From Balneolaceae bacterium (GTDB taxonomy: Bacteria > Bacteroidota > Rhodothermia > Balneolales > Balneolaceae), in assembly GCA_007694095.1 (NCBI GenBank), contig RECI01000136.1, positions 1 to 44,640 of the forward strand: a stretch of DNA of 44,640 nucleotides, in the 5' to 3' direction. The notes under the pieces are model-generated. The model did no database searches and was not told the origin of the DNA. It saw only the letters and a program-made list of their open reading frames with translations. Below are positions 1-44,640 of this stretch, piece after piece (within the stretch, counting starts at the first letter, position 1; every line of letters starts with the position of its first letter). The translations under genes were made by a program, and so were the position numbers.

Positions 1-414
1 CGAAATAGTGTATACTATGATTTTTATGAACCGGAAATCCGGGCCGATTTTGAATCTGCCGGAAATCTTGAATTCCTGCTTCCGTTTGTTCTTTATCTCA
101 GACAACGGGTTTTCAGCTTCCTTGAATTGGAGATTAACAAAACAATCACTTTTTCAAGCCAATTGGAGAAATATGTTCCTGATCCGGATCAATTAGCCCG
201 GCATCTCAATGCAGATATTTACTACCAGGAACCGGGCGCCCGCCATTACCAGAGGCAGGGAATTAACCGAAGTGAACTCTCTTTTACTCACCCAGTTTAC
301 CACCAGCATTTTGACGGCTTTGAACCAGACTGCTGCATGCTCGATCTGCTCTTTCAATACGGCCCGGAAAGTTTTCGGGTAACAGACAAGTTGTTGCCTG
401 AATTGGCCGGGTAA
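1..414 (+). CDS. WbqC-like family protein, C-terminal part (5' end outside window)
   Basis: The reading frame is open from base 1 to a TAA at 412-414, so this is the 3' part of a gene that starts before the window. The visible 137 residues resemble the C-terminal half of the WbqC-like family: an early NSVYYDFYEPEI segment, a central LELEINKTITFSSQL stretch, and a final YHQHFDGFEPDCCMLDLLF segment followed by a GPES tail. Members of this family are often found in O-antigen or capsule loci and near sugar-modifying enzymes, but their reaction is poorly defined. An internal TTG at 127 could be read as a start, but the homology-like sequence continues upstream of it, so I treat the gene as edge-truncated. 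It converges on the hydrolase remnant to its right. Confidence 0.72.
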   Translation, partial: RNSVYYDFYEPEIRADFESAGNLEFLLPFVLYLRQRVFSFLELEINKTITFSSQLEKYVPDPDQLARHLNADIYYQEPGARHYQRQGINRSELSFTHPVYHQHFDGFEPDCCMLDLLFQYGPESFRVTDKLLPELAG

Positions 415-448
415 CATCAAAATCTCTCTTCGTTACGATGTTCAATAA

Positions 449-666
449 TTACCAATTCTGATGAAGCATTTCCACTTCACGGAATGCCCAACTGCCGCCC
501 CATGCACCATGGACAATTACAATGGTGGGTTTACTGTCATCAATAAGGAAATCGCGGTCATCCAGAACACCCGGCAGCGGAATGGTGGGATCCTGTGCAG
601 AGGTGTTTATGGGAATCAGAAAAAACAGAGCGATGATGACTATAACATAGTAACCTGGATTTTTCA
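449..666 (-). pseudogene. truncated alpha/beta-hydrolase remnant with signal peptide
   Basis: The 72-codon frame starts at the ATG at 664-666 and stops at 449. It opens with a good signal peptide (MKNPGYYVIVIIALFFLIPI followed by NTSAQD) and then TIVIVHGAWGGSWAFREVE. The HGAWGGSW segment is the oxyanion-loop region of alpha/beta hydrolases of the HNL/RsbQ/salicylate-esterase type. The protein then ends abruptly (MLHQNW), whereas the family normally runs to about 230-300 residues. The nucleophile elbow, acid and histidine are all missing, and I found no continuation in the other frames before the convergent WbqC-like gene. The most likely reading is a gene decayed by deletion. A secreted micro-protein is less likely. 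Confidence 0.66.
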
Positions 667-975
667 TAATAGATCGCTTTGGGTTTGTAGAAAACTGGAA
701 ATTTATCGGTATAATTTTGGGAAATTCAAAGCCACATTGCAGCATCCGAAGGACCTTTCCCAATGGGATCGCTATGCGGGAATCGTAGCGGGTTAAGGTC
801 ATGCACTTGTTATCTGCATAATTATTTTCAGCCCACCTCCAAACGTCCGAAGGCCCTTGTAGCGTGGTGGGCTGGTTGCAAATAAGGGTGTTAAAACCAA
901 CAGGCTGCCCTTCACACCGCAACGCTTCGGGGAGCTGCGCACGCCCGGAGGTTGCTTGAATTTGAGCAGAAAAAA
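667..975. other. 309-bp non-coding spacer with a GC-rich dyad
   Basis: I see no convincing gene here. The main structure is an inverted repeat, AGCCCACC at 830-837 with GGTGGGCT at 866-873. Its loop contains AAGGCCCTT-like symmetry. The frame running through this stretch into the hydrolase remnant is GC-rich and low in coding character, so I do not extend the remnant upstream. Confidence 0.4.
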
Positions 976-2496
976 TCAAACATCAAACTTGATGCCCTGG
1001 GCCAGAGGCAGTTCGTCGCCCCAGTTGATGGTGTTGGTCTGCCGGCGCATATAGGCTTTCCAGGAGTCGGAACCTGATTCGCGTCCGCCGCCGGTTTCCT
1101 TTTCGCCGCCAAATGCCCCGCCGATTTCTGCGCCGCTGGTTCCGATATTGATATTGGCAATTCCGCAATCTGACCCGCGATGGCTCAAAAAGGTTTCTGC
1201 TTCACGCATATTCAGGGTAAACATGGCGGAGCTGAGCCCTTGTTTCACCCCGTTGTGATAGCTAATGGCTTCATCGAGTGAGGAATATTTGATGAGGTAT
1301 AGAATTGGGGCAAATGTTTCTTCCTGCACGATTTTATAGTGGTTTTCTACTTCGCAGATGGCCGGTTTCACATAATGGCCCTCCATATTTTCAAGCACAT
1401 CACCACCGCATACAACGGTCCCTCCCTCCTCTTTCACCTGTTTGAGTGCTGCCTGCATGGCGTTCACCGCATCATTATCAATCAGCGGACCGACAAGTGT
1501 ATCTGCATCCAGAGGATTACCAATCGTCACACTCTCGTAAATAGATCCAAGCCTTTCTTTTATCTTTTCATAAACATCCTCATGGATGATAAGCCTCCTT
1601 GTGGATGTGCACCGCTGCCCAGCTGTTCCCACCGCTCCGAATACCACTGCACGGATCGCCATTTCAAGATCTGCATCTTTACTGATGATGATGGCGTTGT
1701 TTCCGCCAAGTTCCAGGATGGTTTTACCGAGACGGGCGCCAACAACCTGCGCCACCTGTTTCCCCATACGGATGGAACCGGTTGCCGAAATGAGCGGGAT
1801 TCGTTCATCCGATGTAAGCCATTCACCTACCTCGCGTCCGCCGGTTATCAACCCAAATATGCCTTCTGGCAGATCGTTCTCCTTCAGTACTTCGGCGATG
1901 ATGTTTTGCACGGCAACACCACATACCGGTGTTTTCTCCGATCCTTTCCAGATCACTGTGTCGCCGCAGACGGCCGCAATCATGGCGTTCCAGCTATAGA
2001 CAGCCACGGGAAAATTAAAGGCCGAGATCACACCAACCGGTCCCAGCGGATGCCACTGCTCGTACATTCTGTGTTGCGGTCGTTCGGAGTGCATGGTAAG
2101 CCCATAGAGCTGACGCGACAGCCCTACTGCAAAGTCACAAATGTCGATCATCTCCTGAACTTCGCCTAATCCTTCCTGGTAGATTTTGCCCATTTCGTAA
2201 GAGACCAGCTTGCCGAGCGGCTCCTTATATTTTCGCAGGGCAAGGCCAATCTGCCGTACTATTTCTCCACGTTTGGGAGCGGGCATCATTCTCCATTCAG
2301 TAAAAGCTTTCAGAGATTCATCAACTACCCGGTCGAACTCTTTTCTTGTGGTAGTATAAACGTTAGCAATTTCCGATCCGTCCGCAGGAGTAAAACTGAT
2401 GATTTTATCTGCCGTTTCATCCTTTAAAAATACCTGTCCCGTTGAAGTTCCTGCATTAACCTTTTTAATACCGAGCGTGCTCAAAAAATCTTTCAT
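976..2496 (-). CDS. ALDH7-type aldehyde dehydrogenase (probable L-aminoadipate-semialdehyde / piperideine-6-carboxylate dehydrogenase)
   Basis: This 506-residue NAD(P)-dependent aldehyde dehydrogenase has full family length. The catalytic Cys is at residue 296 in GTAGQRCTSTRR, and the general-base Glu is at about 262 in ILELGGNNA. The cofactor-binding GPVGVISAFNFPVAVYSWN segment is near residue 152. The ALDH7 hallmarks (FNFPVAVYSWN, SATGSIRMGKQ, and a GGAFGGEKETGGGRESGSD tail near the C terminus) point to the antiquitin/AmaB branch. That branch oxidises alpha-aminoadipate semialdehyde in lysine catabolism. The neighbours do not belong to a lysine pathway, so the substrate is assigned by family only. 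The start is the ATG at 2494-2496; I see no clear Shine-Dalgarno site. The upstream spacer is full of dispersed repeats. Confidence 0.93.
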   Translation of the reverse strand: MKDFLSTLGIKKVNAGTSTGQVFLKDETADKIISFTPADGSEIANVYTTTRKEFDRVVDESLKAFTEWRMMPAPKRGEIVRQIGLALRKYKEPLGKLVSYEMGKIYQEGLGEVQEMIDICDFAVGLSRQLYGLTMHSERPQHRMYEQWHPLGPVGVISAFNFPVAVYSWNAMIAAVCGDTVIWKGSEKTPVCGVAVQNIIAEVLKENDLPEGIFGLITGGREVGEWLTSDERIPLISATGSIRMGKQVAQVVGARLGKTILELGGNNAIIISKDADLEMAIRAVVFGAVGTAGQRCTSTRRLIIHEDVYEKIKERLGSIYESVTIGNPLDADTLVGPLIDNDAVNAMQAALKQVKEEGGTVVCGGDVLENMEGHYVKPAICEVENHYKIVQEETFAPILYLIKYSSLDEAISYHNGVKQGLSSAMFTLNMREAETFLSHRGSDCGIANINIGTSGAEIGGAFGGEKETGGGRESGSDSWKAYMRRQTNTINWGDELPLAQGIKFDV

Positions 2497-2544
2497 ATCC
2501 TGTTTTTTAAATTGATGACATAACGTAAATATAGAGCGAATTTG

Positions 2545-2588
2545 AGTGAAAAGTGCTCATTATTTGAACGCGAAGCGAAAAGTGAAAA
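2545..2588 (+). repeat. 44-bp dispersed repeat, left copy of a perfect inverted pair
   Basis: This 44-bp block contains GTGCTCATTATTTGAACGCG and is bounded by GTGAAAA heptamers. Its exact reverse complement lies at 4614-4657, on the other side of the DUF4143 ATPase gene. Diverged copies lie at 6272-6312 and 42430-42458. The match was checked base by base by eye. Confidence 0.9.
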
Positions 2589-2689
2589 GGCAAAAGTGCT
2601 CAGAGCGATAGCGATTCCCGTGAAGCGAAAAGCTGGAGCGGAGCGACAGTCCCGACATCTACCAATGACAGATTTTTGGGAAATGGCGT

Positions 2690-2960
2690 TTTCAACTTTT
2701 GAAAGTGGGGATTTCCTCAGCGCGATAAGATCCTTCGTCAACCCTAAGCAAAAAGCGCATTGGGTCTCCTCAGGATGACAGCGGCATTGGATAATACGAT
2801 GAACCGCGTATACAGGATCCCGGTATACCAATATTATCAATACACCGGTACATATGACCAGCCTAGCCCGTTGTCATCCTGAACGGGCGCCGGCGCTTTT
2901 TGCCGGGGCGTAGTGCCCCACAGGGATGGCTATGCCAAAGGATCTCATCGTTCTGAGAAA
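2690..2960. repeat. fragments of a dispersed intergenic repeat
   Basis: This non-coding stretch holds pieces seen again at 19778-19844. The segment at 2748-2769 (GCAAAAAGCGCATTGGGTCT) recurs with two differences at 19823-19844. The segment at 2928-2948 matches 19778-19798 in reverse complement with one difference. The CTCAGGATGACA and TCATCCTGAACG motifs between them are arranged as an imperfect inverted repeat. The open frames crossing this region on both strands look like translated repeat and not protein. Confidence 0.6.
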
Positions 2961-3079
2961 ATTCCAATCAAAACAATCTCCTTGCGAAGCACTCTGGACA
3001 AGTAAAAGGGGACTTTTGACCTGTCAACACTGATATAGTTTTTCACGATCTTGGGAATAAATAGCGGCTCGGGATGAAA

Positions 3080-3213
3080 AGGAAGAAGTCAGAAGTAAAA
3101 TGGTAAAATAATGTGGTACCCAGTCCTGGCACCAAACAACCCTGTCAGGATCTGCCTGACGCTGACAGGTTGTTTCACTTTTCACTTTTCACTTTTCACT
3201 TTTCACTTTTCAC
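3080..3213 (+). repeat. hairpin repeat plus TTTTCAC heptamer tract, copy 1
   Basis: Dyad arms AAACAACCCTGTCAG (3134-3148) and CTGACAGGTTGTTT (3162-3175) would form a strong hairpin. It runs straight into one imperfect and five perfect copies of the heptamer TTTTCAC (3172-3213). The whole block, including upstream CCCAGTCCTGGCACC-like sequence, recurs at 6344-6460. It lies just upstream of the ATPase gene, so it could affect that gene's expression. Confidence 0.85.
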
Positions 3214-3244
3214 TTTCAAATTTCATAAAAAAGATATATTTTTT

Positions 3245-4465
3245 ATGAAAATTGAAAGTCAGACTTTCAAAATGCATAAAATAATTCCCCGGAATCTTGA
3301 AAACAAACTATCATCGGCTCTTGCGAATATGCCCGTTGTTGCTATTGTTGGCCCCCGGCAGGTTGGCAAAACAACACTTGGTATACAATTTGCAGAACAG
3401 CATTTCAATAAAGAGTCGTTTTATCTCGATTTAGAACTGGACAGTGACCTAAGCAAATTAAATGATGCGGAAACCTATCTGCGGAGGTTTGAAAACCAGC
3501 TTCTGATTATTGACGAGGTGCAGCGAAAGCCAGACCTTTTCAGGCTCTTGAGGGGACTGGTTGATATCAGGAAACGAGCCGGAGAAAGATCAGGGCAATT
3601 TCTGTTATTAGGCTCAGCCTCGCGTGATTTGTTGCAGCAAACCTCAGAAACCCTTGCAGGCAGAATTCGATATCTTGAGTTAAGCCCTTTTACCGCACTG
3701 GAAATTCATGTAACCGACCCGGTTGGTTTTAATCCGGAAAAAATATGGTTCAGGGGCGGATTTCCCGACAGCTACCTGGCACCGACAGAGCAAGAGAGCA
3801 GAGCATGGCGCAACGACTTTATATCTACATATGTTGAGCGTGATATACCATTTATGGGTCCACAAGTTTCTCCCACCAGAATGAAGCGATTTTGGAGCAT
3901 GCTGGCTCACTATCACGGCCAACAAATTGTACTGTCAACATTGGGCAAAAGCCTTGAAGTCAGCCATACCACAATAAAATCATATCTGGATATACTTACA
4001 GACTTCTACATGGTAAGACAAATCCAGCCCTGGGCAGGCAACACAAAAAAAAGACTGGTCAAATCACCAAAAATTTATATCAGAGACTCCGGTATCTTGC
4101 ATAATCTTTTGAATATTTCGGATTTTGACAGCCTTCTTGGCCACCCTGTAGTTGGAACGAGCTGGGAAGGGTTTGTAGCAGAAAACATTATCGTCAACCT
4201 CTCGGATGAATGGCGGTTCAGTTATTATAGAACTACAAACCAGGCTGAAATCGACCTGGTGCTCGAAGGTCCGAATAAACAGGTCTGGGCTATTGAAATC
4301 AAACGATCTGTCGCTCCTTCATTAAATAACAGATTTCACAGAGCTTGTGATGATATTGGAGCCACAAAAAAGTTTGTCATATATTCCGGCACCGAACAAT
4401 ACCCTCTTACTAAAGATACAGAGGTTATAGGCCTTATAGATTTTTTAAAAATGATCGCGGAATGA
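3245..4465 (+). CDS. AAA ATPase with DUF4143 domain
   Basis: This 406-residue protein has an AAA_14-type ATPase domain followed by DUF4143. Walker A is GPRQVGKTTL (about residues 35-44) and Walker B is LLIIDEVQRK. An arginine-rich LAGRIRYLELSPFT segment follows. The C-terminal part (TTNQAEIDLVLEG ... WAIEIKRS) has the D-x(n)-E-x-K spacing of a PD-(D/E)XK-like fold, which is usual for DUF4143 proteins. The function of the family is not established. Members are patchily distributed, often multi-copy, and occur in mobile or repeat-rich surroundings. The frame is open upstream to a GTG at 3113, but that extension would translate the heptamer repeat, so I chose the ATG at 3245 (the ATG at 3272 is also possible). 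It sits between the two arms of a perfect 44-bp inverted repeat. Confidence 0.88.
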   Translation: MKIESQTFKMHKIIPRNLENKLSSALANMPVVAIVGPRQVGKTTLGIQFAEQHFNKESFYLDLELDSDLSKLNDAETYLRRFENQLLIIDEVQRKPDLFRLLRGLVDIRKRAGERSGQFLLLGSASRDLLQQTSETLAGRIRYLELSPFTALEIHVTDPVGFNPEKIWFRGGFPDSYLAPTEQESRAWRNDFISTYVERDIPFMGPQVSPTRMKRFWSMLAHYHGQQIVLSTLGKSLEVSHTTIKSYLDILTDFYMVRQIQPWAGNTKKRLVKSPKIYIRDSGILHNLLNISDFDSLLGHPVVGTSWEGFVAENIIVNLSDEWRFSYYRTTNQAEIDLVLEGPNKQVWAIEIKRSVAPSLNNRFHRACDDIGATKKFVIYSGTEQYPLTKDTEVIGLIDFLKMIAE

Positions 4466-4663
4466 ACTCAGGGCTTCTTTTCGGATGTTCGCTATATCTT
4501 GCCGCCAAAGCATGGGGCGTTGGCGCAGTCGAGGCTTTGGCACAAGCGGGACCTTGCGCCATCCATATTTTACGCCAATACATACGCACTATGCGCCAGG
4601 CGCGTTTTCGGCTTTTTCACTTTTCGCTTCGCGTTCAAATAATGAGCACTTTTCACTTAAAAA
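4466..4663. other. non-coding spacer with the right copy of the 44-bp repeat
   Basis: No gene is supported. The first part is rich in GGCGCA/TGCGCC half-palindromes (about 4515-4605). Positions 4614-4657 are the exact reverse complement of 2545-2588. Two overlapping short frames here translate the repeat and were rejected. Confidence 0.6.
4614..4657 (-). repeat. 44-bp dispersed repeat, right copy of the inverted pair
   Basis: All 44 positions match the reverse complement of 2545-2588. It ends seven bases before the ATG of the downstream methyltransferase, so it probably lies in that gene's promoter or leader. I saw no target-site duplication outside the pair. Confidence 0.9.
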
Positions 4664-5437
4664 ATGATAACACCAGCATCCAACAACCAGATTAAACAAT
4701 GGCGCAAGCTGCTGATGGGAAAATACCGGAATATGACCGGGTTATTTATCGCTGAAGGGATACGGTGCGTAGAACAGATCCTTCATAATGGGTTTGTTGA
4801 GATTGATGAGATTTTAGTAGACAAGCCTGATTTGGTTCATCTATTAGATATTCCGGAATCCCTGCCTGTTTTTGAGTTGGCTTCGGATGATTTTGCCTCT
4901 ATCTCAGATACGAAAACACCACAGGGAGTGATGGCCGTGTGCCGTGTGCCGAAGAAGGCCTCCGTCGATGACATAGCCGTCAGTGAAGGTGTTATCGTGG
5001 CGCTGGATGCCATTCAGGACCCCGGCAACATGGGCACGATCATCCGCACGGCGGCGTGGTTTGGCGCCAGAGCCATCCTCTTTGGTAAGGGCTGCGCCGA
5101 TCCGTTTCAACCCAAAGTGGTGAGGAGCACGGCCGGGGCAACTGGCGCCGTTCATTACATCAGGGGTGATTTCGGAAACATCTTTCACGAACTGGAATCA
5201 ACCGGCTGGCAGGTATATTTACTGGATGGTTCGAAAGAAGCAGAAGATCTTCGTTCTGTCAAAACGGCGAAAAAATCCATTCTTGTGGCAGGCAATGAGG
5301 CAACCGGTATATCACGTGGGCTGTTTACTGCAAACCGAACCCGGGTCCGCATACCCGGCCATTCCGGGATTGTAGAAAGCCTGAATGCCGCCGTGGCCTG
5401 CGGCATCGCGCTGGAGCATTTTTCAGGTTTAAGTTGA
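4664..5437 (+). CDS. TrmH/SpoU-family RNA 2'-O-methyltransferase
   Basis: This 257-residue protein has an N-terminal RNA-binding substrate domain (GLFIAEGIRCVEQIL) and a C-terminal SPOUT knot. All three SpoU motifs are visible: motif 1 ALDAIQDPGNMGTIIRTA, motif 2 ILVAGNEATGIS, and motif 3 VRIPGHSGIVESLNAAVAC. The family transfers methyl groups from SAM to ribose 2'-OH in rRNA or tRNA. The length and the N-terminal domain fit the rRNA-modifying RlmB/TsnR-like branch more than TrmH itself, but the target nucleotide cannot be read from sequence. It follows the repeat spacer directly and is probably transcribed alone. Confidence 0.92.
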   Translation: MITPASNNQIKQWRKLLMGKYRNMTGLFIAEGIRCVEQILHNGFVEIDEILVDKPDLVHLLDIPESLPVFELASDDFASISDTKTPQGVMAVCRVPKKASVDDIAVSEGVIVALDAIQDPGNMGTIIRTAAWFGARAILFGKGCADPFQPKVVRSTAGATGAVHYIRGDFGNIFHELESTGWQVYLLDGSKEAEDLRSVKTAKKSILVAGNEATGISRGLFTANRTRVRIPGHSGIVESLNAAVACGIALEHFSGLS

Positions 5438-5554
5438 CATGGTATGTCTGTTAACAGATTGAATTATGTAAAGATAACTCACTAAAATCCACTACAAAAA
5501 TAGTTGAAATAGTGGACAGACATATCAGGTCTATGATTTAGACAACGGCCACCC

Positions 5555-6214
5555 TCAATAACGCGGCACTTGTCCCGGTCTGGATCCAAATAGATGGACC
5601 CCGAACGATATGTGTGGGCCTGCCATCCACTGCATATCCGGAAGGTCGTTGTTCCAGGCCAGCCTTCCGCCTGCTTCTATAAAGAATGAAGTGGAGGTTG
5701 TCATCCGGGCTGAGACACCAAACATCAGATCGGTATGGATGCCGGGGTGGAGGCTGTCACTTCGCTCTCCTGTCGTGATATTAAAGTGGTTGACCCGTGT
5801 AAAATTGACTCCGCTGCCAATCCGAAAATAGTATTGAGGATCTTCCCGCATGCTGCTAATCACACCGGAATCCACATAGATGCCGGATCCTCTATTCAAA
5901 ACCCGCTCGTAGCCCAGGGAAAATCCGCCAAATATCACATCCCGGGCATGATCGATACGCTTTTCGGGGTTCATCATACCACCGATATAGACCCTGCCAT
6001 AAAACGGACGGCTTCCGGGCCGGTACACCAGATCCGCACCTCCGCCATGTATATTGATAAAGCCACCTGTCTGAAGCAGGTTATCAGATGCAACTGGCTG
6101 CGAATAGCCATATAACGGGTCACCGATGGGTGTGCCGATCTGAGCCCCGGCCATTCCGTAAACCAGGAGCACCATAAAAACAGTTGTCGTGTATCGTTGA
6201 ATAAATGTTTTCAT
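5555..6214 (-). CDS. predicted outer-membrane beta-barrel protein
   Basis: This 219-residue protein starts with a signal peptide (TTTVFMVLLVYGMAGAQ). The mature part is built of alternating polar and hydrophobic strands rich in Gly and aromatic residues (FGGFSLGYERVL, YYFRIGSGVNFTRV, FFIEAGGRLAWN, GPHISFGVHLF), as expected for a small barrel of about eight strands. I do not recognise a named family. A lipid-A-modifying PagL-like barrel was considered, but no convincing His-x-Ser catalytic pattern is visible. It converges on the methyltransferase and diverges from PhoH across a repeat-filled spacer. Confidence 0.62.
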   Translation of the reverse strand: MKTFIQRYTTTVFMVLLVYGMAGAQIGTPIGDPLYGYSQPVASDNLLQTGGFINIHGGGADLVYRPGSRPFYGRVYIGGMMNPEKRIDHARDVIFGGFSLGYERVLNRGSGIYVDSGVISSMREDPQYYFRIGSGVNFTRVNHFNITTGERSDSLHPGIHTDLMFGVSARMTTSTSFFIEAGGRLAWNNDLPDMQWMAGPHISFGVHLFGSRPGQVPRY

Positions 6215-6271
6215 GATCGTTCTGCTTTTTTAAATGTACGAAATTGTGGTTTATTTATTTTGTTTTGACTG

Positions 6272-6312
6272 AGTGAAATATGAGTGCTCATTTTTTTTAA
6301 CGCGAAGCGAAA
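6272..6312 (+). repeat. diverged copy of the 44-bp repeat
   Basis: AGTGAAATATGAGTGCTCAT followed by AACGCGAAGCGAAA aligns with the 2545-2588 repeat with a few substitutions and a longer T-run. Its orientation relative to the nearby hairpin/TTTTCAC block is the same as at 2545-3213. Confidence 0.75.
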
Positions 6313-6313
6313 T

Positions 6314-6341
6314 GGTAGAAGGTAAATGGTAAATGGTAAAT
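6314..6341 (+). repeat. GGTAAAT heptamer tandem repeat
   Basis: One degenerate unit (GGTAGAA) is followed by three perfect GGTAAAT units. It sits between the diverged 44-bp repeat and the second hairpin/TTTTCAC block. Confidence 0.9.
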
Positions 6342-6343
6342 GG

Positions 6344-6460
6344 AAGAAGACAGATGTAAAATGTAAAAAAATGTTGCACCCAGTCCCGGTGCCAAACAAC
6401 GCTGTCAGGACCTGCCGGACGCTGACAGGTTGTTTCACTTTTCACTTTTCACTTTTTCCT
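6344..6460 (+). repeat. hairpin repeat plus TTTTCAC heptamers, copy 2
   Basis: This is the second copy of the 3080-3213 block. Its arms are AAACAACGCTGTCAG (6394-6408) and CTGACAGGTTGTTT (6422-6435). One imperfect and two perfect TTTTCAC units follow, then degenerate ones. Substitutions in the loop and upstream portion show that the copies have diverged while the arms and heptamers are kept. Confidence 0.85.
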
Positions 6461-6571
6461 TTTGACTTTTCACTCACCTATCATTGATTATCTCTGATTG
6501 TTTGATTATAGTGTATAAAATCATTTACAGTCATCAAACCTATCCCCAATCCAATTTAATGTTGCTGGCCT

Positions 6572-7906
6572 ATGCCGAGACAAAAAAAAGTTAAGAAGGT
6601 TTTCGTTCTTGACACATCAGTTCTTTTGTATGACTCTGACGCTGTAAAAAACTTCGAAAAACATGATATTGCCATTCCAATAACTGTTTTAGAAGAGATT
6701 GATTCCTTCAAGAAAGGAAATACAGTAACCAATCTGCATGCCCGTGAGTTTATCCGTTTTCTGGATAAGATCACCGATTCTAACCTGATCCAGGAATGGA
6801 TTCCGCTGAATGGCCGAACTCGTGGTAAAATTCGTGTAATCAGTGATGAGGGAAGTGAAAAAGATGCCAATACCGTTTTCGGTTCTGTAAAAAATGATCA
6901 CCGAATCCTCAATTCAGCCATGAAACTGATGGAGGAAGAACCGGAAAAAAAAGTTGTATTGGTCACGAAAGACATCAACCTGCGGCTGAAAGCCCGTGCG
7001 CTGAACCTTGTGGCCGAGGATTATGAAACCATCCGCATCAAGGATATTGATCATCTTTACAAAGGCAAATCGGATGTCCATGTAGAAGACAATAACTACA
7101 TCAATTCCCTTTATAAAGACGGGCATATTAAATATTCCAGTATTTATAAAACCGAACCTGTAAGCAATCATTATTACATTCTGAAAAATCATTCCAGTTC
7201 AGCGCTGGGTTATTACAATCCAAAAACTAAGCATATCGAACTGGTCAAAACGATGAATGCTTATGGCGTAGCACCGCGCAACGCGGAACAGACGTTTGCC
7301 ATGCACGCGCTGATGAACCCCAATGTATTGTTGGCAACAATTACAGGATCGGCAGGTACAGGCAAAACACTCCTTGCCCTGGCGTGCGCTTTGGAACAGC
7401 GGAGCCAATACAGGCAAATCTATCTTGCACGTCCAATTGTTCCGCTGAGCAACCGCGATCTTGGCTATCTCCCCGGTGATGTAAAATCTAAAATTGATCC
7501 CTATATGCAGCCCTTGTGGGATAACCTGAGCATCATAAAAAACCAGTTCAGCGAATCCAGCAAGCAGTACAAAAAAGTGGACGAGCTGGTTCAGACTGAA
7601 AAACTATCAATTGTACCGTTGGCGTATATCCGCGGCCGCAGCCTCAATAATGTTATTTTTATTATTGATGAAGCCCAAAACCTTACTCCGCACGAAATCA
7701 AGACCATTATTACCCGTGCCGGCGAGAACACAAAAATTATTTTTACGGGTGATATCTTTCAGATCGATACACCATATCTCGATGCACAGAGCAACGGTCT
7801 CTCCTACCTTGTTGACCGGATGAACAATAACGATGTGTATGCCCATATCAACCTGGAAAAAGGGGAACGCTCGGAACTGGCGAATCTGGCAAGCAAGTTT
7901 TTGTGA
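6572..7906 (+). CDS. PIN-PhoH fusion ATPase (PhoH family)
   Basis: This 444-residue protein has an N-terminal PIN nuclease domain (KVFVLDTSVLLYDSDAV with its acidic Asp, and VLEEIDSFKKG). A C-terminal PhoH-type P-loop ATPase follows. Walker A is GSAGTGKTLLALA at about residues 259-271 and Walker B is VIFIIDEAQNLTPHE. The same architecture occurs in B. subtilis YlaK and in PhoH2 proteins, which act as RNA helicase/RNase combinations linked to stress and toxin-antitoxin-like roles. The acidic PIN residues appear intact, so nuclease activity is plausible. It is probably monocistronic: a repeat spacer lies upstream and a heptamer tract begins 18 bp after the stop codon. Confidence 0.93.
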   Translation: MPRQKKVKKVFVLDTSVLLYDSDAVKNFEKHDIAIPITVLEEIDSFKKGNTVTNLHAREFIRFLDKITDSNLIQEWIPLNGRTRGKIRVISDEGSEKDANTVFGSVKNDHRILNSAMKLMEEEPEKKVVLVTKDINLRLKARALNLVAEDYETIRIKDIDHLYKGKSDVHVEDNNYINSLYKDGHIKYSSIYKTEPVSNHYYILKNHSSSALGYYNPKTKHIELVKTMNAYGVAPRNAEQTFAMHALMNPNVLLATITGSAGTGKTLLALACALEQRSQYRQIYLARPIVPLSNRDLGYLPGDVKSKIDPYMQPLWDNLSIIKNQFSESSKQYKKVDELVQTEKLSIVPLAYIRGRSLNNVIFIIDEAQNLTPHEIKTIITRAGENTKIIFTGDIFQIDTPYLDAQSNGLSYLVDRMNNNDVYAHINLEKGERSELANLASKFL

Positions 7907-7924
7907 TTTTTTCGGGTGGATAAG

Positions 7925-7966
7925 TTGGCAGTTGGCAGTTGGCAGTTGGCAGTTGGCAGTTGGCAG
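7925..7966 (+). repeat. TTGGCAG heptamer tandem repeat, six perfect copies
   Basis: Six uninterrupted TTGGCAG units (42 bp) plus two extra bases begin 18 bp after the phoH stop codon. The perfect copies suggest recent expansion or slippage. Confidence 0.95.
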
Positions 7967-8138
7967 TTAAAATTTTCTTGATTTATTCTGAATATCAATT
8001 CCTGGGTTATTTTTCACAATGGCGGTAAAGCTATTCCTGAATTTGTGACAGTTCTCTTTCATGGATTTTGCTATGCTTATGGCACATTTACACCGCTAAA
8101 TAAGTATATTTATGGAAATCCGTAATTACCGTACCATC

Positions 8139-8915
8139 ATGAAAATTATTACCGCCTTCCTTCTGTTTTTCTCAGCTATCGCATTTCCTTTTTTTTCCCA
8201 CGCCCAAACCGATCTCGAAACGATCTACGAACCCCGTGAATATATCACAAAAGAGGGCGATACCCTGCGCTATCGTGTGATGTTCCCGGAAGAGCTGGCT
8301 GAAGGCAAAGTTTACCCATTGGTGTTGTTTCTTCACGGCGCCGGTGAGCGTGGAAATGACAATACTGCACAGCTCATGTGGGGCTTGGATGCGTTTGCTG
8401 CCGATGATTTCCGGAAAGAACATCCCGCAATAGTGATTGCGCCACAGGTACCTGCCGGTTCATTCTGGGCAAACCTGAACTGGCGCCAAGAGGGCGCAGC
8501 TTTAACGGACGAACCTACCCTGCCTTTAAAACTTTCACATGAGCTGGTATTAAAAATGGCAGATAACTACCCTGTAGATAGAAACCGTCTCTACGTCACC
8601 GGCTTATCAATGGGCGGATTTGGAACCTGGGATATCATTACCCGTTACCCGGGTCTGTTTGCAGCCGCCATGCCAATTTGCGGAGGCGGTGATCCTTCAA
8701 AAGCCTACCGGTTGACCGATATGCCGATCTGGAATTTTCACGGCGCCCTGGACAATGTAGTTCCACCAGATCTTTCAAGAGATATCATCAATGCCATCTG
8801 GGAAGCAGGTGGAAAACCCGGCTATACGGAATATCCCGATGTAGACCACTTCTCCTGGGTGCCCGCATATAATGACCGTTATGTGCTGGAGTGGTTGTTC
8901 TCGCAGAGAAAGTAG
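8139..8915 (+). CDS. secreted alpha/beta-hydrolase (LpqC/CE1-like esterase or peptidase)
   Basis: The protein begins with a signal peptide (MKIITAFLLFFSAIAFPFF then SHAQ); I prefer the ATG at 8139 over the one at 8112 because it places the peptide at the N terminus. The mature enzyme has the alpha/beta-hydrolase landmarks: the oxyanion loop LFLHGAGERGNDN, the nucleophile elbow GLSMGGFGTWD, an acid in HGALDNVVPP and a histidine in DVDHFSWVP. This set is typical of the LpqC/esterase-D/feruloyl-esterase-like group, which often deacylates plant or algal polysaccharides. The true substrate is unknown. A secreted enzyme fits an organism that also carries a GH16 laminarinase. Confidence 0.82.
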   Translation: MKIITAFLLFFSAIAFPFFSHAQTDLETIYEPREYITKEGDTLRYRVMFPEELAEGKVYPLVLFLHGAGERGNDNTAQLMWGLDAFAADDFRKEHPAIVIAPQVPAGSFWANLNWRQEGAALTDEPTLPLKLSHELVLKMADNYPVDRNRLYVTGLSMGGFGTWDIITRYPGLFAAAMPICGGGDPSKAYRLTDMPIWNFHGALDNVVPPDLSRDIINAIWEAGGKPGYTEYPDVDHFSWVPAYNDRYVLEWLFSQRK

Positions 8916-9009
8916 ATTAAGCAGAGGCGCTGCGGTTCGGAGTTTTGTAAATACTTTTACGGTACTACATGAAACGTTGTGGGAATGATTTATGACCAAC
9001 AAATTTCAG

Positions 9010-9037
9010 AGCTATCAGCTGTCAGCCTTCAGCTTAT
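9010..9037 (+). repeat. degenerate AGCTATC-type heptamer repeat
   Basis: Four consecutive heptamers (AGCTATC, AGCTGTC, AGCCTTC, AGCTTAT) share the AGC start and a 7-base period. They lie in the spacer between the convergent esterase and murI genes. Confidence 0.6.
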
Positions 9038-9097
9038 AATCCTAAAATAATTGGGGTTTTCGGATCGCGCAGCGGAATGTGCAGCTTTTCACCATGT

Positions 9098-9970
9098 TTA
9101 TTCTGCAAATTCGGCAATTTTCATCCTGCCAACTGTTAACTCATCCTCAAAATCCCGCAGGCTTTCAACAATGATACTTTCTGGCTCACGGCCTAAAAAA
9201 CGTTCTGCCAGTTCATTAAATCTTTGTGGACGGTCGCTCACAAAGCATGTAAGTGTTCCTGGTTTGTTCGCGTAATTGAGAAGATGAAGTTTATCGAGTC
9301 TTTTTTTAGCAGATTTGGCCACCGACTCAGCAGAGTCGATCAGGTCCAGCTCTTTGCCTTCAAAAAAATCCTGGATGGATTGCTTAAAAAGCGGATAATG
9401 GGTACAACCAAGTATCAATGCTTCCACGCCATTGTTTTTAAATGGACTTAGATAAATTTCAATTGTCTTGCGTGTCACTTCGTTATCAATCCATCCTTCT
9501 TCTGCCAGGGGTACAAGCAGAGGGCATGCATTTGATTTTACAGTTATCGTTTGATCAGCATTTTTCAGAGACTTTTCATAAGCGCCGGAACCAATCGTAG
9601 CCAGGGTACCGATGACACCGATATGCTTTTTGCCCGATCTGATCGCAGCTTTTGTTCCCGATTCAATTACATTGAGTACAGGCACTTCACCTGCTAACGC
9701 CTGTACTGAATCATGCGCTGCTGCCGAGGCGGTATTGCATGCGATAATGATCATTTTAACCCCTTTGTTCAGGAGAAATCGTGCAATCTGGTTGGAGTAA
9801 ATACGGACTGTTTCCTGCGATTTGATTCCGTAAGGCACTCTTGCAGAGTCGCCGAAATAGATAATGTCTTCACCTGGAAGAGCATCCATTACAGCTTTGG
9901 CAACGGTTAGGCCGCCAATACCAGAATCAAAAATTCCGATGGGGGATGATTGTGAGATATTGTGTTCCAA
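9098..9970 (-). CDS. murI: glutamate racemase
   Basis: This 290-residue enzyme interconverts L- and D-glutamate for peptidoglycan synthesis in the cytoplasm. The two catalytic cysteines are present: Cys78 in IIACNTASA and Cys189 in ILGCTHYPL, with the partner His191. The N-terminal GIFDSGIGGLTV and YFGDSARVPYG motifs are also canonical. Length is slightly above the usual 260-285 residues. It is the last gene of a leftward run and starts 22 bp after the HI0933-like flavoprotein ends, so it is probably co-transcribed with cell-envelope genes upstream. Confidence 0.96.
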   Translation of the reverse strand: MEHNISQSSPIGIFDSGIGGLTVAKAVMDALPGEDIIYFGDSARVPYGIKSQETVRIYSNQIARFLLNKGVKMIIIACNTASAAAHDSVQALAGEVPVLNVIESGTKAAIRSGKKHIGVIGTLATIGSGAYEKSLKNADQTITVKSNACPLLVPLAEEGWIDNEVTRKTIEIYLSPFKNNGVEALILGCTHYPLFKQSIQDFFEGKELDLIDSAESVAKSAKKRLDKLHLLNYANKPGTLTCFVSDRPQRFNELAERFLGREPESIIVESLRDFEDELTVGRMKIAEFAE

Positions 9971-9992
9971 TGGATAAAAAATTATTAAGCTC

Positions 9993-11249
9993 CTAACTTA
10001 CATCATTTATGGCATTCAATGCAATGGCTTTTGCGGCAAGCCAGCCATTTGTCCATGCCGCCTGAAAATTATAACCGCCGGTGATACCGTCTATATCCAA
10101 TACCTCACCAACAAAATAGAGTTCCGGAATTTTTTTACTTTCAAGTGTTGACGGGTTAATGTCACTTAACGGTATCCCGCCACAGGTTACAAACTCCTCT
10201 TTATATGTTGTTTTACCCTGGCAATCATAGGATCCTCCGACAAGCTGAAGGGTTAAATTATAAATCTCTTTATTGGATATTTCTGCCCAGCGCCGATCCG
10301 GTTTAATTCCTGCAAGCGTTAATAACTTTACCCATAACCTGCCGGGCAGGGGAAACTGCTCCTGCTTATCCACTTTCTTTTTGATATTCTGAACCCGGAT
10401 TTTCATTAATTTATTACGTACTTGCTCTTGATTGAGTGGATGCAGCCAATTAACCCGTACAGTGTAACGATATTGCATTTCATTGAGCAGGCGGGCTGCC
10501 CGGGCCGAAAGCTTCAAAACTGCCGGGCCGCTCAATCCCCAGTGCGTGATTAAAACAGGACCATTTTCAGAAAAGCGTGTCCCTTCTATTTCTATTTGTG
10601 CATTGTGAACCGAAATCCCCGCAAGGTCGGTTAAATTTTTTATTCTGAAATTGAATGTAAAAAGTGAAGGGACAGGCGGATTAACAGAATGCCCTAGTTC
10701 TTTTAGCCATTCATATGCCTGTACCCGATTGCTTCCGCCGGATGCAACTACTGCAACATCTGCCAATTCAGGTTTTTGTTTTGGGATATGCAGCCTGAAA
10801 CCCCCACTTTCCAGTGGTTCAATGCGTGTTACCGGAACCTGGGTACGGATCGTTACCTTAACCTTTTTTGCTTCTCTCAACAGGCAATCGATGATGGTTT
10901 CAGAACTGTCGGTTACCGGAAACATTCTCCCGTCATCTTCGGCTTTGAGTCTCACTCCCCGGCTTTCGAACCATTCAACCGTATCTCTTGGCTGAAACTT
11001 TTCAAAATTCCATCTCATCATTTTACCACCCCTGGGATATGCTTTCGATAATTCAACCGGGTCGAAACAGTGGTTTGTTACATTGCAGCGACCTCCGCCC
11101 GATATCCTTACTTTCGAAAGAAGATTCTTGCTTTTTTCGAAGATGGTCACATCAAGTTTATCACTCATCCCTGCAGCATTCACGGCAGTAAAAAATCCTG
11201 CAGCACCTGCGCCAATCACTGCAACTTTTATTCTCTTGTTTGATGACAT
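9993..11249 (-). CDS. HI0933/BaiN-type FAD-dependent oxidoreductase
   Basis: This 418-residue flavoprotein has a Rossmann FAD-binding site at the N terminus (VAVIGAGAAGFFTAVNAA). It carries the family signature RISGGGRCNVTNH near residue 47, and the C-terminal YFVGEVLDIDGITGGYNFQ motif that contacts FAD. The family is conserved and widely annotated as an aminoacetone-oxidase-like or BaiN-like protein. Its physiological role is not settled in most bacteria, so I give no gene symbol. Gaps of 22 bp on both sides (to the quinone oxidoreductase and to murI) support an operon. Confidence 0.9.
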   Translation of the reverse strand: MSSNKRIKVAVIGAGAAGFFTAVNAAGMSDKLDVTIFEKSKNLLSKVRISGGGRCNVTNHCFDPVELSKAYPRGGKMMRWNFEKFQPRDTVEWFESRGVRLKAEDDGRMFPVTDSSETIIDCLLREAKKVKVTIRTQVPVTRIEPLESGGFRLHIPKQKPELADVAVVASGGSNRVQAYEWLKELGHSVNPPVPSLFTFNFRIKNLTDLAGISVHNAQIEIEGTRFSENGPVLITHWGLSGPAVLKLSARAARLLNEMQYRYTVRVNWLHPLNQEQVRNKLMKIRVQNIKKKVDKQEQFPLPGRLWVKLLTLAGIKPDRRWAEISNKEIYNLTLQLVGGSYDCQGKTTYKEEFVTCGGIPLSDINPSTLESKKIPELYFVGEVLDIDGITGGYNFQAAWTNGWLAAKAIALNAINDVS

Positions 11250-11271
11250 CAGATTTTTTTATACGATGAAA

Positions 11272-12258
11272 TTACATCCCGTTAAGGATAATTTTTCCCG
11301 CATTAAGATTTTCTTCCATTTTTTGATGGGCTTCTTCACATTGCTCCCAGTTGAAAACGGAATCGATCACCGGTTTCAGTGCTCCTGACGCAAACAAGGG
11401 ATAGGTGTGTTTCCAGAAAATACTGGTGAGATCAATTTTATACCGGTCACTGCGATTTCGTAGTGTGGATCCTTTTATCGTCAGGCGTTTTCTCAGAATG
11501 GGTACCAGGCTCATATTTTCCACAGTCGAGCCGCCAAGCATGGAGAGATAAATCAGCCGGCCGTCCATCGCCATTACGTTGAGGTTTTTTTCCCAATAGG
11601 GTGAACCGACAAAATCCAGAATAACGTCAACACTATTTTTCCCAAAGGTTTCTTCGAGTGACACAGCGTAATCTTCTTCTTTATAATTCATGCATAAATC
11701 AGCTCCCAATGATGCTGTAAGTGTGCATTTTTCATCACTTCCTGTCGTGGTGATAACCCTGGCATGCCTGAGGTTTTTGGCAAGCTGGATTGCTGCTGTA
11801 CCTACACCGCTTGCACCTGCATGAATCAGGATGCTCTCTTTCTCTTTTAATTCAGCCAGCCAGATGATTGCCTGGTATGCTGTGAGATAGACCTCTGGAA
11901 TCGCTGCCGCTTCCTCAAAAGAAAATGCCTCGGGTACCGGCATCGCCAGGTCTTCGTGAATGGTACAATGTTCAGCATAACCGCCACCTGACAAAAGCCC
12001 AAAAACCTTATCTCCCTCTCTGTATAAAGTAACTCCCGGCCCGGTTTTTTCGACCACACCTGCCATTTCGAGCCCTAATATGGGCGTCACTCCATTTGGT
12101 GGATCATACTTTCCTGCTTTCTGTAATAAATCAGCCCGGTTTAATGCAGTGGCCATTATTTTTACAAGCAGTTCTTTTTCACCGGGTTCGGGTTTATGGG
12201 CTGCCCCGATTTTCATGACAGGTTTCCCTGAACTTGAATCTACAAGAAGTGCTTTCAT
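11272..12258 (-). CDS. zinc-independent NAD(P)H quinone oxidoreductase (PIG3/QOR family)
   Basis: This 328-residue member of the medium-chain dehydrogenase/reductase superfamily has an N-terminal GroES-like domain (LNRADLLQKAGKYDPP, ILGLEMAGVVEKTG) and a nucleotide-binding domain with HAGASGVGTAAIQLAK. The cysteine/histidine pattern of zinc ADHs is absent. The LNRADLLQ-GKY motif is characteristic of the TP53I3/PIG3 quinone reductase subfamily, which reduces quinones one electron at a time using NADPH. Its ATG overlaps the stop of the upstream flippase gene (TAATG), suggesting translational coupling, although the two functions are unrelated. Confidence 0.9.
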   Translation of the reverse strand: MKALLVDSSSGKPVMKIGAAHKPEPGEKELLVKIMATALNRADLLQKAGKYDPPNGVTPILGLEMAGVVEKTGPGVTLYREGDKVFGLLSGGGYAEHCTIHEDLAMPVPEAFSFEEAAAIPEVYLTAYQAIIWLAELKEKESILIHAGASGVGTAAIQLAKNLRHARVITTTGSDEKCTLTASLGADLCMNYKEEDYAVSLEETFGKNSVDVILDFVGSPYWEKNLNVMAMDGRLIYLSMLGGSTVENMSLVPILRKRLTIKGSTLRNRSDRYKIDLTSIFWKHTYPLFASGALKPVIDSVFNWEQCEEAHQKMEENLNAGKIILNGM

Positions 12259-13733
12259 TAAAATATTCGTTTTTGCATGGTTCGCAATAGGTTATTGAGG
12301 TCGGGCGAAACATTCAAGTAAAGTAACGGAGCCAAAAACATCACCAAAAACACGATCGTTTTTACAGGCATGTTGAGCCAAATTGATGAAAAATCAATCA
12401 TCATATGGCAAATGTAAATGGAAATTGAACCGAATGCTACAATGGATATCATAGGGTAAGAGAGTGGCTGCAGGTTCATCCAGTAATAGATGTAAATCAG
12501 TTTTACCAGATTAAAAAGAATTAAAGCCAAAGCAGAGGCAAAAGCAGCACCATTTATTCCGTAAACAGGAATGAGCAGATAATTTGCCGATATGGTAACA
12601 AACACAAGGAAGATATTAGCAAAAAAGCTGACCCGGTAGTGTTGTGAATTAAGCAGAATCAATGTGTTGGGGCCCGTAATTGCTTCAAATAACTTACCGA
12701 TTGCAATGATAAACACCACCCATTTACCGGCAGCGTAAATGTCCGGAAGAAGTAAAAACAGTGCATCCAGATGAAGCCAGATTAACCCGAATATCAGCAA
12801 TCCTGCCAGCAGCTGATTCAGCGATGTTTTGCTGTAAACTGATCCGACATCCTGCCAGTTTTTATTTTTGATAAAGTCTGAGAGCAGAGGACCGGCAATT
12901 TTTTCAACTGACCGCTGGGGTATATTTACCACCGATGCAATGTAAAAGGCAATGGCATAGATAGCGGTCTGCTCAAGACCGGCCATTGAACTGAGCATAA
13001 TCACATCAACATTCCAAACGATGATGGTTGTCAGCCCGCCAAGCAGAGAATAAAGGCTGAAGCGTGCCATCCCTAAAACAAGTTTCTTTCTTAAGATGCT
13101 GAGATTAGGGATAATCTGAAATTCGTTTTTCCGGTATATGGAAAAGGCAACGAGCAGCGGCTGAAACATGTAACTCATTACAAACAGGGAAATGAACCAG
13201 CCGAAAGAAATCCAATCAAAAAAATATGCAGCGAGAAGTGCTATGACAAGGATTCTCTGTATCACTTCATTTACCAAAGATCCGGTTACAGAATCCCTCA
13301 GAGACCGCAGATAGCTGTTTAAAATTTCGAAGTAAAGGATAAAAAGTGTCAATGGAATCACCCAAAGGAAATATTCAACAAACAAGGGTGATTGATCCGT
13401 ATAGTATCGAATGATCAGGTCATCAGCCAGCAGGTAAATCAATGTGAAAATCAAAAACCCGATGAAGGGTATGCTGATAACCCAAAATAACAGGCCGTGA
13501 TGGTTTGGGTCAGCCTTCTTGAAAAACGGGTAATAACGGATAACGAGGTGCTGAAACCCAAGATGTGCAAACTGTGAGCACATATATGAGGCAGAAATTA
13601 AAACACGGGTCAGTCCATACTCTTCCGGTGCGAGAATATGGGGATAAAGCAAAATTGTGAGCACAAACCCGAGGCTGATGCCTACATACGATACGATGGT
13701 GTTTGAAATGCTCTGGCGAACAATAATTCCCAA
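12258..13733 (-). CDS. polysaccharide flippase (Wzx/MATE-like exporter)
   Basis: This 491-residue polytopic membrane protein has roughly a dozen hydrophobic segments along its length and opens with SISNTIVSYVGISLGFVLTI, the usual start of Wzx-type lipid-linked-oligosaccharide flippases. Family markers include LAPEEYGLTRVLISAS near residue 33 and a charged PFFKKADPNHHG loop near residue 69. It probably moves an undecaprenyl-linked glycan across the inner membrane. The glycosyltransferase gene 94 bp upstream on the same strand supports a surface-polysaccharide role. No polymerase or ligase gene is nearby, so the pathway is incomplete here. The stop overlaps the next gene's ATG. Confidence 0.88.
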   Translation of the reverse strand: MGIIVRQSISNTIVSYVGISLGFVLTILLYPHILAPEEYGLTRVLISASYMCSQFAHLGFQHLVIRYYPFFKKADPNHHGLLFWVISIPFIGFLIFTLIYLLADDLIIRYYTDQSPLFVEYFLWVIPLTLFILYFEILNSYLRSLRDSVTGSLVNEVIQRILVIALLAAYFFDWISFGWFISLFVMSYMFQPLLVAFSIYRKNEFQIIPNLSILRKKLVLGMARFSLYSLLGGLTTIIVWNVDVIMLSSMAGLEQTAIYAIAFYIASVVNIPQRSVEKIAGPLLSDFIKNKNWQDVGSVYSKTSLNQLLAGLLIFGLIWLHLDALFLLLPDIYAAGKWVVFIIAIGKLFEAITGPNTLILLNSQHYRVSFFANIFLVFVTISANYLLIPVYGINGAAFASALALILFNLVKLIYIYYWMNLQPLSYPMISIVAFGSISIYICHMMIDFSSIWLNMPVKTIVFLVMFLAPLLYLNVSPDLNNLLRTMQKRIF

Positions 13734-13827
13734 AATAGCGGTCGGCTTGTTTAGTTTAACTTAAATAGATAAAGTACCCTGTTTGAGTGAGGTTTTGCAA
13801 CCATTTCTGCAAAATCTCTTGCAACAT

Positions 13828-14769
13828 CTACATCAAAGAATCATCATCTTTATCCCCTTTTATAAACCCATTCAAAACCCAAAAACGGAATTGTATCAGA
13901 AATACCGCTGCTTTTACTTTACCCCGGATCATGTACATAGCCGCGATCAGAAAACTGCCTGCTAGTTTGATCGATTCACTCGCGAATTTCGCTGCAGTTT
14001 CTGTAAAAACTTCCCGTACCCTGAGCCGTTCACTTCGGCCAATTCCAACAGACTGTTTTTTTAAATACTCTTTTTCGAGCCGTTGATTGCCTATTCGGTG
14101 TGTGAGCTGCAGTCCTGCCCAGTAGTGCAATTGCACCCCATTTTTCCTGATCCGTTCAAAAAATGCTTTTTCTTCGCTCCCGAGTAATTTATTTCCCGAC
14201 CTGCCAAGCTGGGTATCAAAATATCCAAAAGCATCAAATACGGTTTTCCTTATCATCATATTGCCGCCGCGGGGGAAGTTGCCGGATGGGTAAGTCATGT
14301 CATGTTTCCCCAAATCGTGGAGCCCGAACATTGGCATCAGTTCCCCGGGAATCCAGTCCGGTTGCTTTTCCAAATCATCGAATGAAACTAAAATACGCCC
14401 TCCTGCACAGATTGTGGATTCCCGTTTATCGGCATACATAATGGCTGTCCGAACAAAATCATTTGGAAGGTAAACATCGTCATCGATATAATGGATAGCC
14501 TGTGCACGGGCTTCTTTGGCCGCTTTGTTCCGGGCATGGGATAAACCCTGGCGAGGCTCTTGAACCCATCGGAATTGAATTTGCGGATTGGTTCTTGAGA
14601 ATATTTCGCAAACAGTGTCTGTGCCATCGCTGCTGTTATTATTTACCACAAGAATTTCGAAAAGAGACGGGCTAATATCCTGCAAAGTCAGGTCTTCCAG
14701 GGTATCTTTGAGATAACCAGCCCGGTTATACGTGCAGATTGCAATTGTTATTCGTAGTTCACTATGCAT
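13828..14769 (-). CDS. family 2 glycosyltransferase
   Basis: This 313-residue GT-A fold enzyme has the nucleotide-sugar-binding start ITIAICTYNRAGYLKDTL, an LVVNNNSSDGT motif and the metal-binding acidic cluster HYIDDDVYLP. The central GGNMMIRKTVFDAFGYFD motif is typical of GT2 enzymes that build surface polysaccharide. The C-terminal part carries a hydrophobic stretch (IKLAGSFLIAAMYMI) that may tether the enzyme to the inner membrane. Donor and acceptor cannot be inferred. It starts the leftward run that continues with the flippase, and it diverges from another GT2 gene across only 43 bp. Confidence 0.9.
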   Translation of the reverse strand: MHSELRITIAICTYNRAGYLKDTLEDLTLQDISPSLFEILVVNNNSSDGTDTVCEIFSRTNPQIQFRWVQEPRQGLSHARNKAAKEARAQAIHYIDDDVYLPNDFVRTAIMYADKRESTICAGGRILVSFDDLEKQPDWIPGELMPMFGLHDLGKHDMTYPSGNFPRGGNMMIRKTVFDAFGYFDTQLGRSGNKLLGSEEKAFFERIRKNGVQLHYWAGLQLTHRIGNQRLEKEYLKKQSVGIGRSERLRVREVFTETAAKFASESIKLAGSFLIAAMYMIRGKVKAAVFLIQFRFWVLNGFIKGDKDDDSLM

Positions 14770-14812
14770 AACTTTTAGCCGCTGGCACTATATGGTTTAG
14801 TTTCATTATGCC

Positions 14813-15685
14813 GTGGAATGCCAGCTTAATATAAACATAGATTATTCAACTAATTTGAGTATTCAAACCAAAATACCAGTTTCGGTATACATTCCTACCC
14901 GAAACCGTGCCGAACCGTTAAGGCGGGCCATTGAATCTGCACTGAAACAAACCTGGCAGAACATTGAAATTATTGTGGTTGATGATGCTTCGGAAGATCA
15001 AACTCACGATATACTGAGAAAACTTGCAGATGTTCACCCCATCAGCATCATCCGCAATGACAGGCCAAAAGGTGCTGCCGCAAGCAGAAATATAGCCCTT
15101 GAACACGCTTCCGGAGATTTTGTTGCAGGCCTTGATGATGATGATTTCTGGCTCCCGGAACGTATTGAACTTTTGATGAATGCATTTGAAGCGGGTTGTT
15201 CGGCAGTATGCTCACATGATAAAATGGACTATGGCAACAGGGAATTAACATGGAAAAAGAAACCGCTGATTACATTCGATGACCTGCTTTATTACAACCA
15301 GGTTGGCAACCAGGTACTTACCAAAAAAGAGTACATTCTTGCCGTTGGTGGTTATGATGAATCGCTGCCATCCGCACAGGATTATGATTTGTGGATACGC
15401 CTCGCCGAAAGATTTGGTCCGGTAAAAAACGTTCCTCATGTATTGCAGGTTATAACCTCCAATCAAAACCGGGAAAGTATCTCCACATCGGAGCGCAAAG
15501 CAGACGGTTATATTGCCTGTTTTGAAAAACATAAATCAAAAATGAGCCGGAAACAGCAAGCTTACCAGCAATACCGGATTAAGATGGCGTCAGGTGAACG
15601 GGTTTCATGGGTTGAACTATTCCGGTCGACGCCGCCAGTTTTATGGTTTAAAGAAATCAAACGGAAACTGTTTTTAAAAAATTGA
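14813..15685 (+). CDS. family 2 glycosyltransferase with a non-ATG start
   Basis: The protein shows GT2 hallmarks: VSVYIPTRNRAEPLRRAIES, IIVVDDASEDQTHDIL, ASRNIALEHASGDFVAGLDD and the acidic DDDDFW cluster. At 290 residues it is typical of small GT-A enzymes. No in-frame ATG precedes the conserved IPVSVYIPTRN start. The plausible starts are a GTG at 14813 or a TTG at 14855, so the N-terminal 14 residues are uncertain. It is divergent from the neighbouring GT2 gene with a shared 43-bp promoter region. The two probably act on the same surface glycan, but substrates are unknown. Confidence 0.86.
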   Translation: MECQLNINIDYSTNLSIQTKIPVSVYIPTRNRAEPLRRAIESALKQTWQNIEIIVVDDASEDQTHDILRKLADVHPISIIRNDRPKGAAASRNIALEHASGDFVAGLDDDDFWLPERIELLMNAFEAGCSAVCSHDKMDYGNRELTWKKKPLITFDDLLYYNQVGNQVLTKKEYILAVGGYDESLPSAQDYDLWIRLAERFGPVKNVPHVLQVITSNQNRESISTSERKADGYIACFEKHKSKMSRKQQAYQQYRIKMASGERVSWVELFRSTPPVLWFKEIKRKLFLKN

Positions 15686-15796
15686 TAAGCTGAATAGCGG
15701 CGAAAAATCAGATATCGCGGCCTGCGTATATATTTCTCATATCGGGTAGTTCGGTACTACAGGCAAACGTTGTGGACCACGAATTGTCCTGGTTGT

Positions 15797-17338
15797 TTAT
15801 TTGATCAGTGACCTTATGTAATACGAAGTATTCGCCACCAGAATTACAATCGTTGCGCCTGCAAACGTATAAAGCGGCCAGGCAATAGTCAGTGGTTCGC
15901 CGGGTAAAAATTGTTGCAGAGGGCCTTCCACCATGAAAAGCAGGGCAATCAATCCACTGAAAAAACCGATCATTGCATCGGTTCTATCGGGTTTTTGGAA
16001 AATGCGGCCAAGCAGGAATATTCCAAGTAATCCGCCATAGGTATAGGATGCAATGCCGAGCCCCAGTTCCACAATCGCGGGACGGTCGTCGCCGCTCAGC
16101 TGCAGCCATGTAAACAGGAATGCAGATCCGGTAAGCATCACTCCCCAGCCAATGGTCACCATCCGCGAAACCCAAAGTTCTTTGGCATCATCCCATTTGG
16201 CTTTTGACATGGGTTTGATCAGGTCGTAGGTAGTGGAAGATGCAAGGGCATTTAATGAGGAACTAAGACTGCTCATTGCCGCGGCAAAAAGGGCTGCAAC
16301 AATTAACCCTGCCATCCCTACAGGCATGTGGTCAACAATAAACCGGGCAAAAACTTCATCGGTTGTGGCAAGGCCTATCGATTCGGGGCTGGCTCCGCCG
16401 TAAAAAACGTACAGTATCAAACCAATAAAAAGAAACAAGCCGAACTGCAGGCTTGCCACAATTCCGCTCCAGATCAGTGCCTTTTGGCTCGAACGAAGGT
16501 TGCCCGTTGCAAGCAGCCTTTGCACGATCAGCTGATCTGTGCCATGGGAAGCAATTGAAAATACAGCACCACCAAATAAGGCAACCCAGAATACATAAGG
16601 ATCAGCCAAAAATGCCTGCCAGCTCAAATCACCACCCCAGTTGAACAGCGTAAATTTTCCTTCAGCTCCAAGTAATGTAAATGCTTCACCAATGGAAACC
16701 GGCAGTTTTCCAAACAGCAATACCAAAGCAAAAAGTGCCCCGCCTATATAAACAACCATCTGCACAACATCCATCCAGATAACAGCTTTAATACCTCCCA
16801 GGAAAGTGTAAATAAGGGTTATGACAGAAATCACGGTGATGGCCATCAGGTAGACTTCGGCGTCGCTCCATTCGTCAAAAGTTCCGGCGAAACGGAAAAT
16901 AATTGCCAGTGGAATAGCTGTTGCAAACAGGCGGACACCATCGGCCAGCAGACGGGTAATGATGAACGTTGAACTGGCAGCCTTTCGCATTCCCGGGCCG
17001 AAACGTTGTTCGAGGTATTGATATGCCGTAGTAAGTTCGCCCTGCACATAGGCCGGCAAAAACCAGATCGCTACAATGATACGGCCGATAATGTAGCCGA
17101 ATGTTAATTGCAAAAAGGTGAGATTGCCGCCATAGGCAACCGCTGGTATGCTGATGAATGTGAGAGTACTTGTTTCGGTAGCTACAACCGAAAAGAGAAT
17201 AGCCCACCAGGGCATGGCACGTCCGCCAAGAAAATAGTCGGTTGTGGTTTTTTGTGTACCGGCAGACCATATCCCAAAAACAGCCACCGCAATCAGGTAG
17301 ACGATAATGACAATTGCATCAATTATTGTAAATCCCAT
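15797..17338 (-). CDS. sodium:solute symporter family protein
   Basis: This 513-residue member of the SSS family has about 13-14 hydrophobic segments. Landmarks are GGRAMPWWAILFSVVATETS near residue 38 (the SSS TM2 region), the central GTDQLIVQRLLAT motif and AAALFAAAMSSLSSSLNALA, which carries the small-residue Na2-site helix. The substrate could be a sugar, sialic acid, amino acid or organic acid. The GTDQ-VQR pattern matches the SGLT/NanT-like branch often used by marine Bacteroidota for sugars. No catabolic gene is adjacent, so the substrate is left open. A 140-bp AT-rich promoter region separates it from the GxxExxY unit. Confidence 0.9.
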   Translation of the reverse strand: MGFTIIDAIVIIVYLIAVAVFGIWSAGTQKTTTDYFLGGRAMPWWAILFSVVATETSTLTFISIPAVAYGGNLTFLQLTFGYIIGRIIVAIWFLPAYVQGELTTAYQYLEQRFGPGMRKAASSTFIITRLLADGVRLFATAIPLAIIFRFAGTFDEWSDAEVYLMAITVISVITLIYTFLGGIKAVIWMDVVQMVVYIGGALFALVLLFGKLPVSIGEAFTLLGAEGKFTLFNWGGDLSWQAFLADPYVFWVALFGGAVFSIASHGTDQLIVQRLLATGNLRSSQKALIWSGIVASLQFGLFLFIGLILYVFYGGASPESIGLATTDEVFARFIVDHMPVGMAGLIVAALFAAAMSSLSSSLNALASSTTYDLIKPMSKAKWDDAKELWVSRMVTIGWGVMLTGSAFLFTWLQLSGDDRPAIVELGLGIASYTYGGLLGIFLLGRIFQKPDRTDAMIGFFSGLIALLFMVEGPLQQFLPGEPLTIAWPLYTFAGATIVILVANTSYYIRSLIK

Positions 17339-17483
17339 TCTTTCAGAACAATCGGTTAGCAGTAAGAGACAGAGTAAGAAAAAGAAATCAGTGTTGCTTT
17401 CAAAAAGTGATTACTGAATTTCTAAAAATATTTTGTAAGCAAATCAGGTAATATGGTTCATATATGTACAGGGTATTTTTTAA

Positions 17484-17548
17484 TTGCCACAGATGGCACT
17501 GATTAACACAGAAAATCCCTCTGTGAAAATCTGTGCCATCTGTGGCAA
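17484..17548 (+). repeat. palindromic repeat bounding the GxxExxY gene, left copy
   Basis: This 65-bp repeat has perfect 16-bp inverted ends, TTGCCACAGATGGCAC (17484-17499) and GTGCCATCTGTGGCAA (17533-17548). The interior is AT-rich. Its right half is almost identical to that of the copy at 17967-18029 in the same orientation. Confidence 0.93.
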
Positions 17549-17579
17549 CATACTATTGAATATTTTTTTGAAATACTTC

Positions 17580-17966
17580 ATGTATAATGATGAAAACATC
17601 TATCCCCTTCAGGATAAAACCCGGTTGATTATTGGTCTGGGATTTGAAATTCATAAGACTCTCGGTTTTGGTTTTTTGGAAATTGTTTATAAGGATGCAT
17701 TTGAATATGAATTCAGGCAGCAAGGTATTATTTATGAGAGAGAAAAAAAGTATGAAGTACCTTACAAAAATATCATACTCCCCCACAAATTTTATGCGGA
17801 TTTTGTGGTTTTTGATGATGTGATTCTTGAGATAAAAGCAAAAGATGGAATTGCCCCGGAAGATATGGCCCAAACCCTGAACTACCTGAAATGCTCGGGC
17901 TGCAAAGTTGGCTTAATAATAAATTTTGGACGACTTAAACTGGATATAAAAAGAGTTGTTTTTTAG
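17580..17966 (+). CDS. GxxExxY protein (PD-(D/E)XK nuclease superfamily)
   Basis: This 128-residue protein carries the naming motif in GFGFLEIVYKDAFEYEF (G-x-x-E-x-x-Y) after IIGLGFEIHKTLG. The PD-(D/E)XK-type core is FYADFVVFDDVILEIKAKD, with Asp and a Glu-x-Lys pair at the correct spacing, and it is followed by LNYLKCSGCKVGLIINFG. These residues suggest a nuclease or nuclease-derived fold, but the biological role of the family is unknown. The frame is open further upstream, but that part would translate the palindromic repeat (KICAICGN), so I start at the ATG at 17580. The second repeat copy begins at the first base after the stop codon. The gene is visibly more AT-rich than its neighbours, which suggests acquisition. 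Confidence 0.9.
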   Translation: MYNDENIYPLQDKTRLIIGLGFEIHKTLGFGFLEIVYKDAFEYEFRQQGIIYEREKKYEVPYKNIILPHKFYADFVVFDDVILEIKAKDGIAPEDMAQTLNYLKCSGCKVGLIINFGRLKLDIKRVVF

Positions 17967-18029
17967 TTGCCACAGAGAGCTCAGAAAAACACAGAAAACC
18001 TCTGTGAAAATCTGTGCCATCTGTGGCAA
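17967..18029 (+). repeat. palindromic repeat bounding the GxxExxY gene, right copy
   Basis: This copy begins directly after the TAG stop with TTGCCACAGAGAGCTCAG and ends with GTGCCATCTGTGGCAA (18014-18029), identical to the left copy's right arm. About 35 bp of right-half sequence is shared almost perfectly with 17516-17550. Confidence 0.93.
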
Positions 18030-18033
18030 CATT

Positions 18034-18612
18034 TCACCCCTTCAAAAACTCCAGGAATTTAAACAGCGCTCTTCCACGGTGACTGATTCGGTTTTTGACT
18101 TCAGGGCTCAGTTCGGCAAAGGTTTTTTTATAACCGGCCGGCCGGAAAACCGGGTCATAACCAAATCCATTCTCTCCTTTTGGTTTATGAATGATCTCAC
18201 CTTCACAAATTCCTTCAAATAGATTTTCATTTTCTCCGTCAACAAAAGCGATGACTGTACGAAAGCGGGCTGTCCGTTTTTTTATCCCATCCAGGTCACG
18301 GAGCAGTTTAGCCACGTTCTGTTCATAGGTCGCATCTTTGCCCGCATACCGTGCGGAATATACACCCGGTGCACCGTCCAGTGCATCCACCTCGAGTCCG
18401 GTATCATCGGCCAGTGCCGGCAGGCCGGTGAATTGGTTCCAGTAACGTGCTTTTTTTAGGGCATTGCCTTCCAGGCCGGGTTGGTTTTCCTCAACATCTT
18501 TACCACCAGGAAAATCATGGGTGGATTTCAGTTCAATACCAAATGGCTCCAGTATTTGCCACAACTCTTCAATTTTATGAGGGTTCGCCGAAGCAAGCAG
18601 AATGGCTTCCAT
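18034..18612 (-). CDS. rdgB: XTP/dITP diphosphatase (RdgB/HAM1 family)
   Basis: This 192-residue house-cleaning enzyme hydrolyses ITP, dITP and XTP to monophosphates, keeping non-canonical purines out of DNA and RNA. All family motifs are present: ILLASANPHKIEEL at the N terminus, GLEGNALKKARYW, ALADDTGLEVDALDGAPGVY, NGFGYDPVFRP and the C-terminal KNRISHRGRALFK. Length is normal. Its stop codon is only a few bases from the right palindromic repeat, so insertion of the GxxExxY unit appears to have spared the gene. Confidence 0.96.
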   Translation of the reverse strand: MEAILLASANPHKIEELWQILEPFGIELKSTHDFPGGKDVEENQPGLEGNALKKARYWNQFTGLPALADDTGLEVDALDGAPGVYSARYAGKDATYEQNVAKLLRDLDGIKKRTARFRTVIAFVDGENENLFEGICEGEIIHKPKGENGFGYDPVFRPAGYKKTFAELSPEVKNRISHRGRALFKFLEFLKG

Positions 18613-18658
18613 TATTGCATGAACTATAACTTGATCTAAATTCTATTTTCGTTTTTAA

Positions 18659-18720
18659 TGCCACAGAAGCACAGATTTACACTGATAATTTGATCTGTAA
18701 TTTTCAGTGTTTCGGTGGCA
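18659..18720. repeat. diverged third copy of the TGCCACAG palindrome
   Basis: The termini TGCCAC (18659) and GTGGCA (to 18720) with internal CAGATTTACACTGAT and TTTTCAGTGT dyads give the same overall architecture as the repeats around the GxxExxY gene. Its sequence has drifted. It sits between the rdgB start and the PfkB stop. Confidence 0.7.
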
Positions 18721-18722
18721 AC

Positions 18723-19640
18723 TTAAGAGATTTCCGGTATTTCGCTAAGATCCCTGAATTCGCGGTAACGGTCGTAAATTTCTTTTTCTGTAAGGTTGGT
18801 AAGACGCTTGGGCCCAAACTCCTCCACACAAAAACTTGCCATTACGGAACCAATAATTACCGACCGTCTAAGATTTTGAGACGAAATATCATCGGTATAG
18901 GCAAGCCATCCGAGCAGGCCGCCCAGAAAAGAGTCTCCCGCACCGGTGGGATCAAAAATATCAATAACCGGGTAGGCCGGAGCTGAAAATATTTCATTTC
19001 CGGTAAACAGCAACGCACCGTGCTCGCCTTTTTTGATGATAAGTGCCCGGGGGCCCATTTCCATTACTTTTTCAGCAGCTTTTATAAGGTTCGGCTCATG
19101 AGTCAGTTCACGTGCTTCCGAATCGTTGATTACAAGCAAATGAACCCTTTTCAGTGTTTTCTTGAGCGCATCGGGGGTACGATCAATCCAGAAATTCATG
19201 GTATCCATTACCACAAATTTCGGATTTTCAACCTGGTCCAGTACTTTTTCCTGCAAACTCGGTTCAATATTGCCAAGTGCTATATAACGAGCATTTTTAT
19301 AGTTATCTGGAATAACCGGATCAAAATGCTCAAAAACATTGAGTTGTGTATCCAGTGTATCACGGTTATTCAGATCATAATGGTATTTTCCCTTCCAGAA
19401 AAAAGTATTCCCTGACTCATCACGCTGTAGCCCGTCCAGATTGATACCCCGGCTTTTAAACAGCTCAATATCATCCTCTGAGAAATCTTTACCCACCACT
19501 CCAACAAGATTAATCTGATTCGTTAAATATGAGGAAGTAAGTGATATATACGTGGCAGATCCCCCCAAAATCCGGTCTACTTTACCAAACGGGGTTTCAA
19601 TTCCGTCATAAGCAACCGACCCTACAATAAGCAGCGACAT
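18723..19640 (-). CDS. PfkB-family carbohydrate/nucleoside kinase
   Basis: This 305-residue ribokinase-fold kinase has the C-terminal signature DIFDPTGAGDSFLGGLLGWL containing the GAGD anion hole and catalytic Asp. A glycine pair lies in GGSATYISLTSSYL near the N terminus (residue 27). The N-terminal SLLIVGSVAYDGIETPFG pattern is of the sugar-kinase group found in Bacteroidota and Chloroflexi, for which the acceptor (sugar or nucleoside) is uncharacterised. It lies upstream of rdgB on the same strand with 110 bp between them, enough to hold the repeat. Co-transcription is possible. I give no gene symbol. Confidence 0.9.
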   Translation of the reverse strand: MSLLIVGSVAYDGIETPFGKVDRILGGSATYISLTSSYLTNQINLVGVVGKDFSEDDIELFKSRGINLDGLQRDESGNTFFWKGKYHYDLNNRDTLDTQLNVFEHFDPVIPDNYKNARYIALGNIEPSLQEKVLDQVENPKFVVMDTMNFWIDRTPDALKKTLKRVHLLVINDSEARELTHEPNLIKAAEKVMEMGPRALIIKKGEHGALLFTGNEIFSAPAYPVIDIFDPTGAGDSFLGGLLGWLAYTDDISSQNLRRSVIIGSVMASFCVEEFGPKRLTNLTEKEIYDRYREFRDLSEIPEIS

Positions 19641-19969
19641 ATTTTTATATGATTGAGTTGATGAACATGCTGATGTAGTTAGCTGTCTGAAATCGTTCTT
19701 ACTGGCCTCTGTCTTCTATCATCAGCGATGATAAAATAGGGAAATTATTGTTGCCAAAAACAGGGAATTCGGGTTTAATGAGATCCTTTGGCAAAGCCTT
19801 CTCTTTGGGGTGTCAACACAATGCAAAAAGCGCATTAGGTTTCCAACCGGTTACAGATTTTCAAAAGGTGCTTATTTTGCTTGTATAGGCGCTTTTCTAA
19901 AAAAACACACCCCTTCCCATGGAGATCCTTCCGGGGAATTCACCGCAAACACCCCGTCCAGAATCGATG
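19641..19969. other. 329-bp spacer with dispersed-repeat fragments
   Basis: No gene is supported. Two short segments (19778-19798 and 19823-19844) match fragments in the 2690-2960 spacer, one in each relative orientation. An open frame over the right part overlaps the DUF3047 gene and was rejected. Confidence 0.5.
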
Positions 19970-20740
19970 TCAATCTTTGGATAAAGTTATTTTCCCAAAA
20001 TAAGCTCTCGTAGATTCACCGGTATTGTCTGAATCCGTCATTATTGTAATTCCGCTAATCATGGGTGGGTCCTCGCCATAAACCATGCGGTAATCTTCGA
20101 AAAGGTTCCGCTTTTCAGTAAACCATTTACCGGCATTTTCATTTCCCGATTGAACCACAACATACTGAACCCAATCTGAAAAAGGATTAGGCCCTGTTGC
20201 ACCAACTTTATCAGGTTCGTTACCCCACACATAATTCAGGGAACGCAATGGAATTTCAAATGATGTAAACGTTCTGTAGAGCCTGTATTTTATCCTGTCA
20301 CTAAAGCTCAGATTCGATGGATCATAATCAAAAGTAACATAAACCCGGGCTGCAAAGTCATCTCCCTCTTTTTTGGTCATATTGCCCGAAGGAAGTACCG
20401 ATTCAATTTTCCACTCCCATTCAATATATCTGAAGATATCCGGGTCGGCTTTGATCGGTGTGGTTACGGTTGATATTGAATTGTCACTTGAAGCAATAAT
20501 GATTGGAGCTCCATCCTCCTCACGTATTCCCCTTCTGTACACCGCCTCTTTTTTTCTGCCAAAAGGAGAATATTGGAAAATTCTCGCATTCGTGCTGTCA
20601 GGGTCAAATTCTGCCGGATCAAGTACGAAATAGTCAATATGATCCGGATCAAGATAAATTCTTTCCTGCAACACAACCGATTCATACAAGCCAAAAGCTG
20701 CAAAAATTATCAAAATAATATGTGTGAAATTTGCTTGCAT
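19970..20740 (-). CDS. DUF3047 domain-containing secreted protein
   Basis: This 256-residue protein begins with a signal peptide (THIILIIFAAFGLYESVVLQ). The DUF3047 pattern is clear: FRYIEWEWKIESVLPSGN, EGDDFAARVYVTFDYDP, LNYVWGNEPDKVG, then GKWFTEKRNLFEDYRMVYGE and IMTDSDNTGESTRAYFG. The function is not known. The fold is probably a jelly-roll-like beta sandwich, judged from the alternating strands. It is 63 bp downstream of the DUF547 lipoprotein on the same strand, so the two may form an exported pair. Confidence 0.88.
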   Translation of the reverse strand: MQANFTHIILIIFAAFGLYESVVLQERIYLDPDHIDYFVLDPAEFDPDSTNARIFQYSPFGRKKEAVYRRGIREEDGAPIIIASSDNSISTVTTPIKADPDIFRYIEWEWKIESVLPSGNMTKKEGDDFAARVYVTFDYDPSNLSFSDRIKYRLYRTFTSFEIPLRSLNYVWGNEPDKVGATGPNPFSDWVQYVVVQSGNENAGKWFTEKRNLFEDYRMVYGEDPPMISGITIMTDSDNTGESTRAYFGKITLSKD

Positions 20741-20803
20741 GTAAATGAATTTGATTAAAAATATGCTTTACCCTGGATTCCGTTTTTTATAACCTGTGCT
20801 CAT

Positions 20804-21676
20804 TTATAAATCCTGGTAATTCCCAAGTTCAAGGGTCCAGTCGTATTCAAGAAACGATAGTTTCGGATCAGAATCCTCCGGAATAATTCCGTATTGCCGC
20901 AGCATCTCTTTGGCTCCGCTTAGCCCTCCAAAATCTCCCCTGAACCAGCTCATCAATCGGGTAACTCTTGCACGATCGCGTTCAGAATCATAGTGTGTTG
21001 TTTCTGACAGGTAGTTTTTAGTGGTCATATCAAGCTGTTCATCCACACGTCCGGGTTCATAAACCGCAATATACGGGCAGCTTGCGGCCCCGCAATTCAG
21101 GGCAAAATGAATCCGGGGGTCAATTTCATTCCACCACAACTGTTTTTCGATCTCAGGGATCCTGAAACTCTTCATGTAACCCATAGTAAGCTTGTGTGTG
21201 GACCGCCTCATGATACCATGCTCCATGTCATCAAAACTGAGTTTTCTTCCGGCTATAACAACCTGTGGTGTTGAAAAGAAATTATATCCAAACCAGGAAT
21301 TCCTGTCATCAAACAATTCCGGAGTTTCCAGAAGTAAAATTTGTACATATGCGTTATAAACGTTCAGCCAAAATGCTTTTTTCTTCTCTTCCGTGTTGAG
21401 TTGAAATTGCAATTGTTGCATCGTCATATTTGCAAGGCAGTCTGTAATTTCATCAACAGGCAAGCCGTCTCTCACATTCTCCACAAGCAGCATAGAGAAT
21501 ATGGCTGCATCTGTAGATTTACCTGTAAGATCATCAAATTCATTTACATTGCAACCGGCTGCCGGTATCACGGGATACGTTCCTGCACAGGCACTGAACA
21601 GGATGCATAGATATAACAATCCAACAACTGGTGAATTTCGCCGAATTTTCCATTGGCCTGTATGTGGACTATCCAT
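20804..21676 (-). CDS. DUF547 domain-containing lipoprotein
   Basis: This 290-residue protein has a type II signal (GLLYLCILFSACAGT, lipobox Cys at about residue 30). The DUF547 core follows: KKAFWLNVYNAYVQILLLET, the DMEHGIMRR motif, DPRIHFALNCGAASCPYIAV and the LDMTTKNYLSE helix. DUF547 proteins have a transglutaminase/NlpC-like fold. The conserved Asn-Cys and Ser-Cys pairs are present here, but no activity has been established. It diverges from a TIGR04283-type glycosyltransferase. In other genomes DUF547 genes recur near that glycosyltransferase and arsenosugar genes (family knowledge, not shown here). An alternative start downstream of the 15 N-terminal residues is possible. Confidence 0.88.
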   Translation of the reverse strand: MDSPHTGQWKIRRNSPVVGLLYLCILFSACAGTYPVIPAAGCNVNEFDDLTGKSTDAAIFSMLLVENVRDGLPVDEITDCLANMTMQQLQFQLNTEEKKKAFWLNVYNAYVQILLLETPELFDDRNSWFGYNFFSTPQVVIAGRKLSFDDMEHGIMRRSTHKLTMGYMKSFRIPEIEKQLWWNEIDPRIHFALNCGAASCPYIAVYEPGRVDEQLDMTTKNYLSETTHYDSERDRARVTRLMSWFRGDFGGLSGAKEMLRQYGIIPEDSDPKLSFLEYDWTLELGNYQDL

Positions 21677-21790
21677 TTATTTATTAACAGTTATTTGAAT
21701 TACATCGCATAATAAAATTTATCATATAGTAATTCGTAACAAAACAATAACATAGGTTGAAAATTTCAATTTCTCTTGTATTTTTTATAA

Positions 21791-22510
21791 ATGAAACATA
21801 CGAATTGCGAGATGAGGCTCAGTATTATTATTCCGACCTATAACGAGGAGGAAACCATTGGTGCATTGATTCGTCATCTTATAACAAATTCGGATTCCCG
21901 GCTTGCCGATATTGTTGTATCAGATGGCGGCAGCAGTGATGAAACAATAAAACAGGCAAAAAAGTCGGGTGCAATCTGTTTGATATCACCTGTAAAAGGA
22001 AGAGCTGTACAAATGAATAAAGGTGCGAGGTTTACTCGGGGTGAAATTTTATATTTTGTACACGCAGATTCTTTTCCGCCAGCATCTTACCTGGATGATA
22101 TTTTTTCGGCAATGGATACCGGCTATTCTGCCGGATGCTACCGCTTCCGGTTCAATTCTGATAAAATCATGTTGAAAATTAATTCATGGTTCACAAGAAT
22201 CGACCGGATTATGTGCAGGGGCGGTGACCAAACACTATTTGTTAAAAGAGAATTATTTGAAAAACTGGGGGGTTTCAGAGATGATTTTGTTATTATGGAA
22301 GATTATGACCTGATTCAAAAAATTCAGAAAGCAACCCGATTTGTAATCATGCCTAAAGATGCCATAGTTTCTGCCCGAAAATATGATAAAAACAGCTATT
22401 TATTGGTTAATTTTGCCAATTTTGTGGTATTTATGATGTACTTCGCCGGAGCGCAGCAGAAAACCATGGTACATGCGTATAAAAGCCTCATATATCACCC
22501 AAAATTTTAG
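21791..22510 (+). CDS. TIGR04283-type family 2 glycosyltransferase
   Basis: This 239-residue GT2 protein matches the short TIGR04283 pattern: SIIIPTYNEEETIGALIRHL, VVSDGGSSDETI, GRAVQMNKGARFTRGEILYF, VHADSFPP, CRGGDQTLFVKRELFEKLGG and MEDYDLIQKI. This subfamily is named for arsenosugar biosynthesis in current reference annotation, where it usually accompanies a radical SAM enzyme and a TIGR04282 partner. Neither partner is in this window. The start at 21791 gives ten residues before MRLSIIIPTYN. The ATG at 21821 is equally good. Confidence 0.86.
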   Translation: MKHTNCEMRLSIIIPTYNEEETIGALIRHLITNSDSRLADIVVSDGGSSDETIKQAKKSGAICLISPVKGRAVQMNKGARFTRGEILYFVHADSFPPASYLDDIFSAMDTGYSAGCYRFRFNSDKIMLKINSWFTRIDRIMCRGGDQTLFVKRELFEKLGGFRDDFVIMEDYDLIQKIQKATRFVIMPKDAIVSARKYDKNSYLLVNFANFVVFMMYFAGAQQKTMVHAYKSLIYHPKF

Positions 22511-22580
22511 AAATCATATCATGATTGCTTTTCATTTTTAGAAGAATACTATAAGTTGCTGCAAATAAAAAGCTTTGGAT

Positions 22581-23048
22581 ATGGATTCAAAATTTATGCA
22601 GCGTGCCATTGAATTGGCGCGTTACAGTATGGAAACAAATAAAGGCGGGCCGTTTGGCTGTGTAATTGTAAAAGACGGTGCCGTGATTGCGGAGGGATAT
22701 AACCGTGTAACCACAGAAAATGACCCAACCGCCCATGCTGAAATTGTAACCATCCGTAAAGCATGCAACACCTTGAAAGATTTTCAGCTTACCGGATGCG
22801 ATATCTATACATCTTGTGAGCCTTGCCCAATGTGCCTTGGTGCAATTTACTGGGCCCGGCCTGAGAATGTCTATTACTCGGCCACCCGAGAAGACGCTGC
22901 CGGCGCCGGATTTGATGATGATTTTATTTACCGGCAATTAAATATGACACACAATCATCAGACAATTCCGTTTATCCGGGTTCCGAATGATGAGGCTGTA
23001 AATATTTTTAAGGCATGGAAAAAGAAAGGAAATAAAGTGAGTTATTAA
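22581..23048 (+). CDS. nucleoside/guanine deaminase (GuaD-like, CDA fold)
   Basis: This 155-residue zinc-dependent deaminase has the HAE motif (DPTAHAEIVTIR) and the PCxxC motif (TSCEPCPMCLGAIYWARP). These provide one His, two Cys ligands and the catalytic Glu. The C-terminal DAAGAGFDDDFIYRQL segment resembles that of B. subtilis guanine deaminase GuaD, where this tail swaps into the neighbouring subunit. It would convert guanine to xanthine in purine salvage or catabolism. The ATG at 22581 follows an upstream in-frame TTG (22575), which I consider less likely. The next gene begins 5 bp later, so they are an operon. Confidence 0.88.
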   Translation: MDSKFMQRAIELARYSMETNKGGPFGCVIVKDGAVIAEGYNRVTTENDPTAHAEIVTIRKACNTLKDFQLTGCDIYTSCEPCPMCLGAIYWARPENVYYSATREDAAGAGFDDDFIYRQLNMTHNHQTIPFIRVPNDEAVNIFKAWKKKGNKVSY

Positions 23049-23053
23049 ACGGG

Positions 23054-23707
23054 ATGAATCACCACCCATTCTATACATTTCTAAAAAACAGGCCTTCAGA
23101 TAAACTACCGGGCCGGGATGCACAATTAAAAATGTCGCCTGTTCCGCTCGATCCCGATTTTGTTTTGCCGCAAAATCCATCCGAAACAGCCCATCCAAGC
23201 AGTGTATTGATTCCACTTTACACCGGGGATGAAAACCGGCTTCGAGTTGTCCTCACACTTCGCACCAATAATATCCGGCATGCTGGACAAATCAGTTTCC
23301 CGGGAGGCAGGTGTGATACAGGTGAAAGCCTTCTCGAAACAGCCCTTCGCGAAACAAAAGAAGAAATTGGCATTGAATCCGAAGAAATTGAAATAGCCTG
23401 CAACATCACCCCTCTCTATCTATACCGTACAGATAACCAAATTACCCCGTTTGTCGGTTTTCTCGCCAAAAAGCCGGAACTAAAGCCCAATCCAGTGGAA
23501 GTAGAAGAAGCTTTCTCTGTTACGATGGAGGAGCTTCTTTCCGACAAAGCCCTCGAAAGAAAAGAATGGCACTTCAAGCACGCCTCTTTTAATGTTCCAT
23601 ATTGGAATGTTCACCGTGTACCGCTTTGGGGTGCTACAGCAATGATGCTTAATGAATTGATTGAACTATTTAGGGAATTTCAAAAAACGGTCGGTGATTT
23701 ATCATAA
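23054..23707 (+). CDS. Nudix hydrolase, CoA pyrophosphatase type
   Basis: This 217-residue protein has the Nudix box in GGRCDTGESLLETALRETKE continuing EIGIE. It is preceded by the CoA-type signature RHAGQISFPGG, which is characteristic of NudL/YeaB-like enzymes that cleave CoA to 4'-phosphopantetheine and 3',5'-ADP. The loop after the box (LYLYRTDNQITPFVGFLA) also fits. The start ATG lies 5 bp after the deaminase stop. A rho-independent terminator follows 9 bp after its own stop, so transcription of this operon probably ends there. Confidence 0.9.
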   Translation: MNHHPFYTFLKNRPSDKLPGRDAQLKMSPVPLDPDFVLPQNPSETAHPSSVLIPLYTGDENRLRVVLTLRTNNIRHAGQISFPGGRCDTGESLLETALRETKEEIGIESEEIEIACNITPLYLYRTDNQITPFVGFLAKKPELKPNPVEVEEAFSVTMEELLSDKALERKEWHFKHASFNVPYWNVHRVPLWGATAMMLNELIELFREFQKTVGDLS

Positions 23708-23715
23708 TGTAAAAA

Positions 23716-23743
23716 AACCTCTCATATGGATACATGAGAGGTT
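23716..23743. terminator. intrinsic terminator between convergent nudix and TorF-like genes
   Basis: Perfect 10-bp arms AACCTCTCAT and ATGAGAGGTT enclose an 8-base loop. An A-run lies on the left and a weak T-rich stretch (GGTTTTG) on the right. It can serve both converging transcripts, and the A-run makes it strongest leftward. Confidence 0.85.
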
Positions 23744-23779
23744 GGTTTTGAATCAAAACTGACTTAGAGCAGCCAAGTG

Positions 23780-24472
23780 TTAAAATGAAACTCCTGCAAC
23801 GATATAGAACTGTTCTGTATCAGGATTTAATATAAAAGCACCACTTAATGGCAGTGAGAAGGATTCAGTGATTTTGATTTCTTTCGTGACGCCAAGACCC
23901 ACATTCACGAGCTTAAAATCTCCATCGGTGGAATGCCAACCGTCACCGGCACCCAAAAACAGGTTTGCATTTCCGAAACTAAGCCCTGCCTCAAAATAGA
24001 GGTCCCCGCCCTCTGACCCTGCACCTTCCGCTTCATTGAAAATGTAATTGCCGGAGAGAGAAAAGCTACTGAGATCCAGACCCAGGTTCAACTCAAAAGC
24101 ATGGCTGTCGCTGTCAAAGTATTCTGTTCCCGGGTAGTAGTAGTCGGTAAAACCGATACTCAATCCAAAGTCGAATTCATATGAGGCATAGAGGTCCATT
24201 TCCTGGAAACCCAGTTCGCCTGCATATCCGTCAATTCCCTGAGAACCCCAGGCGCCTATTGAAAAATTACCTGCACTGAATTCCACATAGGGTTGAATCG
24301 ATGGTCCGGAAAATGCAACACCACGAAAAATGTAGGTACTGTAAATATCAAACCCTGCATCAAATTCCTGGGCTTTCGCAGTATCAGGATTCAGTGTAAA
24401 GAGAAGAGTAGAGCCAAAAAGCATCAGGACAGCAGTTTTTAACTGTTTTACTGTAATGAATTTTGTTTTCAT
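23780..24472 (-). CDS. TorF/Gcw_chp-family outer-membrane protein
   Basis: This 230-residue protein has a signal peptide (LMLFGSTLLFTLNPDTAKAQ). The mature barrel pattern begins with the family hallmark YSTYIFRGVAFSGPSIQPYV and continues with alternating strands ending in FYIVAGVSF, whose terminal Phe is typical of BamA substrates. This matches the TIGR02001/PF09694 family of putative porins. It lies downstream of amt in the same direction with about 100 bp and a hairpin between them. Pairing of this family with amt is frequent in Bacteroidota and suggests that it lets ammonium or small amines cross the outer membrane. That role is inferred from context. Confidence 0.8.
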   Translation of the reverse strand: MKTKFITVKQLKTAVLMLFGSTLLFTLNPDTAKAQEFDAGFDIYSTYIFRGVAFSGPSIQPYVEFSAGNFSIGAWGSQGIDGYAGELGFQEMDLYASYEFDFGLSIGFTDYYYPGTEYFDSDSHAFELNLGLDLSSFSLSGNYIFNEAEGAGSEGGDLYFEAGLSFGNANLFLGAGDGWHSTDGDFKLVNVGLGVTKEIKITESFSLPLSGAFILNPDTEQFYIVAGVSF

Positions 24473-24524
24473 TATACTATATTTAAATGTTTATGATGAT
24501 TACGTAAGAGTGATTTGATTAAAT

Positions 24525-24567
24525 AAAGGAGCACCGCGACCCCAAATCTGGTGCTCCTTTTTTTATG
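24525..24567. terminator. strong hairpin between amt and the TorF-like gene
   Basis: The arms AAAGGAGCACC (24525-24535) and GGTGCTCCTTT (24550-24560) are perfect and are followed rightward by a run of T residues. Read leftward, in the direction of amt, the hairpin is followed by a shorter TTTATTTAA. It probably attenuates amt transcription and partly separates the downstream barrel gene. Confidence 0.75.
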
Positions 24568-24573
24568 TTTTGG

Positions 24574-26040
24574 TTAAGATGTATACGCCCCCAGTTCGGA
24601 GGTTTTCACAGGAGAGAAATCAGGATAAGCCCTGTTGCCATGCTCGGAAATATCAAGGCCATCGGATTCAACAGCCTGGGAAACCCTCACACCCATAACG
24701 GCTTTGATGGCACCAAATACGGCGAAAGAAAAAACAAAGGTTACTGTAAGAATTGCCGTTGTACCGATAAGCTGGGTTACAAAGCTGATACCTGGCACAA
24801 ATATACCTACAGCTAATGTTCCCCAAATTCCGCAAACTCCGTGTACAGATATCGCACCCACTGGGTCATCAAGTTTGAGCCTGTCGAACATAAGAATGGA
24901 AAAAACTACAATGACACCGGCTACGGCGCCAATCACAACGGCACTCATGGGCGAAACTACATCAGCACCGGCAGTAACGCCTACCAGGCCGGCAAGGATG
25001 CCGTTTAATGCCATTGGGGCGTCGAGGCTTTTCATTACAAATTGAGTGGTGATCATCGAGGCAAGCGCACCGGCACAAGCGGCCAGGGCTGTGGTTACAA
25101 AAACAAACGAGACTTCAACAGGGTCGGCGCTCAATACCGATCCGCCATTAAATCCAAACCATCCAATCCAGAGCAGAAATACACCTACTGTGGCAAGCGG
25201 AATGTTGTGAGCCGGAATGGCGAAGATCTTTCCATCCTTAAATTTTCCGCTTCTTGCACCAAGGAGAATCACACAGGCAAGACCCGCTGCACCACCAACA
25301 CCATGAACAAGGGTAGAGCCGGCGAAATCATAAAATCCGAGTTCATCGAGCCAGCCTCCGCCCCAAACCCAGCTTCCGGTAATCGGGTAACTGATAGCGA
25401 GCAGCAATGCCCCAAAAAGCATAAATGCTGAAAGTTTGATACGTCCGGTAACACATCCGGATACAATGGTGGCTGCCGTTGCGGCAAACATGGCCTGGAA
25501 AATAAAATCACTCCATATTGTCATTTGCTCACCATACGCCGGTGTTAACATTCCAACGGGATCTGATGCATCAAAGCCAATGCCAAACCCGCCAAATCCC
25601 AGGAATCCGTTAAAATCCCCTGGATACATTAACTGGAAACCGACAAGAGCGTAAATCAGAATTCCCGTGCAGAGAATAAATACGTTCTTATAGATCACAT
25701 TTACGGCGTTTTTGGATTGGGTAAGCCCGCTTTCTACCGTGGCAAATCCAAGGTGCATCAATAGTACAAGAAAGGCAGCAATTAAAATCCAGAGATTATC
25801 AATTATAAACTTGACATATTCGGGAGAAGCCATAAACTCCTCCATGGTGCTATACACCGATTCATCAGCAGCAGGTGTCGCAACCACTTCCGCCTCTTCT
25901 GTTTCATTCTGGACAACATTCACGATTTCATCGTCTGTTTCCTCCAGATAGGTTTCGACTGCATTCGCATGGTATGCAGCCGCAAAAGTTATCATTGCTA
26001 AAACAAGCAAAAGAATTGTGGCTTTCACAGCTTTATTCAT
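24574..26040 (-). CDS. amt: Amt/Rh-family ammonium transporter with extended N terminus
   Basis: This 488-residue inner-membrane transporter conducts NH4+/NH3. The two pore histidines are in GSTLVHGVGGAAGL and AISVHGVCGIWGTL. Family motifs LGFATVESGLTQSKNAVNVI, GWFGFNGGSVL and the cytoplasmic tail ESDGLDISEHGNRAYPDF are intact. The N terminus is longer than in E. coli AmtB: after the signal-like segment (ATILLLVLAMITFAAAYHANA) there is an acidic linker of about 50 residues (EETDDEIVN, ETEEAEVVATPAADESVY) before the first pore helix. No glnB/glnK lies beside it. The adjacent outer-membrane barrel and the gltBD genes 3.5 kb to the right make this a nitrogen-acquisition cluster. Confidence 0.95.
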   Translation of the reverse strand: MNKAVKATILLLVLAMITFAAAYHANAVETYLEETDDEIVNVVQNETEEAEVVATPAADESVYSTMEEFMASPEYVKFIIDNLWILIAAFLVLLMHLGFATVESGLTQSKNAVNVIYKNVFILCTGILIYALVGFQLMYPGDFNGFLGFGGFGIGFDASDPVGMLTPAYGEQMTIWSDFIFQAMFAATAATIVSGCVTGRIKLSAFMLFGALLLAISYPITGSWVWGGGWLDELGFYDFAGSTLVHGVGGAAGLACVILLGARSGKFKDGKIFAIPAHNIPLATVGVFLLWIGWFGFNGGSVLSADPVEVSFVFVTTALAACAGALASMITTQFVMKSLDAPMALNGILAGLVGVTAGADVVSPMSAVVIGAVAGVIVVFSILMFDRLKLDDPVGAISVHGVCGIWGTLAVGIFVPGISFVTQLIGTTAILTVTFVFSFAVFGAIKAVMGVRVSQAVESDGLDISEHGNRAYPDFSPVKTSELGAYTS

Positions 26041-26393
26041 AAGGCAACATTTAGTTGTAGTTTTTGGTTACCTAAAATTTCTATGTCAAAAATGTTTTTA
26101 GCAATATTTATTTAAGCTTATTTAAATATTTTCATAAATTAATTAATCTATTATAAAAAAGCGCTTTTTGTTATCTTTTGAGTGCCTGATTGTGGTATAT
26201 AAATTTCGCATCTGGAAATTATTTTTAAGAGTACCTCATCTTTTTTGAGAGTGAACAGGTTCTGAGGCAGGAATTTATAGCGAGTGTTAAGTGAGACAAA
26301 TCACCAATATTTTTCGTAATTAGATTGCAGACTTGACGCTTTGCTGAAAAAGGAATAACATTTCAACATAATCCGAATAAAAACTCACTCATT
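26041..26393. other. AT-rich divergent promoter region
   Basis: This 353-bp spacer separates divergent amt and the LolA-like gene. It is very AT-rich and contains the palindrome AAAAAGCGCTTTTT (26156-26169), which could be an operator or a weak terminator. I see no gene. Confidence 0.45.
26333..26361 (+). promoter_or_regulatory. candidate promoter of the LolA-like gene
   Basis: TTGACG (26333-26338) and TAACAT (26356-26361) are separated by 17 bp and lie about 33 bp before the ATG at 26394. The -35 is close to the primary-sigma consensus and the -10 is weaker. The call is by eye only. Confidence 0.35.
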
Positions 26394-27230
26394 ATGAAAA
26401 AAACATTTTGCACTCTATCTCTATTATTCATCATGTTGCTTTACCCGGTAGTGATACTTGCGCAAACACCAGCCGAAATCATGGACAGAATGATTCAATC
26501 GTACAGCAATTCACTTTCTGGAATTGAAACCATGATGGTGGTTACAAAAATGGAAGGTTTAATCGAAACAGATGTACCCGATACCACCTATTACAGAAAA
26601 GTTACCCTTCAGGATGGGGTTCAAACCATGCAGGAAGTAAGCTCAAGCCGTGATACCCCGTCAGCCGATTATCACAGTTTCCAACAAAATTATGATGCAA
26701 TTGTAGAAAACGCCACCTATGAGGGAACCGAAACCATTGATGGACGCAGGGCACATGTATTGCTGGTTGAAGATATATCAGCACTATACCAGGGCGCCGT
26801 TTCCGGCATGGATGACACTGCTGTAGCCCAGGAAGGCGAAGCCATGCGTGGCCGCCTCTACATAGATGCAAACGATTATTTACTGCTGAGAATGAGCTTC
26901 GACATGCAATTCAGCGAAGAATACACCGGTACTTATGATATGAATTTCAAAGACTACCGTAACGTAAATGGAATGCAGTACTCCTTCCTGGCTGAAATGG
27001 TAATTGACGGAATTTCTGAACAATTTTCGGCCGAGGAACTCGCAGAAGCACGGCGCGGACTCCAGGACGCACGCCAGCAGATCGACAATGCTTCCGGTAT
27101 GCAACGCCGAATTCTTGAACGAACACTTCGCGGAACAATTGACCGGCTGGAACGTATGCTCGAAGAAGGTGGCATGACCATGCGCCTCGTAACGCTCGCC
27201 GTTGAAACGAACGTTACAATCCCGGATTAG
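26394..27230 (+). CDS. secreted protein, possible LolA/LolB-like fold
   Basis: This 278-residue protein starts with a signal peptide (LSLLFIMLLYPVVILAQ). The first part (PAEIMDRMIQSYSNSLSGIE, METDVPDTTYY-like strands, GRLYIDANDYLLLRMSFDM) has the succession of short strands and a helix seen in outer-membrane lipoprotein-sorting-like proteins of the LolA fold. The last 60 residues are a charged helical segment (AEELAEARRGLQDARQQIDN, RTLRGTIDRLERMLEEG) that looks like a coiled coil. I do not recognise a specific family. It is monocistronic between a candidate promoter and a clear terminator. Confidence 0.65.
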   Translation: MKKTFCTLSLLFIMLLYPVVILAQTPAEIMDRMIQSYSNSLSGIETMMVVTKMEGLIETDVPDTTYYRKVTLQDGVQTMQEVSSSRDTPSADYHSFQQNYDAIVENATYEGTETIDGRRAHVLLVEDISALYQGAVSGMDDTAVAQEGEAMRGRLYIDANDYLLLRMSFDMQFSEEYTGTYDMNFKDYRNVNGMQYSFLAEMVIDGISEQFSAEELAEARRGLQDARQQIDNASGMQRRILERTLRGTIDRLERMLEEGGMTMRLVTLAVETNVTIPD

Positions 27231-27250
27231 TCAGCCGGGATTTGAACATG

Positions 27251-27286
27251 AGGGCTGTGTGAACGACCGTTTGCACAGCCTTTTTT
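27251..27286 (+). terminator. rho-independent terminator
   Basis: The GGGCTGTG arm and the CACAGCC arm (27274-27280) flank a loop and are followed by six T residues. It lies 21 bp after the stop of the LolA-like gene. Confidence 0.9.
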
Positions 27287-27331
27287 ATACCCATATTACC
27301 AGAGAATTCATAGGTTTTCTCAGGTGATTTT

Positions 27332-27360
27332 TCTGTGCAGATCTGTGCAATCTGTGGCAA
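27332..27360 (+). repeat. solo half-copy of the CTGTGGCAA palindromic repeat
   Basis: This 29-bp segment, ending ATCTGTGCAATCTGTGGCAA, matches the right half of the repeats bounding the GxxExxY gene with three substitutions. The left half is missing. It lies between a terminator and the M50 gene, 9.8 kb from the GxxExxY unit. Confidence 0.75.
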
Positions 27361-27437
27361 TAAACCCTCTACCCACAATTATTCCCGTAAAATCTCTATT
27401 TTAAAAGAGAAATACTGATATAATAATTGTTAGCCGA

Positions 27438-28532
27438 ATGAGCTCATCACTAAATCTTGGCAACTATGCCGGTATCAGGGTCCAGATACACTGGACTTTT
27501 TGGCTGCTCTTCCTTTTTATCGGTTTCCTTGTTTATTCGCAGGGTGGTTCATGGGAAACGCTCTTTTGGCATAGCCTGTTTATTATCACCATTTTTTTAT
27601 GTGTTGTGCTCCACGAGTTTGGCCACGCGCTTACTGCACGAAAATTTGGTATTGGCACACGAAATATCACCCTTTTGCCAATTGGGGGTGTAGCCAACCT
27701 TAAAAAGGTACCTGAAAATCCAAAAGATGAATTCTGGATCGCGGTTGCTGGACCAGCGGTCAACATTGTAATTGCCGGTTTTCTGTTTTTTTTCGTTTCA
27801 GTGGATACCTATGCCTCAATGGATGCTGAAACACTTCAGGAAGAGCTGGGCAGTATTACATCCGGCAATTTTCTTTTTTATCTGTTTATGGCCAACATTG
27901 CACTCGTTCTTTTTAACATGATCCCTGCATTCCCGATGGATGGCGGGCGGGTATTCAGGTCGCTGCTTGCCATGAAACTTGGCCGCGTGGAAGCTACCAG
28001 GATAGCCGCTGGTCTTGGCAAGTTCCTGGCCGTTTTCTTTTTCCTATTTGGGCTGTTTTACAATATCCTGCTGGCTGTTATTGCCGTATTTATCTGGTTT
28101 GGAGCACATTCAGAAAATATCATGATTCAGCAGATTGACATGATGGACGGGTACAAAATCCGGGATGCCATGATTACAGAGTTTTCTGTTTTACATCCCG
28201 ACAAGAGTCTTGGCTATGCCGTTGACAGAATATTGGCCACTACTGAACAGGATTTTATTGTGATGGAACAGGACAGGATAGCGGGAATTCTTTATATGGC
28301 CGATCTTGCCGCCGCATTAAAAACCAGGGGCAGAAACGCTTTAATCCGGGATGTAATAGACACCGATTTTTTTATTCTCAAAACAGACGAGCCGCTCTAT
28401 TCCGCCTACAGAAAACTAAAAAGAGATAACCGCAATTTCTTCCCGGTTACAGAGCACGAACGCCTGGTTGGTGTACTTGATATGAACAACATCAACGAGT
28501 TTTTAACTTTCAGGTCGGCGTTTGATTATTAA
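27438..28532 (+). CDS. site-2 protease (M50 family) with C-terminal CBS pair
   Basis: This 364-residue intramembrane zinc metalloprotease has HExxH at residues 59-63 (VVLHEFGHALTARKFG). The third ligand is in the NMIPAFPMDGGRVFRSLLA motif near residue 168. About six hydrophobic segments precede residue 235. Two CBS motifs follow (VLHPDKSLGYAVDRILATT and YRKLKRDNRNFFPVTEHERL), which usually bind adenine nucleotides and gate activity. This corresponds to the SpoIVFB-like group III of site-2 proteases, not to RseP, which has PDZ domains. Substrates are not predictable. It converges on mscL across a shared terminator. Confidence 0.93.
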   Translation: MSSSLNLGNYAGIRVQIHWTFWLLFLFIGFLVYSQGGSWETLFWHSLFIITIFLCVVLHEFGHALTARKFGIGTRNITLLPIGGVANLKKVPENPKDEFWIAVAGPAVNIVIAGFLFFFVSVDTYASMDAETLQEELGSITSGNFLFYLFMANIALVLFNMIPAFPMDGGRVFRSLLAMKLGRVEATRIAAGLGKFLAVFFFLFGLFYNILLAVIAVFIWFGAHSENIMIQQIDMMDGYKIRDAMITEFSVLHPDKSLGYAVDRILATTEQDFIVMEQDRIAGILYMADLAAALKTRGRNALIRDVIDTDFFILKTDEPLYSAYRKLKRDNRNFFPVTEHERLVGVLDMNNINEFLTFRSAFDY

Positions 28533-28533
28533 A

Positions 28534-28561
28534 AAGCCTGTATCGTCTAAAATACAGGCTT
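28534..28561. terminator. bidirectional terminator between the M50 protease and mscL
   Basis: Perfect 10-bp arms AAGCCTGTAT and ATACAGGCTT enclose an 8-base loop between two converging genes. There are five A residues on the left for leftward transcripts and TTAA on the right. Confidence 0.82.
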
Positions 28562-28571
28562 AACTTAAGGT

Positions 28572-28970
28572 CTATTTCTTGAGTAAATCCCGAATTTCGG
28601 TAAGAAGTTTTTCCTGTGCAGGTGGTTCTGCCGGTGCAGCAGGTTTTTCCTCTTCTTTCTTGCGTGCCTTCTCAAAAGCTTTTATTACCAAAAAAATGGC
28701 AAAGGCTATGATGAGAAAATCTACAAGAGTCTGGATAAATACACCATAATTGATGGTAACTGCCTCAACCTCGGCAGTTGCCTGCTGAATGGTAAGAACC
28801 AGGTCAGAAAAATCAACGCCACCCAGCAGTATCCCGATTGGCGGCATTAATACATCATTCACAAATGAGGTCACAATTCTACCGAATGCCGCACCGATCA
28901 CAACGGCAACGGCAAGGTCAAGAACATTCCCTCGCATGATGAAACTTTTAAAATCATTGACTAAGCTCAT
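28572..28970 (-). CDS. mscL: large-conductance mechanosensitive channel
   Basis: This 132-residue protein matches MscL along its whole length: the N-terminal helix ([20 protein letters not shown]), TM1 with [20 protein letters not shown], the GGVDFSDLV loop, TM2 ([20 protein letters not shown]) and a C-terminal cytoplasmic bundle ending [11 protein letters not shown]. It opens under membrane tension during hypo-osmotic shock. An Ala/Pro/Glu-rich linker ([17 protein letters not shown]) precedes the bundle, as in many MscL proteins. Its own promoter should lie in the 600-bp gap upstream. Confidence 0.97.
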
Positions 28971-29599
28971 ATAGTTTTTCTAGGTTAGTTTAGGTTTAAC
29001 TGCATTGTATTTTTGAAATGTAACTGAATCATTTTGAATAATGCCACCAAAACTTTAAAAAATATAGTTGATTCTCCTTACCGATCAAGACAGCCGGGAA
29101 ACCGAAAATGTCTAAATGACGGATTGACAAACGGTGGTTACCCAAACCCTTTTCACCAGGCCGAAAAGAAAATTTTCCGCGAAAACCTGCCAGAGTGCGA
29201 ACGATAGTGAGCTCCTGGCAGAGTTAGAGCGGGTGATAGTGAGCTCTTGCCCGGTCACTGTGCTATCGTGTGCACACATCTTTTTAAACAAATTGGTACT
29301 ACAATGTATTTTGCCATTGGCATCCCGATGGGGATTTAAAGATCTGAAATATTTATGCCCGATATAGCTTTTCATGCACAAAAAGCAGTTACATTCTTTG
29401 AATCATTTATAAGAAAATTTATCAAAATGATCAGATCAGTCAACTTTTATACAGATTGCCAATGATTCAATGTGGGGAATATGAGCTGTTGAGTTAATTG
29501 TAACCGCTTCCAGACCTGATCCAAAATTATTTGCCCAAAAATGGCTTTTAAACTAAGTTATTATTTTAAAAATGCCCCAAAATCTTAATACATTTCTAT
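28971..29599. other. 629-bp spacer upstream of gltB with short direct repeats
   Basis: No gene is supported. The sequence GATAGTGAGCTC occurs twice, at 29203-29214 and 29235-29246, 32 bp apart. The CTGCCAG at 29187-29193 pairs with the CTGGCAG at 29215-29221. The single leftward frame of 89 codons (29112-29381) has low coding character. The last 150 bp are AT-rich and presumably hold the gltB promoter. Confidence 0.45.
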
Positions 29600-32500
29600 A
29601 TGAATATGACAGGCTTGAATGGCCCTCCGGGAAAACAAGGATTATATAATCCTGATCATGAACACGATGCTTGTGGTATCGGCTTTGTAGTAAATATAAA
29701 AGGCAAACAATCTAACACGATTGTAAAACAAGCTCTTACTGTGTTGCGTAATCTTGACCACCGCGGAGCTACAGGCAGTGAGCCCGATTCAGGTGACGGC
29801 GCCGGTATACTGATGCAAATTCCCCACAGGTTTTTCAAGAAATCGTGTGAAGGATTGGGTATTGAGCTTCCCGAACGCGGCAAGTATGGCGTGGGTATGT
29901 TTTTTTTCCCGGGCGACAGAGAAGACAGACGACCGTGTGAAAAGGTGGTTGAAAAAATTGTCCGTGAAGAAGGACAGGAAATTCTTGGATGGAGGAAAGT
30001 TCAAACCGACAATTTTCGTCTCGGGAAAACTGCAAAAGACTCAGAACCTTCTGTACGCCAATTGTTCATCGGGCGCAGTGATGATCTGGAAACCGAACTC
30101 GATTTTGAGCGAAAACTTTTCCTGATCAGGCGCCGGATTACACGGGCTATTGAACAGACTGATCTTAAGATTAAAGAAAAAGATTTTTTCTATGCAGTCA
30201 GTTTCTCCTGCAGAACCATTATTTATAAGGGAATGCTGACTCCAAAACAATTGGAAAGATATTATACGGATCTCCAGAGTTCGGATATGGAATCGGCATT
30301 GGCTTTGGTTCACTCCCGGTTCAGCACAAATACCTTTCCAAGCTGGAAACTGGCTCATCCTTATCGATATCTGATTCATAATGGGGAGATTAATACCCTT
30401 AGAGGAAACGAAAACTGGATGCGTGCCCGGGAAAGTTTGTTTGCTTCTGAACTGTTCGGTGATGATTTGAAAAATATCCTTCCGATAATTCAGGAGAACG
30501 GCAGCGACTCGGCTAAATTTGACAACTGTCTGGAGTTTCTCACACTAAGTGGCAGGTCTCTTCCCCATGTAATGATGATGATGATCCCTGAACCCTGGGA
30601 GAAGCATAAAAGCATGGATCCGGACAAACGTGCTTTTTACGAATATCATAGCTGCCTGATGGAACCGTGGGACGGTCCCGCCTCCATCGCTTTTACAGAC
30701 GGCAAAGTTGTAGGCGCTACCCTCGACCGGAATGGCCTTCGCCCATCGCGTTATTATGTAACCCGCGATGATATCGTTGTTTTGGCTTCCGAAGTCGGGG
30801 TACTTGATATTCCCGAAGAAGATGTGATCCAAAAAGAACGTCTCCAACCCGGCCGAATGCTGCTGATTGATACGGAAAAAGGGAGAATTATCAGTGACGA
30901 AGAGATCAAAAAAGAGATATCAACTGAACATCCTTATGGTGAATGGGTAAAAGATAACCTGGTGAAATTTGATAAGGTAACAGAAGAACTTACTTTCACT
31001 GAACCCGACCTTACTCATGACGAAGTGGTTCACCGGCAAAAAGTATTCGGATATACCTACGAAGACCTAAAGGTGAATGTAGGCCCTATGGCTGAAAATA
31101 TGCTTCAGCCTGTGGGCGCAATGGGAAATGATGCGCCTATAGCCGTGCTTTCTAACCAGCCGCAGTTATTGTATAATTATTTTAAACAGTTGTTTGCGCA
31201 GGTAACAAATCCGCCGATCGATCCGATACGCGAGGAACTGATTACTTCAACGGAAACGATACTTGGTTCCCAGGGGAATATTTTGGATCCCGTCCCCGAA
31301 AGCTGCCGGCAAATTGAATTAACCTCTCCGGTTCTGACCAATGAGGAGATGGGGCAGTTGCGAGGTCTTAAACTCACAGGTTTCAAATCCAAAACACTGC
31401 CAATACTTTTCAAAGCCGGTTCCGGCGGTAAAGGGCTGGAAAAATCACTCGATAAATTATTTGAATCGGCCGATAAAGCAATCAAAGACGGTGTCAATAT
31501 CCTCATCTTATCCGATAAAGATTTTGATCCGTACCATATCCCGATTCCGGCATTGCTGGCAGTAGCCGGCCTGCACCACCATTTGGTCCGTTCGGGAACC
31601 CGCACTAAAGTAGGCATTGTACTTGAATCCGGCGAACCCCGTGAAACTCACCATTTTTGTACACTGATTGGCTATGGAGTGGATGCGGTAAATCCTTATT
31701 TGGCATACGAAAGTCTTTATGATTTAATTAACCGTGGTTATATCGAGGGTATCAACTATAAACGTGCAGTGAAAGGATACAACAAGGCGGTTGTTAAAGG
31801 AATCGTCAAAGTGATGTCCAAAATGGGAATTTCTACGATAAAATCGTACCGCGGTGCCCAAATATTTGAAGCACTAGGACTCGGGCAGGAATTAATTGAC
31901 AAATATTTCACCTGGACTGATTCCCCAGTCGGAGGAATCGGGCTCGATGAAATTGCCAAAGAAGCAGAAATGCGGCACAAAAAAGCTTATCCCGCTATCC
32001 GGCTGAACGGACAGGTTCTGGATGAAGGTGGCCAATACAGTTGGCGTAAAAACGGGGAGTTTCACATGTATAGCCCTACAACGGTCCATACGCTCCAGTT
32101 TGCCAGTAAAACCGGCGATTATCAGTTGTATAAGAAATATGCAAAGCTGGTTGATGATCAATTTGACCCGCCTCCAACACTGAGGCATTTACTGGATTTC
32201 AACTTTGCAGAGAACCCGATCCCGATTGATGAAGTTGAATCCGTGGAATCCATTTGTAAACGGTTTAAGACCGGGGCCATGTCGTACGGCTCAATCAGTG
32301 AGGAGACCCATGAGGCACTGGCTATTGCCATGAACCGGATTGGCGGAAAAAGCAATACGGGTGAAGGTGGTGAAGATCCCGGACGGTATACTCCTGACCT
32401 CAACGGCGATTCCCGGAATAGTGCCATTAAACAGGTTGCATCCGGACGATTCGGAGTAACAAGTGAATATCTTACCCAGGGTAATGAGATACAGATCAAA

Positions 32501-34216
32501 ATGGCTCAGGGTGCCAAGCCCGGTGAGGGTGGAGAATTGCCGGGACGTAAAGTGTACCCGTGGATTGCCAGGGTACGGCTTTCAACTCCCGGCGTCGGGC
32601 TGATATCGCCTCCCCCACACCATGATATCTACTCAATTGAGGATCTTGCTCAACTGATTCACGACCTAAAAAATGCGAACAACAAAGCCAGGATCAATGT
32701 AAAGCTTGTCTCCCTGAGAGGGGTAGGCACCATTGCAGCAGGTGTGGCGAAAGGACATGCCGATGTCATACTCATCAGCGGTCACGATGGAGGCACAGGG
32801 GCTTCACCGCAAACCAGTATCAAACACGCAGGGTTGCCATGGGAGCTCGGCCTGGCCGAAACTCATCAAACACTGGTGCTGAACAACCTTCGCAGCCGGG
32901 TGGTGCTGGAAACAGACGGGCAAATTAAAACCGGCCGTGATATTGCCATTGCAGCCCTTCTTGGAGCTGAAGAATACGGTTTCGGCACAAGTGCATTGAT
33001 AACGTTGGGTTGTATAATGATGCGTGTATGTCATCTGGATACCTGCCCGGTTGGCGTTGCGACCCAAAATCCTGAACTGCGCCATCAATTTCAAGGAGAT
33101 CCGCAATATGTGGTGAATTTTATGAAATTCGTTGCCCGGGATTTGAGAGAGTATATGGCACAACTTGGATTCCGTACCATAGATGAAATGATCGGCCGTA
33201 CCGATAAGCTCAAACAGCGCAAAACTGACCACTGGAAAGGGAAACATCTTGACCTTTCACCGATTCTCTATAAACCGGAAGTGGGTGATGAAATTGGCAT
33301 CCGGTGCCTGATTAAGCAAGATCACGGGCTGGAAAATTCACTTGATGTTCAGACGTTGATGGACATTTGCGAACCTGCACTTACAAATTCAGAGCCCGTT
33401 AAAGTGAAGCTGCCTATAAGAAATATCAACAGGGTTGTTGGTACAATTGTGGGCAGTGAAGTCACCCGCCGTTTCGGCCGTAAAGGGTTGCCCGAAAATA
33501 CAATTCACCTGAAGTTCAAGGGGTCAGCAGGCCAGAGTTTTGGGGCATTTGTACCAAATGGCATGACCCTTGAACTGGAAGGAGATGCCAACGACTATTT
33601 TGGCAAGGGGTTGTCGGGTGGCAAACTCATTCTTTACCCGAATGAAGTAGCCAATTTTAAACCCGAGAAAAACATCATCGTCGGAAATGTCTCTTTATAC
33701 GGTTCAACAAGTGGTGAAGCCTATATCCGCGGAATGGCAGGTGAGCGGTTTTGTGTGAGAAACAGCGGTGTGAGGGCTGTTGTGGAAGCTGTTGGCGATC
33801 ATGCTTGTGAATATATGACAGGAGGCCGTGTAGTTGTGCTGGGATCCACTGGCCGTAACTTCGCTGCCGGAATGTCGGGTGGTATTGCTTATGTTCTGGA
33901 CCAGGAAGGTACTTTTGAGAATTTCTGTAACACGGAGATGGTGTTCCTGGAACGCCTTGAAAATGAAGAGGAAATTCGTGAAGTGGAACAGATGATTCGC
34001 AAACACTCCGACTATACTGACAGCAATATGGGCTGGAAGGTTCTGGCTAAGTGGGATGAGATGGTTCATAAATTTGTCAAGGTCATGCCAAAAGACTACA
34101 AGCGAATGAGGGAATCCATCGATGAATCAATAAGAAACGGGCTTAGCGGTGAAGATGCTGAGATGGAAGCTTTCATTAATAATAAGGATAATAAAGCACG
34201 GCAAGCCGGAAATTAA
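29600..34216 (+). CDS. gltB: glutamate synthase large (alpha) subunit
   Basis: This 1538-residue enzyme subunit transfers the glutamine amide to 2-oxoglutarate. A short propeptide ends before the catalytic N-terminal Cys in [10 protein letters not shown] (glutamine amidotransferase class II). The central domain, an FMN-binding TIM barrel (about residues 830-1200, with [20 protein letters not shown]) and the C-terminal GXGXG beta helix ([20 protein letters not shown]) all follow in order. The [3Fe-4S] ligands fit C-x5-C-x4-C in [12 protein letters not shown], near residue 1137. Together with gltD 114 bp downstream it forms the NADPH-type GOGAT. Spacing suggests one transcript. Confidence 0.98.
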
Positions 34217-34330
34217 CGAGTGGAGTTTTGAACCTCACCCTTTCCTTCCTCATGATATGTGGTAAAAGGTATATGAGCGGGTCAGTTTTCCGGATTACAG
34301 AAACGTTAAAGAACACAACTTTTATAGATT

Positions 34331-35815
34331 ATGGGTAAAATAACCGGTTTTATGGAGTTTGAACGCAAATCCACTCCATACCAGAAACCTGCAGAAAGGC
34401 TGAAAAACTGGAATGAGTTTTATGAACCTTTGTCTGAAGCAGAACTGCGGAAGCAAGGGGCCCGCTGTATGGATTGCGGAATACCTTTTTGCCAGACTGG
34501 ATCTGAACTCAATGGTCAATCGCTGGGATGCCCTGTATACAACCTGATCCCTGAATGGAACGACCTGGTTTACCGGGGCAAATGGGAAGATGCCCTGCAC
34601 CGTCTTCATAAAACCAATAATTTCCCTGAATTTACGGGACGGGTTTGCCCTGCTCCCTGTGAGGGCTCCTGCGTGCTGGGCATCACTCATCCGCCTGTTG
34701 CCATTAAAAGCATCGAACAGGCAATTATTGATAAAGGATTTGAGGAGGGATGGGTCGTGGCACAGCCGCCTCTAAAGAGGACGGGCAAATCAATCGGGGT
34801 TGTTGGATCCGGTCCGGCAGGATTAGCCGCCGCTGCTCAGTTGAATAAGGCAGGCCATAAGGTTACGGTTTATGAAAGGGCAGATCGGATCGGGGGACTG
34901 CTGACCTATGGCATTCCCAATATGAAACTGGATAAGTCTGTTGTACAACGACGTGTGGATCTGCTTTCTGAAGAAGGGATTGAATTTGTTACTGACACCG
35001 AAATCGGAACGGACATACCGGCTGCCGCACTTAAGAAAAAACATGATGCATTAATCCTTGCCGGGGGTGCCGCAAAACCGAGAGATCTGCCGATTGAGGG
35101 GAGGGATCTGAATGGAATCCACTTTGCTATGGAGTTTCTGCAGGCCGATACTAAAAGCATGCTGGATTCCGGCCATCAAGATGGTCTATTTATCACTGCA
35201 AAAGACAAAAACGTTATAGTAATTGGCGGGGGAGATACCGGCACCGATTGTGTGAGTACCTCAATGCGACATAACTGCAAGAATGTTACACAATTTGAAA
35301 TACTTCCCAAGCCTCCCGACCATCGCTCCATGGATAATCCCTGGCCTCAATGGCCAAACATTTACAAAGTAGATTATGGGCAGGAAGAAGCGAAATCGGT
35401 ATTCGGTGATGATCCGCGCCAATACCAGGTGATGACCAAAAAATTTACCGGTGATGGCAACGGGAATGTCAAAGAGCTTCATACCGTTCAGATCGAATGG
35501 GTAAAAGATGAAAACGGCCGCAAAATGCCAAATGAAATTGAAGGGACAGAAAAGGTTTGGAAAGCTGACCTTGTGCTGCTGTCAATGGGTTTTTTGGGGC
35601 CGGAAAGCCCGTTGCTCGATCAGCTTGAAGTAGAAAAAGACAACCGGTCTAATGCCAGGGCAGAATACGGTTCCTTTCATACTAATATAGAAGGTGTATT
35701 TGCTGCGGGTGATATGCGAAGGGGACAAAGCCTGGTTGTCTGGGCAATCAATGAAGGCCGTGGAGCCGCCCGGGAATGCGATCGCTGGCTGATGGGAAGT
35801 ACAGAGCTGCCTTGA
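34331..35815 (+). CDS. gltD: glutamate synthase small (beta) subunit
   Basis: This 494-residue FAD protein passes electrons from NADPH to the large subunit. N-terminal cysteines for two [4Fe-4S] clusters are seen in [12 protein letters not shown] and [14 protein letters not shown]. The FAD site is [20 protein letters not shown] (about residues 156-175), the NADPH site is [19 protein letters not shown], and the C-terminal FAD contact is [19 protein letters not shown]. Length and order match GltD. It is followed by a palindromic AGGATT repeat and not by another gene of the operon. Confidence 0.98.
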
Positions 35816-35864
35816 CAGGCCGATAAATGCTTCAAACTGATGGCCAATTTCATCCACATTGTCA

Positions 35865-36043
35865 GAATTAGGATTTATGGGATGATAGGATTAATAGGAT
35901 TCAATCTTAGCAACAAGACATCCTGACATCCTTTAATCCACATCCTCGGAATTAGGATTTATAGGATGATGGGATTTATAGGATTAAACCTTAATAAAAG
36001 ACATCCTATCATCCTTTAATCCTACCAATCCTAATCCTAATTC
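35865..36043. repeat. AGGATT-rich palindromic repeat, two tandem units
   Basis: Each unit starts with GAATTAGGATT (35865-35875 and 35949-35959). The second unit ends with the inverted AATCCTAATTC (36033-36043). Inside, GGATGATAGGATT-like motifs on the left are mirrored by CATCCTTTAATCC on the right, so each unit can fold into a long imperfect hairpin. The units are about 84 bp apart. The rest of the spacer up to 36308 shows no gene. Confidence 0.85.
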
Positions 36044-36308
36044 TGGTGGTTGTCCGGAATGGACTTATGGTTTTGGAGAAAATAGTATTTCTTCTCAATA
36101 CCTTTTAGTTGAATCTTCATGGCATTGTACCTTGAAGACAGATTAGAAGTGACAACCATCGAGATTGAATTGCAGCTTGTAACTTACGACTACGGAATGA
36201 AATGAATTTAACCAGGTTTGTCGTCATGTTCACCCTTCACAGGCTGTTGTTGTGTAATAATCATAACACATCCCACAAAATATACTACCTGCTTCATTTT
36301 AAACTGTA

Positions 36309-36773
36309 TTACTGATTTGCGGCAACTTCTACTTTATGATAGATGTGCCTGTATGGCTCCAGCTCTTTTGTAAACTCATTTACATAATGATCTTTCGCAT
36401 CTCTATCCAGGTTTAGCATAGCTCTATGATTTCCAATGGTCACTGCATATTCCAACATTCCTTTATAAATCGTGAGCTGACCTAACTCTCGTGTATCAGG
36501 TTCTCCGATAGTTCCATCTTCACTTATAACTCTAAACGTATATGAGGAGGCACCATCAATTCTTGTGAATGTAGCTGAGAATCGTCCGTTTAATACATTA
36601 TATCTGCCCGGTTCTATTGTAACAACAGGCACAACGATTTCAAATGGAATCGTGTGTACGTTCGGTTCATCTGAATCCGTTACGCCACAACTTTGTACTA
36701 AAAAGAAGGTTGATATAAGCATCATATACACTATAGAACATTTAATGATATGTGACTCTGTAAGTAAGAACAT
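36309..36773 (-). CDS. orphan lipoprotein of unknown function
   Basis: The protein has a type II signal with lipobox Cys in ISTFFLVQSCGVTDSDEP, then about 125 residues of beta-rich sequence (GRFSATFTRIDGASSYTFRV, LTIYKGMLEYAVTIGNHRA) with no family that I recognise. The start is uncertain. The frame opens at 36866, but the ATG at 36773 or the pair at 36725/36722 gives a more normal signal peptide, so I chose 36773. Base composition is more AT-rich than that of the glt genes. It stands alone between the AGGATT repeat and tRNA-Leu. Confidence 0.65.
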   Translation of the reverse strand: MFLLTESHIIKCSIVYMMLISTFFLVQSCGVTDSDEPNVHTIPFEIVVPVVTIEPGRYNVLNGRFSATFTRIDGASSYTFRVISEDGTIGEPDTRELGQLTIYKGMLEYAVTIGNHRAMLNLDRDAKDHYVNEFTKELEPYRHIYHKVEVAANQ

Positions 36774-37085
36774 ATTTCGAAAATGAGTTGTTGAATTCAG
36801 GTATTTTCCTATATATGCGATAATTTTATTACAATCATACCATTTTAATTTCAAAAAATTGGGCACACAAATAATCTATTATCTATAAATTAAATAATGA
36901 CATAGAAGATAGATATCAGTTCGAATGATTCAAACAACACTGGTGAACTATCAAAAGCAATATGTTGCTTACCGGTTAACATGTGTTTGTCGATTTTAAT
37001 CCGAGGTCGATAAATAAACTTGGCTGTAGATTTAAAATCCGTAACAAAGGACATTTTCAATATTAGGTAAGCCTCTAATACCGAT

Positions 37086-37123
37086 ATAAAAAAAGCCTTG
37101 CAAGTACATAACTTACAAGGCTT
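37086..37123 (-). terminator. rho-independent terminator of tRNA-Leu
   Basis: Thirteen-base arms at 37093-37105 and 37111-37123 (AAGCCTTGCAAGT / ACTTACAAGGCTT) pair with one mismatch. Read leftward they are followed by a run of T residues (TTTTTTTATA). The hairpin begins 5 bp after the tRNA 3' end. Confidence 0.9.
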
Positions 37124-37127
37124 CTTG

Positions 37128-37211
37128 TGCCCTGGACTGGAGTCGAACCAGCACGCCGTTTCCAGCACTACCCCCTCAAGATAGCGTGTCTACCAATTCC
37201 ACCACCAGGGC
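37128..37211 (-). tRNA. tRNA-Leu (anticodon GAG)
   Basis: Read on the minus strand, the 84-nt gene has a 7-bp acceptor stem GCCCTGG/CCAGGGC and a D-loop containing AATTGGTAGACAC. The anticodon arm is CTATC-TTGAGGG-GGTAG, giving anticodon GAG. A class II variable arm (TGCTGGAAACGGCGTG) and the T-arm CTGGTTCGACTCCAG complete it. The discriminator is A and CCA is not encoded. It reads CUC/CUU leucine codons. Confidence 0.96.
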
Positions 37212-37541
37212 ATTTAGTTTTTATCTATCATCCGGATCTTTAGCCCCGGATAATTCCACCCATTCTCGTCGAAGCTTTACGCGCAGATGAGACCAGGGCA
37301 AATAGTAATAATTATCTCACCATTTCAGGCAAGACTTCAAATATACGAACCTCTGCCATTCTTTTACAACACCGGAATGCTGTTGGAAAATTTTTAACTG
37401 ATTTTTCTCAGATCTGTCCACTTGTGTCTTCGCGACTTTGTGGTTCCCCCGAAGAAAATCCTTTCACAAACTGTTTTCGGCTGATTGCTGTTCTTTTTAC
37501 TTTGATAACGAATCACAATCACACATAATAGAAGCCCAAAC
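37212..37541. other. 330-bp spacer between tRNA-Leu and polX
   Basis: It contains a Bacteroidetes-type promoter (see 37338-37369), a small hairpin ATCCGG/CCGGAT (37230-37251) and a 26-codon leftward frame with coding-like composition (37221-37301). There is no conventional gene. Confidence 0.4.
37338..37369 (-). promoter_or_regulatory. candidate Bacteroidetes-type promoter reading towards tRNA-Leu
   Basis: On the minus strand, TTG (37367-37369) is followed after 21 bp by TATATTTG (37338-37345). This fits the TTTG-N(19-23)-TAnnTTTG pattern of the Bacteroidetes primary sigma factor. It would give a leader of about 120 nt before the mature tRNA. Confidence 0.45.
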
Positions 37542-39293
37542 ATGACAAACCAGGACGTTGCCGAGAAACTTCGAGAAGTATTTAACCTGATGCAGCTCGC
37601 CGGCGAAAACCGGTTCCGAGCCATCGCATTCGACCGCGCCGCACAAACTATCGAAGGCCTTAACGATGATATTGTTAAAAGAATCGAAGAAGATTCACTG
37701 ACTGAAATCAAAGGGATTGGCAAATCCATTGCTGAAGATATCAAAGCCTTTTATAAAACCGGAACCATGCCCGTACTTGAATCACTCAAAAAGAAAGTCC
37801 CTCCGGGGCTCATCGAGTGGCTGGATATCTCCGGACTCGGACCCAAAAATATTGCCAAAATCCACAAAGAACTGGGTATCACCGAAATCACCGAGCTGAA
37901 AGAAGCCTGCCAGAGCGGAGCTGTTGCAGGTCTGCCGGGGCTCGGGCAAAAATCAGCTGAAAAAATCCTCAAATCCATTGAATACCTCGAAACATTCGGC
38001 GAAAGGGCCCGGCTCGACCAGGCTCTGGAGATCGCTGAACCCGTTTTTGAGTTTGTTAAAAACCTGGAAGGTGTTAAGAAGTGCGACATTGCCGGATCAC
38101 TCCGCCGGTTTCGTGAAACGATTGGCGACATCGATATTATTGCAGCAGCCGACCAAAAAGATACCGATTCTATTTTTGATGCATTCACAGGTCATTCACT
38201 CGTAGTAGAGATACTCGGCCGGGGCGATACAAAAAGTTCGGTACGAACAGAAAACGGACGGCAGGTCGATCTACGCATTGTAAAACCGGGAGAGTATCCC
38301 GCCGCGCTGATGTACTTTACCGGAAGCAAGGAACACAACATTGTGATGCGTCAGCGTGCACGTGACCGGGGAATGGCCCTGAACGAGTACGGGCTTTTCA
38401 AACTGAACGATCAGAACGAAACCGATTTTGACAACCCGGTAGAAACCTCTTCTGAAACTGAAATTTACCAAAAACTTGGCCTGAATTTTATACCGCCGGA
38501 ACACCGTGAAGACCGCGGAGAATTCAGTTTTTATTCCGAACAAAAAGAGATGGAATTGGTTTCTGGTGAGAACATCCGGGGTGTTATCCACGCACACAGC
38601 ACCTGGAGCGATGGCAAGTATTCCATCAAACAAATGGCAGAAGCGTGTATGGAACGGGGGTACGAATACCTGGGTATCTCCGACCATTCAAGAACAGCAG
38701 CCTATGCCGGCGGACTCACGATTGATGATGTGAAACACCAGTGGGATGAAATTGACCAGCTCAATGAAACATTCACATCTGATGGAAAGAAGTTCAGAAT
38801 ATTTAAGGGGATAGAATCTGATATTTTGAGTGATGGCTCTCTTGACTACCCCGATGATATCCTGGAGGGGTTTGATTTTGTGATCGCCAGCGTGCACAGC
38901 GGCCTGGAGATGCCACGTGAAAGAATGATGGAGAGGTTCAAAAAGGTGATAGAAAACCCATACACTACGATGCTTGGTCACCCGACCGGAAGGTTGCTGC
39001 TAAAACGGGATGGAAGCAATATTGACCTGAACCAGATCATTGAGTGGTCAGTTGAACGTGGCGTGGCCATCGAAATAAACGCCAGCCCCTGGCGGCTGGA
39101 TCTCGACTGGCGATACGGTAGTAAAGCAAAAGAAACCGGCCTGCTTACATCCATAAACCCCGATGCCCACAGTATCGAAGGCATTGACGACATTCGCTAC
39201 GGTGTGATGATTGCCCGAAAGGCGAAATTTGAACCGGCAAGGGTATTGAATACGAAAAAAACAGATAATTTTGAGAAATGGTGTAAAAAATGA
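37542..39293 (+). CDS. polX: DNA polymerase/3'-5' exonuclease PolX
   Basis: This 583-residue repair enzyme has an N-terminal HhH/8-kDa domain (FRAIAFDRAAQTIEGL, EIKGIGKSIAEDI). The nucleotidyltransferase palm follows (CDIAGSLRRFRETIGDIDII, with the metal-binding Asp pair). A C-terminal PHP phosphoesterase domain begins at HAHSTWSDGKYSIKQM and continues with GISDHSRTAAYAGG, VIASVHSG, MLGHPTGRLL, VAIEINASP and NPDAHS. All the expected His/Asp metal ligands appear present. It fills short gaps in base-excision repair. It is divergent from tRNA-Leu and appears monocistronic. Confidence 0.95.
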   Translation: MTNQDVAEKLREVFNLMQLAGENRFRAIAFDRAAQTIEGLNDDIVKRIEEDSLTEIKGIGKSIAEDIKAFYKTGTMPVLESLKKKVPPGLIEWLDISGLGPKNIAKIHKELGITEITELKEACQSGAVAGLPGLGQKSAEKILKSIEYLETFGERARLDQALEIAEPVFEFVKNLEGVKKCDIAGSLRRFRETIGDIDIIAAADQKDTDSIFDAFTGHSLVVEILGRGDTKSSVRTENGRQVDLRIVKPGEYPAALMYFTGSKEHNIVMRQRARDRGMALNEYGLFKLNDQNETDFDNPVETSSETEIYQKLGLNFIPPEHREDRGEFSFYSEQKEMELVSGENIRGVIHAHSTWSDGKYSIKQMAEACMERGYEYLGISDHSRTAAYAGGLTIDDVKHQWDEIDQLNETFTSDGKKFRIFKGIESDILSDGSLDYPDDILEGFDFVIASVHSGLEMPRERMMERFKKVIENPYTTMLGHPTGRLLLKRDGSNIDLNQIIEWSVERGVAIEINASPWRLDLDWRYGSKAKETGLLTSINPDAHSIEGIDDIRYGVMIARKAKFEPARVLNTKKTDNFEKWCKK

Positions 39294-39360
39294 AATCAAG
39301 ATTTTGGAATTTGATATTTGTGTTTTGCCCCGAAGGGATCACTTTGTGGGAAATTCCAGT

Positions 39361-39389
39361 TTACCCGGTTTAGGTATTAATACCGGTAA
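39361..39389. promoter_or_regulatory. palindromic operator-like site upstream of the acetyltransferase
   Basis: GGTATTAATACC (39373-39384) is a perfect 12-bp palindrome. It is embedded in a larger dyad, TTACCCGG on the left and CCGGTAA on the right. It lies 20-48 bp before the ATG at 39409, where a repressor or activator would be expected. Confidence 0.45.
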
Positions 39390-39408
39390 CATTTAAATTT
39401 TTTCATTT

Positions 39409-40128
39409 ATGTATAAGAAAATCAGTGAAATAATTCTTTTAGGGTTTTCACCCGGTTCGATAAGTAACATCACCGAAACAGCTTTTCAATCATTTGGCTG
39501 TAAAAATTATAAGATTATCAAGAATATTGATTTGCCTGATGATGATATTCCTTTTATACATGAACATTTTTCCTGTAACCTATACAGATTAGAAGAAATA
39601 CAGAAGGATCACCCGGAGAAATTCGATTTTTTGAATGTCCATTTTGGTGTGAATCATTCACATATTCGCCCCGTTATTTTCGAAGAGTTCAAAAAAAAAT
39701 TAAACATTAACAAAAATAATTATTTAAGTATTATTCATCCAACTTCAGTTTTTTCAATGTCTTCATCACATAATGAAGGCTTTTTTGCAGAGGAGCTTTC
39801 AATTGTATCTTCGTTCTGTGAAATTGGTTTTGGAGTAAATATTAAAAGAGGCAGCTCAATTGGGCATCATTCTAAAATCGGTGATTATGTTTCTTTGAAC
39901 CCGGGTGCAACACTATCCGGATTTATTACAATTGGAGAAGGCACTGAAATTGGCACGGGAGCAACTGTACTTCATAACGTAACTATCGGAAAGAACTGTT
40001 TGATTGGTGCCGGAAGTGTGGTAACAAAAGATATACCAGATGGAATGATCGCATATGGAAATCCGTGTTCTGTAGTACGTGAAAATGAACGTTGGATGAA
40101 AACTCAACAATTGCTTCAGCGCATATAA
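39409..40128 (+). CDS. NeuD-like sugar O-acetyltransferase (left-handed beta helix)
   Basis: This 239-residue protein has an N-terminal nucleotide-binding-like part (ISEIILLGFSPGSISNITET) of the PglD/NeuD type. Hexapeptide repeats follow (IGFGVNIKRGSSIGHHSKIG, LNPGATLSGFITIGEGTEIG, GATVLHNVTIGKNCLIGAGS). The catalytic His is probably in SIGHHSKIG, and VTKDIPDGMIAYGNPCSVV is the usual cap. These enzymes acetylate amino or hydroxyl groups of surface sugars using acetyl-CoA. The gene is AT-rich compared with polX and is followed after 89 bp by an ATP-grasp gene, suggesting one transferred sugar-modification unit. Confidence 0.85.
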   Translation: MYKKISEIILLGFSPGSISNITETAFQSFGCKNYKIIKNIDLPDDDIPFIHEHFSCNLYRLEEIQKDHPEKFDFLNVHFGVNHSHIRPVIFEEFKKKLNINKNNYLSIIHPTSVFSMSSSHNEGFFAEELSIVSSFCEIGFGVNIKRGSSIGHHSKIGDYVSLNPGATLSGFITIGEGTEIGTGATVLHNVTIGKNCLIGAGSVVTKDIPDGMIAYGNPCSVVRENERWMKTQQLLQRI

Positions 40129-40217
40129 GGATTTATTATCCATGATCGATTCATGCCGCAAACAAGTGTTTCCTCACTGCACTAACTAACACCAGATATA
40201 CATCCAAACAATCATTC

Positions 40218-41162
40218 ATGAATTTTCTCGTCACAGCCGTTGGATCTTTGGCTTCAGATATAATTATCAAGGTATTGCGTGAAAATTTTCATAAATCAAG
40301 GATTTTTGGAACGGATATTTATCCAAAAGAATGGTTATGGGAATCCAGTTTGGTTGATCAATTTTTCCAGGTGCCACTTGCGTCTGACAGCAGCTATATT
40401 AACACACTGCTCCAAATTTGTTCAGAAAATCAGGTAAATTTTATCATTCCATTGATTGACCCTGAAGTCGATAGCCTATCAGATAGCCGTCAACCCTTTA
40501 ATTATCAAAATATTACATTATGTATTGCCAGTAAAGAGATGATTAAAACCTGCCGAAATAAGCTTAATCTTTATAATGCATTTATTAATGATACTGTAGT
40601 ATCTGTCATACCAACCTATTTAGAGCCTGAACCGGCATCTAAAAACCATGGTTTCCCGCTAATTTGCAAGCCTTTGAAAGGCCGCAGCTCGGAAGGAGTA
40701 ATCAAAATCAGTGATGCTTTAATGGGCAGCATTTTACCTGAACATCTGAATCACACAATTTTTCAGCCGTTTATCAGCGGCGATATCTTCACTGTAGATG
40801 CCGTGAGAGACAGATACGGGAATTGTACTTGTATAACCAGGAAAGAATTGATTCGTAATAAAATCGGTGCCGGAATCACAGTGAAAGTGCTTAAACATTC
40901 AGAACTCGAAGAAACAACCTCCTATATTGCTGCAAAAATTGATGCTCTCGGTGCCTTCAACGTTGAATTCATATTTGATGGGAACAAATATTACGTCATG
41001 GATATTAATCCAAGATTTTCGGCCGGAATTGAATATACAGTACTAAGCGGGTATGATATCGTAAAAAATAATCTACTTGCTTTTATGAATGAAAAAATTG
41101 AACCAAGGGGTAGCCTAAAAGAACAAATTTATCTTAAGCATTATCATACTCATTTCCATTAG
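40218..41162 (+). CDS. ATP-grasp domain protein (CarB-like ligase)
   Basis: This 314-residue protein has an N-terminal pre-ATP-grasp fold (NFLVTAVGSLASDIIIKVLR, GTDIYPKEWLWESSLVDQF). The ATP-grasp domain has the ATP-binding lysine in FPLICKPLKGRSSEGVIKIS and metal-binding residues in ALGAFNVEFIFDGNKYYVMD followed by INPRFSAGIE. Such ligases join a carboxylate to an amine through an acyl-phosphate, and in polysaccharide loci they attach amino acids to sugars. The substrate is unknown. It is AT-rich and lies downstream of the NeuD-like gene on the same strand. Confidence 0.87.
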   Translation: MNFLVTAVGSLASDIIIKVLRENFHKSRIFGTDIYPKEWLWESSLVDQFFQVPLASDSSYINTLLQICSENQVNFIIPLIDPEVDSLSDSRQPFNYQNITLCIASKEMIKTCRNKLNLYNAFINDTVVSVIPTYLEPEPASKNHGFPLICKPLKGRSSEGVIKISDALMGSILPEHLNHTIFQPFISGDIFTVDAVRDRYGNCTCITRKELIRNKIGAGITVKVLKHSELEETTSYIAAKIDALGAFNVEFIFDGNKYYVMDINPRFSAGIEYTVLSGYDIVKNNLLAFMNEKIEPRGSLKEQIYLKHYHTHFH

Positions 41163-41395
41163 TGATAAACCGCGCGGTAGCAAAATTTAATTCTGTTAAA
41201 CCGGCGGCATTCTCCACCTGACCTCTTCACGGTTAGCAAATGACCAGATTTCAGTATGAAGGGAAACCTGCCCGAACGGATACATCATAATCACAGTTGT
41301 AAATATTTAAAATTTTAGGTCAAATTCATTCAATTTTTACGAACTATTCTCATTAAATTACAACAACTTATTCATTAAAAAATTTAGCCTTAATT

Positions 41396-42256
41396 ATGAA
41401 CTATTCACCAAGGATGATATTTCTGATCATTTTTCTCTTCTTTTTTTCCTGCAACAATACATCTACTACAGCTACAGATCCAGTAATTAACGATCCGGTT
41501 GATGATCCTCCTGCTGAACTGGAATGGCAGCTTGTTTGGTCTGATGAGTTTGACGGAAATGAGCTGGATACAGATAAATGGAGTTACCAGCTCGGCACCG
41601 GAACTGATTTCGGCCTCGTGGGATGGGGAAATAATGAACTCCAGTATTACACTGATCGTGAAGAGAATATTTTCATCGAAAACAACATGCTTCACATTGT
41701 TGCCAGAGAAGAAAGATTTGGCAGCATGAATTACACATCTGCGAGAATCCGTACGGAAAACAAAGGCGACTGGATGTACGGCCGTTTCGAAATACGGGCA
41801 AAAATGCCGGAGGGGCAGGGAATGTGGCCGGCCATCTGGATGCTGCCAACCGACGAGATTTTTGGCGGCTGGCCCAAAAGCGGAGAGATCGACATCATGG
41901 AACTGGTTGGCCATGAGCCCTCAACCATTCACGGAACCGTTCATTACGGGCCTGACTGGCCAAACAATCAGTGGAAAGGCAGGTCTTACACTTTGCCTCA
42001 AGGTAAATTTTCCGATGATTTCCATGTATTTGCCATTGAGTGGAGCAGTAATGAGATTCTGTGGTTTATAGATGATGTTAAGTATAACACAATAACTCCG
42101 GCATCTCTGCAACCCCATAATTACCCGTTCAACGCACGTTTTCATCTGCTGATAAACCTCGCCGTTGGCGGCAACTGGCCTGGAAGACCCGACAGTACCA
42201 CGGAATTTCCCCAGTCTCTTATTGTGGATTATGTGAGGGTGTATCAGTTTAAGTAA
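41396..42256 (+). CDS. GH16 beta-glucanase (laminarinase-like) lipoprotein
   Basis: This 286-residue protein carries a lipobox (IFLFFFSCNNTS). The GH16 domain begins at LVWSDEFDGNELDTDKWSYQ, and the catalytic signature E-I-D-I-M-E is at residues 164-169 (GEIDIMELVG). Glu164 would be the nucleophile and Glu169 the acid/base. GQGMWPAIWMLPT, HGTVHYGPDWP and NLAVGGNWPG complete the active-site cleft. The extra Met in EIDIME is typical of laminarinases and lichenase-like GH16 enzymes of marine Bacteroidota. It is probably surface-anchored and cuts beta-1,3-glucan. No SusCD pair is nearby, so it is not part of a visible utilisation locus. Confidence 0.94.
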   Translation: MNYSPRMIFLIIFLFFFSCNNTSTTATDPVINDPVDDPPAELEWQLVWSDEFDGNELDTDKWSYQLGTGTDFGLVGWGNNELQYYTDREENIFIENNMLHIVAREERFGSMNYTSARIRTENKGDWMYGRFEIRAKMPEGQGMWPAIWMLPTDEIFGGWPKSGEIDIMELVGHEPSTIHGTVHYGPDWPNNQWKGRSYTLPQGKFSDDFHVFAIEWSSNEILWFIDDVKYNTITPASLQPHNYPFNARFHLLINLAVGGNWPGRPDSTTEFPQSLIVDYVRVYQFK

Positions 42257-42429
42257 ATACGGTTATTGAAGTTCTGAACTATTTTTATATTCCGGATTTC
42301 AATTTGCCGAAGAATCTGTTTCATCAATCTACCGGTGACAGATTGGGAAAATATGGTTTCACATTGGGATCACTACGTGGTTGGTTTGAATAAATCTTAC
42401 CCACTACGATGCTCAACTTTTGCACGTAT

Positions 42430-42458
42430 AGTGCTCATCTTTTGTACACGAAGTGAAA
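42430..42458 (+). repeat. diverged copy of the 44-bp repeat
   Basis: AGTGCTCATCTTTTGTACAC followed by GAAGTGAAA aligns with the core of 2545-2588 with several substitutions. As at 2545 and 6272, a TTTTCAC tract lies downstream in the same orientation. Confidence 0.65.
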
Positions 42459-42504
42459 TCTCCAAGTTCTGAAGTAATTCTCATATTCCCTGAAATCCCC
42501 CCAA

Positions 42505-42523
42505 CCCCCTTTAAAAAAGGGGG
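42505..42523. terminator. hairpin that may terminate GH16 transcription
   Basis: CCCCC and GGGGG flank TTTAAAAAA. The site lies 250 bp after the GH16 stop and 34 bp beyond the SDR stop on the other strand, so it could end either transcript. CCCCCAACCCCC-type sequence around it also looks like a dispersed repeat. Confidence 0.4.
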
Positions 42524-42553
42524 AGTTATTTCGGTGTTCATGATTCGAAATTC

Positions 42554-42580
42554 ATTTCACTTTTCACTTTTCACTTTTTC
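42554..42580 (+). repeat. TTTTCAC heptamer tract overlapping the SDR gene's 3' end
   Basis: ATTTCAC and two perfect TTTTCAC units (42554-42574) are followed by TTTTTC. Read leftward they encode the last residues and the stop codon of the SDR gene. Confidence 0.85.
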
Positions 42581-43393
42581 CGCCCGGTTCCTGGCAAAAT
42601 CAAATGTTCCGATCATTTTATGCAGATATGGCGTAATACCGGGAACAAGTTCTTTTAGCCCGGCTAATGGCCGCATCGGAAGCGGGTTCACAATGAGTTC
42701 TGCAATGTCGTATTGAATGGCTCTTACTACAGCTTTCGCCACTTTTTCCGGTGTGGTGGGTGTCATCAGTTTCGGTGCCGGTCCACTGATGTGCTCTTTA
42801 TCGGCATACATTCCTGCTTCGCCCACAAAACCGGGACAAATCACAGAAACCCCAACCGGCTGGTTGATGAGCTCCGCACGGAGTGTGTGCGAAAATGTAA
42901 TCAGCCCTCCTTTCGATGCACTGTAGGGTGTTTCGAAAGGGAACCCGGCTTTCCCCGCAAGGGATGAAATATTCACGATATGCCCCCTGCCACGCTCAAG
43001 CATACCGGGCAGTACAGCACGAGTGAGCAGCATCGGTGCAAGAAGATTGAGATTTATCGTGCTTCGGATTATTTCTTCCGGAAAATCTTCGTAGGGAGCT
43101 GTAAGCTCTATTCCTGCATTGTTTATCAGGATATCCGTAGGGCCAAGTTTCAGCTCCGCTTCTTCGACCAGGGTTTTAAAATTGCCGGCATCAGTAAGAT
43201 CAGCCGGAATAAAAACAACCTTCACATCATAGGAAAGAATTTCCTCCTGCACCTCCACAAGAGCCTTTGCAGAACGGGCAATAAGTACAAGATTCACTCC
43301 TTTCTCTGCAAGTGCCTTTGCAATATACACACCCAGGCCGCGTGATGCCCCCGTAATGATAGCATTAAGTCCCGTCAGTTGTTTCATGCTCAT
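42557..43393 (-). CDS. short-chain dehydrogenase/reductase
   Basis: This 278-residue classical SDR has the cofactor site TGASRGLGVYIAKALAEKG, the structural NNAG motif in ILINNAGIEL and the catalytic Ser with Tyr-x-x-x-Lys (IVNISSLAGKAG, TPYSASKGGLI). The substrate is not predictable. The C-terminal extension (about residues 225-278) is longer than in minimal 250-residue SDRs. The final residues (EKVKSEK) and the TGA stop are encoded by a heptamer repeat tract, so this C terminus is not conserved sequence and may vary with repeat number. Confidence 0.93.
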   Translation of the reverse strand: MSMKQLTGLNAIITGASRGLGVYIAKALAEKGVNLVLIARSAKALVEVQEEILSYDVKVVFIPADLTDAGNFKTLVEEAELKLGPTDILINNAGIELTAPYEDFPEEIIRSTINLNLLAPMLLTRAVLPGMLERGRGHIVNISSLAGKAGFPFETPYSASKGGLITFSHTLRAELINQPVGVSVICPGFVGEAGMYADKEHISGPAPKLMTPTTPEKVAKAVVRAIQYDIAELIVNPLPMRPLAGLKELVPGITPYLHKMIGTFDFARNRAEKVKSEK

Positions 43394-43476
43394 ATATTCA
43401 TAGTATCATTCTCACCAAATTGGTTAATGATCATGTATAATAATGAATAGACATGAAAAAGTATTTGTAACCTAAG

Positions 43477-43788
43477 CTAATTTTTATGGATTGGCGGACG
43501 ATCGGGATCGTTCTGACCGGGGTCATCACCTATTTTAGGTCCAAGTTGTTTCGGGCTGTATCTCTGAACAAAAAAACCTCGCCAACGATCTTCGCTCTTT
43601 CTGGGGTGAGTTGGCCGATCCGAGCGATACGGGTACTTCGATTTCTGGTCATTCATTGTCAGGGTAACACGGTAGTGGCTGCCGTCCTCCAGCCTTGCCT
43701 CAACACCACCCGGCCGGTGATCCCGGACACTGACGTTCCTTCGGGCCCGTGGATGGCCAAAAGGTTCATTTGGATCGTAAATATTCAA
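43477..43788 (-). CDS. small charged hypothetical protein
   Basis: This 103-residue frame starts 18 bp after the methyltransferase stop and has an acceptable composition: rich in Asp, Arg, Pro and Gly, with a short beta-like core (EARLEDGSHYRVTLTMND) between disordered ends (PNEPFGHPRARRN and GDDPGQNDPDRPPIHKN). I know no family. An opposite-strand frame of similar length overlaps it but begins near this gene's stop and has poorer composition, so the leftward frame is preferred. Probably co-transcribed with the methyltransferase. Confidence 0.55.
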   Translation of the reverse strand: MNIYDPNEPFGHPRARRNVSVRDHRPGGVEARLEDGSHYRVTLTMNDQKSKYPYRSDRPTHPRKSEDRWRGFFVQRYSPKQLGPKIGDDPGQNDPDRPPIHKN

Positions 43789-43805
43789 TTATACTTCATA
43801 TACCA

Positions 43806-44639
43806 TCAATCCCCGTTTCCGCTTGTTTTTATACCCTTTGCAATGACAAACTCGCCCGGTATATCATAGCCACCGTTGTTCCTGAACGGTTCAATTGAAG
43901 CCAGGTATTCCCGGTGCACCTTTTCTTTGGTTTCATTGTCGAATTTTTGATAGGCCAACGCTACTGCTCCCCCGTCAAATGCCGCAACCAATGCTTCCCG
44001 CGGGGAAGTATAGTGCAAACTTACATGAAACCGCTCATACTCCGGCTCAGTGAACCCGGCTTCCAGGAATGAATATTTAATCGTTTCCCCTGTTCCCTGC
44101 TGAAAAAACATCGGGCAAACATCAGAGGCTACATGTCTGTCCACAATTGGGAAAATGTCAGCCCAGCCACAGTTTTTTCGTTCACCCCAAACGGCAACAA
44201 CTGCTCTTCCTCCGGGTCTCAATACGCGGTACATCTCTTTTAAAGCATTAACCGGAAACGGAAAATACATCAATCCCAGGCTGCATATAGTGGCATCGAA
44301 ACGATTGCTTTCAAAATCGAGCTGCTCTGCATCCATGTGCATGAACTGAATATTTGAAACTGACCTTTCATTGGCCATTCTTTTCGCCTTGTCAATCATC
44401 TTTTGTGAAAGATCAGTTGCAATTATTTCACCACCGGGCTGAATCTGCCGGGCTGCACGAATGGTAACCAGTCCGGTTCCGCAGGAGGTTTCCAGAATTA
44501 GTTCTCCCGGCTGAAGGGCTGCCAATTCCAGAAGCCTGTCCTGGGCCGGTTTCAATTGCTCTTTCCATGAATTGTCATAAAATTTCGCCGCTTTATCCCA
44601 ACCGTATCGCTGCACGCGGCGTTGTAGTCTTGGTTCCAT
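43806..44639 (-). CDS. class I SAM-dependent methyltransferase
   Basis: The 277-residue frame has the SAM-binding motif I in LILETSCGTGLVTIRAARQI, the acidic loop at IATDLSQKMIDKA, motif IV in FDATICSLGLMYFPFPV and the post-motif EMYRVLRPGGRAVVAVWGE. This is the UbiE/COQ5-like Methyltransf_11/25 group, with unknown substrate. The ATG at 44637-44639 is one base from the window edge, so the true start could lie further upstream. The arsenite-binding cysteine arrangement of ArsM is not evident. The small charged gene follows 18 bp after its stop. Confidence 0.85.
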   Translation of the reverse strand: MEPRLQRRVQRYGWDKAAKFYDNSWKEQLKPAQDRLLELAALQPGELILETSCGTGLVTIRAARQIQPGGEIIATDLSQKMIDKAKRMANERSVSNIQFMHMDAEQLDFESNRFDATICSLGLMYFPFPVNALKEMYRVLRPGGRAVVAVWGERKNCGWADIFPIVDRHVASDVCPMFFQQGTGETIKYSFLEAGFTEPEYERFHVSLHYTSPREALVAAFDGGAVALAYQKFDNETKEKVHREYLASIEPFRNNGGYDIPGEFVIAKGIKTSGNGD

Positions 44640-44640
44640 C

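Follow-up and report, generated by a model that had tools for sequence, protein, structure and literature searches.

Short palindromes that are dispersed through intergenic DNA and flank a nuclease gene are known from the REP/RAYT (TnpA-REP) system, in which the class of the repeat matches the clade of the protein and gene-less copies are in the majority. MITEs and their parent insertion sequences have terminal inverted arms at both ends, and their gene-less derivatives are dispersed. Homing endonucleases of the PD-(D/E)XK class also exist (I-Ssp6803I type); they are small proteins, their gene lies inside the recognition sequence, and content turns over at a fixed site. In the IVSs of 23S rRNA, a small ORF encoding an S23 four-helix-bundle protein lies inside inverted repeats, and presence at conserved sites is patchy (PMC4990558).

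We describe here a GxxExxY gene flanked by palindromic repeats in a Balneolaceae bacterium, which shares with these systems the traits just named, its position inside a recognition sequence being a conjecture, and departs from each of them. RAYTs belong to the HUH Y1 transposases and act on single-strand hairpins, whereas GxxExxY proteins are of the PD-(D/E)XK type, their repeats are helically phased box arrays, and one genome harbors several subfamilies with differing arrays. Unlike homing endonucleases, GxxExxY genes come without intron or intein, and their predicted target is a multi-copy array family. Unlike MITEs and insertion sequences, the units have no DDE/DEDD transposase, and no target-site duplication was resolved around them. 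IVSs lie in rRNA helices, where they form RNA stems that RNase III cleaves, and the gene that they carry belongs to PF05635 and not to a nuclease family (PMC4990558), whereas the unit studied here lies in the interval between a symporter gene and rdgB and not in a 23S rRNA helix. The unit works like REP/RAYT and has the layout of an rRNA IVS, but its protein is not that of the former and its location is not that of the latter.

No role is known for GxxExxY proteins, widespread as they are, and their name occurs in only two of the 5.39 million papers that we searched. Within this search, which left preprints and subscription journals outside its scope, we found no link between GxxExxY and repeats, and none to GxxExxY in work on Geobacter multicopy sequences, REP/RAYT, IVSs or homing. 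Our analysis suggests that repeats and nuclease genes together make up a class of mobile units that has drawn little notice. If this is true, the family gains a function, a common class of unannotated palindromes is explained, and four-helix-bundle proteins of the IVS type are placed in a similar frame. Many natural pairs of protein and DNA site would then also be at hand, and these could yield a recognition code for a compact PD-(D/E)XK protein of 125 residues.

Anatomy of the repeat-flanked unit

The window is the whole stretch of DNA analyzed here (44,640 nt, contig RECI01000136.1). The unit lies between an SSS-family symporter gene (15797..17338, minus strand) and rdgB (18034..18612, minus strand), which served as left and right neighbors in the site comparison below. 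Its left palindrome (17484..17548, 65 bp) is an inverted array of CACAGA boxes (TTGCCACAGA..GGCAC..CACAGA) with perfect 16-bp ends and folds far more stably than shuffles (z -11.1). The right palindrome (17967..18029, 63 bp, z -8.2) is of the same family and begins at the first base past the TAG stop codon of the gene (17964-17966). The right halves of both repeats are 89% identical over 47 nt. The two repeats described in the first-pass annotation of this DNA are thereby confirmed. It had also described the gene as precisely bounded by the repeats, and this applies to the 3' side only. The gene (17580..17966, plus strand) encodes 128 amino acids from ATG 17580; ATG 17580 is the likely start, and an alternative, TTG 17484, falls within the left repeat. 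Between the end of the conserved left repeat block, at 17551, and the 5' boundary of the gene there are 28 bp. The gene is AT-rich, as had been noticed, with a GC content of 34.6% compared to 47.8 to 47.9% in its two neighboring genes.

A third, diverged copy of the palindrome, already seen in the first reading, was found at 18660..18721 between rdgB and a sugar-kinase-like gene (z -4.5). What had been taken for a solo half at 27332-27360 is in fact the better-kept half of a whole, strongly diverged copy (27293..27361) that retains 74 to 76% identity over its full length and has lost the hairpin (z -0.7). None of the four palindromes is assigned to a strand. The GTAG/CGTC tetranucleotide found at the foot of REP hairpins was absent from both flanks of the two window repeats beside the gene. 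An isolated minus-strand pair of CRCNRAK boxes was observed at position 6827, away from the unit.

The GxxExxY protein is a PD-(D/E)XK nuclease-like protein

The gene product matched PF13366 (E 4e-34, 118 bits against a curated cut-off of 22) and TIGR04256 (E 6e-37, 127 bits against 35). These were its only Pfam and NCBIfam matches, and an HUH Y1 transposase was absent from them. Its structure model (pLDDT 93) adopts a PD-(D/E)XK fold, in which the E..D..ExK active-site residues of PD-(D/E)XK nucleases are present. The corresponding E34, D74, E84, and K86 (numbering from ATG 17580) were invariant across 28 diverse homologs, in agreement with the earlier claim of an intact core. The nearest structure was that of SSO0001, a Cas4 protein (Z 10.2, with a Foldseek E of 2e-4), while Hjc resolvase and EcoRV matched the model at Z 6 to 7, a range where matches cease to be distinctive. 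A sequence search of the PDB with the GxxExxY protein returned no relative. Among orthologs of the window type, dN was 0.06 to 0.26 with dS mostly saturated, indicating purifying selection; decayed copies nevertheless occur.

The proximity to Cas4 SSO0001 and a patchy distribution (0 to 7 copies per genome) would suit a defense nuclease that attacks foreign DNA and whose arrays are autoregulatory or self-identity sites. However, the window protein had no match in PADLOC, weak Cas4-like and candidate-defense matches were obtained for only one of four GxxExxY proteins, and neither of the two proteins searched against PHROG gave a match. The dispersed gene-less arrays described below would also be left unexplained, and we consider a defense role highly unlikely. 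GxxExxY was found in eight scattered plasmid records, all called non-mobilizable, so that no plasmid vehicle was seen.

GxxExxY genes sit between inverted box arrays in many phyla

GxxExxY loci were collected from relatives of this bacterium, together with 80 loci from other phyla that were identified solely by their protein sequence. With a permissive scoring, a repeat common to the upstream and downstream flanks was detected for 87% of the 71 genes from relatives. For mismatched pairs the figure was 11%, and for 126 other ORFs from the same loci it was 12%. In AT-rich genomes, this first scoring retrieved 76% of the genes, yet also 37% of the control ORFs. Because it was too permissive there, we adopted a strict scoring, shuffles, and a motif test. 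The strict set comprised 154 genes from many species, 73 from relatives and 81 from other phyla. Inverted arms across the gene exceeded the 99% shuffle limit in 70% of the former and 60% of the latter; 30 to 40% of the genes were without detectable arms under this scoring. The pattern extends further than the first-pass annotation had supposed.

The motif test gave a similar picture. At 80% of the 81 loci from other phyla, a pair of boxes was present within 400 bp of the gene. The corresponding figures were 1.5% for shuffles and 5.9% for control windows, and the enrichment over distant non-coding DNA was 6-fold in relatives and 14-fold in other phyla. The first box motif, with spacers of 3 to 5 nt, had been fixed before the loci from other phyla were scored, whereas spacers of 2 to 4 nt were taken up after viewing the window copies; enrichment was observed with both settings. 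The GxxExxY gene therefore sits between inverted box arrays in many phyla, which supports the initial notion that gene and repeats form a compact unit linked to a repeat family of its own, and extends it across phyla. The other suggestion of the first-pass annotation, a nuclease that maintains its repeat family, is a conjecture.

The arms are helically phased arrays of boxes

The arms consist of serial boxes that resemble CRCNRAK. Matched against themselves, they gave peaks at lags of 9 to 10 and 21 to 22, about one and two helical turns, and they were oriented "+" upstream and "-" downstream of the gene. When 16 copies of this palindrome family from the window genome were compared, boxes were nearly invariant, while many spacer positions were unpaired in 6 to 14 of the 16. 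Covariation among these copies equaled that of shuffles, with 80% paired cells in both. Because the boxes are conserved, the spacers unpaired and covariation lacking, we read the array as inverted protein-binding boxes; in this one repeat family, the arrays are best read as putative protein-binding sites, and we rejected an RNA hairpin kept by selection.

The same data bear on an RNA element comparable to the 23S rRNA IVS, whose inverted arms would form an RNA stem around the ORF. An ORF within inverted repeats is indeed the IVS layout (PMC4990558), and single palindromes fold stably. Against this stand the absence of covariation, the frequently unpaired spacers, the occurrence of copies in ordinary intergenic DNA, and the fact that no Rfam family scored above its gathering score for the unit, which together make an RNA element barely credible. 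Some miRNA-like Rfam matches lay far below the gathering scores and were taken as chance hairpin matches. Palindromes of one type were also seen nested in the loops of another, with or without a gene (L217 and L223; L301, L302, L304, and L308).

Arm sequence tracks protein subfamily

We compared protein similarity with arm similarity in pairs of genes from different genomes at non-orthologous loci. The two were correlated within the relatives (rho 0.27), within other phyla (rho 0.41), and between both sets (rho 0.27), each with a P value of 0.0005, the floor of 2000 permutations. No significant correlation was found for paralogs of the same genome, for which only 32 pairs were available (rho 0.13, p 0.29). 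A post hoc table of subfamily by motif was near-diagonal in the relatives. TCTCGCRGA accompanied 9 of 11 ISYxIRG proteins (2 of 62 others), TYGCCACRRA accompanied all 5 window-type proteins (2 of 68 others), and four further subfamily types showed similar pairing, all of this likewise post hoc.

Two of these subfamily-motif pairs were set down as predictions beforehand and tested in 395 genomes of another class. The window motif was strongly confirmed, being present at 18 of 30 window-type genes and at 0 of 30 ISYxIRG genes (p 9e-8), with a background of 1 in 83. Support for the ISYxIRG motif was weak (4 of 30 against 0 of 30, p 0.056; against a background of 2 in 83, p 0.042), and only 1 of 10 proteins with the exact signature had it. 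Many ISYxIRG arms in that class read CCCGCAGATTTCGCAGAT, a near variant of the motif that we recognized by eye and post hoc. Overall, the arm sequence tracks the protein subfamily.

Inverted arms are not restricted to GxxExxY genes. In this genome and its relatives, arms above the 99% shuffle limit were found around 67% of 24 genes for PF05635 four-helix-bundle proteins (L232-L264), a second family with a similar repeat-flanked design. Their arm units are apparently 7 to 8 nt long (GGATGCT, TGAGTAT, AGGTTTG, among others) and seemingly subfamily-specific. Such unrelated genes between inverted arms of iterated units, the nested palindromes and the conservation of sites would fit arrays that are host-made hot spots (terminators, cruciforms, or protein sites) gathering small genes, the nuclease serving some other job. 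This explanation does not, however, predict that arm sequence and protein subfamily go together in different genomes and even in another class, and by inspection the PF05635 arms are of another design, with their 7- to 8-nt units. We regard it as quite unlikely.

Our main reading is instead that GxxExxY proteins would be PD-(D/E)XK nucleases with sequence specificity, and that every one of them would have a particular family of inverted box arrays as its partner. We assign this reading a probability of roughly 60%. The units are most likely mobile nuclease-repeat elements, with cleavage and copying as their presumed mechanism. A GxxExxY protein, probably as a multimer, would bind the boxes on a single face of the DNA duplex and cut inside the array or close to it. 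The gene would then enter array sites, or be exchanged there, either through repair that uses a copy with the gene as template or because the unit moves by transposition together with its arms. Gene-less palindromes would be targets or decayed derivatives, standing to GxxExxY proteins as REPs do to RAYT transposases, although the nuclease is unrelated.

Dispersal of repeats and genes in the genome

The window palindrome family occupies about 25 places in the 4.56-Mb draft genome, about 20 of them outside the window. Most copies stand without a gene, and 16 of the 17 solo copies checked lie in non-coding DNA. The genome encodes seven GxxExxY proteins, and the other six genes are not beside the window palindrome. 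By inspection, each of them adjoins palindromic or inverted repeats, mostly of differing sequence (CCGCAAAGG, CACAGAGG/CGTGCC, GTGATT, GGATT, and CCACGAAG types). The first-pass annotation had asked whether GxxExxY genes elsewhere lie beside this very palindrome; what they share is a design, in which each subfamily has a palindrome of its own.

Copies of the gene within one genome are divergent paralogs and not recent duplicates. A related genome, G018, has 11 matches to the window palindrome while its gene is reduced to a scar at rdgB, and another, G011, has one palindrome copy of the window type while its gene carries GCCACGGA-type repeats. Compared with the window genome (G000), these show that the copy number of the palindrome does not simply follow the presence of the gene. 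At a locus of G011 (L387, contig C45), the right palindrome of the window-type gene is directly followed by the start of that gene once more, as a truncated second copy, as if units duplicate in tandem. At two other loci (L004 and L030), array copies lie directly 3' of apparent tRNA 3' ends.

Descent, turnover, and movement of the units

To follow the window site, we compared the interval between the symporter gene and rdgB among genomes. Seven genomes of the genus, including this one, hold an ortholog, in some cases broken. Another subfamily with another array occupies the site in two genomes (G012 and G019), G018 has a solo palindrome beside the scar of the 3' end of the gene, and others have a solo palindrome, a nested palindrome, or nothing. 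The unit at this site has largely been inherited by descent, with decay and replacement. The mobility that had been proposed for the unit finds its support at other loci. In three genomes of the genus, a GxxExxY unit was also seen at the same place beside valS, a further conserved site (L113, L091, and L093).

One such locus is an intergenic site in Flavobacterium, where we found the gene in either orientation, joined arms, nested palindromes, or remnants. One locus has joined arms only (L303) where another has arm-gene-arm (L200); the window unit, by comparison, consists of a gene between two whole palindromes. The state of the site changed 13 times on the flank tree, compared to a mean of 13.1 with shuffled labels, and orientation changed once on the protein tree. 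Flank and gene identity were uncorrelated (rho 0.06), and the closest pair (G059 and G127) shared 93% identity in the flanks and 75% in the gene, which lies in opposite orientation. The arm sequences are dispersed as well, with 13 and 16 matches in two Flavobacterium genomes, and this likewise argues for movement. At the site itself, the gene, its orientation, and the arms change without regard to the species tree, for which an ancient polymorphism followed by loss, or homologous recombination of the ordinary kind, could also account.

Because fixed sites change their content and the gene is found in either orientation, we tentatively favor a homing-like cut-and-copy into the array, somewhat likelier than transposase-like excision and insertion, which we hold to be the less probable route. 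Complete palindromes rather than single arms flank the window gene and its relatives, which simple homing into the center does not predict, and no insertion boundary could be resolved. More broadly, and with somewhat less than even odds in our estimate, GxxExxY genes and phased inverted arrays may form a separate class of mobile elements in several phyla. The protein alone would recognize, insert into, and re-copy its array family, and environmental palindromes of the CACAGAG, CGCAAAG, and GGATT types would be its products.

A further argument for movement came from a cassette found in three species, in each at a different locus, with no similarity among the flanks (L028, L106, and L108). The dS of its gene was 0.50 to 0.75, compared to 1.65 to 3.5 for rdgB in matched species pairs. 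This divergence is too low for descent, indicating that the cassette moved and was not inherited, and horizontal movement of the gene together with its arms is supported. One cassette at unrelated loci is also what a transposon would produce, in which the arms are minimal transposon ends, GxxExxY is the transposase or part of it, and the gene-less palindromes are MITE-like and moved in trans. The terminal, inverted arms ("+" upstream, "-" downstream), the dispersed gene-less copies, and the palindromes nested inside other palindromes agree with this. On the other hand, neither a target-site duplication nor a clean empty site could be resolved, the flanks of the compared species being too diverged or keeping old arms, and the gene copies of one genome are the divergent paralogs noted above. 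To our knowledge, no PD-(D/E)XK protein transposes alone, TnsA needing TnsB. We consider a transposon fairly unlikely, and nucleases partnered with their arrays remain our preferred reading. Finally, sequence encoding a YGLSEEE-like motif borders the MINEKYKYSALTG cassette on both sides in L106, and in L108 it lies immediately beyond the palindromes; it resembles the C terminus of a DNA methylase and is a possible target or carried piece.
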